A stretch of DNA of 64,000 nt, from assembly GCF_000384155.1 (NCBI RefSeq), contig NZ_KB913031.1, forward strand, positions 62,001 through 126,000, written 5' to 3'. The stretch's first letter is position 1; each line of letters begins with the position of its first letter. The position numbers and the translations under genes are program-made. Under the pieces are notes generated by a model. The model made no database searches. It was not told where the DNA came from and saw only the letters and a program-made list of their open reading frames with translations. Origin of the DNA: Methylophilus sp. 42. GTDB lineage: Bacteria > Pseudomonadota > Gammaproteobacteria > Burkholderiales > Methylophilaceae. Shown here piece by piece: positions 1 through 64,000 of this stretch.

Positions 1-946
1 AGAAGCAGCCTGGTCATCAGGTGAAAAATTCGAAGGCGGCAACACAGGCCACCGTCCAGGCGTTAAAGGCGGCTACTTCCCAGTGCCTCCAGTCGACTCA
101 TTGCACGACATCCGCTCTGCGATGGTGATGACACTGGAAGAGTTGGGCGTGCCTGTTGAAGTGCATCACCACGAAGTGGCGACTGCTGGTCAATGTGAAA
201 TCGGTACTAAATTTGCAACATTGGTACAACGTGCTGACTGGACACAAATCCTGAAATACGTAGTGACCAACACCGCGCACGCTTACGGTAAAACTGCAAC
301 CTTTATGCCTAAACCAATGTTTGGCGATAACGGTTCTGGTATGCACGTGCATCAATCCGTATGGAAAGATGGCAAAAACCTGTTTGCAGGTAACGGCTAT
401 GCTGGTTTGAGCGATTTCGCCCTGTACTACATCGGCGGCATCATCAAACACGCGCGCGCATTGAACGCGATCACTAACCCAGGCACTAACTCATACAAGC
501 GCCTGGTGCCACATTACGAAGCACCGGTAAAACTGGCTTACTCTGCTAAAAACCGTTCTGCTGCGATCCGTATCCCATTCGTACATTCAGACAAAGCACG
601 TCGTGTTGAAGCTCGCTTCCCAGACCCGATTGCCAACCCATACCTGGCTTTCTCAGCTTTGCTGATGGCTGGCCTGGACGGCGTTCAGAACAAAATTCAC
701 CCAGGTGAACCAGCGACAAAAGACTTGTACCATCTGCCACCAGAAGAAGATGCATTGATTCCAACCGTGTGTTCTTCATTGGAGCAAGCGCTTGAGTACC
801 TGGACAAAGACCGCGAGTTCCTGACACGCGGTGGTGTGTTCACTGATGACTGGATTGACTCTTACATTGCATTAAAAATGGAAGAAGTTACCAAATTGCG
901 TCAAACACCACACCCTGTTGAGTTTGGTTTGTACTACTCCTGCTAA
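1..946 (+). CDS. glnA: Glutamine synthetase type I, C-terminal part (5' end outside window)
   Basis: The frame is open from base 2, so the start lies before the window. About 314 C-terminal residues are visible of a family that is normally about 470 long. The enzyme makes glutamine from glutamate, ammonia and ATP in the cytoplasm as a dodecamer. Visible family signatures are the HHHEVA ATP/metal segment, the GSGMHVHQS segment, [18 protein letters not shown], and the adenylylation loop NLYHLP-like sequence seen here as [10 protein letters not shown], whose tyrosine is the usual GlnE target. A terminator follows the stop. ntrB and ntrC lie about 0.7 kb downstream, the usual nitrogen-control neighbourhood. 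An internal GTG near base 83 is not the start. Confidence 0.97.
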
Positions 947-962
947 TCGCAAGAGACGCACC

Positions 963-995
963 AAAACAGGGCAGCTTAGGCTGCCCTGTTTTTTT
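963..995 (+). terminator. Rho-independent terminator of glnA
   Basis: A 13-bp stem (aaaacagggcagc paired with gctgccctgtttt) with a TTAG loop runs directly into a T tract, 17 bases after the glnA stop codon. Confidence 0.93.
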
Positions 996-1071
996 ATGCA
1001 CACTCAGCATCGTCAACCTTTTGCAGTAAACACACGTTGATAACCTCAACAATCTACTCTAAACTATTGCC

Positions 1072-1563
1072 ATGAAAAGACTTTTTTACGTTCTCGCTTT
1101 TGTACTGGCATCAAGCAGCTGCCTGGCGGATATCTACAAGTATACGGACAGCAATGGTGTGACCACGTACACCAATATCAAGCCAGAAAGTCACAGCAAA
1201 GCAGAATTGGTCATTAGCGGCCCAAAAACGGCGGAGCCACCACCCGTTGCGCGTGAAAAAAAACCTAGCGCAAAAGCCCCCTCTCCGGCTAATTTCCCCA
1301 AAGTGGATAACCAGACGCAAAACCAGCGCGACCAAAAACGCCGCGAATTGCTCATGAGTGAATTAGAGCAAGAAAAACAAGCACTTGAACATGCAAAACA
1401 GCTCTACGAAGAGGCGCAAAATACGCCCGAAGTCTATAAAGGCGCCAATGGAAAAACCTTTAGAAACGTCGCAAAATACGATGAAAAACTACATGTGATT
1501 GAAGCCGAAATTCAGGCCCATGAGCGTAACATCGAGCTACTCAACAAAGAACTTAATCTGTAA
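1072..1563 (+). CDS. DUF4124-domain periplasmic protein
   Basis: This 163-residue protein has a cleavable signal peptide (residues 1-19, ending SCLAD). It is followed at once by the DUF4124 motif DIYKYTDSNGVTTYTN, common in small betaproteobacterial and gammaproteobacterial exported proteins of unknown role. Residues 45-85 are rich in Pro, Lys and Ala, and residues 90-160 are strongly charged and probably form a coiled coil. It stands between glnA and ntrB, a position where DUF4124 genes recur in related genomes (from memory). Function is unknown; the context only hints at co-inheritance with nitrogen-control genes. Confidence 0.85.
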   Translation: MKRLFYVLAFVLASSSCLADIYKYTDSNGVTTYTNIKPESHSKAELVISGPKTAEPPPVAREKKPSAKAPSPANFPKVDNQTQNQRDQKRRELLMSELEQEKQALEHAKQLYEEAQNTPEVYKGANGKTFRNVAKYDEKLHVIEAEIQAHERNIELLNKELNL

Positions 1564-1614
1564 ACGCACCATTTTGGGAATTCTTTAAACCATTTTTGAC
1601 ACCTGAGTTAGAAT

Positions 1615-1630
1615 TGGCTTGGCTTTTGCT
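1615..1630 (+). promoter_or_regulatory. Candidate sigma-54 promoter of ntrBC
   Basis: TTGGCTTGGCTTTTGCT has the -24 GG and -12 GC dinucleotides exactly 10 bases apart, with good TGGC and TTGC boxes. It lies about 45-55 bases before the ntrB start. The middle of the -24 box (CTT rather than CAC) departs from consensus, so this is a moderate match. Confidence 0.5.
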
Positions 1631-1672
1631 TTAAAACAGGGCGTGATTCACTCTTTTTAACAAGCTTAGGAT

Positions 1673-2773
1673 ATGGTTCAAAAATCTCCCCACGGGTTTA
1701 GCGGTTTAGAGCACATTGCAACAGCAGTGATTCTGCTCAATAACCAGCTGGAAGTAACCTATGCAAACTCGAGTGCAGAGATACTGTTCGCGTTTAGCGC
1801 CAACCAAATTCACGGCCTGCACATTCACGATGTATTCGTGAATTGCGAGATTCTGCAAATGGCGGTCACCAATGCCATACAAACTCAAGGCCCCTTTCGG
1901 GAACACGAATTCACGCTGACCACACAACGCGGGCACACCACGGCGGTCACTTGTACCGTCACACCCATTTCAACCACCTTCAACCAAACACCAGAGGACA
2001 TGCTGATCCTGGAGTTTGTGCAAATGGACCAGCAATTGCGCATTGCGCGTGAAGAACGCATGTTGATTCAACAGCAAGCCAACTCAGAATTATTACGCAA
2101 TCTGGCACACGAAATCCGCAACCCCTTGGGCGGTTTGCGCGGCGCAGCGCAATTGCTTGAATTCGAGCTGCCACAAGCCAGCCTGAAAGAATACACGCAA
2201 GTCATTATCAAAGAGGCGGATCGCCTGCATAGCTTGATGGACAGACTGCTGGCGCCCCATCGCGTACCTAAATACGAGCCGACCAACATTCATGAAGTAT
2301 TGGAACGCGTACGCAGTTTATTGCTGGCGGAATCCCCCAACCATATCCGCGTCATTCGCGATTACGATACCAGCCTGCCTGAACTGATAGGCGACCGCGA
2401 AAAGTTGATTCAGGCGGTGCTGAATATCGCCCGCAACGCCGCGCAAGCCATGCAACAAAGCCAGACGGAAAGCGCAAGTATTACCTTCCGCACGCGTGCA
2501 GAACGCCAGATTACACTGGCCAGGAAACGCTACCGCGTTGGTATCCATCTTGAAATTATTGATAACGGCCCCGGCATCCCGGCAGGCATTAAAGAACGTA
2601 TTTTTTACCCCCTGGTTTCTGGTCGCGAAGGCGGCACAGGCCTGGGGCTTGCCCTGGCGCAAACATTTATTACGCAGCACCATGGCATGATAGATTGCGA
2701 TTCACAGCCAGGCAAAACAACCTTTCATATATTGCTACCGATTGAAAGTACGCAATTAAAATCATCAGCATAA
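1673..2773 (+). CDS. glnL: Nitrogen-regulation sensor kinase/phosphatase NtrB
   Basis: This 366-residue cytoplasmic two-component kinase has an N-terminal PAS domain (about 12-115), a HisKA dimerisation helix with the motif NLAHEIRNPLGG and phospho-acceptor His146, and a C-terminal HATPase domain. N-box and G-box residues are visible in NIARNAAQAM, DNGPGI and GGTGLGLALAQ. Together with PII it controls phosphorylation of NtrC according to nitrogen status. There are no membrane segments, as expected for NtrB. The ATG follows a short TTAGGAT ribosome site. ntrC begins 19 bases after its stop, so the two are co-transcribed. Confidence 0.95.
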   Translation: MVQKSPHGFSGLEHIATAVILLNNQLEVTYANSSAEILFAFSANQIHGLHIHDVFVNCEILQMAVTNAIQTQGPFREHEFTLTTQRGHTTAVTCTVTPISTTFNQTPEDMLILEFVQMDQQLRIAREERMLIQQQANSELLRNLAHEIRNPLGGLRGAAQLLEFELPQASLKEYTQVIIKEADRLHSLMDRLLAPHRVPKYEPTNIHEVLERVRSLLLAESPNHIRVIRDYDTSLPELIGDREKLIQAVLNIARNAAQAMQQSQTESASITFRTRAERQITLARKRYRVGIHLEIIDNGPGIPAGIKERIFYPLVSGREGGTGLGLALAQTFITQHHGMIDCDSQPGKTTFHILLPIESTQLKSSA

Positions 2774-2792
2774 TAATTGACGAGAAATAGCT

Positions 2793-4184
2793 ATGAAACC
2801 AATCTGGATCTTAGACGACGACAAATCCATCCGCTGGGTGTTTGAAAAAGCACTGGCACGCACAGACTTTGATTTCAAAACCTTCTCGTCTCCTGCAGAA
2901 GCACTGAATGCGCTAAACCGCGAACAACCACAAGTGATTGTCAGCGATATTCGCATGCCTAACGGCTCCGGGTTGGACTTTCTGTCAGAGGTAAAACAGC
3001 GCTTCCCGGATATTCCCGTCATTATCATGACCGCTTACTCCGACCTGGAAAGTGCGGTGGCAGCATTTCAGGGTGGCGCCTTTGAATATCTGGCCAAGCC
3101 TTTTGATGTCGACCAGGCGATTGAAATTATCAAACGCGCGGTTGAAGAGAGTATGCGGCAATCGGTTGAAGCCATTGAAGATACCGGCCCATCGCCAGAA
3201 ATTATCGGTCAGGCACCAGCCATGCAAGAGGTGTTCCGCGCCATTGGTCGCTTGAGCCGCTCACATTCAACGGTACTCATCAATGGTGAGTCTGGCAGTG
3301 GTAAAGAGCTGGTCGCCAGCGCGCTGCACAGACATAGCCCACGTGCAGACAAACCATTTATCGCGATTAACACCGCAGCGATCCCTAAAGATTTGCTGGA
3401 ATCCGAATTGTTTGGTCACGAACGTGGTGCGTTTACCGGCGCCGCAGCGGCCAGAAGAGGGCGCTTTGAGCAGGCAGATAACGGCACCTTATTTCTGGAT
3501 GAAATCGGCGACATGCCTGCAGATTTGCAAACGCGCTTATTGCGTGTGTTATCCGATGGCCAGTTCTATCGGGTCGGCGGCCACCAGCCAATCAAGGTCA
3601 ATGTGCGCGTCATTGCGGCCACGCACCAGGATCTGGAAGAGCGCGTTAAACAAGGCCTGTTCCGTGAAGACTTGTTTCACCGTTTAAACGTCATCCGCCT
3701 GCGCCTGCCGCCTTTGCGCGAGCGCAGGGAAGACATCCCCTTGCTGACCAAGCATTTTCTCGCCCACAGCGCTCAACAGCTAGGTGTAGAGCCCAAACAA
3801 TTATCCCAAGCGGCCATCAAATACCTGATGTCAGTGAATTGGAGCGGTAACGTCCGCCAACTGGAAAACGTCTGTCACTGGCTCACCGTCATGGCACCTG
3901 GGCAGAACGTAGACGTGAATGATCTACCGCCAGAACTGAAAGAGGACACCGGCAAGCATAATACAGGCGGCTCCTGGCAAGAAGCATTGGCACAAGAAGT
4001 CACCGATGCACTCAACCGCGGGGAGACCAATATTCTCGACGCCAAAACCAAGGAATTTGAACGCATTCTTATCACGCGCGCTTTGGCTCATACTGATGGC
4101 CGCCGCATTGAAGCAGCCAATCAGTTAGGCATGGGTCGCAATACGCTGACGCGTAAGATTCAAGAGCTCGGGATTGATGACTAA
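2793..4184 (+). CDS. glnG: Nitrogen-regulation response regulator NtrC (sigma-54 activator)
   Basis: This 463-residue protein carries three domains. The receiver (1-120) has Asp52 in VSDIRMP and the acidic cluster DDD at 8-10. The AAA+ sigma-54 activation domain (about 140-380) has Walker A GESGSGKE, the sigma-54 contact loop GAFTGA and Walker B LFLDEIGD. The Fis-type helix-turn-helix is at the end (AANQLGMGRNTLTRKIQEL). Phosphorylated NtrC would activate glnA and other nitrogen genes from upstream sites. Its stop codon abuts the stop of the convergent gene with no intervening base, leaving no room for a separate terminator. Confidence 0.97.
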   Translation: MKPIWILDDDKSIRWVFEKALARTDFDFKTFSSPAEALNALNREQPQVIVSDIRMPNGSGLDFLSEVKQRFPDIPVIIMTAYSDLESAVAAFQGGAFEYLAKPFDVDQAIEIIKRAVEESMRQSVEAIEDTGPSPEIIGQAPAMQEVFRAIGRLSRSHSTVLINGESGSGKELVASALHRHSPRADKPFIAINTAAIPKDLLESELFGHERGAFTGAAAARRGRFEQADNGTLFLDEIGDMPADLQTRLLRVLSDGQFYRVGGHQPIKVNVRVIAATHQDLEERVKQGLFREDLFHRLNVIRLRLPPLRERREDIPLLTKHFLAHSAQQLGVEPKQLSQAAIKYLMSVNWSGNVRQLENVCHWLTVMAPGQNVDVNDLPPELKEDTGKHNTGGSWQEALAQEVTDALNRGETNILDAKTKEFERILITRALAHTDGRRIEAANQLGMGRNTLTRKIQELGIDD

Positions 4185-4856
4185 TTAAAGTGGTTGCTTT
4201 TTCACGCGTAACAATGGAAAAGAGCTTTCTTTATTTGCATCAATTTTAGTAATAAAAAACACCTGCGCCAGTCGTGAATCTTGTTTTGTTTCTCCAAAAA
4301 ACTGATTGGCGCAGTGGTGAATGTAACCTTCAAAAAGAATTAACGAGTTATAGACATTATTAACACGCACAACCTCATCAAACATGTTGTGATAGCTAAA
4401 ATCTATCGGCTCTTTGCGTTTAAATCGCTCATCATTCTCTTTAATCTGCGTCCAGTATAAGTCTTCATCATAGCGGGCATTCTTTCTGAATAAAGACGTT
4501 CCGGAATCAAGCGGCGCATCCGGTGTTAAATAAAGCACTCCAGCAAATACCGTATTCTGATCCTGATGAATCAAGCCATGGACATATCCCGCCTCTACAA
4601 TCTGAAAACTGGTATTTATTTGCCAACGCATCACATCATGTTCAGGGATATGAAACACACTAATGAGCTTTTTACACACTTTCTCATAGAGAGACTGACT
4701 TAAATCTCTAAGCTCTTTTGTTCGACTACCTGGGAAAACATACTCTATATCTTTCATCTCATGACAATAGGTATATTTTTGCGCCAAAGCATACTTTCTG
4801 ATTTCATCTGGATTCTCATAAAAATCGGAAATCACTGTCACCGGGTAAAGCTTCAT
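4185..4856 (-). CDS. DUF6445-like protein, possible Fe(II)/2-oxoglutarate dioxygenase fold
   Basis: This 223-residue soluble protein lacks a signal peptide. The stretch YVHGLIHQDQNTVFAGVLYL resembles the first HxD metal-binding strand of double-stranded beta-helix dioxygenases. YIHHCANQFFG could supply the distal His, with an Arg near residue 200 (SRLAQVFF) for 2-oxoglutarate. This fits the DUF6445 type that I associate with such folds. The substrate is unknown. It is AT-richer than ntrC and sits convergent to it with directly abutting stop codons; a terminator for the porin gene lies just upstream. The fold assignment is an inference from pattern only. Confidence 0.6.
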   Translation of the reverse strand: MKLYPVTVISDFYENPDEIRKYALAQKYTYCHEMKDIEYVFPGSRTKELRDLSQSLYEKVCKKLISVFHIPEHDVMRWQINTSFQIVEAGYVHGLIHQDQNTVFAGVLYLTPDAPLDSGTSLFRKNARYDEDLYWTQIKENDERFKRKEPIDFSYHNMFDEVVRVNNVYNSLILFEGYIHHCANQFFGETKQDSRLAQVFFITKIDANKESSFPLLRVKKQPL

Positions 4857-4885
4857 AGCTAAAACTTTCTATGTATTTACTCAAT

Positions 4886-4914
4886 AAAAAACGGCAACCG
4901 AAGTTGCCGTTTTT
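4886..4914 (-). terminator. Rho-independent terminator of the porin gene
   Basis: A 12-bp stem (aaaaacggcaac with gttgccgttttt) and CGAA tetraloop, with T/A runs on both sides. On the minus strand it follows the porin stop by about 36 bases. Confidence 0.88.
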
Positions 4915-4950
4915 CTGACTTTTAATTTAAGCAGTTAAACTGCAATTAAA

Positions 4951-6192
4951 CTAGAAGAACAGGATCGCACCCAGAGAGATGGTTTTTGCTTTCAGATCTG
5001 TATCAGCAGCGGTACGGAAGTTTGTATCGTCTTTAGCTACAGAGTATTCAGCAACCAGGTTCAAGTGCTTGGTCAGTGGGTGGTAAGCACCAACAGTCCA
5101 CATGCTAGCTTTCAACTCGCTCAGGTCTTCGCCACCATTGCCATCTAATGTAGAACGGCCATAAGAAGCAGCCAGCTTAGTACCTACAGTAGGAATAGTG
5201 TATGAACCTTGAACGTACCATTGGTCAGAATCACGACGTTTGCCGTTAGCATCGAAACCGTTCAACAGTTGAACTGTTTGGCCGATACCTTTACCTTGAC
5301 CGTAGTAACCAACCAGACCGAAGTCAGCAAATTTCAGGCTTGTACCGATATCCCATGCAGTTGCACGGTCATCACCAAAGGTTGTAACACCATTGTTCAG
5401 GCCAGCAACTTTTTGGCTGATTGCAGAAACCCATACTTTACCAGCCAGATCGCCAGTCCACTCGTAAGAAGCTTTACCTTCGTAAGCAGATTGTGAACCA
5501 CCACGTTGGTTAGAACCTGATGATGCAACTGTACCGATATCAGCAGCCAATGCATTCCAAGCTTGTGTTACACCAGCTGTGAATTGGAAACCGTTCCAGT
5601 TTGGTGAAGAGTAAGCAACTTGTGCTTTCCAGTCAGCATACATGAAACCACGGCCGATACGACCCAATGTAGTTGTGTTGCCAGCCAAAGAACCAGCAGC
5701 AGAACCAACGCCCAACAGAGTTTGGTCGTTCAAGATAGCGTCTGAAGCGTAGATGCCCAGATCTTTACCCAGCTTGATAGAACCCCATGAAGCATCACCG
5801 AATGTCAAGAATGCTTGACGGTTTTCTTGGTTACCAAAACCACGTGTTTCACTACCATTGTCTTTCGGGTTTTGAATACCAGCTTGCGTTGTTGATGCAC
5901 CTGGGTTAATGCTGATTGTGAAACCAACATCCAGGTCGTTCTGACGTGTTTTACCAGAAACGCTCAGGTAGTTTGGCAGCAAACCGGTAGTGATGTTGTT
6001 TACGCTATCACCGTTTGCAAACTCACCAGCATTTGCGTCGTCGCCGCTGAAGCTAGTGTGAGTGTAGTAAGCGTTTACAACGCCACCGATGTCCAGAGTC
6101 CAGTCACCAGCTGGGATAGTGATGCCAGCTTGTGCGCCAGTAGCGGCAGCGAACAGAGCTGCTGCAACTGCAACGTTCAATTTTGTATTCAT
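4951..6192 (-). CDS. Outer-membrane general porin (Gram-negative trimeric type)
   Basis: This 413-residue precursor has a signal peptide NTKLNVAVAAALFAAATGAQA, a beta-strand-rich body with alternating aromatic residues, and a C-terminal phenylalanine (ISLGAILFF), the usual BAM recognition end. It looks like the abundant betaproteobacterial/methylotroph porins that admit small hydrophilic solutes. I chose the ATG at 6192 because a GGAG box stands 7 bases upstream and the signal peptide begins there; the longer open frame up to 6291 would place 33 non-signal residues in front. Low codon diversity suggests high expression. A leader hairpin and a long upstream region precede it. Confidence 0.9.
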   Translation of the reverse strand: MNTKLNVAVAAALFAAATGAQAGITIPAGDWTLDIGGVVNAYYTHTSFSGDDANAGEFANGDSVNNITTGLLPNYLSVSGKTRQNDLDVGFTISINPGASTTQAGIQNPKDNGSETRGFGNQENRQAFLTFGDASWGSIKLGKDLGIYASDAILNDQTLLGVGSAAGSLAGNTTTLGRIGRGFMYADWKAQVAYSSPNWNGFQFTAGVTQAWNALAADIGTVASSGSNQRGGSQSAYEGKASYEWTGDLAGKVWVSAISQKVAGLNNGVTTFGDDRATAWDIGTSLKFADFGLVGYYGQGKGIGQTVQLLNGFDANGKRRDSDQWYVQGSYTIPTVGTKLAASYGRSTLDGNGGEDLSELKASMWTVGAYHPLTKHLNLVAEYSVAKDDTNFRTAADTDLKAKTISLGAILFF

Positions 6193-6557
6193 ACGAATCT
6201 CCAAAAATGTTGTTTTCACAACTTGTGTAAGGATATTGCTTTTTAAGATGAGCGCAAAAACGCTCATACTCGAGAACTCCTGCGGAATCACTTAAAGCAT
6301 TTCCAACAAGGTCAGAGCAATTTTTGCAAATGCAGGGCTTTTGGCGCAAGTGAATACGTCAAATTGCTTAGCGCAAGTTTGATTTGTTGCAGAATTGCAA
6401 CAGTCTGACTAGTTCGGGAAATTGCAAGGTTATGAAAAGGAGCGGTTTTACTAGGCTGTTCAAACTGAATTTATCTAAAAGTTTCTGCTAGGATAGCAAT
6501 GTTTAACAGTGTCTTTGCTGTCCACACCTTTATATATGATTCTAACCGGGGCTTCTC
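6193..6557. promoter_or_regulatory. Divergent control region between porin and GGDEF-like gene, with two inverted repeats
   Basis: This 365-base gap holds no convincing gene. A 7-bp stem with a 6-base loop (ATGAGCG...CGCTCAT, 6248-6267) would fall in the porin mRNA leader about 60 bases before the start codon. A perfect GTTGCA-GAAT-TGCAAC inverted repeat lies at 6386-6401 and could be an operator. GCGCAAGT also occurs twice (near 6344 and 6371). No strong promoter can be assigned by eye. Confidence 0.45.
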
Positions 6558-7040
6558 ATGATTTCTGACATTCAGTTATGTAGTCGTTTTATAGATACAT
6601 TAGACTGGATTTGCCAAGTGCTGATCAGACACTCTGATGACTTCAATGTCGCCCTGGTGAGAATTGCCTATGGGGATGACAACAGCCTGGGCGAGGCTTA
6701 TGGCGCGCCTGAGGCATTGCGCCAGCTCTCTTCTTTGACACACGATTTGCAGCGTTCATTTAGACGTTCAGACCTGGTCGGCAGGGAAGGCACTGACTTC
6801 TGGATTTTATTCCCTTATACCCGCGTCACGGACAATGTATACGACAAGCTCATGGATGTGATTCAAGGCTCCGCGCATGCGAACCTGAATATTGTTGAGC
6901 GCGAAATCGCTATTTTTGAATTGCCTGTGATTTACACAAAAGCGCTGGTGAAACCTGATAGCGCGCCTTCTTTATTAAAACATCTCAAAAATAATCAGGC
7001 CGAGTTAGCCAGCCACGTGTTTCGACTCGCAAACCTCTAG
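6558..7040 (+). CDS. Degenerate GGDEF-domain protein
   Basis: This 160-residue protein contains one diguanylate-cyclase-like domain. The helix-strand pattern SFRRSDLVGREGTDFWILFP matches the segment that normally reads R-SD-x-x-x-R-x-GGDEF-x-ilLP. Here GGDEF is replaced by EGTDF, so the metal/GTP signature is lost and c-di-GMP synthesis is unlikely. It may bind nucleotide or act as a protein-interaction remnant. There is no sensor domain and no membrane segment. It is monocistronic: porin lies divergent upstream and mutY converges 8 bases beyond the stop. Confidence 0.7.
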   Translation: MISDIQLCSRFIDTLDWICQVLIRHSDDFNVALVRIAYGDDNSLGEAYGAPEALRQLSSLTHDLQRSFRRSDLVGREGTDFWILFPYTRVTDNVYDKLMDVIQGSAHANLNIVEREIAIFELPVIYTKALVKPDSAPSLLKHLKNNQAELASHVFRLANL

Positions 7041-7048
7041 GCACCTGC

Positions 7049-8086
7049 CTAAGGCTGTTTGAACGCTTTAATTAAAGTGCGCACCGGCGTTGGCAGTGCA
7101 GCTGAAATCGCGTCAGAGAAGGTCAGCCACTGCATATGAGGGGGGAGGACAGGCCGCCGCCCGGTCAGTTGTAATGGTTGCGGCGTAATTTCAAGCTTGA
7201 AGTGCGTAAAGGTATGCCACAACACCGGCAGCACTTCCAGCGTTTCAGTTTCCAATCCCAGGTTTTCCTGTACATGCGGCACGGCTATTTGTGTAGAAGA
7301 TAGTTCAGGCAGACTCCATAACCCTCCCCATATCCCCTGATTGGGCCGCCGTTCCAGCAAAATCTCACCCGCATCCACAATCATGAGCATAGTGACTTGT
7401 TTTTCTGGCAATGCTTTGCGCGGCTTAGACGCCGGCAGTTGGGCCACACGCTGTTGTTGATAAGCCTGACACTGATCCTGCATAGGGCAATCATCGCACC
7501 GCGGTTTGCTGCGCGTGCAGAAAGTCGCACCAAAGTCCATTAAGCCTTGCACATACGCAGGCAAACCATCATCAGGTAATAACGCTTCAGCAATTTGCCA
7601 CAGTTTTTTTTCAACTTCGGGCAATCCTGGCCAGCCATCTACCGCATACAACCTGGCCAGCACACGTTTAACATTGCCATCTAAAATGGTCTGGCGCTGA
7701 TTAAAAGCGAATACACTAATCGCGGCGGCCGTTGAGCGGCCTATGCCCTTCAGTGTCTGGATGGTATCGAAATCTGTTGGAAAAATACCACGATGCTCAC
7801 GCATGATAGTCTGCGCAGCATGATGCAGATTACGTGCACGGGAGTAATAGCCCAAACCACTCCAATGACGCATGACCTCGTCCTGCTCAGCCTCGGCCAG
7901 ACTGGCGATGGTGGGAAAACGCTGCATAAAGCGGTCATAGTAGCCAATGACGGCCGAAACCTGCGTTTGTTGCAGCATGATTTCAGACACCCACACGGCG
8001 TAAGGGTCACGCGTTTGCTGCCACGGCAAATCATGGCGGCCATACGCCTGTTGCCAGGCGATTAATTTTTCAGCAAACACACTCAC
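7049..8086 (-). CDS. mutY: A/G-specific adenine glycosylase MutY
   Basis: This 345-residue base-excision repair enzyme removes adenine mispaired with 8-oxoguanine. Visible are the catalytic-domain start LPWQQTRDPYAVWVSEIMLQQTQV, helix-hairpin-helix LKGIGRSTAAAI followed by the catalytic Asp region FAFNQRQTILDGNVKR, and the iron-sulphur loop C-x6-C-x2-C-x5-C (CTRSKPRCDDCPMQDQC). A C-terminal NUDIX-like domain for 8-oxoG recognition follows (about 225-345). It lies 2 bases downstream of the AsmA-family gene and is probably co-transcribed with it, as in many betaproteobacteria. Confidence 0.96.
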   Translation of the reverse strand: MSVFAEKLIAWQQAYGRHDLPWQQTRDPYAVWVSEIMLQQTQVSAVIGYYDRFMQRFPTIASLAEAEQDEVMRHWSGLGYYSRARNLHHAAQTIMREHRGIFPTDFDTIQTLKGIGRSTAAAISVFAFNQRQTILDGNVKRVLARLYAVDGWPGLPEVEKKLWQIAEALLPDDGLPAYVQGLMDFGATFCTRSKPRCDDCPMQDQCQAYQQQRVAQLPASKPRKALPEKQVTMLMIVDAGEILLERRPNQGIWGGLWSLPELSSTQIAVPHVQENLGLETETLEVLPVLWHTFTHFKLEITPQPLQLTGRRPVLPPHMQWLTFSDAISAALPTPVRTLIKAFKQP

Positions 8087-8088
8087 AG

Positions 8089-10779
8089 CTAGAAGTTCAA
8101 CAGCTTTTTCAAAGCCTTTTGTTTGAGCTGGTCGGCAGGCTTGGCAGGCTCCGTTGTCGTCCCGCTCTCGGATTTGGCTGCATCACCACCCGTGCTATCG
8201 CTGGATGACTTACCATTGAGCAATCCTTTTAAGGCATCGGCCTTCGTGCCGCCAAGTTTTTCGGTGAGCGCATCCAGTGCCACAGATTTCGCCAATGCTT
8301 GGCCCAGCGCGGCCATATCAATACCAAATTTAGGCGCGGCAAAAGTGCCCGTTATTTTAACCGGCACACCCACGCTACCAAGCTGTTCGGCATCTTTACC
8401 ACCCTGACCTTTGAGCGAATTGACCAGCGTTGGCTTGGCCAGATAGTTAATCTGTTCTTTGCCGATATCGATATCGCCCTTGCTTTCGCCCTTGGTCAAT
8501 CGAAAAACTGGCGCCTTCATGGCCAGGTCGTCATTGTGCGCAACACCGTTTTTGATATTAAACGTTGCCGTCAACTCACTAAAGTCTGTTTTTTTGCCTT
8601 TATCCGCAGCGGCATCCGACTGGCCTTTGAGCACATTCAGCTTGCCTTTGGCGTCCCGGATCGCGCCAGCCAGATCAAAGCCTTTCACGGCGCCTTCAGC
8701 CATACGCAAATCAACCGAGCCGCCCAGTGACTTTTTTAGCGCCGTCACCGTATTACCTTGCGCTGTCACATTTAAATTCAAGTTACCGTTGCCAGACAGC
8801 ATGTCATTATTAATAGTGTCGACCAGCAACGGGCCGACGGCGATATTTTGCAGGCTTTGCTGAATCGCCAGCGCAGGGGTCGCGCGCGCATCCAGCTTGA
8901 CTGCGCCGCGCACCGTGCCCTGATAGACATCCACATTCAGCGGATCCAGACTCGCCAGCCCATCTTGTGCTTTTAAACCAATATTGAGGTTTTTAGCTTC
9001 TGTTTTGCCATATTTCAACCAGCCCACACGGATACTGCCCTGCGCATTCAGTGCTTTCAAGGCAGACAAATCAATCGGTTGCTCAGTCTTATCGGCCGCT
9101 TTGTCAGCAGGTTTGCTTTCATTGGCGCTGGCCGTCGATTGCGGCAAGTAGCGATTCAAATCCAGCTTGTCTATATTGAGGTCAAACGTATATAAAGGCT
9201 TGCTGAACTGGCTAACCCCGACATTGCCTTGAATACGCGTGTCATCCAGTTTGACATCCAGGCCTTGCAAGGCGAGCTTTTGTCCATCGGCTTTGATGCC
9301 AACATTGAGGCCACTCAAGGTATAGGGACTGTATAAAATCTTGCCGATATTGATGCTGCCATCAAGGAACAAGGTTTTTAACGCGCTCAGGTCGGCAGGT
9401 TTATCTGCTTTGGTGCTGGCTTTAGCGCTGCTCGCTGCAACGTCTTTTTTACCACTTACATTGCCGAGCAGTGCGTTCAAGTTCAGAGTATCAGCATGCA
9501 GCTTGAAACCAATATGCGGCGTACTGAAACCGGCGACACTCACATCGCCATTCAGTTTGGTTTCCGCCAGCACCAAGTCAAACGTGGTTTTAACCTTCTC
9601 TTGCTTCACATTGGCATTGGCTGCCAGTTTGAACTGGCCCTGCATGGCACCATTGGGCAAAGCTGGGTCTTTAATATCAAATTTGCCGGCCAACGCAGGT
9701 ACTTCAAAAATCAGGTCGGTCAGATTAGCTTTCACCGGGGATGCGAAGTGACCTTCCACTTTGCGCGCACCCGCATTGACATTAATATCCGCTGTAATGC
9801 CTTTGCTTTCCACTGCCTGTTGATTACCCTTTAATTCAGCCAGTACTACGGCCAAGTCCACATCGCCATTGGCATCTTTCTGCTTGAGTGACAGCAATAC
9901 TTTGTCGCTACTGATGAGCGTTGGATTCACTTTCAAAGCAGGAGCCTGTACGCCGACATCGCGCTGAGCGCCTTTAAAGTTCCCTTGCATGGCCAGTTTC
10001 AGGCCAGATACATCCAATGCCGTTTTCGCCACATCAACATCAACTGAGCCTTGCGCAGTGACTGTGACGTCCTGCCCATCCAGCAGCGCACCCTTTAATT
10101 GTGCGTCTAAGCCTTTAACAACAAAATGCTTACCTTCCGGGTCAGCCATGATATTGACCTTGATCGCCGCTTTCGCATCGATGGCAGGCTGGTTAGCCGC
10201 CAGGTGAAAATCTGTCGCCACATCAAACGGCTTTTTCAACGCCACCTGACCGGTGGTCAGATTAAACTGGTCTACACTATATTTAGCCCCGGTGCCTTCA
10301 TTGCTAAAACTGGCCTGGGTGTTAGTGATTTTGATGCCTTGCACATCAAAATTAATCTGCTGTGACTCTTCCTCTTCCTTGCTCAGCAAATCATCAAAGT
10401 TGAAGCTGCCATCGGCATGCTGAATCACATTGACCTGCGCACCATCCAGGTAAACGGTATCCACCACGATTTCTTTTTTGAGCAGTGGCAATACCGCCAG
10501 CGCCACTTTGGCGCTTTTAATCGCAGCAAACTGTTTGTCAGATTGATGCTCGGACAAGGTAATCTCGCCCAGATCAGCACCGATTTTTGGCCAGAAACTG
10601 AGCTTGATGTCACCCTTGATATCCAGCGTGCGCTGTTTTTTGTCTTTTACCAACTGAATCACGGTTGGCTTGTAATCATTAGGATTAAAGGTCACCGCCA
10701 GGTAAACCACCACCAATAGCAGCACCGCCAGCAGCGCAACGATGCCTAACGCAATTTTTTTAAACAGTGCACGATTCAT
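8089..10779 (-). CDS. AsmA-family inner-membrane/periplasmic protein
   Basis: This 896-residue protein has one N-terminal transmembrane helix (about 9-30, IALGIVALLAVLLLVVVYLAV) followed directly by the AsmA signature FNPNDYKPTVIQLVKDKKQRTLDIKGDI. The rest is a long periplasmic beta-rich region with an AsmA_2-type end (about 640-820). Ala/Lys/Asp-rich linkers occur near 450 and 560. AsmA-like proteins are now grouped with bridge-like lipid-transfer proteins that move phospholipids towards the outer membrane; that role is family knowledge, not shown here. It is encoded between uppP and mutY on the same strand. Confidence 0.88.
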   Translation of the reverse strand: MNRALFKKIALGIVALLAVLLLVVVYLAVTFNPNDYKPTVIQLVKDKKQRTLDIKGDIKLSFWPKIGADLGEITLSEHQSDKQFAAIKSAKVALAVLPLLKKEIVVDTVYLDGAQVNVIQHADGSFNFDDLLSKEEEESQQINFDVQGIKITNTQASFSNEGTGAKYSVDQFNLTTGQVALKKPFDVATDFHLAANQPAIDAKAAIKVNIMADPEGKHFVVKGLDAQLKGALLDGQDVTVTAQGSVDVDVAKTALDVSGLKLAMQGNFKGAQRDVGVQAPALKVNPTLISSDKVLLSLKQKDANGDVDLAVVLAELKGNQQAVESKGITADINVNAGARKVEGHFASPVKANLTDLIFEVPALAGKFDIKDPALPNGAMQGQFKLAANANVKQEKVKTTFDLVLAETKLNGDVSVAGFSTPHIGFKLHADTLNLNALLGNVSGKKDVAASSAKASTKADKPADLSALKTLFLDGSINIGKILYSPYTLSGLNVGIKADGQKLALQGLDVKLDDTRIQGNVGVSQFSKPLYTFDLNIDKLDLNRYLPQSTASANESKPADKAADKTEQPIDLSALKALNAQGSIRVGWLKYGKTEAKNLNIGLKAQDGLASLDPLNVDVYQGTVRGAVKLDARATPALAIQQSLQNIAVGPLLVDTINNDMLSGNGNLNLNVTAQGNTVTALKKSLGGSVDLRMAEGAVKGFDLAGAIRDAKGKLNVLKGQSDAAADKGKKTDFSELTATFNIKNGVAHNDDLAMKAPVFRLTKGESKGDIDIGKEQINYLAKPTLVNSLKGQGGKDAEQLGSVGVPVKITGTFAAPKFGIDMAALGQALAKSVALDALTEKLGGTKADALKGLLNGKSSSDSTGGDAAKSESGTTTEPAKPADQLKQKALKKLLNF

Positions 10780-10798
10780 GACTCACACCTTAAACAGA

Positions 10799-11602
10799 TT
10801 AATGTGCAAAAAAGGCCAATATCAGAATACCAAATACGATGCGATACCAGGCAAACACCGCAAATGAATGCTGGGCCACGAAACGGATCAACGCACGAAT
10901 CACCACCAGCGCAGACAAAAATGAGACCACAAAGCCGATTAAAAAGATCAGCGCATCATCAGCAGACAACAAATCACGTGCCTGATACAAGTCCAACCCG
11001 GTCGCCGCAAACATAATCGGCAACGCCAGAAAGAATGAAAACTCGGTCGCGGTCTGACGACTCAGGCCAAAACACATGCCACCCAAGATGGTAGCCCCTG
11101 AACGTGACATGCCGGGGAACAAGGCCAGCGACTGGGCAAAGCCAATCTGCAAAGCCTGCTTGGCCGTGATCTGGTCAACATCGCTCGTTTTGCCTGCTGG
11201 CGCAAATTTTTCAATCAGTAAAATCAATACGCCACCAACGACCAGCGCAATACCCACCGTGAATGAGGAGAACAAATGTTCTTTAATTTGATGATGAAAC
11301 GCCAGGCCGATCAGCGCAGCTGGTAAAAAGGCAATAATCAGGTTACGTACAAAATGTTGAGCGTTGGTATCGGTTTGAATGCGCTGCACCGTATTCCAAA
11401 GGCGCTGGCGGTATTCCACACAGACCGCAAGGATCGCGCCCAGCTGGATAATGATTTCAAACACATCGCGTTTATCTTTAGAGAGAAAATCCAGCCACTC
11501 CCCGGTAATGATCAGATGTCCAGTACTACTGACAGGAATAAACTCGGTCGCGCCTTCGACCAGGCCCATGATCACGGCCTTCAGCATCAAATAAATATCC
11601 AT
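10799..11602 (-). CDS. uppP: Undecaprenyl-diphosphatase UppP (BacA)
   Basis: This 267-residue polytopic membrane enzyme recycles undecaprenyl diphosphate to the monophosphate carrier for peptidoglycan and other envelope polymers. Both active-site motifs are present: LVEGATEFIPVSSTGHL near residue 20 and LFPGMSRSGATI near residue 165. About eight hydrophobic helices are visible. Length matches the family. It is followed 19 bases later by the AsmA-family gene, so the minus-strand unit uppP-asmA-mutY is a plausible envelope/repair operon. Confidence 0.96.
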   Translation of the reverse strand: MDIYLMLKAVIMGLVEGATEFIPVSSTGHLIITGEWLDFLSKDKRDVFEIIIQLGAILAVCVEYRQRLWNTVQRIQTDTNAQHFVRNLIIAFLPAALIGLAFHHQIKEHLFSSFTVGIALVVGGVLILLIEKFAPAGKTSDVDQITAKQALQIGFAQSLALFPGMSRSGATILGGMCFGLSRQTATEFSFFLALPIMFAATGLDLYQARDLLSADDALIFLIGFVVSFLSALVVIRALIRFVAQHSFAVFAWYRIVFGILILAFFAH

Positions 11603-11775
11603 GGCTGTATTCTAGCAGACACTGCAAAGGACTTGCGGGGTGTTGGGAAAATTAGCAGGATCAGTCATACCGTGAAATATTTAGTCATAAATGTAGCGTT
11701 TTGCGTTATTGCGGTATGGCTGGAGTCCAAACGAAGTGAGGTGGGAATAAAAGGTTGCTCGTTTTCTGGAGGGTT
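11603..11775. promoter_or_regulatory. uppP upstream region
   Basis: There is no gene here. A 7-bp inverted repeat CATACCG/CGGTATG (11668-11674 and 11712-11718) flanks about 37 bases and may mark the edge of an insertion or an operator. The first copy of the mosaic repeat begins immediately to the right. Confidence 0.3.
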
Positions 11776-12262
11776 CCTTTTCGCCTGTAGGCGAGTCACT
11801 TTCTGATGCTTGCCCCTCAGAAAGTAACCAAAGAGGAGGGCACCCAGCCATCACGGCCTTGCGGCTCCCTTGCGTTGCTCAACAAAGTGGGCGTCCATCG
11901 AAACTCGCCCTAGCGGCTTGCACAACCCGCAAGCCCCCACTTAGTCTCCGCTACTCAGCGTGATGGAATGGGATTCATCTCGCCAAACACACATTGTAGA
12001 AATGTGGATAGTTCAAAAACCAGATTCTTTTATTAAAATGGCGCTCTCTTGGTGTTCGGGGTCCCCATCTGCCGCGCCGAGCAACGCAGGGTTGGCGGGG
12101 GTCTTCGGCAAGCAACTGTTTGAGCTCCGTAGGAGCGAGTTTTTGATTGCCGCCCGACAAGCCGAGTAGCACAGGAAACAAGCGGAAGTTGGGGTGCACT
12201 TTCTTTTGGTTACTTGTTCTTTGGGCAAGCAAAGAAAAGTAACTCGCCAAAAAGGCGAAAAG
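11776..12262 (+). repeat. Mosaic hairpin repeat, copy 1
   Basis: First of three dispersed copies. Left end: small hairpin TCGCC-TGTA-GGCGA (11781-11794), then ACTTTCTGA/TCAGAAAGT (11798-11825) around loop TGCTTGCCCC. Right end, inverted relative to the left: GTTACTT/AAGTAAC with inner TTCTTT/AAAGAA (12209-12243) and TCGCC/GGCGA (12244-12258). Inside, GGCTTGC-ACAACCC-GCAAGCC (11915-11935) is bracketed by ACAAAGTGGG/CCCACTTAGT, and GCTCC-GTA-GGAGC lies at 12124-12136. Shared internal boxes include GGTTCAAAAACCAGATTC, CCCATCTGCCGCGCCGAG and AAGCGGAAGTTGGGG. Short open frames inside are not conserved between copies. Confidence 0.85.
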
Positions 12263-12321
12263 CAACACCACATAAATACACAAACCTAAGAATTACCTTC
12301 TCTACGAGATCCAATCCACAA

Positions 12322-12353
12322 ATAAAAAAGCGCCTAGATTTCTCAAGGCGCTT
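12322..12353 (-). terminator. Rho-independent terminator of katG
   Basis: Perfect 8-bp stem AAGCGCCT/AGGCGCTT with a 10-base loop. Read on the minus strand it is followed by TTTTTATTTG. It begins about 20 bases after the katG stop. Confidence 0.88.
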
Positions 12354-12372
12354 TCGCTTTTATAAACTGCGA

Positions 12373-14610
<2,238 letters not shown>

Positions 14611-14681
14611 TCAATATACTACTTCTTCATTATTGCGATAATAGTTCATCGTCCAATTGATCAAAGCAATCTTGTTGCTGA

Positions 14682-14753
14682 TTAAAAGCAGGCAGCGTAA
14701 GCCGCCAATGTTTCCTGCAAATCAGGGGGTTCGGTATACAGCCAGGCCAACAT
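14682..14753 (-). CDS. Possible 23-residue small protein or leader peptide upstream of katG
   Basis: ATG with an AAGGAG box five bases before it opens a 24-codon frame (MLAWLYTEPPDLQETLAAYA then ACF, stop). It is on the katG strand and ends 125 bases before the katG start. The ribosome site is as good as that of katG. No homologue is recognised. It could be a translated leader, an independent small stress protein, or the remnant of a lost gene. Evidence is limited to the ribosome site, frame and location. Confidence 0.4.
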   Translation of the reverse strand: MLAWLYTEPPDLQETLAAYAACF

Positions 14754-14838
14754 GTTTTCTCCTTATGAATGAAGTACGAGTGAGTACATGACTTGCATTC
14801 TAGGCAAGCGATATTAATTTGTATAATTGTATGTTTTG

Positions 14839-14875
14839 ATATTATTGATTAATAAAATTAATAGAATTACACTAT
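14839..14875 (+). promoter_or_regulatory. Candidate OxyR binding site
   Basis: The tetrad ATAT-N7-TAAT-N7-ATAG-N7-CTAT matches the OxyR consensus ATAG-N7-CTAT-N7-ATAG-N7-CTAT. The right half is perfect (14861-14875) and the left half partial. It ends 27 bases before the oxyR ATG, in the divergent region serving oxyR and the katG side, where autoregulation would be expected. Confidence 0.6.
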
Positions 14876-14902
14876 CAGCCATCACCTGATAAGAGCACCG
14901 CC

Positions 14903-15808
14903 ATGACCCTGATTGAATTGAAGTTTGTGTTAGCCGTGGCACAAGAGCGTAATTTTCGCCGCGCAGCCGAAAAATGCTTTGTCACCCAGCCCGCGCTGAG
15001 CCTGGGTATTAAAAAGCTGGAAGAAGAACTAGGCGTGTCATTGTTTGAACGCAACCGCAATGAGGTCACGCCCACCGAGATCGGCGAGCAGATTATTGCG
15101 CAGGCGAATATCGTGCTGGAGCAGGCGGCCAAAATTAAAGACATGGCCAAACATGGCAATGACCCGCTCAACGGCCTGTTTAAACTGGGCATGATTCACT
15201 CGGTAGGGCCTTACTTGCTGCCGGAAATCATTCCACCATTGATAAAAACGGCACCGCATATGCCGCTGGAGGTCGAAGAGAACATCACTGCGACCCTGGA
15301 GCAGCAACTCAAAAATGGTGTCATTGATGCCGCCGTGATTGCTTTGCCATTTGATGTGCCTGGCATTGAAACCATCCCGCTTTACGATGAAGACTTTAAT
15401 GTCGTTGTGCCGGTGAGCCATCCATGGGCAGCGCGAAAAACCATTCATGCCGATGAGTTAAGTAACGAGAAAGTGTTGTTGTTGAATACCGGTCATTGTT
15501 TTAGTAACCAGGTGACGCAGGCCTGCCCGGAGTTGAGCCGCAAAGGGGAGGTATTACAGGGAAATTCACTGGAGACCATACGTAATATGGTGGCTTCCAA
15601 CCTGGGCATCACGGTATTACCGGCCATGGCAACCGTATCACGCTATCAAAATCCGCTGATTCGAGTCATCCCGTTTAGCAAACCGGCGCCTAGCCGACGC
15701 ATTGCCTTGGCCTGGCGTAAAAGCTTTGTACGCACCGCTGCTATTGAGGTGCTGGGAAAAGTAATGATGGAAGTGGGTGCAACGCAGGCGCAACTTGCTC
15801 GCCGCTAA
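14903..15808 (+). CDS. oxyR: Hydrogen-peroxide-sensing LysR-type regulator OxyR
   Basis: This 301-residue regulator has an N-terminal winged helix-turn-helix (FRRAAEKCFVTQPALSLGIKKLEEELG). Its C-terminal sensor has Cys199 and Cys208 in GHCFSNQVTQAC, at exactly the E. coli positions and spacing of the redox disulphide. Oxidation would switch it to activate katG and related genes. Divergent katG and the ATAG-N7-CTAT motif upstream support the assignment. Confidence 0.95.
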   Translation: MTLIELKFVLAVAQERNFRRAAEKCFVTQPALSLGIKKLEEELGVSLFERNRNEVTPTEIGEQIIAQANIVLEQAAKIKDMAKHGNDPLNGLFKLGMIHSVGPYLLPEIIPPLIKTAPHMPLEVEENITATLEQQLKNGVIDAAVIALPFDVPGIETIPLYDEDFNVVVPVSHPWAARKTIHADELSNEKVLLLNTGHCFSNQVTQACPELSRKGEVLQGNSLETIRNMVASNLGITVLPAMATVSRYQNPLIRVIPFSKPAPSRRIALAWRKSFVRTAAIEVLGKVMMEVGATQAQLARR

Positions 15809-15820
15809 ATACGGAGGTAC

Positions 15821-16690
15821 TTAGTAGGCGATGGCGACGCGGAAACCGGTGACCAGTTTTTCATCGACGCCGAGCAAGGTTTTCACTGCTTGCTCTTGCT
15901 GCGGGGCCAGTCCATCGGCAACCTTGACCGCGGCAGGCAAATACTCCGATGGTGCGAGCGTTTTACGCAGCACCGGCTCATCAGCGGTATTGGTCAGGGT
16001 CAGTTCTACTGTAGGGTAAGCCTGCGCAACGCTGCCATGATTCATCAGCACACTGGAAAAAATGAGCACGCCCTGACGCTCTTTATGCTCCTGAATATCA
16101 GCGTCATCAATGGTCAACTGGGCAATCTCGCGCGGCACACTGATGTCACAATGCAGCGGCTTGCACAATGCCAGCAATAGCGGTTTGGTTTGTGGGTAAG
16201 TGGCTGCCAGGCTGGTGCGGGAAAAATAAGTTATTTGCAAGCCAAGCAGTAACAGCAGGGCGCCTGCTAGCACGATAAACACACGTTGACTGGCAGCGCT
16301 TTCCACGGGCACTGGCCGCTCATCCGCAAGGGAGATATCACGTAAAAATGCTGGGATAACAGGTTCTGAATCCGCGCCTTCTGCATGCAATGGCGTGGAA
16401 AAAACATCGTCTAATGGCAGGTCTGGTCGCAGCGAAAAATCTGGCACTGCGGCAGTAGTGTCGCTCTGTGCCGCTTCGGCACTCACTTTAAAATACACGG
16501 CGGCATCGCTGGCCACTTCAGTCGTATCGGCGGCCGGTAAGGGTGGCGTAATTGACGATAGCAAATGTGAGCCAGCATCAAACACATGGTCGCATTCGCC
16601 ACAGCGCACCTTGCCTGCATAGGCTTGCAATTGTTCGTCAGTGACTTCGAATTGTGTTTGGCAGGCCGGGCAGGCCGTAATCAAGGACAT
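15821..16690 (-). CDS. Zinc-ribbon and DUF3426 membrane protein
   Basis: This 289-residue protein opens with an MJ0042-type zinc ribbon (CPACQTQF then CGECDHVF, four cysteines). An acidic low-complexity linker follows, then one transmembrane helix (VFIVLAGALLLLLGLQITYF, about 145-165) and a periplasmic DUF3426 domain (about 175-289). I chose the ATG at 16690 because the zinc ribbon begins there; the longer frame would add nine unlikely residues. The gene overlaps the end of prmA by 10 bases, which implies translational coupling. The prmA-DUF3426 pairing is common in betaproteobacteria; its role is unknown. Confidence 0.88.
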   Translation of the reverse strand: MSLITACPACQTQFEVTDEQLQAYAGKVRCGECDHVFDAGSHLLSSITPPLPAADTTEVASDAAVYFKVSAEAAQSDTTAAVPDFSLRPDLPLDDVFSTPLHAEGADSEPVIPAFLRDISLADERPVPVESAASQRVFIVLAGALLLLLGLQITYFSRTSLAATYPQTKPLLLALCKPLHCDISVPREIAQLTIDDADIQEHKERQGVLIFSSVLMNHGSVAQAYPTVELTLTNTADEPVLRKTLAPSEYLPAAVKVADGLAPQQEQAVKTLLGVDEKLVTGFRVAIAY

Positions 16691-17586
16691 TTTCTGCTTC
16701 CCGTCAGCAAGACCCATCCATCTTGCTGGACGGGGGCATCCATTTCAAACCACTCTGAGTAACGTGCCAGCAAGATGTCTTGCTGGCTATCCAATATGCC
16801 GGATAATGCAACTTTGCCGCCACTTTTGCAAGATTTGGCAATCACTGGCGCCAATACCATCAGCGCACTGGAGAGAATATTGGCCACCACAATATCAAAT
16901 GGCTCATGCAGGTAGTCTGCAGAATCATAAAATACGGCATCGACCTGATTATTAGCCGCATTATCGCGGCTGGCAATCACGGCTTGCCCGTCAATATCAA
17001 CACCGATGGCACTCTGCGCGCCTAACTTTTTAGCTGCAATGGCCAAAATCCCTGAGCCACAGCCGTAATCCAGCACATTTGCCTTGGCCAATAAGGGCTT
17101 GGGCAATTGCGCCAGCCAGCTCAGGCATAAATGCGTGGTTGGATGACTACCGGTACCAAAAGCCAGGCCTGGATCCAGCACAATATTGATGGCATCGGCA
17201 TTCGGCGCCTGATGCCATGAAGGCACAATCCACAACTGATCGGTCACGCGGATCGGGTCAAACTGGGCTTGTGTCGCCCGCACCCAGTCCTGCTCTTCAA
17301 TCTGTTCCACCTGGTACTTCAAGCCATCCAGTTGCAAGTCAGACTGCACATTCGCCAGTAGCGCCTGCACATCTGCCTCGGCATCCAGCATGGCAGTGAC
17401 GATATTCTGTTCCCAGATACCGGGCGGCGGATCGCCAGGTTCGCCGAAAATGGCCTGCTCGGCCATCGTGTCGGCGTGCGCATCTTCTATGCTGACAGAC
17501 AATGCACCATGCTCCATGAGCACCTCACTGAGCGACTCGGCCTGCGGCTCGGTCGATTGAATTTTAAGTAACAGCCAATGCAACAT
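16681..17586 (-). CDS. prmA: Ribosomal protein L11 methyltransferase
   Basis: This 301-residue SAM-dependent enzyme trimethylates ribosomal protein L11. The N-terminal substrate-recognition part carries LEVLMEHGALSVSIEDA-like sequence, and the Rossmann domain has VLDYGCGSGILAIAAKKLGA (motif I) and DIVVANILSSAL (motif IV region, NxL). The start overlaps the last base of accC, so the two are translationally coupled. Confidence 0.96.
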   Translation of the reverse strand: MLHWLLLKIQSTEPQAESLSEVLMEHGALSVSIEDAHADTMAEQAIFGEPGDPPPGIWEQNIVTAMLDAEADVQALLANVQSDLQLDGLKYQVEQIEEQDWVRATQAQFDPIRVTDQLWIVPSWHQAPNADAINIVLDPGLAFGTGSHPTTHLCLSWLAQLPKPLLAKANVLDYGCGSGILAIAAKKLGAQSAIGVDIDGQAVIASRDNAANNQVDAVFYDSADYLHEPFDIVVANILSSALMVLAPVIAKSCKSGGKVALSGILDSQQDILLARYSEWFEMDAPVQQDGWVLLTGSRKCP

Positions 17587-18935
17587 TATTTCGAGCTGAT
17601 ACCCAGCTTCTGCTCCAGATAGTGAATGCTGGTACCGCCTTGCTGGAAGGCCAAATCGGCCATCAGGTCAGAATGCAGCGCAGTATTGGTTTTGATGCCT
17701 TCAACATACATCTCAGACAAAGCCACGCGCATTCTGGCAATCGCCTGTTCACGGGTCGCACCATGCGTGATCAGCTTGCCGATCATGGAGTCATAATGTG
17801 GTGGCACGGTATAACCGCCATAGACATGGGTATCCATGCGTACGCCAGGGCCGCCAGGCATATGGAAGCGGTTGATAAAGCCTGGGGAAGGCACGAAAGT
17901 GTAAGGGTCTTCAGCGTTAATGCGGCACTCAATGGCGTGACCATTCAAGACAATATCGCGCTGACGGAACGGTAATTTTTCGCCCGCAGCAATAAAGATC
18001 TGTTGTTGCACCAGGTCGATACCGGTGATCATTTCGGTCACGGTATGCTCCACCTGCAAACGTGTGTTCATTTCAATGAAATAGAACTCACCATTTTCGT
18101 ACAAAAACTCAAAAGTACCGGCGCCACGGTATTTAATCTTGCGGCACGCCTCTGCACAACGCTCACCAATCTTGTCACGGATTCTTTCCGTTAACAGTGG
18201 CGAAGGCGCTTCTTCTATGATTTTTTGATGACGGCGCTGCATGGAGCAGTCACGGTCACCCAGGTAAACCGCGTTACCATGCTGGTCAGCCAGGATCTGG
18301 ATTTCAATATGGCGCGGATTTTCAAGAAATTTTTCCATGTAAACCATGGGGTTACCAAAAGCCGTTTGCGCTTCGGCTTTAGTCATATTCACCGCATTCA
18401 GCAATGCCGCTTCGGTATGCACCACACGCATGCCACGACCGCCACCGCCACCAGCGGCTTTAATAATGACAGGATAGCCAATGCGTTTGGCCGTTTTCAT
18501 GATTTCGGCCGGATCGTCGTTCAAGGCGCCATCAGAACCTGGCACACAAGGCACGCCCGCTTTTTTCATGGCATCTTTAGCGGAAACCTTGTCCCCCATC
18601 AAACGGATGGTTTCGGCACGCGGGCCGATAAACACAAAACCACTTTGTTCAACACGCTCGGCAAAGTCTGCGTTTTCAGACAGGAAGCCATAACCAGGGT
18701 GAATCGCTTGCGCATCAGTCACTTCTGCAGCACTGATCACCGCAGGGATATTCAGGTAACTTTTAGCTGACGGCGCAGGGCCAATACACACAGACTCATC
18801 GGCCAATTTGACATATTTAGCATCACGGTCGGCCTCGGAGTGCACCGCCACCGTTTTAATCCCCAACTCACGACAGGCGCGCTGCACGCGCAAGGCAATT
18901 TCGCCGCGGTTGGCAATCAGTATCTTCTCAAACAT
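17586..18935 (-). CDS. accC: Biotin carboxylase subunit of acetyl-CoA carboxylase
   Basis: This 449-residue ATP-grasp enzyme carboxylates biotin on AccB in the first step of fatty-acid synthesis. Landmarks are [17 protein letters not shown] at the start, the Gly-rich ATP loop [14 protein letters not shown] (about 159-172), [14 protein letters not shown], and the catalytic [19 protein letters not shown] box precedes the ATG. It is co-directional with accB upstream, but an unusual 125-base gap containing a duplicated copy of its own start separates them. Confidence 0.97.
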
Positions 18936-18937
18936 TA

Positions 18938-19054
18938 TTAACTCCGCGTCTCAATAGCCGCGTGGCTTGCAGCCACGACGCAATTTAACTTCGTTGCTGT
19001 GCTGCCTGCAGGCAGCTGGTCGCCGCGATTGGCAATCAGATTTTTTTCAAACAT
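18938..19054 (-). pseudogene. Duplicated accC 5' end with hairpins (38-codon remnant ORF)
   Basis: The ATG at 19054 opens MFEKNLIANRGD, a near-copy of the first 11 residues of accC ([12 protein letters not shown]), then diverges and stops just before the true accC ATG. At DNA level about 38 bases are repeated. The remaining sequence contains two hairpins: CGTGGCT-TGC-AGCCACG (about 18960-18976) and the perfect palindrome GCTGCCTGCAGGCAGC (about 19000-19015). No good ribosome site precedes this copy, so it is probably not a working gene. It looks like a small insertion that duplicated or copied the target. Confidence 0.7.
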
Positions 19055-19060
19055 AGCGGA

Positions 19061-19513
19061 TTAACCAATCAGGAACAATGGTTCGCCGTATTCCACTGGC
19101 TGGCCGTTTTCAACAAAAATCTTCTTAATCGTGCCGGAGAACTCGCTCTCAATTTCATTGAGCAGCTTCATCGCCTCAATAATGCACAAAGTATCACCAG
19201 TGCTTACACTGCTGCCAACATCAACAAAGGATTTGGCATCAGGGGATGAAGCGCGGTAAAAAGTACCGACCATCGGTGATTTAACCACTTTGCCATCCAG
19301 CACTTCAGCCGGGGCAGCGGCTGGCGCAGCAGCTGGCGCGGCGGCAGGTGCCGCAACCGGTGCCGGGGCAGCCACATATTGTGCGACCGGCGCAACGCCA
19401 GGCGCCATGGCGCGACTAATACGTACTTTTTCCTCACCCTCGGTCAGTTCCAGTTCGGAAATCCCCGATTCCTCTACCAGATCAATCAGTTTTTTGAGTT
19501 TGCGTAAATCCAT
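19061..19513 (-). CDS. accB: Biotin carboxyl carrier protein of acetyl-CoA carboxylase
   Basis: This 150-residue carrier consists of an N-terminal helical segment ([22 protein letters not shown]), a mobile Ala/Pro linker (about 42-72, repeated [11 protein letters not shown]) and the C-terminal biotinyl domain (74-150). The domain has the biotin lysine in EAMKLLNE and the usual thumb region. It accepts CO2 from AccC and passes it to AccAD. aroQ lies 31 bases upstream on the same strand, the classic aroQ-accB-accC order. Confidence 0.97.
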
Positions 19514-19544
19514 AAAAGCCTCGAATGTAAATGTTTTAATGTTA

Positions 19545-19982
19545 TTAGAGTTGTTGGATGTAACGATATGCGGCGAAGTATCCCTCTGCGCCCAAACCGC
19601 AAATCACTGCGGTTGCAATATCGCTGAAATAAGAATGATGACGGAATGACTCGCGTGCATGCACATTCGACAAATGCACTTCAATAAACGGCACATTGAC
19701 TGCAGAAAGGGCATCACGAATGGCAACGGAGGTATGTGTGAATGCCGCTGGATTGATAATGACATAATCAACGCGGTTCACGGAAAGTGCGTGTATTTTC
19801 TCAATGATCTCGGCTTCAGAATTACTTTGAAAAGTATCCAGACGCACCTGATCAGCGCGCGCCAAATCTTGCAAACGCTGATTAATGTCTGCCAGTGTTT
19901 GACTGCCATAATGCTGCGGCTCACGGGTGCCCAGCATATTTAAATTGGGTCCGTGAATCACCAGGATGGATTTGGTGCCCAT
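19545..19982 (-). CDS. aroQ: 3-Dehydroquinate dehydratase, type II
   Basis: This 145-residue shikimate-pathway enzyme has the type II start [21 protein letters not shown] (catalytic Tyr of the lid loop), [21 protein letters not shown] with the active-site Asn and His region, and [18 protein letters not shown] carrying the catalytic His and Arg. It normally forms a dodecamer. First gene of the aroQ-accB-accC-prmA unit. Confidence 0.96.
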
Positions 19983-20127
19983 TTCACACGCCTCTCATGG
20001 AGAAAAGTACAACCTTCATGGCGTCGAAGTTTGCCGAAGTTATTGCATTTTGTCCAGAGAAATTCGCAGTTTAAAGAAAATTGAAAGTCGCTAATTTAGC
20101 CGACAATTGAAGGAGTTTTGCAGCGAA

Positions 20128-20148
20128 CAGGCGGGATTTGACCGCCTG
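20128..20148. other. Hairpin between tlpA-like gene and aroQ
   Basis: CAGGCGG-GATTTGA-CCGCCTG, a perfect 7-bp stem with a 7-base loop, starts about 30 bases after the tlpA-like stop. There is no T run on the minus strand, so it is a weak terminator at best. Confidence 0.4.
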
Positions 20149-20176
20149 CGTACACTAGAAAAAAGTAAGCAAACCG

Positions 20177-20710
20177 CTACAAGTTGAGTGCATTTTGCAG
20201 CATTTGGCGATTGACGCGGCCAAAGAAAATCTGCGTCACTTCGCCTTGCGCGGAGATCACCACCGTATAAGGCAACACACCTTTATGGTTACCCAATGTT
20301 TCAGCCAATGGCATGCCTTCATTCTCGGCTATCAGCAGGGGATAGCTCACTGGCGTGCTTTCTATAAACTCATGCACGGCGGCAGCCTCATCAATCGCCA
20401 GGCCCAATACAGCAATCTGAGGATGCGCACTGGCCAAAGCAGAAATCTCCGGCATTTCTTCGCGGCAAGGCTCACACCAGGTCGCCCAGAAGTTCAAAAT
20501 AAGCGGCTTGCCTTTATATTGCGCCAGTGGATATGCTTTACCGCCATGATCGAACAGGGTGGTGGCCCATACTGGCGCAATGTCTGCTGCACTCGGCAAT
20601 GCGGATTCTGTTGCCATAAACTGGTGGCGGTTAAGATATAACCAGCGAAAACCGCTGCCAAGAACCACCATCAATAAAACCGTCATGACCACGCGGGCAA
20701 CATTACGCAT
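20177..20710 (-). CDS. TlpA-family thiol:disulfide oxidoreductase
   Basis: This 177-residue protein has an N-terminal membrane anchor (VVMTVLLMVVLGSGFRWLYL) and a periplasmic thioredoxin-fold domain with the redox motif WATWCEPCREEMP and the cis-proline region GVLPYTVVIS. It overlaps the end of dsbD by 8 bases and is likely to receive electrons from DsbD to reduce apocytochrome c or other periplasmic thiols. That would suit an organism with a cytochrome c-linked methanol dehydrogenase. The precise substrate is not evident. Confidence 0.88.
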   Translation of the reverse strand: MRNVARVVMTVLLMVVLGSGFRWLYLNRHQFMATESALPSAADIAPVWATTLFDHGGKAYPLAQYKGKPLILNFWATWCEPCREEMPEISALASAHPQIAVLGLAIDEAAAVHEFIESTPVSYPLLIAENEGMPLAETLGNHKGVLPYTVVISAQGEVTQIFFGRVNRQMLQNALNL

Positions 20711-22535
20711 GTGGTGACGCCTCCACTGGCTTTAACTTTAGCGCGCGGACGGTACGCACAAAGCGCTCAGCATCCTGATAGCCTTTAATGACCGGCTGCA
20801 CGGCCTGACCCTGGGCATTGAAAAACACGATGCCGGGCGGCCCGAATAAGGCAAACTGTTTCAATAACGCCGCATCTTCGGCACGATTATCTGTGACATC
20901 GGCCTGCAACAGTAATACGCCTTGCAATGCAGCCCGCACGGCAGGATCGCTGAATACGAACTGCTCGTACTCTTTGCACGAAACACACCAGTCAGCATAA
21001 AAATCCAGCATCACCGGCTGGCCATGGGCAGCCTTCAAGCGTTGCTCAAGTGCTTGCACGCTATGCACGCGCTCAAACGCCAATGGCTGCACACTGGCAG
21101 GCGAACTTGCCATCAGGGCTTGTAATGGTTGCAGCGGCGAGCGCGCCCCTGACCAGGCACCAACGAGCAAGGCGATGCCGTATAGCAGCAAGATGACCGC
21201 AAACCCTTTAAATAGGCGCGGTACCGTGCCCGCCGTAGCAGGTAATGGATCAATTGCCCGCAAATAAATCGCAGGCACAATGCAAAGTGCCGCCCATAAC
21301 ACCAATTGTGCCGCCACCGGCAACATCGGGCTGATGACCCAGATCGCCACACCGAGCATTAGCACACCAAACAAACGTCGAATCGTATTCATCCACTCAC
21401 CAGCTTTGGGCAATAATGTGCCCGCAGAGGCACCGATCAATAACAATGGCACACCCATACCTAAAGAAAGTGAAAACAAAGCCACCGCGCCCAACGTGAC
21501 ATCATTGGTTTGGCTGATATAAAGCAAGGCCCCCGCCAGCGGCGCTGCCACGCACGGGCTGATAATCAGTGCGGAAATGGCCCCCATCAGAAAATCACTG
21601 AGCAAATGACCACCTTTAAAACGGCTGCTCCAGTTAAAAAAGTAATTCTCAACCGCGCTTGGCAACTTCAACTCATAAAAGCCAAACATCGAAAAGGATA
21701 ACACCACAAAAATCAACGCACCGGTGATCAGGGCAGCCGGCGTTTGCAAGGCGTTGCTCAACAACTGCCCCGACAAACCTGCCGCCACCCCTGCCAATGT
21801 ATAAGTCAGACACATGCCCAAGGTATAAGCCAATGACAGCGTGAAGGCTTTACCGCGCGAAACATGCGCATTTTTACCGACAATAATGCCGGATAGAATA
21901 GGAATCATGGGGAACACACAAGGCGTCAATGCCAGCAACAAGCCCGCCCCGAAAAAGCCCGCAACAATCTGCCACCAGCGGCCAGAAGATAACAATTTGC
22001 CGGAGAACTCTTCTTCAACAGGCGCAACGTCTGACGCAGCAGATGTGATGCTGCCAGAAGAAACCGCAGATCCAAAAGAAGGTGACTTGGACAAAGGCAG
22101 TGATTTGGTTTGTGGTGGATAGCACAACCCTTTCTCACTACAACCCTGATAGCGCACCTGCAATGTGTCAGGCGCGACGCCCGTAAACGTGACTTCGGCT
22201 AAAGTGTCATGGTGAAATACCTGCTGCTCACCAAAATTAGGGTCATTCTTGGTTTCGCCCGCAGGCAATGTGATTTTGGCAGTGTCTCCGGCAGGCAATA
22301 CCAATTGAATGCGCTCACGGTATAAATAATGTCCCGGCGCCACTGTGAACTTGAGCTGCGCATGGCTGGCATCTACCAAGCCGGCTTCGACTTTAAACGC
22401 CTCATCGACGGGCAAGAAATCTTCGCTGCTCTCTTCAGTAAACAGTTTTGAAAACTGCGACGCCGCATGCACGGGTGGCATGACGAGCAACAGCGCCACC
22501 AGCACGATCCAGCTTCTTAACCACATTGTCATCAA
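20703..22535 (-). CDS. dsbD: Thiol:disulfide interchange protein DsbD
   Basis: This 610-residue electron conduit is complete. It has a signal peptide (to about 24), a periplasmic alpha domain with the pair CSEKGLC, and eight membrane helices with the pair in LTPCVFPMIP and SPCVAAPL. The C-terminal thioredoxin-like gamma domain carries YADWCVSCKEYE. It carries reductant from cytoplasmic thioredoxin to the periplasm for DsbC-type isomerases and cytochrome c maturation. It is co-directional with cutA upstream and with the TlpA-like gene that overlaps its stop. Confidence 0.96.
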   Translation of the reverse strand: MMTMWLRSWIVLVALLLVMPPVHAASQFSKLFTEESSEDFLPVDEAFKVEAGLVDASHAQLKFTVAPGHYLYRERIQLVLPAGDTAKITLPAGETKNDPNFGEQQVFHHDTLAEVTFTGVAPDTLQVRYQGCSEKGLCYPPQTKSLPLSKSPSFGSAVSSGSITSAASDVAPVEEEFSGKLLSSGRWWQIVAGFFGAGLLLALTPCVFPMIPILSGIIVGKNAHVSRGKAFTLSLAYTLGMCLTYTLAGVAAGLSGQLLSNALQTPAALITGALIFVVLSFSMFGFYELKLPSAVENYFFNWSSRFKGGHLLSDFLMGAISALIISPCVAAPLAGALLYISQTNDVTLGAVALFSLSLGMGVPLLLIGASAGTLLPKAGEWMNTIRRLFGVLMLGVAIWVISPMLPVAAQLVLWAALCIVPAIYLRAIDPLPATAGTVPRLFKGFAVILLLYGIALLVGAWSGARSPLQPLQALMASSPASVQPLAFERVHSVQALEQRLKAAHGQPVMLDFYADWCVSCKEYEQFVFSDPAVRAALQGVLLLQADVTDNRAEDAALLKQFALFGPPGIVFFNAQGQAVQPVIKGYQDAERFVRTVRALKLKPVEASPHA

Positions 22536-22539
22536 CGAT

Positions 22540-22875
22540 TTACTCCCGCACCCTTGTTTCTGCCGCCACCCATGCCAGATATTCTGGCAAACCCTCGTTC
22601 ACATGGATGCCTACAATCTCCGGAAGTTCATAAGGATGCAGCATCCTTAGCTTAGTCGCACAAGCAGCATAGCCCTGACAAGTCGTTTTGATGGTCAATC
22701 CAATCTCTTCCACTTGCTCGACCTGCCCTTGCCAATGATAGATCGAGGTGACAGGACTTGAAATATTGACGCATGCCGCCAACTTCTCTGTAACCAGCGT
22801 CTGCGCGATATGCTCAGCACATACCCTGTTCGGCACATGCGTAAACACGATTATAATTTCCTCTTTTGGCGTCAC
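22540..22875 (-). CDS. cutA: Divalent-cation tolerance protein CutA
   Basis: This 111-residue trimeric ferredoxin-like-fold protein has the family pattern VFTHVPNRVCAEHIAQTLVTEKLAACVNI, then YHWQGQVEQVEEIGLTIKT and LHPYELPEIVGI. It was originally linked to copper tolerance; its biochemical role remains uncertain. It sits 4 bases upstream of dsbD, the widespread cutA-dsbD pairing. The fxsA gene is divergent and starts 29 bases away. Confidence 0.95.
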   Translation of the reverse strand: MTPKEEIIIVFTHVPNRVCAEHIAQTLVTEKLAACVNISSPVTSIYHWQGQVEQVEEIGLTIKTTCQGYAACATKLRMLHPYELPEIVGIHVNEGLPEYLAWVAAETRVRE

Positions 22876-22904
22876 GGGCGCTGACTCACAGACAGGATTC
22901 TGAC

Positions 22905-23360
22905 ATGCGTTTTATCATCTTTGCTATTCTACTGGCTTTTCCGTTCCTGGAGATAGCCGTCCTGATCGAACTCAGCCAACGCTATGGCTGGTGGGTATTG
23001 GTGTACCTGGTGATTATCGGCTATCTGGGCTTGAAATTGATACGCAACGAAAAAGACCAGATTGCGGCACGCATGTTCCAGCAAATGGGCGCCGGTAGCA
23101 ATCCGGTAGCCGCCATGTTTTCAACGGCCAGGAATATGTTTGCCGGGGTACTGCTATTGATCCCTGGCGTCATCAGCGATGTGCTCGCCGTGATCTTGCT
23201 GCTGATTCCCGGCAACAATGCCAACGCGGGTGCAACAGGTAATCAAAACGGCGCGCAGTATCGTGCCAGCGCCAACGACGAGGTCATTGAAGGCGAATTT
23301 ACCGAAGTAGATGACAGCAAGCCAGCAGACAACGTGGTGCACTTACCTCGCAAAGATTAA
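22905..23360 (+). CDS. fxsA: FxsA-family inner-membrane protein
   Basis: This 151-residue protein has four predicted hydrophobic segments. The FxsA core reads FLEIAVLIELSQRYGWWVL and VLLLIPGVISDVLAVILLLIPG. The tail is cytoplasmic and polar. The E. coli homologue relieves F-plasmid exclusion of phage T7; its normal role is unclear. I start it at the ATG at 22905, just before the first membrane helix. The longer frame would overlap cutA and prepend 13 charged residues. Confidence 0.88.
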   Translation: MRFIIFAILLAFPFLEIAVLIELSQRYGWWVLVYLVIIGYLGLKLIRNEKDQIAARMFQQMGAGSNPVAAMFSTARNMFAGVLLLIPGVISDVLAVILLLIPGNNANAGATGNQNGAQYRASANDEVIEGEFTEVDDSKPADNVVHLPRKD

Positions 23361-23381
23361 CCCGACAGAAAACAACGCCTT

Positions 23382-24392
23382 ATGAATCGTGTCTTGATTG
23401 AAAACAGTGGCCATACCTTTGACGTACGCCCCAGCCAAACCGTGCTCGAAGCCGCCATTGAAGCAGGCATCAACCTGCCATACGGCTGCCGCAATGGCGC
23501 CTGCGGCGCCTGCAAAGGCAAAGTGCTGACCGGCAAAGTCATGCATGACGACTTTCAAGGCAATGCGCTGACCGATGCAGAACTAGCCGCAGGCCTGGCA
23601 TTGTTTTGCTGTGCCAGACCGCTCGAAGACCTGGTCATAGAATGCCGCCAGATCGACGCGGTACAAGGGATCAAACCGCGCATTTTACCGGTGCGTGTAC
23701 AACACAAAGAACAACTGGGTGAGGATGTCATGGTGCTGCATTTACAGTTACCAGGCACCGAACAACTCACCTTTATGGCCGGGCAATACATTGAATTTCT
23801 GCTCAAAGACGGCCGCCGTCGCGCCTTCTCCATCGCCAATGCGCCGCATGAACAAGGCTTTATCGAACTGCATATCCGCAAAATTGCCGGTGGGCACTTC
23901 ACCGAGCAAGTATTTAATGAGATGCCCTTAAAAACCATTCTTCGTATAGAAGCTCCGCTAGGCAGCTTTTTCCTGCGCGAACAAAATGACAAGCCTATCA
24001 TCATGGTCGCGGGCGGCACTGGTTTTGCGCCAGTTAAAGGCATGATAGAGCACATGATTTTTAATCAAATCCAGCGTCCTGTGTATCTCTACCGCGGTGC
24101 GCGCCAGGTCAGCGACTTGTATATGGACGACCTTTGCCAACGCTGGGCGCAGTTTATGCCGAATATTCAATATATCCCGGTGATTTCAGATGGCAACAAC
24201 AATGACAACTGGGATGGCCGTCGCGGACTGGTACATCAGGCCGTGCTGGAAGATCATGCGGATTTGAGTGGATTTGAGGTGTATGTGTGTGGCGCACCTG
24301 GCATGGTAGATATTGCCAAACAGACGTTTGTCACGCGTGGGCTGCCTGAAGAAGAGTTTTATAGTGATGCGTTTACGTTTGCGCCTAAGTAA
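23382..24392 (+). CDS. 2Fe-2S ferredoxin/FAD-NAD reductase (CDP-6-deoxyglucoseen-reductase-like)
   Basis: This 336-residue flavo-iron-sulphur protein has three modules. The plant-type ferredoxin (1-90) has ligands in CRNGACGACKG and LFCCAR. The FAD-binding barrel (about 100-200) carries RRAFSIANAP (RxYS-like). The NAD domain has VAGGTGFAPVKGMIEH and the terminal CGAPGMV. It transfers electrons between NAD(P)H and an unknown oxygenase or protein partner. Genomes often label this CDP-6-deoxy-delta-3,4-glucoseen reductase, but no deoxysugar genes are nearby. It follows fxsA by 21 bases. Confidence 0.85.
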   Translation: MNRVLIENSGHTFDVRPSQTVLEAAIEAGINLPYGCRNGACGACKGKVLTGKVMHDDFQGNALTDAELAAGLALFCCARPLEDLVIECRQIDAVQGIKPRILPVRVQHKEQLGEDVMVLHLQLPGTEQLTFMAGQYIEFLLKDGRRRAFSIANAPHEQGFIELHIRKIAGGHFTEQVFNEMPLKTILRIEAPLGSFFLREQNDKPIIMVAGGTGFAPVKGMIEHMIFNQIQRPVYLYRGARQVSDLYMDDLCQRWAQFMPNIQYIPVISDGNNNDNWDGRRGLVHQAVLEDHADLSGFEVYVCGAPGMVDIAKQTFVTRGLPEEEFYSDAFTFAPK

Positions 24393-24413
24393 CTTGCCTC
24401 TGCCTTGCGCTAT

Positions 24414-24854
24414 TCTTTTTCGCCTCTCGGCGAGTCACTTTCTGATGCTTGCCCCTCAGAAAGTAACCAAAGAGGAGGGCACCCAGCCATCACGGCTTGA
24501 CGGCTTCCTTGCGTTGCTCGGCGTGATGGGATGGGACTTATCTCGCCAAACTTACAGCATAGAAGTTTGAACGGTTCAAAAACCAGATTCTTTTGTTACA
24601 TCGGCCAAACGACGGCACTCGTAGGTTTTCGGGGTCCCCATCTGCCGCGCCGAGTAGCGCAGGCAAAATAAGGAGAAAGGGAACGACTGTCTGAATCCCG
24701 CAGTAGCTCACGTTGTGTGTGAGCTACCAGGTTGAGTTTCGTGACCGCTTATTTTGACGAGCAACGCAGGGAACAAGCGGAAGTTGGGGTGCATTTCTTT
24801 TGGTTACTTATTCTTTGTGCAAGCAAAGAAAAGTAACTCGCCAAGAGGCGAAAG
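24414..24854 (+). repeat. Mosaic hairpin repeat, copy 2
   Basis: Second copy, in a convergent gap. The left end is identical to copy 3 through the double hairpin: TCGCC-TCTC-GGCGA (24420-24433) and ACTTTCTGA/TCAGAAAGT (24437-24464). The right end again has GTTACTT/AAGTAAC and TCGCC/GGCGA. It lacks the first internal module. Instead a CAAAATAAG/CTTATTTTG-bounded module (24664-24756) is inserted near the right side, with the hairpin TAGCTCAC-GTTGTGT-GTGAGCTA (24704-24726) and box GAGTTTCGTGACCG. This module is the reverse complement, in layout, of the one in copy 3. Confidence 0.85.
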
Positions 24855-24857
24855 AAC

Positions 24858-26155
<1,298 letters not shown>

Positions 26156-26944
26156 TTATCCAAATACCCTGGCCAGTTCAGCGCCGGGATCGTCCTGACG
26201 CATAAACGCTTCACCTACCAGAAAACCATTCACGTCATGACTACGCATCAATGCGACATCTTCAGGCGTAAAAATGCCAGATTCTGTGACCACAAAGCGG
26301 TCCTCAGGGGTGTTTTCGAGCAAATCGAGCGTGGTTTGCAAGCTGACATCAAAAGTGCGCAGGTTACGGTTATTGATACCCAACAAAGGCGTTTCCAGTT
26401 GCAGGGCCAATTCCAGTTCATCAGCATCATGCACTTCTACCAGCACCGCCATGCCGAGGTTGTGGGCAGTGAGCTCCAGCTCTCGCATTTGTGCCAGCTC
26501 CAGTGCAGCGACAATTAGCAAAATGCAGTCAGCGCCCATGGCGCGCGCTTCATAGACCTGATAAGGGTCTATCATGAAATCTTTACGCAGTACCGGCAGC
26601 TTACAAGCGGCGCGAGCTTGTTTTAAATAGGCTGCTGAGCCTTGAAAATATTGTTCATCCGTGAGTACGGACAAGCAGGCAGCGCCACCTTTTTCATAGC
26701 TTTTGGCGATTTCAGCCGGATTGAAATCTGCACGAATAATGCCTTTGGATGGACTGGCTTTTTTAATTTCAGCAATCACCGCTGGTTTATCCGCATCGAC
26801 CTTATCAACAATATTGCCGATAAAATCACGGCAATCAGGCTGATCCAGCGCTTCATCACGCATCGCATTCAGCGGCTTGATCGCTTGTGCCTTGGCGATT
26901 TCTTCGCGTTTAGTCGCTAAAATTTTATTTAAGATATCAGACAT
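26156..26944 (-). CDS. trpC: Indole-3-glycerol phosphate synthase
   Basis: This 262-residue TIM-barrel enzyme closes the indole ring in tryptophan synthesis. Signatures are [14 protein letters not shown] with the catalytic Lys, [32 protein letters not shown], and [19 protein letters not shown] with [13 protein letters not shown]. It is a stand-alone enzyme, not fused to TrpF. It is the last trp gene of this cluster, separated from trpD by a DUF3465 lipoprotein gene. Confidence 0.96.
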
Positions 26945-26994
26945 AATGTACTCGCATGTTTATCGTTTCACTTACTGGCTGCGCGCATGCGCGC

Positions 26995-27510
26995 TTACTG
27001 GTAAGTATGATCTTGATGTTTAATCCAGCCGCTCTGGTGCCCTTGCGGATCGTGGTGCGTCCAATGCATGATGCCACCTTTGGGGTTGTAAATATACTCA
27101 CCTTTAAAGGTCACTACATCACCTACACTCAGTGCTTCCACCCGTGGTGCCAGGTCAATATTATGCGCAAATAACAAGGTTTGTTCAGGCGAAATACTGA
27201 CCAAAAAACGCTGATGCCGGGCACCTTTGTTATCGTCAGGCAACAGTTTTTTCACCACACCGCTCCCCGCCAGCCAGACATGGCTTTTCTTTTGGGCAAA
27301 GGCCTGCTTAACGGCTGCATTGTCTTCCGCGGTCAGGCCAGCAGACAGTGATTGCAGGTTAAGCGTTTGAGCCGGTGATTTAACTTCAACGGCTGACTGC
27401 GGCTGATTGTTTGTACCATAGCCGCTTGCGCCCTGTTGCGAAGTTTGCTGACACGCAGCCAGCAAACAGACCAGCGCACAGAATTGTGCAATCAAGGCGT
27501 AGCGTTTCAT
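26995..27510 (-). CDS. DUF3465 lipoprotein
   Basis: This 171-residue protein has a lipoprotein signal (FCALVCLLAAC, lipobox LAAC, Cys19), a polar linker and a C-terminal DUF3465 domain (about 65-165). The domain has SHVWLAGSGVVKKLLPDDNKGARHQRFLV and the final GGIMHWTHHDPQG. The family looks like an OB-fold protein of unknown role that can occur alone. Its ATG overlaps the trpD stop (ATGA), so it is coupled to trpD although it has no evident tie to tryptophan. Confidence 0.82.
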   Translation of the reverse strand: MKRYALIAQFCALVCLLAACQQTSQQGASGYGTNNQPQSAVEVKSPAQTLNLQSLSAGLTAEDNAAVKQAFAQKKSHVWLAGSGVVKKLLPDDNKGARHQRFLVSISPEQTLLFAHNIDLAPRVEALSVGDVVTFKGEYIYNPKGGIMHWTHHDPQGHQSGWIKHQDHTYQ

Positions 27511-28535
27511 GCCGCCTGGCTCAAGGCTTTCAGTTGTTGCAGTTTATTCAAGGCCGCGCCTGAGTCAATGGATTGCGCCGCTTGCGCAATGCCCGATGGC
27601 AAATCATTTGCCAGGCCAGACACATAAATGGCAGCACCGGCATTCAGCAATACAATATCGCGCGCCGGGCCTTTTTCACCAGACAGCAAGCCCAGGATAA
27701 TCTCGCTGGAATGCTGTGCGCTTTCCACCCGGATACTGTTGATGTCATGTAATGGCATGTCAAACTGGGCAGGGTTCAAAGTGTACTCACTGACTTTGCC
27801 GTCTTTGAGTTCGGCCACATAAGTGTCGGCAGAAAAAGAGATTTCGTCCATTTCATCGGCGCTATGTACCACCATCACATGCTCGCTACCCAGCTTTTGC
27901 AAAGTCTGAGCCAGCAAGGGCACAAGATCGCGATGAAATACACCCATGACCTGACGCTTGGCACCGGCCGGGTTGGTCATTGGGCCTAACAAGTTGAACA
28001 TGGTACGCACCCCAAGTTCACGACGCACGGGCGCGGCATACTTCATGGCGGCGTGATGATTTGGTGCAAACATAAAACCAATGCCTGCTTCATTGACGCA
28101 ACGCACCACTTGCTCCGGCGTCAACGCGATATTCACGCCCAGCGCTTCCAGCACATCGGCAGAGCCGCTTTTTGAAGAGGCTGCACGGCCACCATGTTTG
28201 GCGATTTTTGCACCAGCCCCTGCAGCAACAAAGGCTGACGCCGTTGAAACATTAAATACCTTGTTAGGTGCACCACCCGTGCCACAAGTATCAATCAAAT
28301 GACGCGTATCGCTGATATCCACTTTACTGGAAAGCTCACGCATCACCTGCGCGGCAGCGGCAATTTCAGTGACGGTTTCGCCTTTAACACGCAAAGCAGA
28401 CAAAAAGCCCGCAATCTGGATCTGGGTAAATTCGCCGCTCATGATCTGCTGCATGATTTGCAGCATTTCTTCATGCGTGAAATCGGTATGGTCAATCAAG
28501 CGCTGTAAGGCGATTTTAGGCGTCATACTCACCAT
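27507..28535 (-). CDS. trpD: Anthranilate phosphoribosyltransferase
   Basis: This 342-residue enzyme transfers phosphoribose from PRPP to anthranilate. The PRPP-binding loop reads DTCGTGGAPNKVFNVSTASAFVAAGAGAKIAKHGGRAASSKSGSADVLEALG, as in the family, and FNLLGPMTNPA follows. The ATG used overlaps the trpG stop (TAATG) and has an AAAGG box; a second ATG three codons in is an alternative start. Tight coupling on both sides places it firmly in the trpE-trpG-trpD unit. Confidence 0.96.
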   Translation of the reverse strand: MVSMTPKIALQRLIDHTDFTHEEMLQIMQQIMSGEFTQIQIAGFLSALRVKGETVTEIAAAAQVMRELSSKVDISDTRHLIDTCGTGGAPNKVFNVSTASAFVAAGAGAKIAKHGGRAASSKSGSADVLEALGVNIALTPEQVVRCVNEAGIGFMFAPNHHAAMKYAAPVRRELGVRTMFNLLGPMTNPAGAKRQVMGVFHRDLVPLLAQTLQKLGSEHVMVVHSADEMDEISFSADTYVAELKDGKVSEYTLNPAQFDMPLHDINSIRVESAQHSSEIILGLLSGEKGPARDIVLLNAGAAIYVSGLANDLPSGIAQAAQSIDSGAALNKLQQLKALSQAA

Positions 28536-29101
28536 TAATAGCCTTTCAGGAAGTTGTCCAGCAACTCATGTCCGTACTCGGTCAAGATAGATTCGGGGTG
28601 GAATTGCACCCCTTCCACGGCCAGTGTTTTATGCTTGACGCCCATGATCTCGCCATCTTCAGTCCAGGCAGTGATCTCCAGGCAATCCGGAATGGTTTCG
28701 CGCTCGATCACCAGCGAGTGATAGCGCGTCGCGGTATACGGGTTAGGCAGGTTCCTGAAAACGCCGGTATTGGTATGGTGGATCAATGAGGTTTTACCAT
28801 GCATCAGGGTTTTGGCCTTGATGATCTTGCCGCCAAAGGCCTGGCCGATGCTCTGGTGGCCCAGGCACACGCCCAGCAGCGGAATTTTGCCAGCGAATTC
28901 ATGAATCAGTGGCACAGAAATACCTGCTTCATTCGGCGTACAAGGACCAGGGGAAATCACGATTTTCTCCGGCTGCATTGCTTTAATCTGTTCCAGCGTG
29001 ATTTCATCATTGCGGTGCACATGTACATCTTGACCCAGCTCGCCGAAATACTGCACGAGGTTGTAGGTAAAAGAGTCGTAGTTATCAATCATCAACAACA
29101 T
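28535..29101 (-). CDS. trpG: Anthranilate synthase glutamine amidotransferase subunit
   Basis: This 188-residue class I amidotransferase supplies ammonia to TrpE. The catalytic triad is visible: Cys in [17 protein letters not shown], and His and Glu in [15 protein letters not shown]. The start [15 protein letters not shown] is the family start. An upstream extension of the frame into trpE is ignored. It begins one base after the trpE stop region. Confidence 0.96.
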
Positions 29102-29102
29102 A

Positions 29103-30620
29103 TCAGGCTCCCTTTCCTGCATGGGTTTGAATATTGGCGGCTTGGTTATCCAGGCCTGCCTGAACCAGTTCGGCGGCACGAATCACTGCCTTGGCTTTAT
29201 TTTGGGTTTCGTCCCACTCAGATTGCGGCACCGAGTCGGCAACAATACCGGCACCCGCCTGCACATAAAGCTTGTTGTCTTTAATCACCGCCGTACGGAT
29301 AGCAATCGCCACATCCATATCGCCGTTAAAGCCTAAATATCCTACTGCGCCAGCGTAAATACCACGCTTGGAAGGCTCCAGCTCTTCAATGATTTCCATG
29401 GCGCGTACTTTGGGTGCGCCGGACACCGTACCTGCAGTAAATGTCGCTTTAAGGACATCAATTGCATCCAGGCCTGGCTTGAGCTGGCCTTCGACATTGC
29501 TGACGATATGCATCACATGCGAGTAACGCTCAATGGTCATATTGTCAGTGACTTTCACCGTTCCCGTCAGCGCGACACGGCCAACGTCATTGCGGCCCAA
29601 ATCCATCAGTTGCACGTGCTCGGCCCGTTCTTTGGGGTCAGCCAGCAACTCGGCTTCCAGCGCCAGGTCATGATCCCGATTCCTGCCACGTGGGCGCGTA
29701 CCGGCAATCGGGCGCGAAGTCACCGTGGTGTCTTCCAGGCGCACCAGGATTTCTGGTGACGCACCGACGACATGATGGTCGTCCATGTCGTAATAGAACA
29801 TATAAGGTGATGGATTGAGGCTGCGCAGGGCGCGATACAGGCTCAGTGGCGATGCATCAAAGTCTTGCACCATGCGCTGGCTGAGCACCACCTGCATAAT
29901 GTCGCCTTCGAGGATATATTGCTGGCCCTTTTTAACCGCAGCTTTGAAGTTTTCTTCACCAAACTCTGACACAGCCGGGGTTTTGCTGGTTGGCAAAGCT
30001 GCGGGAATCTCGACTTGTGTACGCAACTTCTCCAACAAGGCATGCATGCGTGCGCAGGCGGTTTCGTAGGCATTGGCTTTGGCCGGATCAGCGTAGACAA
30101 TAAAATACAATTTGGCAGATAAGTTATCCACCACCGCAATTTCTTCTGACACCATCAGCAAGATATCAGGCACACCAATCGCATCCGGCTTTTTCTTTTT
30201 GCCCAAACGCTTTTCAATGTATTGAATGGTCTCGTAGCCAAAATAGCCCGCCAGGCCGCCGGTGAAACGTGGCAAGCCATCGTATGGCGGTGTTTTAAAA
30301 CGGGCCTGGTAAGACTTGATAAAATCGAGCGGGTTTTGATCGGTGTGCGATTCAATGACTTGATCGCCTTGAATGACTTGCAGGGCCTCATCACGCACGA
30401 CAATGCGCGTGGTGGCTGGCAGGCCAATAATCGAATAACGGCCAAAGCGTTCGCCGCCTTGTACGCTTTCGAGCAGGTAAGAGTAGGGTTGATTCGCCAG
30501 TTTCAGATACAGCGACAAAGGCGTATCCATATCGGCAAAGGTTTCCATCACTAGCGGAATACGGTTATAGCCTTGCGCCGCCAGCGCGTCGAATTCGGTC
30601 TTGCTCAAAGTGCTTAACAT
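29103..30620 (-). CDS. trpE: Anthranilate synthase component I
   Basis: This 505-residue chorismate-utilising enzyme carries the feedback-site LLES motif ([17 protein letters not shown]) and the catalytic core [70 protein letters not shown] and [22 protein letters not shown]. It makes anthranilate from chorismate with TrpG. The end of the frame carries a tail beyond the usual last helix. A 158-base leader separates it from gph, with a possible Trp-rich leader peptide. Confidence 0.97.
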
Positions 30621-30713
30621 GATGCTTTTTTCCAGTTTGATTCGTTGAATGTGTCGCGCGCAAACGTCACGACAGCGTGGTGCAAATGGCGTACACCTGC
30701 GCGTGGGGCAGGG

Positions 30714-30779
30714 CTAGCCTCGCCACGAACGACGCCAGCTTAATACTGGCCAACTGGAAGAATGATGAGCACAAAACAT
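30714..30779 (-). CDS. Possible trp leader peptide with three Trp codons
   Basis: The gph stop TGA overlaps an ATG (TGATG) that opens a 21-codon frame, MFCAHHSSSWPVLSWRRSWR then Gly and TAG. It ends 93 bases before trpE. Three Trp codons in 21 is far above the usual Trp frequency. The first two lie in and around the stem GCCAG-TATTAAG-CTGGC, and the third opens an imperfect GTGG...CCAC hairpin. No U-tract terminator is visible before trpE. If ribosome stalling controls trpE it would act through alternative pairing or translation. It has no ribosome site of its own and would rely on coupling to gph. Confidence 0.4.
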   Translation of the reverse strand: MFCAHHSSSWPVLSWRRSWRG

Positions 30780-31492
30780 CATGATATATGGGTAAATTTT
30801 TTGTTATGCCCGCTTAAGAGAGCAGGTAACTCCAGCAAATTCACCACTTCGGTGAGTTGCTGCACCGTGGCATCCACAGTGTTGGCATCAATCGCGCGAC
30901 CCTGATTATACCCATAAGGCACGGTCACGACAAAGCACCCGGCTGCATGCGCGGCCTGAATATCGGTTTCAGAGTCACCGACCAGCATCGCTTCAGCTGG
31001 CAAGGTGTCTAGTTTTTGGCAAATATGCAACAGTGGTAACGGATCCGGCTTCTTCTTGGATAAGGTATCGCCAGATACCACAATTTCAAAAAAATCCGCC
31101 AATCCGGCATGTTGCAACAAGGGCAGGGTGAATTTTTCCGGCTTGTTGGTCACACACGCCAGGCGATAACCTTGTTTTTTTAACTGTTGCAGTGCCGGTA
31201 ACACCCCCGCAAAAGCCTGGCTTTCAGTGGCGTTGGCATCATAAAAGCCATGATAAAGCACTTGCGCACTGGCAAACTCTTGCTCGCCAGGCTCGCCATG
31301 CATACTACTGGTCAAGCAACGCTTGATCAGGTTTTGCACGCCCTCACCAATATAGGTAGTAATTTGTGCTTGTGGCACCATGGGCTTGCCTAAAGCCACC
31401 AGCATACGGTTGGCGGCTTCGGCAATTTGCGGTGCGGTATCAAGCAGGGTGCCGTCCAGATCGAACATCACCACCCTGACTTGGAACCGCAT
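30779..31492 (-). CDS. gph: Phosphoglycolate phosphatase (HAD family)
   Basis: This 237-residue HAD hydrolase has motif I VVMFDLDGTLLDTAP, motif II VTNKPEKF, motif III lysine in KKKPDPLPLLH and motif IV LVGDSETDIQAA. It dephosphorylates 2-phosphoglycolate. The rpe-gph-trpE order is widespread in betaproteobacteria and gammaproteobacteria. A short C-terminal extension (LLSGHNKKFTHIS) overlaps the possible leader ATG. Confidence 0.94.
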   Translation of the reverse strand: MRFQVRVVMFDLDGTLLDTAPQIAEAANRMLVALGKPMVPQAQITTYIGEGVQNLIKRCLTSSMHGEPGEQEFASAQVLYHGFYDANATESQAFAGVLPALQQLKKQGYRLACVTNKPEKFTLPLLQHAGLADFFEIVVSGDTLSKKKPDPLPLLHICQKLDTLPAEAMLVGDSETDIQAAHAAGCFVVTVPYGYNQGRAIDANTVDATVQQLTEVVNLLELPALLSGHNKKFTHIS

Positions 31493-31519
31493 ATGAATTA
31501 CCCTTGCAACGCTTTAAAT

Positions 31520-32227
31520 TTAGACCGTTGCCAACGCAGCGCGTAACTGACCAACAATCGTGTCATAACGGTTAGGGTCAGTGTCTTTACCTGCACCAAA
31601 CACAGCGCTACCCGCTACAAATGTATCGGCACCAGCCTTAGCAATGTCAGCGATGTTGTTCGCATTCACGCCGCCGTCCACTTCCAGCCAAATTTGACGG
31701 CCGGTTTTTTCAGTGTAAGCGTCAATCCGGGCACGTGCCTGTTTCAGCTTATCCAAAGTGGCTGGAATGAATTTCTGGCCACCAAAACCCGGGTTCACAG
31801 ACATCAACAGAATCATGTCGACTTTGTCCATCACATAGTCCAGGTAATGCAATGGCGTAGCTGGGTTGAATACCAGGCCAGCTTTACAGCCGCTGTCACG
31901 AATCAATGCCAGGCTGCGGTCGATGTGGTCAGACGCTTCCGGGTGGAAAGTGATGATGTCAGCACCCGCTTTGGCAAAGTCAGGGATGATGCGGTCGACA
32001 GGTTTTACCATCAGGTGCACGTCGATCAGCGCGCCAGCGTTGTGAGACAACTCACGAATGGCATCACATACCAGAGGGCCAATAGTCAGGTTAGGCACGT
32101 AGTGGTTATCCATCACGTCAAAGTGCACGATATCAGTGCCGGATTTGATCACGTTTTCGATTTCCTGGCCCAACTTGGCAAAGTTGGCAGAAAGAATACT
32201 TGGGGCGATGCGAAAAGTTTTGTCCAT
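31520..32227 (-). CDS. rpe: Ribulose-phosphate 3-epimerase
   Basis: This 235-residue TIM-barrel metalloenzyme interconverts ribulose 5-phosphate and xylulose 5-phosphate. Motifs are [58 protein letters not shown] and [12 protein letters not shown], carrying the metal-binding His and Asp residues. Besides the pentose phosphate pathway, a ribulose monophosphate methylotroph needs this reaction to regenerate ribulose 5-phosphate for formaldehyde fixation. First gene of the rpe-gph-trpEGD unit. Confidence 0.96.
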
Positions 32228-32304
32228 GCTGGTGTTCCGTAGGTTGGGTTCCGTGAATTAATCTAATAAAAATTTAGCAAAACCAATATTTTACCGCCAA
32301 TTTG

Positions 32305-32317
32305 TGTCAAATTGACA
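32305..32317. promoter_or_regulatory. Palindrome in the rpe-hemA divergent region
   Basis: TGTCAA-A-TTGACA is a 13-base perfect inverted repeat roughly in the middle of the 227-base divergent gap. It contains a TTGACA box on each strand, so it may be overlapping -35 elements or an operator. Nothing else stands out in this gap. Confidence 0.4.
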
Positions 32318-32454
32318 GGATTCTTGCTTGTGGCGCGTGAATATAAGAAAATGTCGGCACTTTAGCCATGGATTTCAATTCCAAACGCCCATGAACTGTT
32401 TGCAAGCGCCGATTTGTTTGTCTTTTCACCCTGTCCCGCAGGTAAAATAGCGCC

Positions 32455-33714
32455 ATGCAACTGTATACCATTGGTGTCAACCACACCACCGCCCCCATTG
32501 CCATCCGCGAGAACGTTGCGTTTAACAACGACACCTTGCCGCATGCGCTGGCGGATCTGGCCCGACACAACGTGGCAGAAGTGGCTATTTTATCGACCTG
32601 CAACCGTACAGAAATCTATGTGCAGTCTATCCGGCCAGAGGTCGTCATTGACTGGCTGGCGAACTACCACCGCCTGGAGGCAGATAAACTACTGCCTTAT
32701 ACCTACACGCTCAGCAGTCACGAAGCAGTGAAACACGCTTTCCGCGTCGCCAGCGGCCTGGACAGCATGGTATTGGGCGAGGCGCAGATCCTGGGGCAAT
32801 TCAAGCAATCCGTCAAAATTGCGCAAGACTCCGGCACTCTGGGCACCATGTTGCACAAATTGTTCCAGCGCACCTTTGAAGTCGCCAAAGAAGTGCGCAC
32901 CAATACTGACATTGGCGGCAGTTCGATTTCCATGGCCGCCGCTGCCGTTAAACTGGCGCAACGTATTTTTGGTGACCTGAGTTCACAAAGTGTGCTGTTT
33001 ATTGGCGCAGGCGAAATGATAGAGCTCTGCGCAGATCACTTTGCCGCCCAAAAACCGAAAAAAATCACCGTTGCCAACCGTACCCTGGAGCGCGGTGAAC
33101 AACTGGCAGAGAAAATTCGTGGCCAAGGCCTGAACGTACAGGCGATTTTGCTCAATGACTTGCCTGAGCGCTTTCCAGAATTTGACATTGTCATCACCAG
33201 CACTGCCAGCCAGTTGCCAATCGTCGGCCTCGGCATGGTAGAGCGCGCGATTAAAGCGCGTAAACATCGGCCGATGTTTATGGTCGACCTGGCTGTGCCA
33301 CGTGACATTGAGCCAGAAGTATCCGCGCTGGACGACGTGTTTTTGTACTCAGTGGACGATCTGGCGCAAGTAGTCACAGAAGGGCTAGGCAACCGCCAGG
33401 AGGCCGCTGTCAACGCCGAATTGATTGTGAATTCACGTGTTGAGCACTTTATGCAGTGGCTCAAACAACGCGAAGCGGTGCCTACGATTAAAGCCTTGCG
33501 CGACCAGATAGACACGGTGCGCAAAGCCGAGCTGGAAAAAGCCCTCAAATTGCTGCAAAAAGGCGAAAGCCCGGAAAAAACACTCGAAGCCCTCAGCAAT
33601 GCACTGACCAATAAATTTCTGCATGGCCCCAGCCATGCGCTAAATAACAGCCAGGGAGATGCTCACGCCCACATGGAGCACCTGGTGAAACAACTCTTTC
33701 AAATCAAAGAATAA
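32455..33714 (+). CDS. hemA: Glutamyl-tRNA reductase
   Basis: This 419-residue enzyme commits glutamate (as Glu-tRNA) to tetrapyrrole synthesis. It opens with the family start [19 protein letters not shown], the catalytic Cys in [26 protein letters not shown], and an NADPH fold with [17 protein letters not shown] and [12 protein letters not shown]. The C-terminal dimerisation helix is intact. It forms the head of the hemA-prfA-prmC cluster. Confidence 0.97.
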
Positions 33715-33762
33715 TTTTTTCAAGATTGGCAGCCGCCAATCTTTGAATATTAGGTAAACACA

Positions 33763-34845
33763 ATGAAACCAAGCATGCTGCAAAAACTCGCTAACTTAAG
33801 CGAGCGCCTCGAAGAACTCAACCGCCTGCTCAGCAGCGAAGGCGTGACTGACAACATGGATAACTACCGTAAGATCATGCAGGAACATACGGAAATTACG
33901 CCTATTGTTGAGCAATACCATATCTACATCCAAACCGAGTCCGACCTGAAAGAAGCGCATGCCATGCTGGCCGACCCGGAGATGAAAGAGTTCGCACAGG
34001 AAGAGATAGACAGCGGCAAAAAACGCCTGGAAGAAGTCGAACTGGCCTTGCAAAAACTGCTGCTGCCTAAAGACCCGAGCGACGACAAAAATATTTTCCT
34101 TGAAATCCGCGCCGGTACCGGCGGTGACGAATCCGGCCTGTTCGCCGGGGACCTGTTCCGTATGTATTCACGCTTTGCCGACCGCCAGGGCTGGAAAGTG
34201 GAAGTCGTCTCCGCCAACGAAGGCGAAGTCGGCGGCTATAAAGAGGTGATTGCCAAAATCATCGGCTACGGCGCTTACTCAAAACTCAAATTCGAATCCG
34301 GCGGCCACCGCGTACAACGCGTGCCAGACACCGAAACCCAGGGCCGCATCCACACCTCAGCCTGTACTGTCGCCATTCTGCCTGAGGTAGAAGAGGTGGG
34401 CGATGTCGAGATCAACCCGGCCGATATCCGTATCGACACCTTCCGCGCGTCAGGCGCCGGTGGTCAGCACATCAACAAAACCGACTCTGCCGTGCGCATT
34501 ACCCATGCACCCACCGGCATCGTGGTGGAATGCCAGGACGGCCGTAGCCAGCACGCCAACAAGGCACAGGCCATGCAAGTGCTGGCCGCACGCATCAAGG
34601 CCAAACAGGTCGATGAGCAGCAAAGCAAAATCGCTTCTGAACGCCGCAACCTGATTGGCTCGGGTGACCGTTCTGAGCGTATCCGCACCTACAACTACCC
34701 GCAAGGCCGGATCACCGACCACCGCATCAACCTGACACTCTATAAAATTGAAGCCATCACCGAAGGCGATATGGACGAGTTGATTAATGCGCTGGCGACC
34801 GAATACCAGGCTGACTTGCTGGCAAGTTTGGGTGAAGACGCATAG
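33763..34845 (+). CDS. prfA: Peptide chain release factor 1
   Basis: This 360-residue factor reads UAA and UAG. The stop-recognition tripeptide region reads [14 protein letters not shown] (PET instead of the textbook PxT, as in RF1). The GGQ peptidyl-transferase loop reads [21 protein letters not shown], the target for PrmC methylation, whose gene lies 1.3 kb downstream in the same cluster. Confidence 0.97.
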
Positions 34846-34856
34846 CACAAACAAGG

Positions 34857-35273
34857 ATGATGGGAATGCATTCACAATTACATCAAGGCAGCTGTCTTTG
34901 TGAAAGCGTACGCTACGAAGTCACTGGCCATCTTGGGCCGTTGGTCTATTGCCATTGCAAGCGCTGCCGCAAAGCCACCGGCTCTGCCTTTATTGCCGTC
35001 GCGCCCATCTCAAAAGCACACTTTAAAATCACGCATGGTGAAACCTGCCTTAACACTTATCGTAGCGAGGCCGGGGTATGTCGCACCTTTTGTAATCGCT
35101 GCGGTTCACCCATCATGGCTTACCGTGAAAGTGAGCCTGACACCCTGAGACTGCGTGTCGGGACATTGGATACGCCACTGCCAACACGCGTTTCTGCCCA
35201 TATTTTCGTCGCCTCCAAGGCCGAATGGGACGATATTCACGATACAGCGCCGCAATACGCAGAGCGTCCTTAA
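34857..35273 (+). CDS. GFA-family (glutathione-dependent formaldehyde-activating-like) zinc protein
   Basis: This 138-residue CENP-V/GFA-fold protein has the metal ligands in GSCLCESVRYEV, YCHCKRCRKATGSAF and FCNRCGSP. The family was named for an enzyme that speeds S-hydroxymethylglutathione formation, but most members have no proven activity. In a methylotroph a formaldehyde role is tempting, yet the neighbourhood is translation and haem genes. ATG codons at 34857, 34860 and 34866 are all possible starts. Confidence 0.85.
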   Translation: MMGMHSQLHQGSCLCESVRYEVTGHLGPLVYCHCKRCRKATGSAFIAVAPISKAHFKITHGETCLNTYRSEAGVCRTFCNRCGSPIMAYRESEPDTLRLRVGTLDTPLPTRVSAHIFVASKAEWDDIHDTAPQYAERP

Positions 35274-35290
35274 CAGAATACTGACCAAAA

Positions 35291-36139
35291 ATGACTCAAT
35301 TCCGTATTCCCGCCGCCCCGCGCAGTATCCAGAAAGACAACCCAATCAAGTTTTTGCTGGATAGCGAGGCGATTGATTGCCTGGCACACAATATTGGGCT
35401 GGTGCATACCAGCTTTGATACAGAAACCTTTAAACAATTAGCGCTGACCAATATTGCGCCACTGGGGTTTATGGATCGCTCGGCACACATTGCAGCTGCG
35501 TTAAAAGCCACTCTGCCCGCCAAGTTTTCAGAAGCAACCGAAGTATTAATTAATACACTCACGCCCCCCAATACACATACCGAACGCCTTGGGCTGGGCG
35601 TGTTTTTCTACTTGCCACATACACGCTTTATTGCCGAGTATGGCCGCGATGCACAGCACAATGGCGGCGAGGATCCATTTGAAGCGGCGATGCGTGCACA
35701 ATATGAATTGACACGCCGTTTTACCGCAGAGTTTTCAATCCGGCCTTTTTTGATTCATGACTTTGAACGCACCTTGCATCAACTCACCTTGTGGCTGAAT
35801 GACCCGGACCCGCATGTGCGCCGCTTGTGTTCTGAAGGCTGCCGCTCACGCCTGCCCTGGGGCGCTCGCATTCCGCAACTGATTGCCGACCCGACACCAG
35901 CATTACCCATATTAGAAGCACTGAAAAACGACCCCAGTTTGTATGTAAGGCGCAGTGTGGCGAATCATCTCGGCGACATTGCCAAAGACCATCCGGTATT
36001 GGCATTTGACGTATGTGAGCGCTGGCTCACCAATGCAGATAAAGACCTGAAATGGGTGATCCGCCATGCAGTTCGCCACCCGGCCAGGCAAGGCAATGCC
36101 ACGGCCATTGCTTTGCGCAAAGCGGCTGGGGGCAGGTAA
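35291..36139 (+). CDS. HEAT-like DNA alkylation repair protein (AlkC/AlkD type)
   Basis: This 282-residue all-helical protein looks like HEAT-repeat DNA glycosylases. Successive units are seen in TLWLNDPDPHVRRLCSEGCRSRLPWG, LEALKNDPSLYVRRSVANHLGDIAKDHP and RWLTNADKDLKWVIRHAVRHPARQGN, with the conserved Arg and Asp positions of the AlkD/AlkC group. Such proteins excise bulky or positively charged alkylated bases. Its TAA overlaps the prmC ATG (TAATG), so it is coupled to prmC, an unusual partner. Activity is inferred from family only. Confidence 0.75.
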   Translation: MTQFRIPAAPRSIQKDNPIKFLLDSEAIDCLAHNIGLVHTSFDTETFKQLALTNIAPLGFMDRSAHIAAALKATLPAKFSEATEVLINTLTPPNTHTERLGLGVFFYLPHTRFIAEYGRDAQHNGGEDPFEAAMRAQYELTRRFTAEFSIRPFLIHDFERTLHQLTLWLNDPDPHVRRLCSEGCRSRLPWGARIPQLIADPTPALPILEALKNDPSLYVRRSVANHLGDIAKDHPVLAFDVCERWLTNADKDLKWVIRHAVRHPARQGNATAIALRKAAGGR

Positions 36140-36999
36140 TGTCGAACACCGTGCAACAATGGTTGCAAACGGCACGGCAACAGCTGGCACAGTTTGTCCC
36201 GGCAGATGAGGCAAATATTGAGGCACAAGTATTATTGATGCATGTGTTGAACGTGAATCGTGCCTGGCTGATCGCACATGCCAAAGACCCTCTCGCCGCA
36301 ACACCTATTGCCACGGCTGAGCATTTATTACAGCGTCGCCTGCAAGGCGAGCCCATCGCCCATATCTTGGGTGCGCGCGAGTTTTTTGGCTTGCCACTCA
36401 AAGTCACGCCAGATACCCTGATTCCGCGCCCGGATACTGAGACCCTGGTAGAAGCTGCACTGCAAAAAATCACCGGGGCCATGCGTGTGCTTGATTTAGG
36501 TACCGGCACCGGGGCGATTGCACTGGCAATTGCCAGACATGCGCCGCGCTGCGAAGTAATCGCGGTAGATGCCTCAACCGCGGCGCTGGCCGTCGCCCAG
36601 GAAAACGCACAAGCATTACACTTAAACAATGTGCAGTGCGTACAAAGCAACTGGTTTGCGGCCTTGCCTGCGCACAGATTTGACCTGATTGTCAGCAATC
36701 CGCCTTATATCGAAACAGATGATCCGCATTTGCTACAAGGCGATTTACGTTTTGAGCCCATCAGCGCGCTGGCCTCTGGTGCAGATGGCTTGCAAGATAT
36801 CCGGCAGATTGTCGCCGAGGCCCCTGACTACTTAAATGCGGGTGGCTGGTTACTGCTGGAACACGGCTACAATCAAGCCGACGCCGTGCAACAACTGTAT
36901 CATGCAGCGGGGTTTGAACAGGTTCAAACGCTGCAGGATTTGGGCAGCAATCCCAGAGTCACGCTTGCGCAATGGCCCACAGCACCGACACACCAATAA
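36139..36999 (+). CDS. prmC: Release-factor glutamine N5-methyltransferase
   Basis: This 286-residue enzyme methylates the GGQ glutamine of release factors. It has a helical N-terminal domain and a Rossmann domain with VLDLGTGTGAIALAIARHAP and the catalytic NPPY in LIVSNPPYIETDD. I use the ATG at 36139 (overlapping the previous stop); the frame extending upstream to 36052 would run inside the AlkD-like gene. Confidence 0.95.
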   Translation: MSNTVQQWLQTARQQLAQFVPADEANIEAQVLLMHVLNVNRAWLIAHAKDPLAATPIATAEHLLQRRLQGEPIAHILGAREFFGLPLKVTPDTLIPRPDTETLVEAALQKITGAMRVLDLGTGTGAIALAIARHAPRCEVIAVDASTAALAVAQENAQALHLNNVQCVQSNWFAALPAHRFDLIVSNPPYIETDDPHLLQGDLRFEPISALASGADGLQDIRQIVAEAPDYLNAGGWLLLEHGYNQADAVQQLYHAAGFEQVQTLQDLGSNPRVTLAQWPTAPTHQ

Positions 37000-37024
37000 T
37001 AAAAAACTCACAGGGAGACACTCC

Positions 37025-38158
37025 ATGATTCACAAATTACGCCTGGCGATCCGTAATGATTTAGAGGCCCCAGAAGAAGCCAGACACTTTGGCTCCGGCT
37101 GGTTAAGCGGTGTCGCCGCACTGGTACTCAGTATCGCCAGCCTGTGCCTGTTGCTGGGTGAGCGTCTGCAAGGCATATTCTCAACACAAGCGCTCTCACC
37201 GCTCTATGCCTTGCCACAGTTCACACTCATGCTTCAGGTATTACTCGTTGCCAGTTTTCTGCTCGCCTGCAGCAACTTGGTGTTACGCCGTAATCGTATT
37301 TTGGGCTTTACCGCGATTTTGCTGGTATTGCTCACCATCACCATTGCTGAAACGCTCAATGCACAAGCTGCTCGTGCCAGCGGCGTTGCGCTTAGCCTGG
37401 ACTGGTTTGTCCTGAATATCTTGCTCACCGGCTTGTTATTTATCCCACTGGAGAAACTGTTTGGCCGCTTAACCCAGCAAGCGTTGTTCAGGGACGAATG
37501 GCGTGAAGATTTATTTTATTTCCTGATCAGCAGCGTGTTTGTGCAAACACTGACCTTATTCACATTGGCGCCTGCGATGACCATTGTGCATCACACCGGC
37601 GACTGGGCAACCTTGCGACAAACCATTGCCAGCCAACCACTGTGGTTGCAGGTAATCGAAATCATGTTTCTCACCGACTTTGTACAGTACTGGTTTCATC
37701 GTGCTTTCCATCAAGTGCCATTCTTGTGGGGCTTTCACGCCGTACATCACTCCGCCAAAAAGATGGACTGGCTGGCAGGGTCACGCATGCATATCGTTGA
37801 AATCATTGGTTTGCGCAGCATGACAGTGGTGCCCATGTATGCACTGGGCTTTGCCGAAAGTGCATTGCATCTTTATATTTTGCTGGTGTACCTCAACGCC
37901 ACCTTTGTCCACGCCAATGTGCGCTTTAATGTGGAATGGCTGAAACCATTGATTGTCACGCCGCGCTTTCACCACTGGCATCACGGTATTGAAAAAGAAG
38001 CGATTGATGTCAATTTTGCCATTCACTTCCCGTTATTTGATAAGCTATTTGGCACTTATTACATGCCAAAAAACCAATGGCCAAGTGGCTACGGCATCGG
38101 CGGCCATCCGGTACCGAATGGCTACTGGAAGCAATTCATGTATCCCTTTAAAAAGTAG
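37025..38158 (+). CDS. Sterol desaturase/fatty-acid hydroxylase family membrane protein
   Basis: This 377-residue polytopic protein has several N-terminal helices (about 25-135) and the diiron His motifs of the superfamily: WFHRAFH, GFHAVHHS and FHHWHHG, with an extra HANVRFN box. It would oxidise or desaturate a lipid in the inner membrane; the substrate is unknown. I start it at 37025, where a GGAG box is 7-9 bases upstream and the first residues (MIHKLRLAIRNDLEAPEEA) look natural. The longer frame lies within prmC. Confidence 0.85.
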   Translation: MIHKLRLAIRNDLEAPEEARHFGSGWLSGVAALVLSIASLCLLLGERLQGIFSTQALSPLYALPQFTLMLQVLLVASFLLACSNLVLRRNRILGFTAILLVLLTITIAETLNAQAARASGVALSLDWFVLNILLTGLLFIPLEKLFGRLTQQALFRDEWREDLFYFLISSVFVQTLTLFTLAPAMTIVHHTGDWATLRQTIASQPLWLQVIEIMFLTDFVQYWFHRAFHQVPFLWGFHAVHHSAKKMDWLAGSRMHIVEIIGLRSMTVVPMYALGFAESALHLYILLVYLNATFVHANVRFNVEWLKPLIVTPRFHHWHHGIEKEAIDVNFAIHFPLFDKLFGTYYMPKNQWPSGYGIGGHPVPNGYWKQFMYPFKK

Positions 38159-38222
38159 TCCATACACATTGCGCACGATTTTTGCTGCTAGCAGTCTATC
38201 TGTGTGTAGTGAAAGGCCAATC

Positions 38223-39023
38223 ATGTTTAATTTCAACTCAATCAAAGCCGTGTTGTTTGACCTGGATGGCGTGCTCTATATCGGGCAGCAGCCAATTGAT
38301 GGCGCCATTGAAGCGGTGGCCAAGATCCGCAAGGCAGGCATCGCCGTGCGCTTTGTCACCAACACCAGCACACTCTCTTTGCTGGCCTTGCAAAAAAAGC
38401 TCAACGATCTCGGCTTCAATGTAGTGCCGGAAGAAATCATGAGTGCACCACAAGCGACCATTCAATACCTGAAAAAACAGCCTAACCCGGTGTGCAAATT
38501 GCTGCTGGCCGACGACGTGAAAAAAGATTTCGCCTGTTTTGACCAGTCGGAAACGGCGGCCAATTATGTGGTGATTGGTGATATTGGTGATCGCTGGTCT
38601 TATGAATTACTGAATGAGGTGTTTCATTGCCTGGTGAATGGTGCGCAATTGATCGCGATTCACAAAAACCGCTTCTGGCAGACTGAAACCGGGTTGCAAA
38701 TGGACATTGGTGCCTTTGTCACCGGGCTCGAATATGCCAGCAATACCAAAGCCATGCTGATGGGTAAGCCGTCGCAGCATTTCTTTAATATGGCGGTTGA
38801 TGCGCTACGGCTCAAGCCTTCCGAAGTGATGATGATAGGCGATGATATCGATGCCGACGTTGGTGGTGCGCAAGACGCCGGCCTGCATGGCATTCTGGTC
38901 AAAACCGGCAAATACCGCGAAACCTATACCCGCTTGTCTGCGGTGGAGCCCGATGCCACGATTGCATCGATTGCCGACTTACCGGCCTTGCTGGGTGGCT
39001 TGTCGATCTCTGCGCACTCATAA
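38223..39023 (+). CDS. HAD-IIA family phosphatase (LHPP/NagD-like)
   Basis: This 266-residue HAD hydrolase has motif I AVLFDLDGVLYIGQQPIDGA, motif II FVTNTSTLS, a C2-type cap, and motifs III-IV in MGKPSQHFFNMAVDAL and MIGDDIDADVGGAQDAG. It resembles the TIGR01458 group that includes mammalian LHPP (phospholysine phosphohistidine inorganic pyrophosphate phosphatase). The bacterial substrate is unknown. The start at 38223 is set by the family N-terminus and an AAAGG box. Confidence 0.85.
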   Translation: MFNFNSIKAVLFDLDGVLYIGQQPIDGAIEAVAKIRKAGIAVRFVTNTSTLSLLALQKKLNDLGFNVVPEEIMSAPQATIQYLKKQPNPVCKLLLADDVKKDFACFDQSETAANYVVIGDIGDRWSYELLNEVFHCLVNGAQLIAIHKNRFWQTETGLQMDIGAFVTGLEYASNTKAMLMGKPSQHFFNMAVDALRLKPSEVMMIGDDIDADVGGAQDAGLHGILVKTGKYRETYTRLSAVEPDATIASIADLPALLGGLSISAHS

Positions 39024-39088
39024 AAAGACAACACTATTGCACGCCAGCCGTCTCGCCGTTTCAGCATGCTGCATAGTATAATTGCAGC

Positions 39089-40216
39089 ATGTCTGAATCG
39101 AATTCTGTTGGTATCGTCAAAGCGCAGGTTGCGCATTTCACCCAGCCGCTCACCCTTAAAAGCGGCGCAGTGTTGCCACAATACCATCTGACTTATGAAA
39201 CCTATGGTGAACTCAACGCGGCCAAAAACAACGCCGTGCTGATCTGTCACGCCCTGTCTGGTAACCATCACGTCGCGGGTCGCTATTCGCCAGACGATAA
39301 ATATCCAGGCTGGTGGGACAACCTGATTGGCCCTGGCAAACCGTTAGACACCAATAAATTCTTTGTCATTGGCCTCAATAACCTGGGTGGCTGTCATGGC
39401 AGTAGCGGGCCCTCCAGTGTCGATCCACTGACCGACAAACCCTATAGTGCGACTTTCCCGGTGGTGACCGTGGAAGACTGGGTCGAATCACAAGCGCGTT
39501 TATTGGACTATCTGGGCATTGATCAATTAGCCGCTGTGATTGGTGGCAGCCTGGGCGGCATGCAGGCACTGCACTGGAATATCGTCTACCCGGAGCGCGT
39601 GCGCCATGCCTTTGTCATTGCCTCTGCCCCTAATTTAACCGCGCAAAATATGGCGTTTAACGAGGTGGCCCGCCAGGCGATTATCACCGACCCTGAGTTT
39701 TTCGACGGCGATTATTACAACCACGGCACGGTACCGCGCCGCGGCTTGCGCATTGCGCGCATGCTGGGTCATATTACCTATTTGTCCGATGACGTGATGG
39801 GCGAAAAATTTGGCCGCAAACTGCGCCATGGTGATGTGAAATATAGCTTTGATGTCGAGTTTGAAATGGAATCTTACTTACGCTACCAAGGCGATAAATT
39901 TGCCGGTGAGTTTGATGCCAACACCTATTTGCGCATGACACGCGCACTGGATTACTTTGACCCGGCACTGGATTATGACGGCGATTTGAGTAAAGCTCTG
40001 CGTCGCGCACAGGCAAAATTTGTGGTGATCTCATTTACCACTGACTGGCGATTTTCGCCTGCGCGCTCGCGTGAAATTGTCAAAGCGCTGTTAGACAATG
40101 CTCTGCCAGTGAAATATGCCGAAGTGACCTCTGACCACGGCCATGACGCATTTTTGATGCCGGACCCGTATTATCACAACATCATGCGTGCTTACCTGGA
40201 GCAAATTAAAGTATGA
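39089..40216 (+). CDS. metX: Homoserine O-acyltransferase MetX
   Basis: This 375-residue alpha/beta-hydrolase enzyme activates homoserine for methionine synthesis. The nucleophile Ser is in [12 protein letters not shown], with the Asp in [12 protein letters not shown] and His in SDHGHDAFL. MetX proteins may use acetyl-CoA or succinyl-CoA; with a metW partner, as here, proteobacterial members are often succinyl-type, so acyl specificity is left open. metW overlaps its stop by 4 bases (ATGA). Confidence 0.95.
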
Positions 40217-40821
40217 CGAATGTAAATATTACAAATATTCGTCCAGATTTTGCATTAATTACAAATTGGGTGAATGCCAAAGCCAAAGTCTTAGATTTGG
40301 GTTGCGGGGACGGCACCTTGCTGACTCACTTGCACGAGACACTGGAAACCACCGGCTATGGCATTGAAAAAGACGATTCCAACTGGCTGGCCGCACTGAA
40401 AAACGGTGTCGACGTGATTCAAATGAACCTCGAAGAAGGCTTGTCCGGCTTTGAGGACCAGTCGTTTGATACCGTGATTCTGTCGCAAACCCTGCAAGCC
40501 ATGCACAACACCGAAAGCATTGTGCAAGAAATGCTGCGCGTCGGCCGCGAAGTGATCGTGACTTTCCCCAATTTTGGCTACTGGCGCAACCGGATGCAGA
40601 TTACCTTCGGCACCATGCCTGTCTCCAAAAGCCTGCCATACCAATGGTATGACACGCCGAACGTACACTTGTGCACGATCAACGACTTCGACGATTTTTG
40701 CGTCCAGCACCAAATCCAGGTCATAGAGCGCAAGGTGATTACCGGCGGCCAGGATATTCACATATTGCCCAACCTGATGGGTAACCTGGCGATGTATCGA
40801 CTGAGAAAACACGGCGCCTGA
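40213..40821 (+). CDS. metW: Methionine biosynthesis protein MetW (SAM-methyltransferase fold)
   Basis: This 202-residue protein has a SAM-binding fold: [15 protein letters not shown] (motif I), [10 protein letters not shown] and [13 protein letters not shown], then the family-typical [13 protein letters not shown] and [12 protein letters not shown]. It is always paired with metX in this group and is thought to support homoserine acylation. Enzymatic activity is not settled. Confidence 0.93.
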
Positions 40822-40890
40822 TCGCCGCCACAGCAAACAATTACCCTATATTCGCCCCGCCTACACTGGTTGACGAATGTCAGCTCCCAA

Positions 40891-40922
40891 CGATAGGGCG
40901 CATCTCAGATGCCGCCCTATCG
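40891..40922. other. Long hairpin after metXW
   Basis: CGATAGGGCGCATCT and AGATGCCGCCCTATCG can pair over 15 bp with a single bulged G and almost no loop. It starts 70 bases after metW. No T run follows, so it may be a factor-dependent terminator or an RNA-stability structure. Confidence 0.55.
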
Positions 40923-40958
40923 CCCACAAAAGACCATCAATTAAAAATAACAGATATA

Positions 40959-41000
40959 TTGACTTCCATCTATTATTTATTAATAATGATAATCATTCTT
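40959..41000 (+). promoter_or_regulatory. Fur box over the -10 region of the PEP-CTERM gene promoter
   Basis: AATAATGATAATCATTCTT (40982-41000) matches 16 of 19 positions of the Fur consensus GATAATGATAATCATTATC. A TTGACT -35 candidate (40959-40964) lies 16 bases before TAATAA (40981-40986), so the operator would cover the -10. The gene starts 119 bases downstream behind an AAGGAAG ribosome site. Confidence 0.7.
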
Positions 41001-41119
41001 ATTATCAATTAAATAAGAATACATGGTAAGACGTTTGTGAGTAACGCAGCCAGTTAAAAGATTCTGGCGCGCATTAAAGACGCCAGTCATTAATAATTAC
41101 TCAAAAGGAAGTTAGTAAA

Positions 41120-41806
41120 ATGAAAGCTCAATATTTAAGCATCGCTATCGGTGCAACTCTGTTCGCAATCACAGGCCTGGCACAAGCGAATACCACCTAC
41201 AGCAGTTTTGTTGACGTGGCAGACTCCGTCTCGTTTGACGGCTGGAATCAGCTGAACCGCAACCGCGTTGACAGCAATGGCGCGGCAAACCCACTGACCG
41301 CAGCACAATTGGCGGCAGGCACAGCAGGTAACGTTGCCGGTTCAGGCGACGCATTGCTGACCCAGGTTTCCGGCAGCTACTACCCAGCTGGTTTTGGTTT
41401 ATATGGTGATGGCAACCTGACATTCACTGACAATACCGTTGCCAGCAACATCAGCTCACTGGCATTTCAAGGTATCGTCAATGACTTCAATGCGTCATTC
41501 GGTGGTGAAGCATATACCATTACGCTGAGCTACAACGGTGGTAGCCAGGCAATCGCAGGCACATTGGTTAACTTTGTGAATACCGGTACTGTTGATGACT
41601 ATTACTACTACTCCTGGGACTTGAGCGGTGTTTCTACACCAATCACTTCTTATACTTTAAGCTTCAGCGCTGGTTTCTCACAAGCGCTGGCATTCCAGGT
41701 TGATCAAGTCGCCTCCGTGTCTTCAGTGCCTGAAGCTGACAGCTATGCCATGATGATGCTGGGCCTGGGTGTGATGGGTGCTGTTGTGCGTCGTCGCAAC
41801 AAATAA
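41120..41806 (+). CDS. PEP-CTERM-anchored exported protein
   Basis: This 228-residue precursor has a signal peptide (IAIGATLFAITGLAQA), a cysteine-free Ser/Gly/Asn/Tyr-rich body of probable beta structure, and a C-terminal sorting signal VPEADSYAMMMLGLGVMGAV followed by RRR. The PEP motif reads PEA. Exosortase would cleave and attach it for surface or exopolysaccharide-linked display; exosortase genes are not in the window. The strong Fur box upstream suggests expression under iron limitation. No functional domain is recognised. Confidence 0.85.
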   Translation: MKAQYLSIAIGATLFAITGLAQANTTYSSFVDVADSVSFDGWNQLNRNRVDSNGAANPLTAAQLAAGTAGNVAGSGDALLTQVSGSYYPAGFGLYGDGNLTFTDNTVASNISSLAFQGIVNDFNASFGGEAYTITLSYNGGSQAIAGTLVNFVNTGTVDDYYYYSWDLSGVSTPITSYTLSFSAGFSQALAFQVDQVASVSSVPEADSYAMMMLGLGVMGAVVRRRNK

Positions 41807-41827
41807 TCACCGCATAATAAAGCCATG

Positions 41828-41858
41828 AAAAAAGCCCCGGGATCGCCGGGGCTTTTTA
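41828..41858 (+). terminator. Terminator of the PEP-CTERM gene (bidirectional)
   Basis: AAAAAGCCCCGG paired with CCGGGGCTTTTT around a GATCG loop. The same hairpin serves the convergent regulator gene, whose stop lies 13 bases away. Confidence 0.92.
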
Positions 41859-41870
41859 TTTAGCGATACG

Positions 41871-43766
41871 CTAATTCAAATGCAAGGCTTTCAAGCGGCG
41901 ATATAAAGTGTTTCTGCTCATGCCTAATTGACGCGCCACTGCAGACACATTGCCCGCCTGCTGTTGCATAGCGACACGAATCGCTTCATCAGACTGTGCT
42001 TTCAAGGTTAATACCGGTTGCAAAACTGTTGCACGCTCGGCCTCAACCGCCATTTCATCGAGAAAGTCGTGCGTCAGATGCTGACGTTCAATCACACCAC
42101 CATCGGCCAGCGCCACCGCTGTGCGCAACACATTATGTAACTGGCGCACATTGCCCGGCCACGGATGCACGGCAAACACGGCCAGCACCTCATCACTCAG
42201 CGTGACTTGTGGTGCCTGTTCAATTTGCAAAATCATCTGAATCAGACGCGACATATCCTGGCGCTGGCGCAACGCAGGCAACTGTACGGTTAAACCATTA
42301 ATGCGGTAATACAAATCACTGCGAAACTCACCCGCGGCCACTTTATCCTTGAGTTTCTGGTTAGTAGCACTGACGAGGGTAAAATTGACCGGAATGGATT
42401 TGCTGGAGCCCAAGGGCGTGACGCTGCGCTCCTGCAATACACGCAGCAACCTGGCCTGTAACGACAAAGGCATATCGCCGATTTCATCCAGAAACAAGGT
42501 ACCGCCATCAGCCTGCTGGATTTTGCCGACATTGCCTTTACGCTTGGCGCCGGTATACGCCCCTTCTTCATAGCCGAACAATTCAGCTTCAATTAATCCT
42601 TCCGGCAAGGCTGCGCAATTGACGGCAATAAAGGGCTGCGCTCTACGCACACTGGCATCATGAATCGCCCTTGAAAACAATTCTTTACCGGCACCGGTTT
42701 CACCTAATATCAATACCGGAATATCACGGTTAAGCACTTGCTTGACCTGGCTGATGGCTAATTTTAATTGCGGATCACCGCTATCCAGCAATTCGAGGCT
42801 AGCCGCTGATTCACGTGGCACAGACTGCACCGGCTTACTGGAAATACCTGTCACCTGCATGCTGGAAGCGCGCGCAAACAGGCGGGCGCCATTGCGCAAG
42901 CGCAATGGGAACAACACCTCGGACGACAAACCCCGCTGCTTGAAAGCCAGCCAGGACTCGTCAAAAATATCTTCAAACGGAATGCGGCGCGCAGACAATA
43001 CATCCTGATCCAGCGGCAGGCCAAACTGGAATTGTCCACTACGGTTAATGGCCTGTAACTGGCCTTGCGCATCAAACAGGGCAACGCCTTCCCACAAGGT
43101 GCCGATGAATTCAGGCCGCACATGAAAATGCACACCAATTTCGCCGTCTGCGGTGGCATGGAACAAGCGGTTTTCCACCATTTGCGCCGCCATTTTGACC
43201 AGCGCCAGCGTGTGCTGCTGCGGCGCATTTAAATCATTAGAGACATCCAGTGTCGCCACCAAATGATTATTGGCGGCAAAAATAGGCACGGCAGAACAGC
43301 TTAACGAATGGTGGTAAGCCATAAAGTGTTCGGCCCCTTGCACGCTGATGGGCAAGCGCTCCACTAAGGCAGTACCAATGGCATTCGTACCGCGGTGCTC
43401 CTCGCTCCAGGAGGCACCTGGCAACAATGAGGCACGGACTTCGTTTTCTTCGACGCCTTCGCCTCTGGTGCGCAAAATCACGCCTTCGCTGTCAGTCAAA
43501 ATCACCAGGCTGCGCGTATGGGCAATTTGCTCGCTGAGTGTGAGTATTTCCGGCTCGGCATGGGTCAGCAATAAACGGTTTTTTTCCAGTCGCTGCGCCA
43601 GCTCCTGTGCCGTAATAATCTGGTCTTCACCTGGTGCCTGTTCATCCACCCCTTTGACCATGCAACGCCGCCAGGAACGCGCAATCGCCTCGGCAATCGC
43701 GCGCTGGTCGTCGCGCATGCCGGGCTGCGGCATTGGAGAAGCGGGCGGGGAATATTTGTTGGGCAT
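41871..43766 (-). CDS. Sigma-54-dependent activator, AcoR-like
   Basis: This 631-residue enhancer-binding protein has a long N-terminal sensory part with a GAF-like domain (about 75-215, TRSLVILTDSEGVILRTRGEG to LVKMAAQMVENRLF) and a PAS-like stretch to about 320. The AAA+ domain follows, with Walker A GETGAGKELF, the sigma-54 loop GAYTGA and LFLDEIGD. A Fis-type helix-turn-helix ends the protein (VSAVARQLGMSRNTLYRRLK). Overall it resembles AcoR, the acetoin-catabolism activator. No acetoin genes are near. Its divergent neighbour is xoxF, which has a perfect sigma-54 promoter, so it is the likely activator of methanol oxidation. Confidence 0.88.
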   Translation of the reverse strand: MPNKYSPPASPMPQPGMRDDQRAIAEAIARSWRRCMVKGVDEQAPGEDQIITAQELAQRLEKNRLLLTHAEPEILTLSEQIAHTRSLVILTDSEGVILRTRGEGVEENEVRASLLPGASWSEEHRGTNAIGTALVERLPISVQGAEHFMAYHHSLSCSAVPIFAANNHLVATLDVSNDLNAPQQHTLALVKMAAQMVENRLFHATADGEIGVHFHVRPEFIGTLWEGVALFDAQGQLQAINRSGQFQFGLPLDQDVLSARRIPFEDIFDESWLAFKQRGLSSEVLFPLRLRNGARLFARASSMQVTGISSKPVQSVPRESAASLELLDSGDPQLKLAISQVKQVLNRDIPVLILGETGAGKELFSRAIHDASVRRAQPFIAVNCAALPEGLIEAELFGYEEGAYTGAKRKGNVGKIQQADGGTLFLDEIGDMPLSLQARLLRVLQERSVTPLGSSKSIPVNFTLVSATNQKLKDKVAAGEFRSDLYYRINGLTVQLPALRQRQDMSRLIQMILQIEQAPQVTLSDEVLAVFAVHPWPGNVRQLHNVLRTAVALADGGVIERQHLTHDFLDEMAVEAERATVLQPVLTLKAQSDEAIRVAMQQQAGNVSAVARQLGMSRNTLYRRLKALHLN

Positions 43767-43773
43767 TTAAAAC

Positions 43774-43829
43774 TGAACACCTGTCACATCAGATTGAACA
43801 ACTGTACCAGTATGGCACAGTCGTGAACA
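43774..43829 (+). promoter_or_regulatory. Probable upstream activator sites for xoxF
   Basis: TGAACA occurs three times (43774, 43795, 43824); the first two are part of a longer direct repeat TGAACAmmTGTmmC spaced 21 bases apart. The symmetric element ACTGT-A-CC-AGTAT-GG-C-ACAGT spans 43801-43821. Both lie about 110-165 bases upstream of the -12 element, a normal enhancer distance, and close to the activator's own start, where autoregulation is also possible. Confidence 0.6.
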
Positions 43830-43874
43830 GTATTCGCCGTGTTGCGAATCCCCAGGAATGTTTTCATACCAGAT

Positions 43875-43887
43875 TAAGCAATTGATT
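43875..43887 (-). promoter_or_regulatory. IHF consensus site between enhancer and xoxF promoter
   Basis: TAAGCAATTGATT is a perfect match to YAANNNNTTGATW, the reverse complement of the IHF consensus, set in an AT-rich stretch. It lies between the activator repeats and the sigma-54 promoter, where a bend is typically needed for looping. Confidence 0.6.
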
Positions 43888-43926
43888 TTAATTCATTTTT
43901 TACATTTTCCAAAATAACGCATGCAG

Positions 43927-43943
43927 TTGGCACGTGCGTTGCA
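43927..43943 (+). promoter_or_regulatory. Sigma-54 promoter of xoxF
   Basis: TTGGCACGTGCGTTGCA agrees with the consensus YTGGCACGRNNNTTGCW at essentially every fixed position, with GG and GC exactly 10 bases apart. Transcription would start near 43954, giving a leader of about 80 bases before the GGAGG ribosome site. Confidence 0.85.
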
Positions 43944-44034
43944 ATCAATGGCAGGCAGTCACAAAAGAAGCCTTTGTTGACCGCTTGCAACACTACACAT
44001 ACCAGCTTCACCGCAACCATTTTGGAGGTTATTT

Positions 44035-45903
44035 ATGCAACAACGTATCAAGCTCGCCATCACTGCAATGATGCTAGCCAGCGTGAGCACCAGCGTATTG
44101 GCAAATGCCGAACTGGACGCCATGATGAAAGACGACAACCAGTGGCCGATGGCGCGTAAAGACTACGCAAACCAGGGTTACAGCCGCTTGTCACAAATCA
44201 ACAAAAGCAACGTCAAACAATTGAAACTGGCATGGACATTTGCCACTGGCGTTAACCGCGGCCACGAAGGCGCGCCGCTGGTGATTGGCAATACCATGTA
44301 TATCCATACCGCATTCCCGAATAACGTGTATGCGCTGGACCTGAACGACAACCAGAAAATCCTGTGGTCTTATTTTCCTAAACAGGACCCGGATGTGCAG
44401 TCTGTATTGTGCTGCGATAACGTCAACAAAGGCCTGGGCTACGGTGATGGCAAAATTCTGCTGCAACAGAATAATGGCGTCTTGGTAGCTTTGGACGCTA
44501 AAACCGGCGCCAAATTGTGGGATGTGAAAGTGAATGACCCGAAAACCGGTTCAGCCAATACTAACGTACCGCATGTATTTAAAGACAAAGTGATTACTGG
44601 CTGTTCAGGCGGTGAATTTGGTGTACGTTGCCATATCAGTGCTTACAGCCTAAAAGATGGCAGCCTGATCTGGAAAGCTTACAGCACCGGCTCTGACAGT
44701 GAAGTCATGATAGGCGCAGACTTCAACAAGGAAAATCCGCAGTACAGCGCCCTGTCCTTATATGAAGACGTGAACGGCGGTAACAAAATGGGTGGTTCAT
44801 TCAAGAACTTGGACAAATCCCAATTGAAATTTCCAGAAGCCAACCTGGGTGTACGCACCTGGTTGAAACCGCAGCAACAGAAAGATGGCTGGCAAAATGG
44901 TGGTGGCCCGACCTGGGGCTGGTACTCATACGACCCGAAATTGAACCTGATGTACTACGGCACCGGCAACCCAGGCACCTGGAACCCGGACGTGCGCCCA
45001 GGCGACAATAAATGGTCGATGACGATTTTTGCGCGTGACCTCGATACAGGCATGGCACGCTGGGGCTACCAGATGACGCCGCATGACGAGTGGGATTACG
45101 ATGGCATGAACGAGATCATCTTGTGGGAAGCCAACGGCAAGCAACTGGCCTCACACTTTGACCGTAACGGTTTTGGCTACACCTTTGACCGCACCAACGG
45201 TACCTTGCTGGTAGCGGAAAAAATGCATCCGTTCGTCAACTGGGCGAGCAAGATTGACATGAAAACCGGCATTCCGGTCAAAGACCCCAAATACTCCACA
45301 CACCAGGATTACAACGCTAAAGGTGTATGCCCTTCTGCGTTGGGCGTAAAAGACGAGCAACCAGCGGCTTACTCACCTAAAAACAAAACCTTCTACGTGC
45401 CTTTAAACCACGTGTGCATGACCTACGAACCGGTTGAATCCAAGTATGTCGCTGGTCAACCATGGGTAGGCGCAACCCTGACCATGTTTGCAGGCCCTGA
45501 TGGTGTGATGGGTGGCTTTATGGCCTGGGATGGCCTCAAAGGCAAAGCGCAGTGGTACAACAAAGAGAAATTCTCTGCCTGGGGTGGCGCATTGGTAACG
45601 GCGTCTGACCTGGTGTTCTACGGCACGCTGGATCGCTGGGTGAAAGCACTGGATGCCAAAACCGGTAAAGAACTGTGGAAATTCCAGGTTGGCTCCGGCG
45701 TGGTAGGCAACATGATCACCTATGGTCACAAAGGCAAGCAATACGTAGGCGTATTGTCTGGCATTGGTGGCTGGGCGGGTGTGGCGATGAACCTGGGCCT
45801 GACCAACGATACCGATGGTTTGGGTGCAGCGGGTGGTTACAAAGAGCTGACCAAATACAACGCCGCGCCTGGTGGCGGTGGCATGAACGTATTCAGTTTA
45901 TAA
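44035..45903 (+). CDS. xoxF: Lanthanide-dependent PQQ methanol dehydrogenase XoxF
   Basis: This 622-residue periplasmic enzyme oxidises methanol (and often formaldehyde) with PQQ. It has a signal peptide (to VLA-NAE, about residue 24), eight-bladed propeller repeats, and the adjacent-cysteine pair Cys126-Cys127 (VLCCDN). The active-site motif PHDEWDYDG holds catalytic Asp354 and, two residues on, Asp356, the extra lanthanide ligand that is Ala in calcium-type MxaF. In this family that identifies XoxF; clade 4 would be expected in Methylophilaceae. It has a strong GGAGG box, a sigma-54 promoter and an AcoR-like regulator upstream. A cytochrome gene follows 13 bases later. No mxa or xoxJ genes are present. 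Confidence 0.95.
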   Translation: MQQRIKLAITAMMLASVSTSVLANAELDAMMKDDNQWPMARKDYANQGYSRLSQINKSNVKQLKLAWTFATGVNRGHEGAPLVIGNTMYIHTAFPNNVYALDLNDNQKILWSYFPKQDPDVQSVLCCDNVNKGLGYGDGKILLQQNNGVLVALDAKTGAKLWDVKVNDPKTGSANTNVPHVFKDKVITGCSGGEFGVRCHISAYSLKDGSLIWKAYSTGSDSEVMIGADFNKENPQYSALSLYEDVNGGNKMGGSFKNLDKSQLKFPEANLGVRTWLKPQQQKDGWQNGGGPTWGWYSYDPKLNLMYYGTGNPGTWNPDVRPGDNKWSMTIFARDLDTGMARWGYQMTPHDEWDYDGMNEIILWEANGKQLASHFDRNGFGYTFDRTNGTLLVAEKMHPFVNWASKIDMKTGIPVKDPKYSTHQDYNAKGVCPSALGVKDEQPAAYSPKNKTFYVPLNHVCMTYEPVESKYVAGQPWVGATLTMFAGPDGVMGGFMAWDGLKGKAQWYNKEKFSAWGGALVTASDLVFYGTLDRWVKALDAKTGKELWKFQVGSGVVGNMITYGHKGKQYVGVLSGIGGWAGVAMNLGLTNDTDGLGAAGGYKELTKYNAAPGGGGMNVFSL

Positions 45904-45916
45904 GAGAGGATTTCTG

Positions 45917-46237
45917 ATGAAATTATTCAATCAAACTTTACTGGCGACAGCCTTGCTCGCGGCCACTGCCTCCGCGATTGCGGGTAGCGGTGCCGAAGCA
46001 TTGGCACAAAAAAGCGGTTGCTTGCTGTGCCACGGCGTGGACAAAAAAATTGTAGGCCCTGCTTACAAAGATGTCGCAGCCAAATACAAAGGTGACAAAA
46101 CCGCAGAAGCCAAGTTGATTCAAAAAGTTAAAACTGGCGGTAGCGGTGCGTGGGGCGAGATGCCTATGCCACCTAACAGCCCACAAGTGAAGGACGACGA
46201 TATCAAGACCATCGTCCAGTGGGTATTAAGTTTGTAG
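45917..46237 (+). CDS. Small class I cytochrome c (c551/c552 type), probable XoxF electron acceptor
   Basis: This 106-residue precursor has a signal peptide (TLLATALLAATASAIAG) and an 83-residue haem domain. The haem site is GCLLCHG, and the axial Met is in GEMPMPPNSPQVKDDDIKTIVQWVLSL, all typical of c551/c552. Co-transcription with xoxF suggests it takes electrons from the dehydrogenase. It is much smaller than the cytochrome cL/XoxG type usually paired with XoxF, so either the normal acceptor is encoded elsewhere or this lineage uses the small cytochrome. Confidence 0.9.
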   Translation: MKLFNQTLLATALLAATASAIAGSGAEALAQKSGCLLCHGVDKKIVGPAYKDVAAKYKGDKTAEAKLIQKVKTGGSGAWGEMPMPPNSPQVKDDDIKTIVQWVLSL

Positions 46238-46253
46238 TTCCCCTGTGAAATAA

Positions 46254-46314
46254 AGAGTCAGTGGCAGCGCTGGAATATGGCTGCCATGCTTGCAACGGCG
46301 CCTCCACTGACTCT
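46254..46314 (+). other. Structured 3' element after the xox operon
   Basis: AGAGTCAGTGG and CCACTGACTCT form a perfect 11-bp outer stem enclosing 39 bases that contain a further ATGG-CTG-CCAT hairpin. It lies between the cytochrome stop and the terminator, so it is expected to be transcribed. It could be a processing or stability element, or a 3'-end small RNA. Confidence 0.5.
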
Positions 46315-46350
46315 GCATTTCCAACGTTTTACCATTGATCTCCGAGTGTG

Positions 46351-46378
46351 GCCAACCCGCAAGGGTTGGCTTTTTTTT
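46351..46378 (+). terminator. Rho-independent terminator of the xox operon
   Basis: GCCAACCC-GCAA-GGGTTGGC followed by eight T residues: a perfect 8-bp stem with a tetraloop. Confidence 0.95.
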
Positions 46379-46421
46379 GCCTTGAGATTGGCGGCCAGTT
46401 AAAAGCGTTTACAATGCGGGC

Positions 46422-47666
46422 ATGACCATCGCACAAACCCTGTTTACGCGCCGCATGCTGATGTGTGTGGCACTCGGCTTTAGCTCCGGCCTGCCACTTT
46501 ACCTGCTACTGCAACTGCTACCCGCCTGGCTGCGTAGCGAAGGTCTTAATCTCAAAACCATTGCCGCCTTTGCTTTTATGCAGTTGCCCTACACCTGGAA
46601 GTTTTTATGGGCACCGCTGATGGACAGATACAGCTTGCTACAAGCGCTTGGTCGCCGTCGCAGCTGGATATTAGCCACCCAACTGGCCTTACTTGCCAGC
46701 ATCATCAGCCTGGGCATGTTTCAACCACAACAAGACATTACTATGGTCGCTATCCTTACGACATTAGTCGCCCTGTTTTCTGCGAGTCAGGACATCGTCA
46801 TCGACGCTTACCGTCGCGAAATTTTAAGCGACCAGGAACTTGGCCTGGGCAACAGCATACACGTCAACGCCTACCGCATTGCCGGGCTGGTACCCGGCTC
46901 ACTGGCACTCATTCTCGCCGATCACCTGCCATGGTCACAAGTGTTCCTGATTGTCGGCCTGTTCATGTTACCGGGCATCGGCTTTACTTTATGGTCACAA
47001 GAACCCGTCATTGTCAGCGTACCGAAAACACTTTTGGCCTCAGTTGTAGAACCGTTTAAAGAATTCATGCAACGCAGTGGCTGGCAACATGCATTATGGG
47101 TGTTGCTGTTTATCTTGTTGTACAAACTCGGTGACAGCATGGCCACCGCGCTCGCCACCCCTTTCTATATTGATATGGGATACAGCAAAACCGATATCGG
47201 CGCGATTGTGAAGGGCAGTGGCCTGGTGATGCAGATTGCTGGCGCCTTTGTTGGCGGCCTGTGGATGCTTAAACTCGGTATTAATCGCGGCCTGTGGGTC
47301 TTTGGCGTGGTCCAGGCTTTATCGATTCTCGGATTTGCCTGGCTGGCACACAGCGGACCCTTTATCGAAATCGGCGTGGCCGAGCGCAGCATGCTTGGCA
47401 TTGTCATCGGGGTTGAAGCTTTTGGCGTTGGTTTAGGCACGGCGGCTTATGTCGCCTATATGGCACGAGAAACCAACCCGGCGTATACCGCGACCCAACT
47501 CGCCTTGTTTACCAGCCTGTCTGCCGTACCACGCTCTGTATTCAATGCACTCACAGGCGGCATGGTAGAGAGCCTGGGGTGGGAACAGTTTTTTTATGTG
47601 TGTGCCTTGCTGGCGATCCCGGGGATGTTACTGTTGTTTAAGGTGGCTAGGTGGCGGGAACGCTAA
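46422..47666 (+). CDS. AmpG-type MFS permease
   Basis: This 414-residue transporter has twelve hydrophobic helices. The AmpG-family start is present (LGFSSGLPLYLLLQLLPAWL, then LPYTWKFLWAPLMDRY) with the conserved SASQDIVIDAYRREIL segment. AmpG brings anhydromuropeptides into the cytoplasm for wall recycling. mpl, the recycling ligase at 54-55 kb, supports that reading, but the family also contains acetyl-CoA-transporter-like members, so the symbol is withheld. Confidence 0.88.
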   Translation: MTIAQTLFTRRMLMCVALGFSSGLPLYLLLQLLPAWLRSEGLNLKTIAAFAFMQLPYTWKFLWAPLMDRYSLLQALGRRRSWILATQLALLASIISLGMFQPQQDITMVAILTTLVALFSASQDIVIDAYRREILSDQELGLGNSIHVNAYRIAGLVPGSLALILADHLPWSQVFLIVGLFMLPGIGFTLWSQEPVIVSVPKTLLASVVEPFKEFMQRSGWQHALWVLLFILLYKLGDSMATALATPFYIDMGYSKTDIGAIVKGSGLVMQIAGAFVGGLWMLKLGINRGLWVFGVVQALSILGFAWLAHSGPFIEIGVAERSMLGIVIGVEAFGVGLGTAAYVAYMARETNPAYTATQLALFTSLSAVPRSVFNALTGGMVESLGWEQFFYVCALLAIPGMLLLFKVARWRER

Positions 47667-47688
47667 GTTTTTTAGGAAATATTAGGCA

Positions 47689-48243
47689 TTCTTTTTCGCC
47701 TCTCGGCGAGTCACTTTCTGATGCTTGCCCCTCAGAAAGTAACCAAAGAGGAGGGCACCCAGCCATCACGGCCTTCGGCTTCCTTGCGTTGCTCAACAAA
47801 ATAAGCCGGTCACGAAACTCATCCTAGCGGGCTGCACACTACGCAGCCCACCGCGGGATTCGAACAGTCGCTCCCTCTACTCTTATTTTGTCTCCGCTAC
47901 TCAGCGTGATGGAATGGGATTTGTCTCATCTAACTTGCATTGATTTAGTTCGGATGGTTCAAAAACCAGATTCTTTTTTCTTCAATTCGCTAATGGTTGC
48001 AGTCGCATGGTGTTCGGGGCCCCCATCTGCCGCGCCGAGCAACGCAGGGTTGGCGGGAGTCTTCGGCCATCGGCTGTCCGAGTTCCGCAACAAGCCACGC
48101 TCTGTGTGGCTTGTCAGGGCGAGTTTCGATGGACGCCCGGCAAGCCGAGTAGCGCAGGAATTAAGCGGAAGTTGGGGTGTCTTGTTCTTTGCCTTCTTTC
48201 TTATGGACAAGCATAAGAAAGAAGGTCGCCGTAAAGGCGAAAT
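47689..48243 (+). repeat. Mosaic hairpin repeat, copy 3 (longest)
   Basis: Third copy, again in a convergent gap. Left end as copy 2 (hairpins at 47696-47709 and 47713-47740). Right end carries a new stem, CTTCTTTCTTA/TAAGAAAGAAG (48193-48224), around TGGACAAGCA, the same loop in reverse, then TCGCC/GGCGA. Module 1 is bounded by a perfect ACAAAATAAG/CTTATTTTGT pair (47796-47805 and 47882-47891) around GGGCTGC-ACACTAC-GCAGCCC (47829-47849). Module 2 holds ACAAGCCAC-GCTCTGT-GTGGCTTGT (48090-48114) followed by GAGTTTCGATGGACG. Open frames across it are not conserved between copies. Confidence 0.87.
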
Positions 48244-48292
48244 AGTTAGTTCATAAATTCACTTTGGCCCAGCAAAGAACAACCTTATTTAA

Positions 48293-49066
48293 TCAATCCG
48301 CATAATCCACAGTCAACGGCGCATGATCACTAAACCGTTCCGCCTTATATACACTGGCCGCAATCACCTTTGCGCCTAATGCCGGTGTTGCCAACTGGTA
48401 ATCAATACGCCAACCGACGTTTTTGGCATACGCCTGTCCGCGATTACTCCACCAGGTATAGCATTCATCCGTAGTATCAGGATATAGACCACGGTAGGTA
48501 TCCACCCAACCCACACGCCCCAGCACATCGGTCATCCAGGCCCGCTCTTCTGGCAAAAAGCCTGAATTTTTACGGTTACCTTTAAAGTTCTTGAGGTCGA
48601 TTTCCTGATGCGCGATATTCCAGTCACCGCAAATCACCACGTCACGACCAGAAGCGACCAACTGCTCAAGATGCGGTAAGAATACATCCATGACCTGAAA
48701 TTTAAATTGCTGGCGTTCTTCGCCACTGGAGCCACTCGGCAGGTATAAAGACACCACACTCAAATTGCCATATTGGCATTCCAGGTAACGACCTTCAGCA
48801 TCAATGTGCGCATGACCCAAACCAATGATGACTTTATCAGCAGGCTGTTTACTGTAGATGCCTACGCCGCTATAGCCTTTTTTCTCGGCATAGTGAAAAT
48901 AGCCATGATAGCCGGGTGGTTGCAGCATTTCAGGCTGCATATCACCTGCCTGCGCTTTCAGCTCCTGCAAACAGACAATATCGCCGCCACTATTTGCCAG
49001 CCAGGGCAAAAAGCCTTTGTTACAGGCTGACCGTATGCCATTGAGGTTCAAGGTTATAATACGCAT
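48293..49066 (-). CDS. xthA: Exodeoxyribonuclease III
   Basis: This 257-residue EEP-fold AP endonuclease/3' exonuclease carries [18 protein letters not shown], the metal Glu in [31 protein letters not shown] with Asp and Asn, and the catalytic His in [11 protein letters not shown]. It repairs abasic sites and 3' blocks. It diverges from pyrE with starts only 26 bases apart. Confidence 0.96.
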
Positions 49067-49092
49067 TGTCTAAATACTTTCTGCTTTTAAAA

Positions 49093-49740
49093 ATGACTAC
49101 AAACACATTAAGTGCCGATTTTATTGCTTTTTCCATCCACAAACAGGTGTTGCGCTTTGGCGAATTTAAAACCAAAGCGGGGCGCTTAAGCCCCTATTTT
49201 TTTAATGCTGGCCTGTTTGATGATGGCGAAAGCATGCTCAAACTGGGTGAATTCTACGCCAACAGTATTCTACAGTCTGGTTTGCAATTCGACATGCTGT
49301 TTGGCCCGGCCTATAAAGGCATTCCTTTAGTCACCGCGATTAGCATCGCTTTTGCGCGCATGGGCAAAAATTACCCTTATGCTTATAACCGCAAAGAAGC
49401 CAAAGACCATGGCGAGGGCGGCACACTGGTAGGCGCCGCATTAAAAGGCCGCGTGCTGATTATTGATGATGTGATTTCTGCCGGGACGTCTATCCGCGAA
49501 TCCGTCGAGCTGATTCGCAATGCGGGTGCCACACCTTGCGCCGTGAGCATTGCACTGGACCGCCAGGAAAAAGGCTTGGGTGAGTTATCAGCCGTGCAAG
49601 AAGTGGAGCAAACTAATCAGATGCCAGTGGTCAGCATTGCCAGACTGGCTGACCTGTTTGCGTATTTGCAAGGCAATGAGGAGCTGGCGCAGTATTTCCC
49701 GGCCATTGAAGCTTACCGCGCGCAGTATTGCATACGATAG
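49093..49740 (+). CDS. pyrE: Orotate phosphoribosyltransferase
   Basis: This 215-residue pyrimidine enzyme makes orotidine 5'-phosphate from orotate and PRPP. The family pattern includes [45 protein letters not shown] with the mobile-loop lysines, and the PRPP motif [15 protein letters not shown] start at the ATG at 49093; the upstream in-frame codon lies against the xthA start and adds nine non-family residues. Confidence 0.96.
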
Positions 49741-49750
49741 ATCAAGCCTA

Positions 49751-49784
49751 ATAAATAAAGCGAGCAAATGCTCGCTTTATTTAT
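49751..49784. terminator. Bidirectional terminator between pyrE and the YidB-like gene
   Basis: ATAAATAAAGCGAGCA and TGCTCGCTTTATTTAT form a perfect 16-bp stem with a 2-base loop, placed between two convergent stop codons and AT-rich on both flanks. Confidence 0.92.
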
Positions 49785-50170
49785 TTCAACATGCCCATTA
49801 AACGGGACATTATCAGTGCCGGATTATTTTCCACCGCACCATTCGGTGTCAATTGGTTCACAACATCCGGCAAATGCTCGGCAATTTTACCCGTCAGGTC
49901 ATCTGTACTCATATTCAATTTACCGGCAATTCCGGCAAGCACCGAACCGCCTAAGGCCGCACCAATTTGCTGCGCATTGACATTCAGGTTAGCGCCGGTA
50001 CTCACCCAGGAATCTACCTGCTCAGACAAACCACCATTTTTCAGTGCTTGCAAAATGCCAGGTAAACCACCGTATTGCTGAAACAACTCCATGGCCAGTT
50101 TCGCCAATGGACCTTTATCACCCATGACTTTGTTCATCATGGCGCCAGCGACGCTATCGAATAATCCCAT
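49781..50170 (-). CDS. YidB/DUF937-family protein
   Basis: This 129-residue small helical protein belongs to the YidB-like DUF937 group: MGLFDSVAGAMM, then GGLPGILQALKNGGLSEQVDSWVSTGANLNVNAQQIGAALG and LTGKIAEHLPDVVNQLTPNG. It has no signal peptide and no known catalytic residues. Recent work on E. coli YidB concerns self-assembling small proteins, but the role here is unknown. Monocistronic. Confidence 0.88.
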   Translation of the reverse strand: MGLFDSVAGAMMNKVMGDKGPLAKLAMELFQQYGGLPGILQALKNGGLSEQVDSWVSTGANLNVNAQQIGAALGGSVLAGIAGKLNMSTDDLTGKIAEHLPDVVNQLTPNGAVENNPALIMSRLMGMLK

Positions 50171-50320
50171 TTTTTCTTCCTTCTAAATATGCGGTTGATC
50201 AATAAGAAAGCCTGTTTCGCCTAGATGGTAGAAACAGAAAGGCTAACATTTATTGTCAATTGTAAACCAAAGGTAGTGTACTTAGGCACTATTGCTTGCT
50301 CTAGTACAATCTGGTCAGCA

Positions 50321-51421
50321 TCAGAACCGCTCGTGTGCGCCTAAATACCGCCATTGCCCCGGCGGTAACTTACCCAAATTAATGCTGCCAATCCGAATGC
50401 GTTTCAAACCGACCACATGCAAACCCACCAGCTCACACATGCGACGAATCTGCCGTTTGCGGCCTTCACGCAACACAAAGCGCAGTTGGTCCTCATTTTG
50501 CCAAGAAACTTTAGCGGGCCTTAGCTGAACACCATCCAGACTGAGACCGTAATTTAATAACGCCAGGCCATTATTGCTCAGCTGGCCTTCTACCCGCACC
50601 AGATATTCTTTTTCTACATTGGAGTCATCGCCAATCAGCTTGCGTGCAACGCGGCCATCCTGGGTAAGTACCAGCAAGCCGGTGGAGTCGATATCCAATC
50701 TGCCTGCCGGGGCCAGACCACGCAAATGCCCGCGCTTGAAGTCGATGCCACTGCTATCTTCTGACCATTGATTGTCCGGATTAAACAGCACAACCGCAGG
50801 TTCATAACCATCCTCGGCTTGCCCGCTGACGTAACCAACAGGTTTGTGTAGCAAAATGGTCACCGTTTCGGCCTGATGCTCTTTGGCATAGGCACTAATC
50901 ACGATCTCGGCATCCGGCGCAATCCGCGTACCTAAGGTTTCAATGATTTCACCATCAACCTTGACCCAGCCGTTGGCAATCCAGTCATCGGCTTCACGGC
51001 GCGAGCACAGGCCACGGTCTGCCATCACTTTGGACAAGCGCGGTTGCAAGTCAGCATCTGCTACGGTTGGCGTTGGCGTCGCTCTGCGGGCGGGTGGTCT
51101 ACCCCCTGTTTTCGCAACATATGGGCGATCTTTATCACGTGGCTTCTCGCTGCGGCCTGCGCCAGCTCTGGCTGCGGGCGGGCGTCCGCCGCCTGCATAG
51201 GCTGATTTGCCAGCGGGTTTACGCTGATCTTTATCTTTAAATACTTTGTCTTTGCGCGGTGCTTGCTCTTTTGAGCCGGCATCTTGTTGCACCTCAGCAT
51301 ACACCTCTTTTTTGGCAGGTGGTTTAGTACGATCACGCAGCTCCGGAGACAATTGTCTGACCGGTTTCTGGCGTTTTTGATCAGCGGTAGCGGAGGATTT
51401 ATTGAGTTTGAGCGTAGACAA
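50321..51421 (-). CDS. RsuA/RluB/RluF-family 23S rRNA pseudouridine synthase with basic N-terminal extension
   Basis: This 366-residue enzyme has three parts. A disordered tail (1-125) is rich in Lys, Arg, Pro and Gly. An S4 RNA-binding domain follows ([29 protein letters not shown]). The catalytic domain has [11 protein letters not shown], the active Asp in [17 protein letters not shown] and [16 protein letters not shown]. The insert [13 protein letters not shown] and KPVGYVSG suggest the RluF/RluB side of the family (helix 80 of 23S rRNA). I cannot separate the two, so no symbol is given. Confidence 0.88.
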
Positions 51422-51466
51422 AACAGTCTTCTCACTAATGAAAGATGAATAAGTTGCTATTGTAAT

Positions 51467-52720
51467 TTATTTGGCTGCTGACGCACGAAAATTCAGGCTA
51501 CCAGGCTGCTTGCGCGCACTCTCTGGCATATAACGTAAAATGCTTTCGGCCCGCGCCAACTCCGGTTTTTTTGCCATAAACTGCTGTTTCCAGGCACGAT
51601 GCGGATTTTTGATGATTCCCGCTAGCCAGGCGGCTTGTATCGGATTCATCTGCGCAGGGGAGAGGCCAAAGTAATAATTTGCCGCGGCATGTGCGCCACA
51701 CAAGCTGGGACCCCAATCGACCGTATTCAGATACAAGTTAAGAATGTTTGTTTTATCCAGCGTGTTTTCCAGTTGCACCGCATAAAGCAACTCTTCTATT
51801 TTGCGCTTCCAGGTCCGTTCGCCATTGGTGAACATATACTTAACGACTTGCTGCGTAATCGTGCTGCCACCCACCGCCTTGTCAGTGCTTTCCTTGCCCA
51901 GCAGTTGCTGCATTTGCGTAAGCGCATAGCCAGGATGGTGCCTAAACTCGGCATCTTCGGCAATAATGGTTGCCATCGGTAACCAGCGGCCCATTTTGTC
52001 GTAGTTGAGCCAATGTACTTTTTCCGGGTGCTTTTGCTCATCCAGCAACGGGCAATCATATTGCACAGACGAAGCGGTGACCTTACTTAAGTCCAACCCG
52101 CTCACGTGTAACTGCGCCAGCTGCGGTTGCACACTCCAGCTTTGGCGGGGCCAGCGCAAAATGCCCGTGGCCGAAAGAGACCCGGATACCGTGGCTTGCG
52201 AAATCGCCTCTGAATGGCCGCGCAAAGGACTCAGCAAACTGGCCAGAGGCGTGGCTGGCAGGGTCCAGTTCAGCTTTAATGAGCGCATGGTAGCCTTGCC
52301 TTCAAAATCAATTTTGAATGGCTGTTTGGCCGCGTCCACTAATAAATAACCATTTAATTGCTGCCCATCGAGCTTTAACCACAACGCCACAGAATCCAGC
52401 ATCAATGGTTTATCACTGACGGATTTGGCTTCCAGCCAACAGTGCTGGCAATGCACACGCAAACCATCAGCATCATTCAGCCGGACATCGCCATGATGCA
52501 GGCTGAAGCCTTTTTTATCCAGTAACCAGCGCCCGGCTGGAGAAGTCGCCAGCATCAACATGGGCAGTACGCGCACTTGTATGCCACTGCCTACTGGCAA
52601 CTTTACCCGCCAGGCCGTTTTGTCATAAGGTTGCCAAACCCAGGCCGCCACGCCGAGGATGGCCAGCAAGCAGGCAATCAACAGGCTAATAATGAGGCGT
52701 AGGCACCATTTTTTCAGCAT
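51467..52720 (-). CDS. GT51 peptidoglycan glycosyltransferase with long N-terminal domain
   Basis: This 417-residue protein has an N-terminal membrane helix (LRLIISLLIACLLAILGVAAWVW), then about 190 residues resembling an AsmA-like or beta-rich periplasmic stretch. A GT51 transglycosylase domain follows (about 225-390): IIAEDAEFRHHPGY with the catalytic Glu, GGSTITQQVVKYMF, RKIEELLYAVQLENTLDKTNILNLYLNTVDWG, and AAWLAGIIKNPHRA. There is no transpeptidase domain. It polymerises lipid II glycan strands. Monofunctional MtgA is normally about 240 residues, so the extra domain is notable. Confidence 0.87.
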   Translation of the reverse strand: MLKKWCLRLIISLLIACLLAILGVAAWVWQPYDKTAWRVKLPVGSGIQVRVLPMLMLATSPAGRWLLDKKGFSLHHGDVRLNDADGLRVHCQHCWLEAKSVSDKPLMLDSVALWLKLDGQQLNGYLLVDAAKQPFKIDFEGKATMRSLKLNWTLPATPLASLLSPLRGHSEAISQATVSGSLSATGILRWPRQSWSVQPQLAQLHVSGLDLSKVTASSVQYDCPLLDEQKHPEKVHWLNYDKMGRWLPMATIIAEDAEFRHHPGYALTQMQQLLGKESTDKAVGGSTITQQVVKYMFTNGERTWKRKIEELLYAVQLENTLDKTNILNLYLNTVDWGPSLCGAHAAANYYFGLSPAQMNPIQAAWLAGIIKNPHRAWKQQFMAKKPELARAESILRYMPESARKQPGSLNFRASAAK

Positions 52721-52732
52721 GATGGCGTCACC

Positions 52733-53047
52733 TTAAACCAGCAAACGCTCCACCACCTTGCCCTGCTGCAGATGGCTCTCAATGATGTCGTCAATGTCGC
52801 TTTCATCGACAAAGGTGTACCACACCGCGTCCGGGTAAACCACCATGACCGGCCCCTCGGCACAACGGTCCAGGCAACCGGCACGGTTGATGCGGACTTT
52901 GCCCGCACCCGCCAGGCCTTGTTGTTTGACTTGCTTTTTCATGTAGTCAAACGCAGCCTCGGCGCCTCTGTTCATGCAGCAGTCTTCGCCGTTTTCGCGC
53001 TGGTTAAGACAAAAAAATACGTGATATTGAAAGTGGCTTGCGGTCAT
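52733..53047 (-). CDS. Thioredoxin-fold (2Fe-2S) ferredoxin
   Basis: This 104-residue protein is of the Shethna/NuoE-like thioredoxin-fold ferredoxin type. Ligand cysteines appear in VFFCLNQRENGEDCC and INRAGCLDRCAEGPVMVVYPDAVWYTFV. Its electron partner is unknown. It lies 12 bases upstream of the GT51 gene on the same strand, and an iron-sulphur protein in an envelope cluster has no obvious logic. Confidence 0.88.
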   Translation of the reverse strand: MTASHFQYHVFFCLNQRENGEDCCMNRGAEAAFDYMKKQVKQQGLAGAGKVRINRAGCLDRCAEGPVMVVYPDAVWYTFVDESDIDDIIESHLQQGKVVERLLV

Positions 53048-53085
53048 AACGATTGCCTTGTAAAACCTCGCACCGAATGCAACGC

Positions 53086-54042
53086 TTATTCGGTGGAGAG
53101 TTGGTCATCTCTGGTAAAGGTCCAGGTACGCGTAATGCTCAGTACATCGGTATCCTGGCGAATATCTTCCGGAAAGACCGGAAAGGGGGCCGCCAGCTGG
53201 ACAATGCGGCGCGCAGATTCATCCAATAACCGGTGCCCGGAGCTCTGGTGGATACGAATATTTTCTATACTACCATCGGCTTTGATGGAAACGGTCATTT
53301 GTAATTTACCGTAGAGCTTTTGGATTCTGGCCGTTTGCGGATAATTCAGGTTACCCACGCGCTCGATTTGTTGCCGCCATTGCTCTACATAATTGGCAAA
53401 ACGATATGCACGCGTGCGCGCGCCAACAAACTGGCGCTTGGGCCGCATTTCGTATTCTTCCTGCTGCTTGGCAATCAGCGCCTCTAGCTTAGCCATCTCT
53501 TGCATGGCTGCCGTTTGCGGCTGCGCTTGCACCGGCACATGTTGCGAAGGTGGCTGCTGCCGGGCCGCCGCATGTAGCTGCGACAACGGCGGTGTTTGCA
53601 GGCTGGTCACGGCCTGACTGGCTTTTAATTGCGTGAGCAGGGCTTGCGCCTCTTGCTCTAATTGCGCCACGCGCTGCTTTTCACGCACCAGTTCAGCTTC
53701 ATGCGGGCTGCTCGCAGTTGTTGCCGACGGTAGCGTGGCCTGGGCGGCATGTGGCATAGAAGCCTGCATTTGTTGCACACTGGGCAAGGCACTCTTCATC
53801 TGCCGCTTTTCATCGGTATTGCCGCCGCGATCAAGATTGGCTTGCGCCAGCGCATCTGCCTTCTCGGGTGCACTTTTGGTTTTGCTGTTAACCAGCATGA
53901 CCTCCAATGAAGGAATCTGGTCTTTAAAAGCCTTGAGTTCCGGCTGGAAATGCAGTGTTAGCACCACCGCATGTGCCAGTAGCGAAAACCACAATGCCCA
54001 CACCAGCGGTGAGCGTTTGCGGAAACTCTCTGGTAAGCCCAT
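53086..54042 (-). CDS. TonB-family energy transducer
   Basis: This 318-residue protein has one N-terminal transmembrane helix (PLVWALWFSLLAHAVVLTLHF with the SxxxH motif), a long Gln/Ala-rich periplasmic coiled segment (about 100-220), and a C-terminal TonB domain (LNYPQTARIQKLYGKLQMTVSIKADGSIENIRIHQSSGHRLLDESARRIV). It would couple proton force to outer-membrane receptors. No exbB or exbD is adjacent. The open frame reaches a TTG at 54057 that abuts the mpl stop; I prefer the ATG at 54042. Confidence 0.88.
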   Translation of the reverse strand: MGLPESFRKRSPLVWALWFSLLAHAVVLTLHFQPELKAFKDQIPSLEVMLVNSKTKSAPEKADALAQANLDRGGNTDEKRQMKSALPSVQQMQASMPHAAQATLPSATTASSPHEAELVREKQRVAQLEQEAQALLTQLKASQAVTSLQTPPLSQLHAAARQQPPSQHVPVQAQPQTAAMQEMAKLEALIAKQQEEYEMRPKRQFVGARTRAYRFANYVEQWRQQIERVGNLNYPQTARIQKLYGKLQMTVSIKADGSIENIRIHQSSGHRLLDESARRIVQLAAPFPVFPEDIRQDTDVLSITRTWTFTRDDQLSTE

Positions 54043-54057
54043 TCGGCGTCTGCCCAA

Positions 54058-55428
54058 CTATCCCTGCAAGGCCTGCAACAATTTTTGGTGTACGCCACCA
54101 AAGCCGCCATTACTCATCACCAGCACCTGATCCCCTGCTTGCGCGGCGGCGGCCACCGCAGCCACCAACTGCCCCAGATCATCATAGGTTTGCGCTTTAT
54201 GCTGGATGGGCGCTAAAGCCGCCGCCGCATCCCAACCCAGGTTATTGGCATAGCAGAATACGGCATCGGCATCACGCAGGCTACCGGGCAAGGCATCTTT
54301 CATCACCCCCAGTTTCATGGTGTTGGAACGTGGCTCCAACACGGCCAAAATGCGGGCTTTACCCACTTTGGCACGCAGACCAGCCACCGTGGTGGCAATC
54401 GCCGTCGGGTGATGGGCAAAATCGTCATAAACCGTCACGCCATTAGTCACGCCTTTGACTTCCATGCGGCGTTTCACATTCTTGAACTCACCCAATGCTT
54501 CAATCGCAATACATGGCGCAACCCCAACATGACGTGCGGCAGCAATCACGGCCAGTGCATTATTGCGATTATGCTCACCGAGCAACTCCCAGCTCACATT
54601 GCCTTGGCGCTCACCGTTAAAATACACATCAAACCGGCCGTGTGCATCGACATTTTGTACCTGCCAGCCACTGACACTGTCTATACGCTCCAGCCCGCTC
54701 CAGCAGCCACGCGCAATCACGCGATCCAGGCTGTCCTGCTGGTTGGCAACCACCAAGCCTTGTTGCGGCACAGTACGCACCAGATGGTGAAACTGTTTTT
54801 CAATCGCGGGCAGGTCTTCAAAAATATCGGCGTGATCAAACTCAAGGTTATTCAACACCGCCGTACGCGGGCGGTAATGCACGAACTTGGAACGCTTGTC
54901 GAAGAAAGCCGTATCGTATTCATCGGCCTCAATAACAAAAAACGGCGAAACGGATTTGGGATCTTGCCTGGGTGTTTGTGGCAAACGGGCAGACACTCCA
55001 AAGTTCTCTGGCACACCACCAATCAGGAAACCAGGCGCCAGTCCTGCATACTCCAGCACCCAGGCCAGCATAGAAGAAGTAGTAGTCTTGCCATGCGTAC
55101 CCGCGACCGCCAACACCCATTTACCTTGCAACACATTCTCGGCCAGCCATTGCGGGCCAGAAATATAAGGTAAGCCCTGGTTGAGGATTTCCTCCATCAG
55201 CGGATTGCCGCGGGTCACCACGTTACCAATCACATAGATATCGGGATTCAGGCTAGTTTGTGCAGGGTCAAAGCCCTCAATCAACTCAATGCCTTGCGCT
55301 TCGAGTTGCGTGCTCATGGGTGGATAAACATTGGCATCACACCCGGTGACACGGTGTCCGGCCGCTTTGGCCAGCACGGCGATGCCACCCATAAAAGTGC
55401 CACAAATACCAAGGATGTGAATGTGCAT
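54058..55428 (-). CDS. mpl: UDP-N-acetylmuramate:L-alanyl-gamma-D-glutamyl-meso-diaminopimelate ligase
   Basis: This 456-residue Mur ligase homologue salvages wall tripeptide. The Mpl start MHIHILGICGTFMGGIAVLAKAAGHRVTGCDANVYPPMS differs from MurC. The ATP loop is VAGTHGKTTTSSMLAW, and FFVIEADEYDTAFFDKRSKFVHY and HNRNNALAVIAA follow, with DDFAHHPTAI at the C-terminal domain. Start at 55428 set by the family N-terminus. It fits with the AmpG-like permease 7 kb away. Confidence 0.95.
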   Translation of the reverse strand: MHIHILGICGTFMGGIAVLAKAAGHRVTGCDANVYPPMSTQLEAQGIELIEGFDPAQTSLNPDIYVIGNVVTRGNPLMEEILNQGLPYISGPQWLAENVLQGKWVLAVAGTHGKTTTSSMLAWVLEYAGLAPGFLIGGVPENFGVSARLPQTPRQDPKSVSPFFVIEADEYDTAFFDKRSKFVHYRPRTAVLNNLEFDHADIFEDLPAIEKQFHHLVRTVPQQGLVVANQQDSLDRVIARGCWSGLERIDSVSGWQVQNVDAHGRFDVYFNGERQGNVSWELLGEHNRNNALAVIAAARHVGVAPCIAIEALGEFKNVKRRMEVKGVTNGVTVYDDFAHHPTAIATTVAGLRAKVGKARILAVLEPRSNTMKLGVMKDALPGSLRDADAVFCYANNLGWDAAAALAPIQHKAQTYDDLGQLVAAVAAAAQAGDQVLVMSNGGFGGVHQKLLQALQG

Positions 55429-55447
55429 AGACTTTACCAGAACAATG

Positions 55448-55478
55448 AATGCATGCATTTTACCAAACAACGTCTGGT
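55448..55478. other. Paired palindromes between mpl and thiE
   Basis: AATGCATGCATT (55448-55459) is a perfect 12-base palindrome. TTTACCA-N9-TGGTAAA follows (about 55459-55480) and could act as a weak hairpin terminator for thiDE or an mpl leader element. Confidence 0.35.
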
Positions 55479-55498
55479 AAAGCGGTAGCGATTACCGC

Positions 55499-56125
55499 TC
55501 AATTTTTGGCAAATAGTGGCAGATACTGGCGGCAGCGTGCAGCGATATCTGCAGCCTGGAAAATATCAGTAATCACCGCCAATGCATCGGCACCTGCTTC
55601 AACTAATGGGCGAGCATTATCCAGCGTAATGCCACCGATACCAACGACCGACACTGCCAATAACTGCTTGGCTTGTGTGAACAAGGCAGCACTTGCCCGC
55701 GGTGCATTTGGCTTGGTAGAAGAAGGGTAACAGGCCCCGAATGCCACATAATCAGCCCCCGCTGCCTGCGCCTGTTCGGCCAACTCAAAGCGGTTATAGC
55801 AGGAAGCACCAATGATTTTCTGTGGTCCCAGCACCGCACGTGCCGCAGCAATCGCACTATCATGTTGGCCGACATGCACGCCATCGGCATCAAGTTCGGC
55901 AGCCAGTGTGACGTGGTCATTAATCAGTAAAGGAATATGCGCTTGGCGGCAAATCGCCAGCAAGGCTGTCGCTTGCTCTAAACGCAAGGCATCGTTAGCG
56001 GTTTTATGGCGGTATTGCACCAGTGAAACCCCACCTTGCAAAGCTTGTGACACTTGCGCGCACAGCAAGGCGGTGTCATCACAATCCGGTGTGACCAGAT
56101 ATAAACCGCTAATGCTGAAGTTCAC
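55499..56125 (-). CDS. thiE: Thiamine-phosphate synthase
   Basis: This roughly 208-residue TIM-barrel enzyme joins HMP diphosphate and thiazole phosphate. Signatures are GLYLVTPD, GGVSLVQYRHKTA, LLINDHVTLAAELDADGVHVGQHD and IIGASCYNRFELAEQAQAAGADYVAFGACYPSSTKP, then VVGIGGITLDNARPLVEAGADALAVI. I choose the GTG at 56125 (AGGA box upstream), which overlaps the thiD end by 17 bases. An ATG at 56143 would add six residues and also overlap thiD. Confidence 0.94.
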   Translation of the reverse strand: MNFSISGLYLVTPDCDDTALLCAQVSQALQGGVSLVQYRHKTANDALRLEQATALLAICRQAHIPLLINDHVTLAAELDADGVHVGQHDSAIAAARAVLGPQKIIGASCYNRFELAEQAQAAGADYVAFGACYPSSTKPNAPRASAALFTQAKQLLAVSVVGIGGITLDNARPLVEAGADALAVITDIFQAADIAARCRQYLPLFAKN

Positions 56126-56966
56126 TCGCTTTTTCCTGCACATCAGACTCGCGCGCCCAGAAGAAGCGGTCAGGAATAAATTGTCCCATCCCAGGACGGA
56201 AAGCATGACGTAGCGTTTGCCAGGTAAATTCCTGCGCTTCATGCACAGCTTCTTCCATGGTCAACCCGTGCGCCAGACAAGCAGTAATTGCGCTGGTCAG
56301 TGTACAACCTGAGCCATGATAACTGCCAGGCAAACGTTCCCAGTGATAATCTTTAATCAGCCCAGGCATCTCATTTTGCACGCCATACAAGCTGTTGACC
56401 ACATCATTAGAGCGCTCATGTGTACCAGTGATCATCACATATTCACTGCCCATACCCAACAAGCGCAATGCGCACTCCTCGAGCGAGCTGTGTTTAACTT
56501 CATCACTTTCATCATAATAAGCCAGGCGACGCGCTTCCAGGCTATTAGGGGTAATCAGGGTTGCCTGCGGGAAAAGTAATTCGCACATGGCTGCCTGCAT
56601 TTCTTCATTGGAAAGCTCGTCCCCACGACCTGAAGCGAGGATGGGATCGATGATTAGCGGTACATCCGGATAATCGGCAACGATTTCTGCAATCACCGCC
56701 ACGTTTTCAACGCTACCTAATAAGCCTAATTTAAAGGCACTCACAGAGACATCTTCGAGAATCGCACGTGCCTGGTCATTAATCCAGTCTGCATCCAGTG
56801 GCATCACACTTTCCACACCTACGGTATCCTGCACCGTCACGCCGGTAATCACAGACAGCGGGTAACAGCCAATACTGGCGAGCGCCATGATATCCGCTTG
56901 CACACCGGCGCCACTGCTCGGATCGGTCGCTGCAAATGTTAAAACGGTGGGTGGAGTATTGGCCAT
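56109..56966 (-). CDS. thiD: Hydroxymethylpyrimidine/phosphomethylpyrimidine kinase
   Basis: This 285-residue ribokinase-fold enzyme phosphorylates HMP twice. It has the start PTVLTFAATDPSSGAGVQADIMALASIGCYPLSVITGVTVQDT, then IIDPILASGRG, TLITPNSLEARRL and GSGCTLTSAITACLAHG with the catalytic Asp replaced in context by SGCT-family sequence (the usual GTGCTLS/DTFC loop). It has a longer C-terminus than E. coli ThiD. It is co-transcribed with thiE. The tRNA-Gly gene lies 11 bases upstream on the same strand. Confidence 0.94.
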   Translation of the reverse strand: MANTPPTVLTFAATDPSSGAGVQADIMALASIGCYPLSVITGVTVQDTVGVESVMPLDADWINDQARAILEDVSVSAFKLGLLGSVENVAVIAEIVADYPDVPLIIDPILASGRGDELSNEEMQAAMCELLFPQATLITPNSLEARRLAYYDESDEVKHSSLEECALRLLGMGSEYVMITGTHERSNDVVNSLYGVQNEMPGLIKDYHWERLPGSYHGSGCTLTSAITACLAHGLTMEEAVHEAQEFTWQTLRHAFRPGMGQFIPDRFFWARESDVQEKASELQH

Positions 56967-56977
56967 GAAAATTCCTT

Positions 56978-57051
56978 TGGAGCGGCTGACGGGAATCGAA
57001 CCCGCGTATCAAGCTTGGGAAGCTGGCGTTCTACCATTGAACTACAGCCGC
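56978..57051 (-). tRNA. tRNA-Gly (anticodon CCC)
   Basis: The minus strand reads GCGGCTG ... CAGCCGC-T-CCA, a perfect 7-bp acceptor stem with U73 and encoded CCA, 74 nt in all. The D arm is GTTC-AATGGTA-GAAC, the anticodon loop is TTCCCAA (anticodon CCC), and the T arm is GCGGG-TTCGAAT-CCCGT. The anticodon stem CCAGC/GCTTG contains one C-U mismatch (position 28-42). A perfect TATAAT box (57066-57071) stands about 15 bases before the 5' end. The integrated element begins beside that 5' end. Confidence 0.95.
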
Positions 57052-57101
57052 TTTGTAACACACTGATTATAAAACACTTTATTTTAGTGTAGTTTTCAAT
57101 G

Positions 57102-57144
57102 GTGTCATTAATAAGTGTCATTTTACCATTAAGTAGGAATGACA
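57102..57144. repeat. TGTCATT repeats before the integrase gene
   Basis: GTGTCATT occurs at 57102-57109 and 57115-57122, and the inverted form AATGACA at 57138-57144 just before the integrase ATG. An ACACT-N7-AGTGT inverted repeat lies at about 57074-57090. The arrangement between tRNA and integrase resembles integrase arm sites or autoregulatory operators. Confidence 0.4.
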
Positions 57145-57146
57145 TT

Positions 57147-58520
57147 ATGAATCTGTATCTAGAAAAACGTCCTGACGGTACTTATTACTTCCGTCAAACA
57201 AAATTAGTGAATAAAAAGCAGGTTGTTAAGCGAATCAGTTTAAAAACAAGAAGTGCTAAGATTGCTAAATTATTAGCAATTCAACTATTGGCGAAAATTC
57301 ATATGGATAAGATTAATAAGTTTGGAGTTGAGTACGATAGTAAAGGCAACTTGATCAAATTGGATATTGCCAATGAAGAAGATAAAAATAATTTTCTGGA
57401 GACTCAAATCTTTCTTGAACAACACAGGGTTGCTCAACATAAAAGAGAACTTGAAATACTAGAATTAGAAGCCAGAGTTAATAAAGTAAAAACTGATAAT
57501 GAGGAAGCTAAAAGAGATAAAAGTTTGGATGCTCAAAACCTTGCATTACATGAAAAATTATCCAATAAGTTTGCAGGTGCTCCTCTCAAAGATATTTTTG
57601 AAGCATATCTGACTGACATTAGTGTTACAGCAGGAGTGCATGGCAAATATAGAAGAGTCATTAGTGATTTCATTAAATTTTGTGCTGATGACGAAGTTAG
57701 ATATTTATCCCAAGTAGATAGAAAGTTAGTTTTTTCATATATCGTGTATCTCAGAAAAAAAGAGAACATGACTGATAAGACAATAAAAAACAGATTGGGT
57801 GTATTGAGCACATTCTTTAATTTTCAGTTTAGTGCGGGTCAGACAATTGCTGCCAATCCATTTATCGGTCATAAAATCAAACCAGAGGATGAAGAAAGCA
57901 GGCAACCATTCACCATCAAAGAATTGAATCAAATTTTTGCTAGTAATTTCGTCAAAAACAATCAACAAAATAAATTCATTCTTTTATTGCTTCTGACTAC
58001 TGCTGCTAGACCGAATGAAATATGTCAATTAAATGTTGATGATGTTTATATAGAGAACGATTCAAATACCAATGAAGAGTTATACATCATTAGAATAAAG
58101 AGAGATGTGTTAACGAATCAGACCGTGAAAACAAGAACTAGCAAAAGAAGAGTTTATTTGCATGAGCTTCTGATTAAAAATCAGTTTCTAGAGTATCTAA
58201 AAACCAGATCTGGAATAAAACTTTTCGACTTAAATAAACCCGCTGATAAAGGCTATTCAGCATTCTTTAGTGAAGATTTTACAAAATTATTAAGAGAGGA
58301 CTTAAAAATTGAGAAAAAAGTCCTCTATTGCTTCAGGCATACTTCCAATAACAGATTAAAACAAGCATTGGTCAATGAGGTTATTAGAGAAGACTTGCTT
58401 GGACATTTACCGGCTGGTGAAAATGAGAAGACTTATACCCAACAACATAGTCCCGTGAACTTGAGAAATGCTACACAGGAAATTTTGTATTACAGGGAAG
58501 TAACAAGCTTGCATAACTGA
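57147..58520 (+). CDS. Tyrosine recombinase (integrase)
   Basis: This 457-residue protein has an N-terminal arm-binding part (MNLYLEKRPDGTYYFRQTKL), a long charged helix (about 95-140), a SAM-like core-binding domain (about 150-250), and a catalytic domain. The catalytic domain has Arg288 in TAARPNEICQL, the box YCFRHTSNNRL (second Arg, with Tyr where His is usual), LLGHLPAGENEKTYTQQH with His, and the probable nucleophile Tyr430. It is AT-rich, unlike the core genes. Start at 57147 because of the AGGA box and the natural N-terminus. Adjacent to tRNA-Gly, it marks the left edge of an integrated element. Confidence 0.9.
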   Translation: MNLYLEKRPDGTYYFRQTKLVNKKQVVKRISLKTRSAKIAKLLAIQLLAKIHMDKINKFGVEYDSKGNLIKLDIANEEDKNNFLETQIFLEQHRVAQHKRELEILELEARVNKVKTDNEEAKRDKSLDAQNLALHEKLSNKFAGAPLKDIFEAYLTDISVTAGVHGKYRRVISDFIKFCADDEVRYLSQVDRKLVFSYIVYLRKKENMTDKTIKNRLGVLSTFFNFQFSAGQTIAANPFIGHKIKPEDEESRQPFTIKELNQIFASNFVKNNQQNKFILLLLLTTAARPNEICQLNVDDVYIENDSNTNEELYIIRIKRDVLTNQTVKTRTSKRRVYLHELLIKNQFLEYLKTRSGIKLFDLNKPADKGYSAFFSEDFTKLLREDLKIEKKVLYCFRHTSNNRLKQALVNEVIREDLLGHLPAGENEKTYTQQHSPVNLRNATQEILYYREVTSLHN

Positions 58521-58546
58521 TTTGACTTCGTAAATTTTTCTATTAA

Positions 58547-58573
58547 GTTGTGTCGTAAGACAAACGACACAAC
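58547..58573 (+). promoter_or_regulatory. Perfect inverted repeat overlapping the rep ribosome-binding region
   Basis: GTTGTGTCGT-AAGACAA-ACGACACAAC is a 10-bp perfect stem with a 7-base loop ending two bases before the rep ATG. In RNA it would bury the translation-start region; in DNA it could be a Rep operator or origin repeat. Confidence 0.65.
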
Positions 58574-58575
58574 GG

Positions 58576-59532
58576 ATGAACCAACAACTAGAAGATTTCT
58601 ACCACCACCTCAATGAAGCCGTCATCACTACTAACGACTTTGAGGAAGGCACAAAATTTCGCAAGCGCGAGAAAGTACAACAATTCGCATATTGTGGCCT
58701 CAACCCTATGTATCGTCACTATTTAAGTTTTGATCTTGATGAACAAGGGTCAGCTTTTAAATTTGAAGATGTCAATTTACCAACCCCAACCATTATTACG
58801 ATCAATCCAATCAACAAACACTGCCACTATCTTTATCACTTAAAAACAGCAGTGGCCTACCACGATAATAGTCGCAGCAAACCCCAACAATATTTTGAAG
58901 CCGTACAAGATGCGATGACGACTCAATTGGGAGCAGATAAAGCATTTAGTCACGCTATTACTAAAAACCCGCTGCATACAAAATGGCAGGTCATTACAAA
59001 TAATGCCAGTTATGACTTAGGAGACTTCAACGAATACATTGACCTCAGTAAGCCCATTTTTGACAAAAGTGTTATTGAGAAGATGGATTGTCATGGTCGA
59101 AATGATTTGTTGTTTCACACACTACGTTTGTGGAGCTACCGCTCGGTCCATAAGTTTATAACTGAAGAAAGTTGGCGCCAGGAAGCCCGAAACAGGGCTC
59201 AAGAAATCAATATCAACTTCTCAGACCCATTACCCTACAAAGAAGTTATTAATACGGCAAACGCCACATCCAAATGGGTCTGGAAAAACCGTCATAATTT
59301 AGGTGGCAGAGAGAAGGTGCTAAGTTTCACTAATGAAACTGCTCAAGAGCGTATGCGTAAAGGGGCCGATTACACTAATGCATTGAGATCACAAAAAGCC
59401 CTTCAAACATTACAACAAGCAGTTAACTCACTCGTTGCCTCTGGCCTGAGCATTACACAGAAAAGTGTTCAAATCAGCTGTGGGCTCAATATCAAAACGG
59501 TCAGAAAGTATTGGACTCAAATTAACAAATAG
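58576..59532 (+). CDS. rep: ColE2-type plasmid replication initiator/primase (Replicase family)
   Basis: This 318-residue protein matches the Replicase/PriCT pattern of ColE2-like Rep proteins. It has NPINKHCHYLYHLKTAVAYHDNSRSKPQQYFEAVQDAMTTQLGADKAFSHAITKNPLHTKWQV in the primase-like half, then a middle PriCT-like region GRNDLLFHTLRLWSYRS. The C-terminal helix-turn-helix region reads SGLSITQKSVQISCGLNIKTVRKYW, suited to origin binding. Such proteins make the primer for plasmid replication. With the integrase it suggests an element able to excise and replicate as a plasmid. Confidence 0.82.
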   Translation: MNQQLEDFYHHLNEAVITTNDFEEGTKFRKREKVQQFAYCGLNPMYRHYLSFDLDEQGSAFKFEDVNLPTPTIITINPINKHCHYLYHLKTAVAYHDNSRSKPQQYFEAVQDAMTTQLGADKAFSHAITKNPLHTKWQVITNNASYDLGDFNEYIDLSKPIFDKSVIEKMDCHGRNDLLFHTLRLWSYRSVHKFITEESWRQEARNRAQEININFSDPLPYKEVINTANATSKWVWKNRHNLGGREKVLSFTNETAQERMRKGADYTNALRSQKALQTLQQAVNSLVASGLSITQKSVQISCGLNIKTVRKYWTQINK

Positions 59533-59720
59533 ACAGTTCCATAATCCATCAAAATCATATGTACCCACAACGGCGTGCATCAGGTAATTAGCAGGACTAT
59601 AGCTAAATGAAATATCTAACCAAGGCAAAGAAAGACAACAAGAAAAATGGATAAGCTGAAAAACAAAAAACTGATACGAATCATCAGTTGAATGTTTAAA
59701 CTAAAAAACTGATTAAGAGA
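59533..59720. terminator. Gap with terminator for the minus-strand island genes
   Basis: No gene is evident. The hairpin AACTGAT-ACGAATC-ATCAGTT (59669-59689) is followed, on the minus strand, by TTTTTGTTTTTC, a good Rho-independent terminator about 30 bases beyond the stop of the 99-residue gene. Confidence 0.7.
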
Positions 59721-60020
59721 TTAAAGTTTGATTTTTTTGACGCTTGCTTTTTGTCCTAAATTAGCCATAAGACGTTCATGTAAATCTAAAAGATTAATTC
59801 GAACAGCTAAGTTTTGAGCGATGTTATCAAACTCAAAATGCGAAAAATCGTCATACATAGCAGCAATATATTCATCAAGAAAATCTGCAGCATCTTTATA
59901 TTCCATAACTAGATAATCATAAATCAGCTTGGCTTCACGATATGCTCCATTCTTAATCGCCAGCACAAATAACATCACTAAATTATCGAACTCAATACAA
60001 TCATCATTAGGTTTAATCAT
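59721..60020 (-). CDS. Island protein of unknown function, 99 residues
   Basis: It has no recognisable domain. It is a small acidic helical protein (DNLVMLFVLAIKNGAYREAKLIYDYLVMEYKDAADFLDEYIAAMYDD) with a TPR-like helix rhythm and a basic C-terminus. Its start overlaps the stop of the ParB/MT-A70 gene by 8 bases, so it is coupled to it and may be a partner or regulator. There is no signal peptide or cysteine cluster. Confidence 0.65.
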   Translation of the reverse strand: MIKPNDDCIEFDNLVMLFVLAIKNGAYREAKLIYDYLVMEYKDAADFLDEYIAAMYDDFSHFEFDNIAQNLAVRINLLDLHERLMANLGQKASVKKIKL

Positions 60021-61260
60021 GATTGCTCTCCTTTTGAATACTTAACTGGATGGTTTGCTGATCACATTCATTACCCCAACCAGCCCAGCCGTTTGCTGGC
60101 TCGCCTCTGCAAAATAGTTCAACTTTGCTAAGTTCTGGGTACATATGGTTAATAATTTGGTAAACCTCATCTGGTTTACGACTGTGCTCACGACGCTTAA
60201 ATTTCAATACAGAAGAGGGGCGTGCATCGTATGGCACCTCAGGCACCAATCCTTTGGTAGCAATCATCAGCACCTCATGGCCTTGACGAAAATATGCACC
60301 CTGACCAGCAAAGTCTTTATCCCAAACTGCACTCGTCTTAAATGTAAAGCCCCATGCTTTCACCACTTCTACAGCTTCTGGTAATAAAGAAGATGAGCAC
60401 CACATAAACAGAACTGCATCATCAGCTGAAATTTGGCTAATAGGCATCTCGCAAATTTCCTTTACTGACATGCATGGATATCCCACTGCAAGCTCACCCA
60501 TATAGTCCCAAGGTGGGTCTGCAAGAATTACGCTGAATGTTCCTAGTGAAGATTCCAATGGTTTGTTATTGGCTCTTTTAGCTTCAATGTCTTGAATACG
60601 CTCTTGACGGCGACTTTCAAGCTTCGCTTTATTAATGGCTTTGCTGGCTTCTTGAATGGTTTTGATATCATCAAAGTTAAGTTGTGACTGATCTTGTTTC
60701 GCAAGTTTGGCAAGTTTTGCTGCATTGCTGATGTCTAGCTTTCCTTCAGAGACTGCAGCGATAAGTTCAGGGGTGCCGTGATTGAGCACTTTTTTCCCGC
60801 GCTGAACTGAGTCAACTGAAATGCCCAGCTCTTCCGCGACTTTTCTTTGGGATACAGCTCCAGCGGTATGCTGATTTGCACCAACGAATGAATTGGCTAA
60901 TCGCGCAGCAATGATTGCCTTTTGCCCCTCGGTGAGATGACGTCTGTGTAAGTTGATGCTAATTACAGACTGTTCTGCTGATTTATCATTAGCAGCCTCT
61001 AGTTCTGCAAATTTAGGAGTGATTCCTAATGCTGAACAAGCACGCAAGCGATGGCGACCATCCACCACCTTTCCTCCATAAATTAGAATCGGCATTTGCA
61101 ATCCATTTTGTGCGATATCTTGTTTCAGTTCTTCAAACTGAAATTCAGACATCTCTGGAAATAGATTGGCTATTGGATGAATTGGCAATTCACTTGGTAA
61201 ACCATCATTTTCTGAGTCCATCAAACTATTTTTAAAATTATCTTTTTCTATCATTTTCAA
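60013..61260 (-). CDS. ParB-nuclease-like/MT-A70 adenine-N6 methyltransferase fusion
   Basis: This 415-residue protein joins two modules. Residues about 20-215 form a ParB/KorB-like region with VVDGRHRLRACSALGI and VISINLHRRHLTEGQKAIIAA, and an HTH (VSQRKVAEELGISVDSVQRGKKVL). Residues about 230-400 form an MT-A70 methyltransferase with catalytic ILADPPWDY, VLFMWCSSSLLPEAVEVVKAWGF and QGHEVLMIATKG. Such fusions occur in phages and mobile elements and are predicted to methylate adenine at chosen sites, perhaps for self-protection or partition. No cognate restriction gene is in the window. Confidence 0.87.
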   Translation of the reverse strand: MKMIEKDNFKNSLMDSENDGLPSELPIHPIANLFPEMSEFQFEELKQDIAQNGLQMPILIYGGKVVDGRHRLRACSALGITPKFAELEAANDKSAEQSVISINLHRRHLTEGQKAIIAARLANSFVGANQHTAGAVSQRKVAEELGISVDSVQRGKKVLNHGTPELIAAVSEGKLDISNAAKLAKLAKQDQSQLNFDDIKTIQEASKAINKAKLESRRQERIQDIEAKRANNKPLESSLGTFSVILADPPWDYMGELAVGYPCMSVKEICEMPISQISADDAVLFMWCSSSLLPEAVEVVKAWGFTFKTSAVWDKDFAGQGAYFRQGHEVLMIATKGLVPEVPYDARPSSVLKFKRREHSRKPDEVYQIINHMYPELSKVELFCRGEPANGWAGWGNECDQQTIQLSIQKESNHD

Positions 61261-61538
61261 ATCTCCTTATTAATAAAGTCTTGAGTAGCGTTAACTGATT
61301 CAAGATGTATTCATTGTAGAAAATCGTGTTGCCGCAATTAATAGGACTAAATTCGGATTAAAAAGCTAGGTTTCATTACTGGCGCTTGAGAACCGCGCTT
61401 AAGTGATAAAACAAAACTATCAACATCAAATTTTCTGGAGTGAATTTTAGTGAACTACTTTTAGCTTCATAAAACCCTGAAAATGCGATCAAAAAGCTGT
61501 TAGTATTTTTTTACATATTACGAAATTGGAATTTGATA
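61261..61538. promoter_or_regulatory. Divergent island control region with a direct repeat
   Basis: No gene is seen. GCGCTTGAG (61382-61390) and GCGCTTAAG (61395-61403) are direct repeats with a 13-base period, in otherwise very AT-rich DNA between two divergent genes. They are a candidate operator for the ParB-like protein or a resident repressor. Confidence 0.45.
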
Positions 61539-62522
61539 ATGGCTGGAGTAGGCAGAAAACCACGCACGCTGATTGACACGATGAGAACTCAGCTATGGGT
61601 ACACCAATTAAAGCGATTAACCCATGCCAGGAGTTTCTACGAACTTAATGAGAAGTTTGAGATTTTTAATACAAATTACAGTTCTGACTACGCGAATGGT
61701 AGTACAGGCGTTAACTCAACAACTCGAAAGCTAATTGATCAGGCAATACAAGCGAACTATAGTATTGAGTCTATTAAATACAGTGACTTTTACAACATTG
61801 GCCCAACCGTTCAAAGTGACGATGGTGAAATAGAGTTTGTTAGATTTTGGGATGCCCTAGATGGTCCGATTGAAGGGCTGTGGGATATCTTGTTTTGGTA
61901 TGACTTTTCTGCAGAACTACAACACGAGCTAGGCTTAGCTTTTAAAGTCAAGATTAGTCTCATCATTGCAAGACTATTCAATACCACTGAACCACCCAGT
62001 GAATGGCTTCAAAAGGATCAACCAAATTTTGTTGCAAAAGCCTATCGCAATGGAGAAATCCATGTGGACTTAAGATTGCTCACGGTCGTCATTGCAGTTT
62101 GGCGACTTGCTAACTTTATGAAGGATAGCGTGTATTTAGCCGATTACATGATGATTGGATTATTAGATAAAGCTGCTGAAGATTTGCTATCCCCACTAGC
62201 GCCAAAATTTACGGATGTTGAAAAAAGCAAGGCACCGAATAAAACAGAAGAACCTAAAAAGACTAAGGAGTACCCAAGTTTCTATAGCAACTTCTTAATG
62301 CACCTCATCAATATTGATGCACCTAAGGTGCAAAAATTTAATGAAGTAGTCGATAAATTTAATGGATACATTCCATCACGCCCCAATCTAATTTATAACG
62401 AGGCTAAAAGTGAGTCTTATGAGTTTAGTGGCGATACTGGTTTTGACTATTTTAAAGTCAGCACTGAAGGAACTAGAGTTTCCGAATTTTTGAAATCTAA
62501 GTTACAAACATTCGGAATATAG
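61539..62522 (+). CDS. Island protein of unknown function, 327 residues
   Basis: It has no family that I can recognise. The N-terminus is basic (MAGVGRKPRTLIDTMRTQLWVHQLKRLTHARSFYELNEKFE) and could bind DNA. The middle is helical with many aromatic residues (FWDALDGPIEGLWDILFWYDF), and a Lys/Pro/Glu-rich linker (about 220-240, KSKAPNKTEEPKKTKEY) leads to a smaller C-terminal domain. There are no catalytic signatures, signal or membrane helix. I start at the ATG at 61539. It is convergent with the SMC-like gene, their stops 48 bases apart. Confidence 0.7.
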   Translation: MAGVGRKPRTLIDTMRTQLWVHQLKRLTHARSFYELNEKFEIFNTNYSSDYANGSTGVNSTTRKLIDQAIQANYSIESIKYSDFYNIGPTVQSDDGEIEFVRFWDALDGPIEGLWDILFWYDFSAELQHELGLAFKVKISLIIARLFNTTEPPSEWLQKDQPNFVAKAYRNGEIHVDLRLLTVVIAVWRLANFMKDSVYLADYMMIGLLDKAAEDLLSPLAPKFTDVEKSKAPNKTEEPKKTKEYPSFYSNFLMHLINIDAPKVQKFNEVVDKFNGYIPSRPNLIYNEAKSESYEFSGDTGFDYFKVSTEGTRVSEFLKSKLQTFGI

Positions 62523-62569
62523 TTGAATTTGATTCAAACATCGCCCAAATTTCTATTAGGTAGTTAGCA

Positions 62570-64000
62570 TCATCTATTCGGTCGAAGTTCTAGATTTTCG
62601 AGTCGCTCAAGAATAGTTACGATTGATTCAACATGATCACCGTCAAAATCGTCCCTATCAGCCACTTCATGAGTACCATTGTTAAGGTACAGCCAGACAA
62701 GATTCTGTTGTGGTATGCCTAATATCGTATTCAGGGCTGCTATAGCTGGATCTTTGCTTGCATGGTTAAAAGCCGGTAGATCCATCATTTTTTTTCTAAG
62801 TGCCTCACACAGGTTTCTGAGAGAAGGTTCGGCTCCTACGCCGGCCAACGGTAAAGTAATCATGCCATGATCATAACTACCCAGCCATCTCCATATTTTT
62901 TCTGAAAGCATTTCAAGTGCTTTACGTGAAGCATCCAAAGCACCCCGATCATTGAGTTCTTCCCTGGCATCACGTGCTTGTTGAACATAATTCCTGCTCC
63001 TTATATTTCCAGATACTCTTGGACTGTAATCGCCAGAATGGTTTCTGAATATATAGACTAGACTGTCTCGGCGCGATGCTTCGTTAAGGTTTTGTTGAAT
63101 ATCCTTGATGAATTCATTGCTATGGCATGTCACAATAATCTGCATATTAATGAAATATTCACTTTCAAAGATGGTCTCGCGAATTCCGCGCCGATGGTCA
63201 TGATCAATTGCATTGATAGCATCATCGAATACTATTAACGGCGTATTAATACTTAGGCTCTTGGCAAGCAAGATTGCTAACCCTAAACACCTTATATGCC
63301 CCTCACTTAGAATTTTCAGTGCATCTACCCTGCGATTAGGATTCCCGCGGAAAGCAATTTCAATTTTTTGGTCTGCTGTAACCGGAAGATGAAGGGCAGC
63401 TAATTTATCCTGATCAAGGTCATTGCGATTGAATGCGTTATAAAGATCCATGGCTGATTGATTTAAACCAGCAATTAACCGGCCAGGTAAAGTGCTACGG
63501 TAACGCCTGAGCAATTGATTAAATTGATCATATGCTACTTTAATAGGGGCATCGCGCTGTATAGCGCCAGCCTCAACCCCAACAGCCCGTATCAGCTCAG
63601 CATTCAACTCCTCGAAATTAGCGATACTTTGGGTTGCAGCCTGCACTCTCTCAACGTAGCTTTGCCGTTTCCCATCTTGCTGTTGTACTGAAAGCTGGAA
63701 GGCAAGAAGCTGGTTACGTTCATTGATATTTTGTTGTCTATTTTCAAGGAGCCTTCGAGTTTCAATATCCTGAGATTCACAACGTCTAGCGATATTTTGA
63801 ATATCTTCGAGGGTTGGGAGTACTAAACTTTCCTCATCATAAATATCTACCCACCACCGTTCTACGCTAGACTCTGGTAGCCCTTCTAGATAAGAGCCAG
63901 CAGCACTATTTTGTTCCCCAACAGCAACTAGAAATTCGCGAAGTTGCGATAAGGTTGAATGCAAATCACGAGAAGCATTATCTAAGCTCTCTACAAGCTC
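62570..64000 (-). CDS. SMC/RecF-like ATPase, C-terminal part (continues beyond window)
   Basis: The frame is open to the right edge of the window, so the N-terminus with Walker A is missing. The TTG at 63964 is only the first in-frame start codon. About 476 residues are visible. A coiled-coil region (about 1-180 of the visible part) is followed by an ABC-type half-site with signature ILSEGHIRCLGLAILLA, Walker B TPLIVFDDAINAID and a switch His in VTCHSNEFI. A C-terminal domain of about 180 residues is not recognised (KIWRWLGSYDHGMITLPLAGVG). Related long-coil ATPases serve in DNA repair and anti-phage systems; which applies here cannot be decided without the rest. Confidence 0.75.
   Translation of the reverse strand, partial: ELVESLDNASRDLHSTLSQLREFLVAVGEQNSAAGSYLEGLPESSVERWWVDIYDEESLVLPTLEDIQNIARRCESQDIETRRLLENRQQNINERNQLLAFQLSVQQQDGKRQSYVERVQAATQSIANFEELNAELIRAVGVEAGAIQRDAPIKVAYDQFNQLLRRYRSTLPGRLIAGLNQSAMDLYNAFNRNDLDQDKLAALHLPVTADQKIEIAFRGNPNRRVDALKILSEGHIRCLGLAILLAKSLSINTPLIVFDDAINAIDHDHRRGIRETIFESEYFINMQIIVTCHSNEFIKDIQQNLNEASRRDSLVYIFRNHSGDYSPRVSGNIRSRNYVQQARDAREELNDRGALDASRKALEMLSEKIWRWLGSYDHGMITLPLAGVGAEPSLRNLCEALRKKMMDLPAFNHASKDPAIAALNTILGIPQQNLVWLYLNNGTHEVADRDDFDGDHVESIVTILERLENLELRPNR

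Follow-up and report, generated by a model that had tools for sequence, protein, structure and literature searches.

Half-elements of ~240 nt, whose fold is kept by compensatory change, occur as outward-facing pairs in the window (the whole 64,000-nucleotide stretch of Methylophilus sp. 42 DNA that was analysed), and in relatives such pairs enclose short genes of low GC content, which vary from genome to genome at a single site. The half-elements are probably the ends of gene cassettes that carry no transposase and are recognized in their folded state; the link between the conserved single-strand fold and cassette ends is drawn from comparison.

Elements in the window and the genome

A sequence-only reading of the window had described four hairpins with unrelated but perfectly paired stems and a GNNNTGT loop, each followed by a conserved box, GAGTTTCG. 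All four were found again at the same coordinates and on the same strands, and GAGTTTCG follows each of them. The observation holds but is part of something larger that was overlooked: the P3 hairpin makes up a single stem of a ~100-nt module, which itself belongs to a much larger folded half-element of ~240 nt, and the unit is the outward-facing pair of half-elements. The four hairpins belong to three elements of the window, A, B and C (Table 1). The minus-strand hairpin of element A is present as described but sits in a truncated module that lacks CTGTYYGA.

Table 1. Positions of the elements and their parts in the window
Feature	Position	Strand	Remarks
Element C, outward-facing half-element pair	47694..48242	.	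Between MFS transporter gene and xth (convergent); G010, a congener, carries different modules in an element at this site
Left half-element of C, end type 2	47694..47974	-	
Right half-element of C, end type 3	47959..48242	+	
P3 hairpin GGGCTGC-GTAGTGT-GCAGCCC (element C)	47829..47849	-	Pairs counted
P3 hairpin ACAAGCCAC-GCTCTGT-GTGGCTTGT (element C)	48090..48114	+	
Hairpin module H of C, class I	47785..47897	-	Outer stem CAAAATAAG/CTTATTTTG
Hairpin module H of C, class II	48044..48156	+	P1 CGGCCATCG/CGATGGACG
End domain E of C	48147..48242	+	S1/S2 pseudoknot candidate and terminal hairpin CGCC/GGCG
Element B	24418..24853	.	Left half without H module, right half complete
P3 hairpin TAGCTCAC-GTTGTGT-GTGAGCTA (element B)	24704..24726	+	
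Hairpin module H of element B, class I	24657..24769	+	
Element A	11779..12260	.	Left H truncated; right H short form (no P3, GTA caps P2)
P3 hairpin GGCTTGC-GGGTTGT-GCAAGCC (element A)	11915..11935	-	Truncated module

In total, 29 elements and one lone end were identified in the genome (2.97 Mb, one contig). It contains 85 copies of GAGTTTCG, with 19 inverted pairs at a spacing of 303–312 nt and one at 375 nt. The terminal hairpin pattern TCGCCN{2,6}GGCGAAA gave 68 matches, versus one for the reversed pattern; nearly all are inverted pairs spaced ~430–630 nt, between which cargo would not fit, and a search of this genome for a widely spaced pair of these ends found none. Near the lone end, at position 2421994, the genes have ordinary GC contents, and no second half-element was found before the next complete element. 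When target duplications were sought at the 29 elements with outward shifts of 0–11 nt, the best shift gave 2 of 29 with at least 4 bp, whereas shuffled controls gave a mean of 1.7 and a maximum of 4. Because no target duplication was found, the element ends are placed only approximately. At seven of these loci (L013, L016, L020, L021, L026, L031 and L033), a motif like AAGGTNATTCTTTAG or its complement was seen by eye to recur ~30 nt outside the element; it may be the leftover of a further end or reflect a target preference.

Elsewhere in the window, a different inverted repeat of 82 nt (3469–3550 and 42436–42517; 74% complementary) and a gene for an XoxF-like methanol dehydrogenase (44035–45903, by eye from the translation) were noted. 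The segment 56001–64000, with a GC content of 0.39–0.41 as compared with 0.46–0.54 before it and a tRNA-Gly gene at 56978–57051, is possibly an island.

Fold of the module and the half-element

On the GAGTTTCG strand, the module is ordered P0, P1, CTGTYYGA, P2, GC, P3 with its loop, YAGG, GAGTTT, P1′ and P0′. The sequence taken earlier for a separate box is in fact the 3′ side of the internal loop together with the start of helix P1′. Modules were parsed by anchoring on the internal loop and GAGTTT, independently of stem and loop; 126 were parsed, one with a 24-nt P3 was left out, and the pattern read from four hairpins generalizes, with pairing and loop kept, to the remaining 125 distinct modules, which come from this genome, its congeners and two further genera of the same family. 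P3 has 23 different 9-nt arms in these modules, and 1068 of 1125 cells (95%) form Watson-Crick pairs, as compared with a mean of 57% and a maximum of 64% after whole-arm shuffling. The stems are thus paired, as had been noted, but are not unrelated, their variation being compensatory change. The internal loop CTGTYYGA/GAGTTT and the P3 loop are conserved, the latter with G at position 1 (124 of 125), T at position 5 (123) and T at position 7 (124); position 6, previously given as G, is G in only 93 modules, T in 17 and A in 15, so that the loop reads GNNNTDT.

The x-q pair of P2 is G-C in 88 modules, A-T in 35 and other in 2, and P1 contains tandem G·A in class I (69 modules) but is Watson-Crick paired in class II (56 modules). 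In 39 diverse modules, including those of other families, double changes were found in 10 of 13 pairs and 94.5% of the cells are paired, versus at most 37.7% when the partner was slid by 1–3 columns; RNAalifold recovers the same hairpin unprompted. At the base of P3, A·C stands in 65 modules, G·T in 49 and A-T in 11; G-C does not occur, which looks like retention of a wobble shape. At P3 positions 1–9, G·T mispairs outnumber A·C mispairs 47:1 in the 125 modules and 64:2 in 96 half-elements mostly from other families, counts that take in related copies and thus represent fewer independent events. Because G·T rather than A·C occurs on one strand, a single strand of the module seems to be favoured and read. 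The compensatory stems, the conserved loops and this bias agree with the earlier proposal of a site read for its shape, and the P3 hairpin module may be a protein-binding RNA. Two loci of one relative (L096 and L097, G021) carry chimeric modules in which class I and class II halves are joined in the same odd 3′ context, GTTGATAACTAAGACTGC, and in which P0/P1 are unable to pair.

The complete half-element consists of an outer helix, a long variable P0, P1 (often with tandem G·A), the internal loop, P2 and P3, followed by a 3′ domain that holds one or two pseudoknot candidates with covarying arms. Inspection by eye showed that S1 changes together with its partner across S2 within the genus (TGCAC/GTGCA, TGCCC/GGGCA and TGTC/GACA) and is TGCTC/GAGCA in two divergent members. 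The 96 half-elements, less two containing N, were reduced to 47 representatives, of which 36 have S2; S1 is at least 5 bp long in 24 of these 36, versus 309 of 1204 (26%) combinations with another element's loop. The PK2 candidate (TAGC/GCTA, TTGC/GCAA, CAGC/GCTG, CTGC/GCAG and others, across GCCGG/CCGGC or GTCGG/CCGAC) was found in 62 of 96 half-elements with nine kinds of 4-mer, in a test that itself demands a complementary 4-mer and has no shuffled control. P0 arms score 17.3 with their own partners versus 9.6 with those of other elements, and in 47% of 49 representatives no other partner scores better than the own one. The outer helix was recognized by eye and gave a weak score (8.3 versus 6.9). 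The ends, typed with loose motifs, were mixed in 74 of 89 cases, like in 6 and 5, and unclear in 4. Rfam gave no match to a half-element in the window at the gathering threshold and none above it in relaxed searches of 7 and 10 loci; at L156, the stretch 1577–1684 overlaps a half-element and resembles c-di-GMP-I-GGC, with a score below the threshold (25.4 of 59 bits, E 0.07).

Distribution, enclosed genes and exchange of modules

A covariance model of the module, with at most 19 candidates scored per genome, matched 23 of 300 genomes of the order (this one included; three matches are weak), representing 11 of 135 genera. In a sample of the class, 2 of 369 genomes matched, namely this genome and one with a weak score (31.5 bits). 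A short form, in which a small cap, often GNA, takes the place of P3, was found in 20 of 300 genomes, and the reversed pattern in none among the matches listed; GNA caps are very stable in DNA. Plasmid and phage collections gave no match, and 4 stretches in IMG/VR matched. At least 80 named loci, a non-random sample among the matches listed that consists mostly of metagenome-assembled genomes, belong mainly to Gallionella, Sideroxydans, Sulfuricella, Thiobacillus and other Nitrosomonadales; odd labels among them (Rhizobium, Melainabacteria) are assembled bins.

Neighbouring half-elements located by BLAST in the 80 named loci listed are arranged −+ in 50 cases and −−, ++ and +− in one each, so that 50 of 53 are outward-facing; 31 of the 80 loci show one half-element only, many of them at the locus edge. 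Some pairs are as tight as those of the present genome, and many in Gallionellaceae and allied groups enclose usually one gene. We compiled 29 cassettes, comprising 25 named loci whose halves are separated by >400 nt, together with four stretches picked from the short-form scan, with bounds set by hand. Their halves lie 0.64–5.7 kb apart (the 5.7-kb case, L190, may not be a single cassette), the enclosed DNA is lower in GC content than the whole locus in all 29, and 24 contain one ORF of at least 70 amino acids. A hairpin of the kind GTGGGCAC-NNN-GTGCCCAC was seen by eye just inside the left half-element at L384, L391, L393 and L394.

Pfam searches of 30 of the 39 cargo ORFs placed 11 above and 19 below the curated cut-off. 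The matches comprise RelA_SpoT, KilA-N, HEPN, GmrSD/HNH, P63C, CBS, 8xMP, two DUFs, HTH and a marginal LprI. None of the 30 proteins matched a transposase or integrase family in Pfam; because 19 have no family above the cut-off, a recombinase could possibly be hidden among them. PADLOC, run on ten cargo proteins, matched PDC-S33 (3e-104) and BstA (1.5e-19) strongly and NsnA weakly; two further matches are marginal, and the other five proteins gave none. A few cargo genes are therefore defence-like.

Different genes were found at the same site downstream of lnt. In one genus, whose family (Gallionellaceae) was inferred from named loci at the same site, 31 of 34 genomes contain this gene, and half-elements are present in 6 of the 30 loci read, enclosing five different genes (a RelA/SpoT-like gene twice). 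Both halves are visible at L384 and L391, as well as at the named loci L171, L189 and L248, while the right half of L394 lies outside the stretch. The other 24 loci gave no half-element at a BLAST E-value of 1e-6, one of them with 43 nt in view. Empty sites extend from lnt as far as a GIY-YIG gene, and their precise limits are blurred by other repeats there. A single locus of the 30 read at mltA is occupied.

Within Methylophilus, both flanks of 25 of the 29 elements match an element-bearing locus of G010 (28 elements), with one end placed by length for a few. Among 18 orthologous pairs, 16 have at least one half with a changed stem form, class or end type, as judged from module labels assigned by regular expressions, in which 'none' may be a missed module. 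These pairs were the G010 and G002 copies most like the query, leaving out L009/L292, which matches on one flank only; two elements are inverted, and two keep their modules and ends. In the gap between the MFS gene and xth, G009 apparently retains only a terminal hairpin, which suggests element loss. The left flank of L314 (G010:C1:247200-251800) corresponds to the right flank of L024 and its right flank to that of L020 of the present genome, which represents a chromosomal rearrangement through two elements. No movement was seen between this genome and G010, two close congeners in which the elements act as fixed sites. In this lineage, most elements are thus old sites that stay in place and recombine among themselves.

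Explanations and comparison with known systems

In the cassette-end explanation, two half-elements in head-to-head arrangement, each with its 3′ side facing outward, would bound a cassette, and a factor encoded elsewhere would recognize them as a single strand in its folded state, either as ssDNA or as an outward RNA. Homologous recombination between copies would swap modules and cargo, and the cassettes of the present genome would be empty and mostly fixed in place. A farther-reaching proposal, which we put forward tentatively and consider rather doubtful, is that enzyme-free cassettes of one or two genes, with outward folded ends read single-stranded by a trans-acting enzyme, would constitute a new class of gene mobility. 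In its boldest form, each end would give rise to an outward RNA with the folded part as a scaffold and a 3′ extension corresponding to flanking host DNA; the extension would guide a nuclease to an empty site, and the cassette would home by recombination.

It is unlikely that the elements are structured noncoding RNAs or mRNA 3′-end elements that were multiplied by recombination and enclose genes incidentally. The fold and the strand bias suit an RNA, the tight pseudoknot candidates favour one, and the 29 copies of this genome lie between convergent genes in 16 cases, tandem genes in 12 and divergent genes in 1, according to home-made ORF calls and without a computed background. Elsewhere, however, half-elements show little orientation bias to their neighbours (same strand as the upstream gene in 45, opposite in 31 and none in 1 of 77), which leaves a strict 3′-UTR role unsupported there, and such RNAs fail to predict the outward pairs, the low-GC single genes and the pattern at lnt.

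Still less probable is that a DDE transposase acting on terminal inverted repeats mobilizes the elements as a conventional non-autonomous transposon (MITE, TIME or mobile insertion cassette), with the fold as a by-product. Inverted ends, gene-free and gene-bearing forms, and presence or absence at one site would all be expected of it, but the ends vary in sequence while the fold is kept and one strand is favoured. The missing target duplications and widely spaced end pairs in this genome, and the missing transposase matches among the 30 cargo proteins, also argue against it. Palindromes are able to self-correct and the elements recombine often, so functionless palindromes kept perfect by replication template switching were considered; they are highly improbable, as they leave the conserved loops, the bias of G·T over A·C and the pairing of the pseudoknot-candidate arms unexplained. 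REP/BIME-like repeats mobilized by a Y1 (RAYT) transposase would likewise be intergenic, high in copy number, hairpin-forming and mosaic, but RAYT mobilization was rejected as extremely improbable, since, of the 22 genomes of the genus, 10 have a Y1 domain match (9 of them above the cut-off), and none of the copy-rich genomes G003, G004, G008, G010 and G017 gave one.

Cassette ends recognized as folds would, if real, give betaproteobacteria another means of sharing genes besides integrons and transposons, some of the cargo being defence-like. They would also account for a class of intergenic repeats for which no description was found, and their defined fold can be tested strand by strand. The literature search, with subscription journals mostly outside its reach, found no description of these elements, and the available part of PMC8632094 contains no mention of betaproteobacteria, Methylo-, Gallionella or Burkholderia. 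The elements appear to be new in that attC sites, REPs and transposons that duplicate their target are each contradicted by a feature tested here, and in view of the literature searched; this is not proof of a mechanism.

Neisseria NIMEs and pneumococcal BOX elements are, like the present elements, intergenic mosaic repeat units, and are not known to have gene cassettes or a comparable fold. Mobile insertion cassettes are also units without a transposase and with inverted ends, and occur both empty and with genes. REPs, which are 20–50 nt long, most often with GTAG, and associated with TnpAREP (PMC8266576), share with the present elements the intergenic high-copy palindromes, the inverse pairs and the recognition of a single strand (by TnpAREP on the REP side). 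The half-elements differ in their ~240-nt length and in a distribution that does not require RAYT. TIMEs similarly are transposase-less units with inverted ends, as in the 29 pairs of this genome, and have empty and gene-bearing forms. Their ends are 38-bp conserved inverted repeats with 5–6 bp duplications (PMC4133298), whereas the present ends are folded and variable in sequence, and no target duplication was found. The earlier comparison with attC holds insofar as relatives carry the present folds around gene cassettes. Integron cassettes carry small accessory genes and have a boundary site read by its single-strand shape (PMC2727003), and the two systems are alike in their accessory-gene cassettes, in a single-strand shape with little sequence conservation and in strand selectivity. 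The comparison fails in that attC boxes (R″/R′, RYYYAAC...GTTRRRY at 40–200 nt spacing) were found in 0 of 96 half-elements and no cargo protein of the 30 matched an integrase. Integron cassettes form direct arrays, whereas the present half-elements, ~240 nt long and with pseudoknot candidates, are inverted and face outward in 50 of 53 neighbouring pairs.
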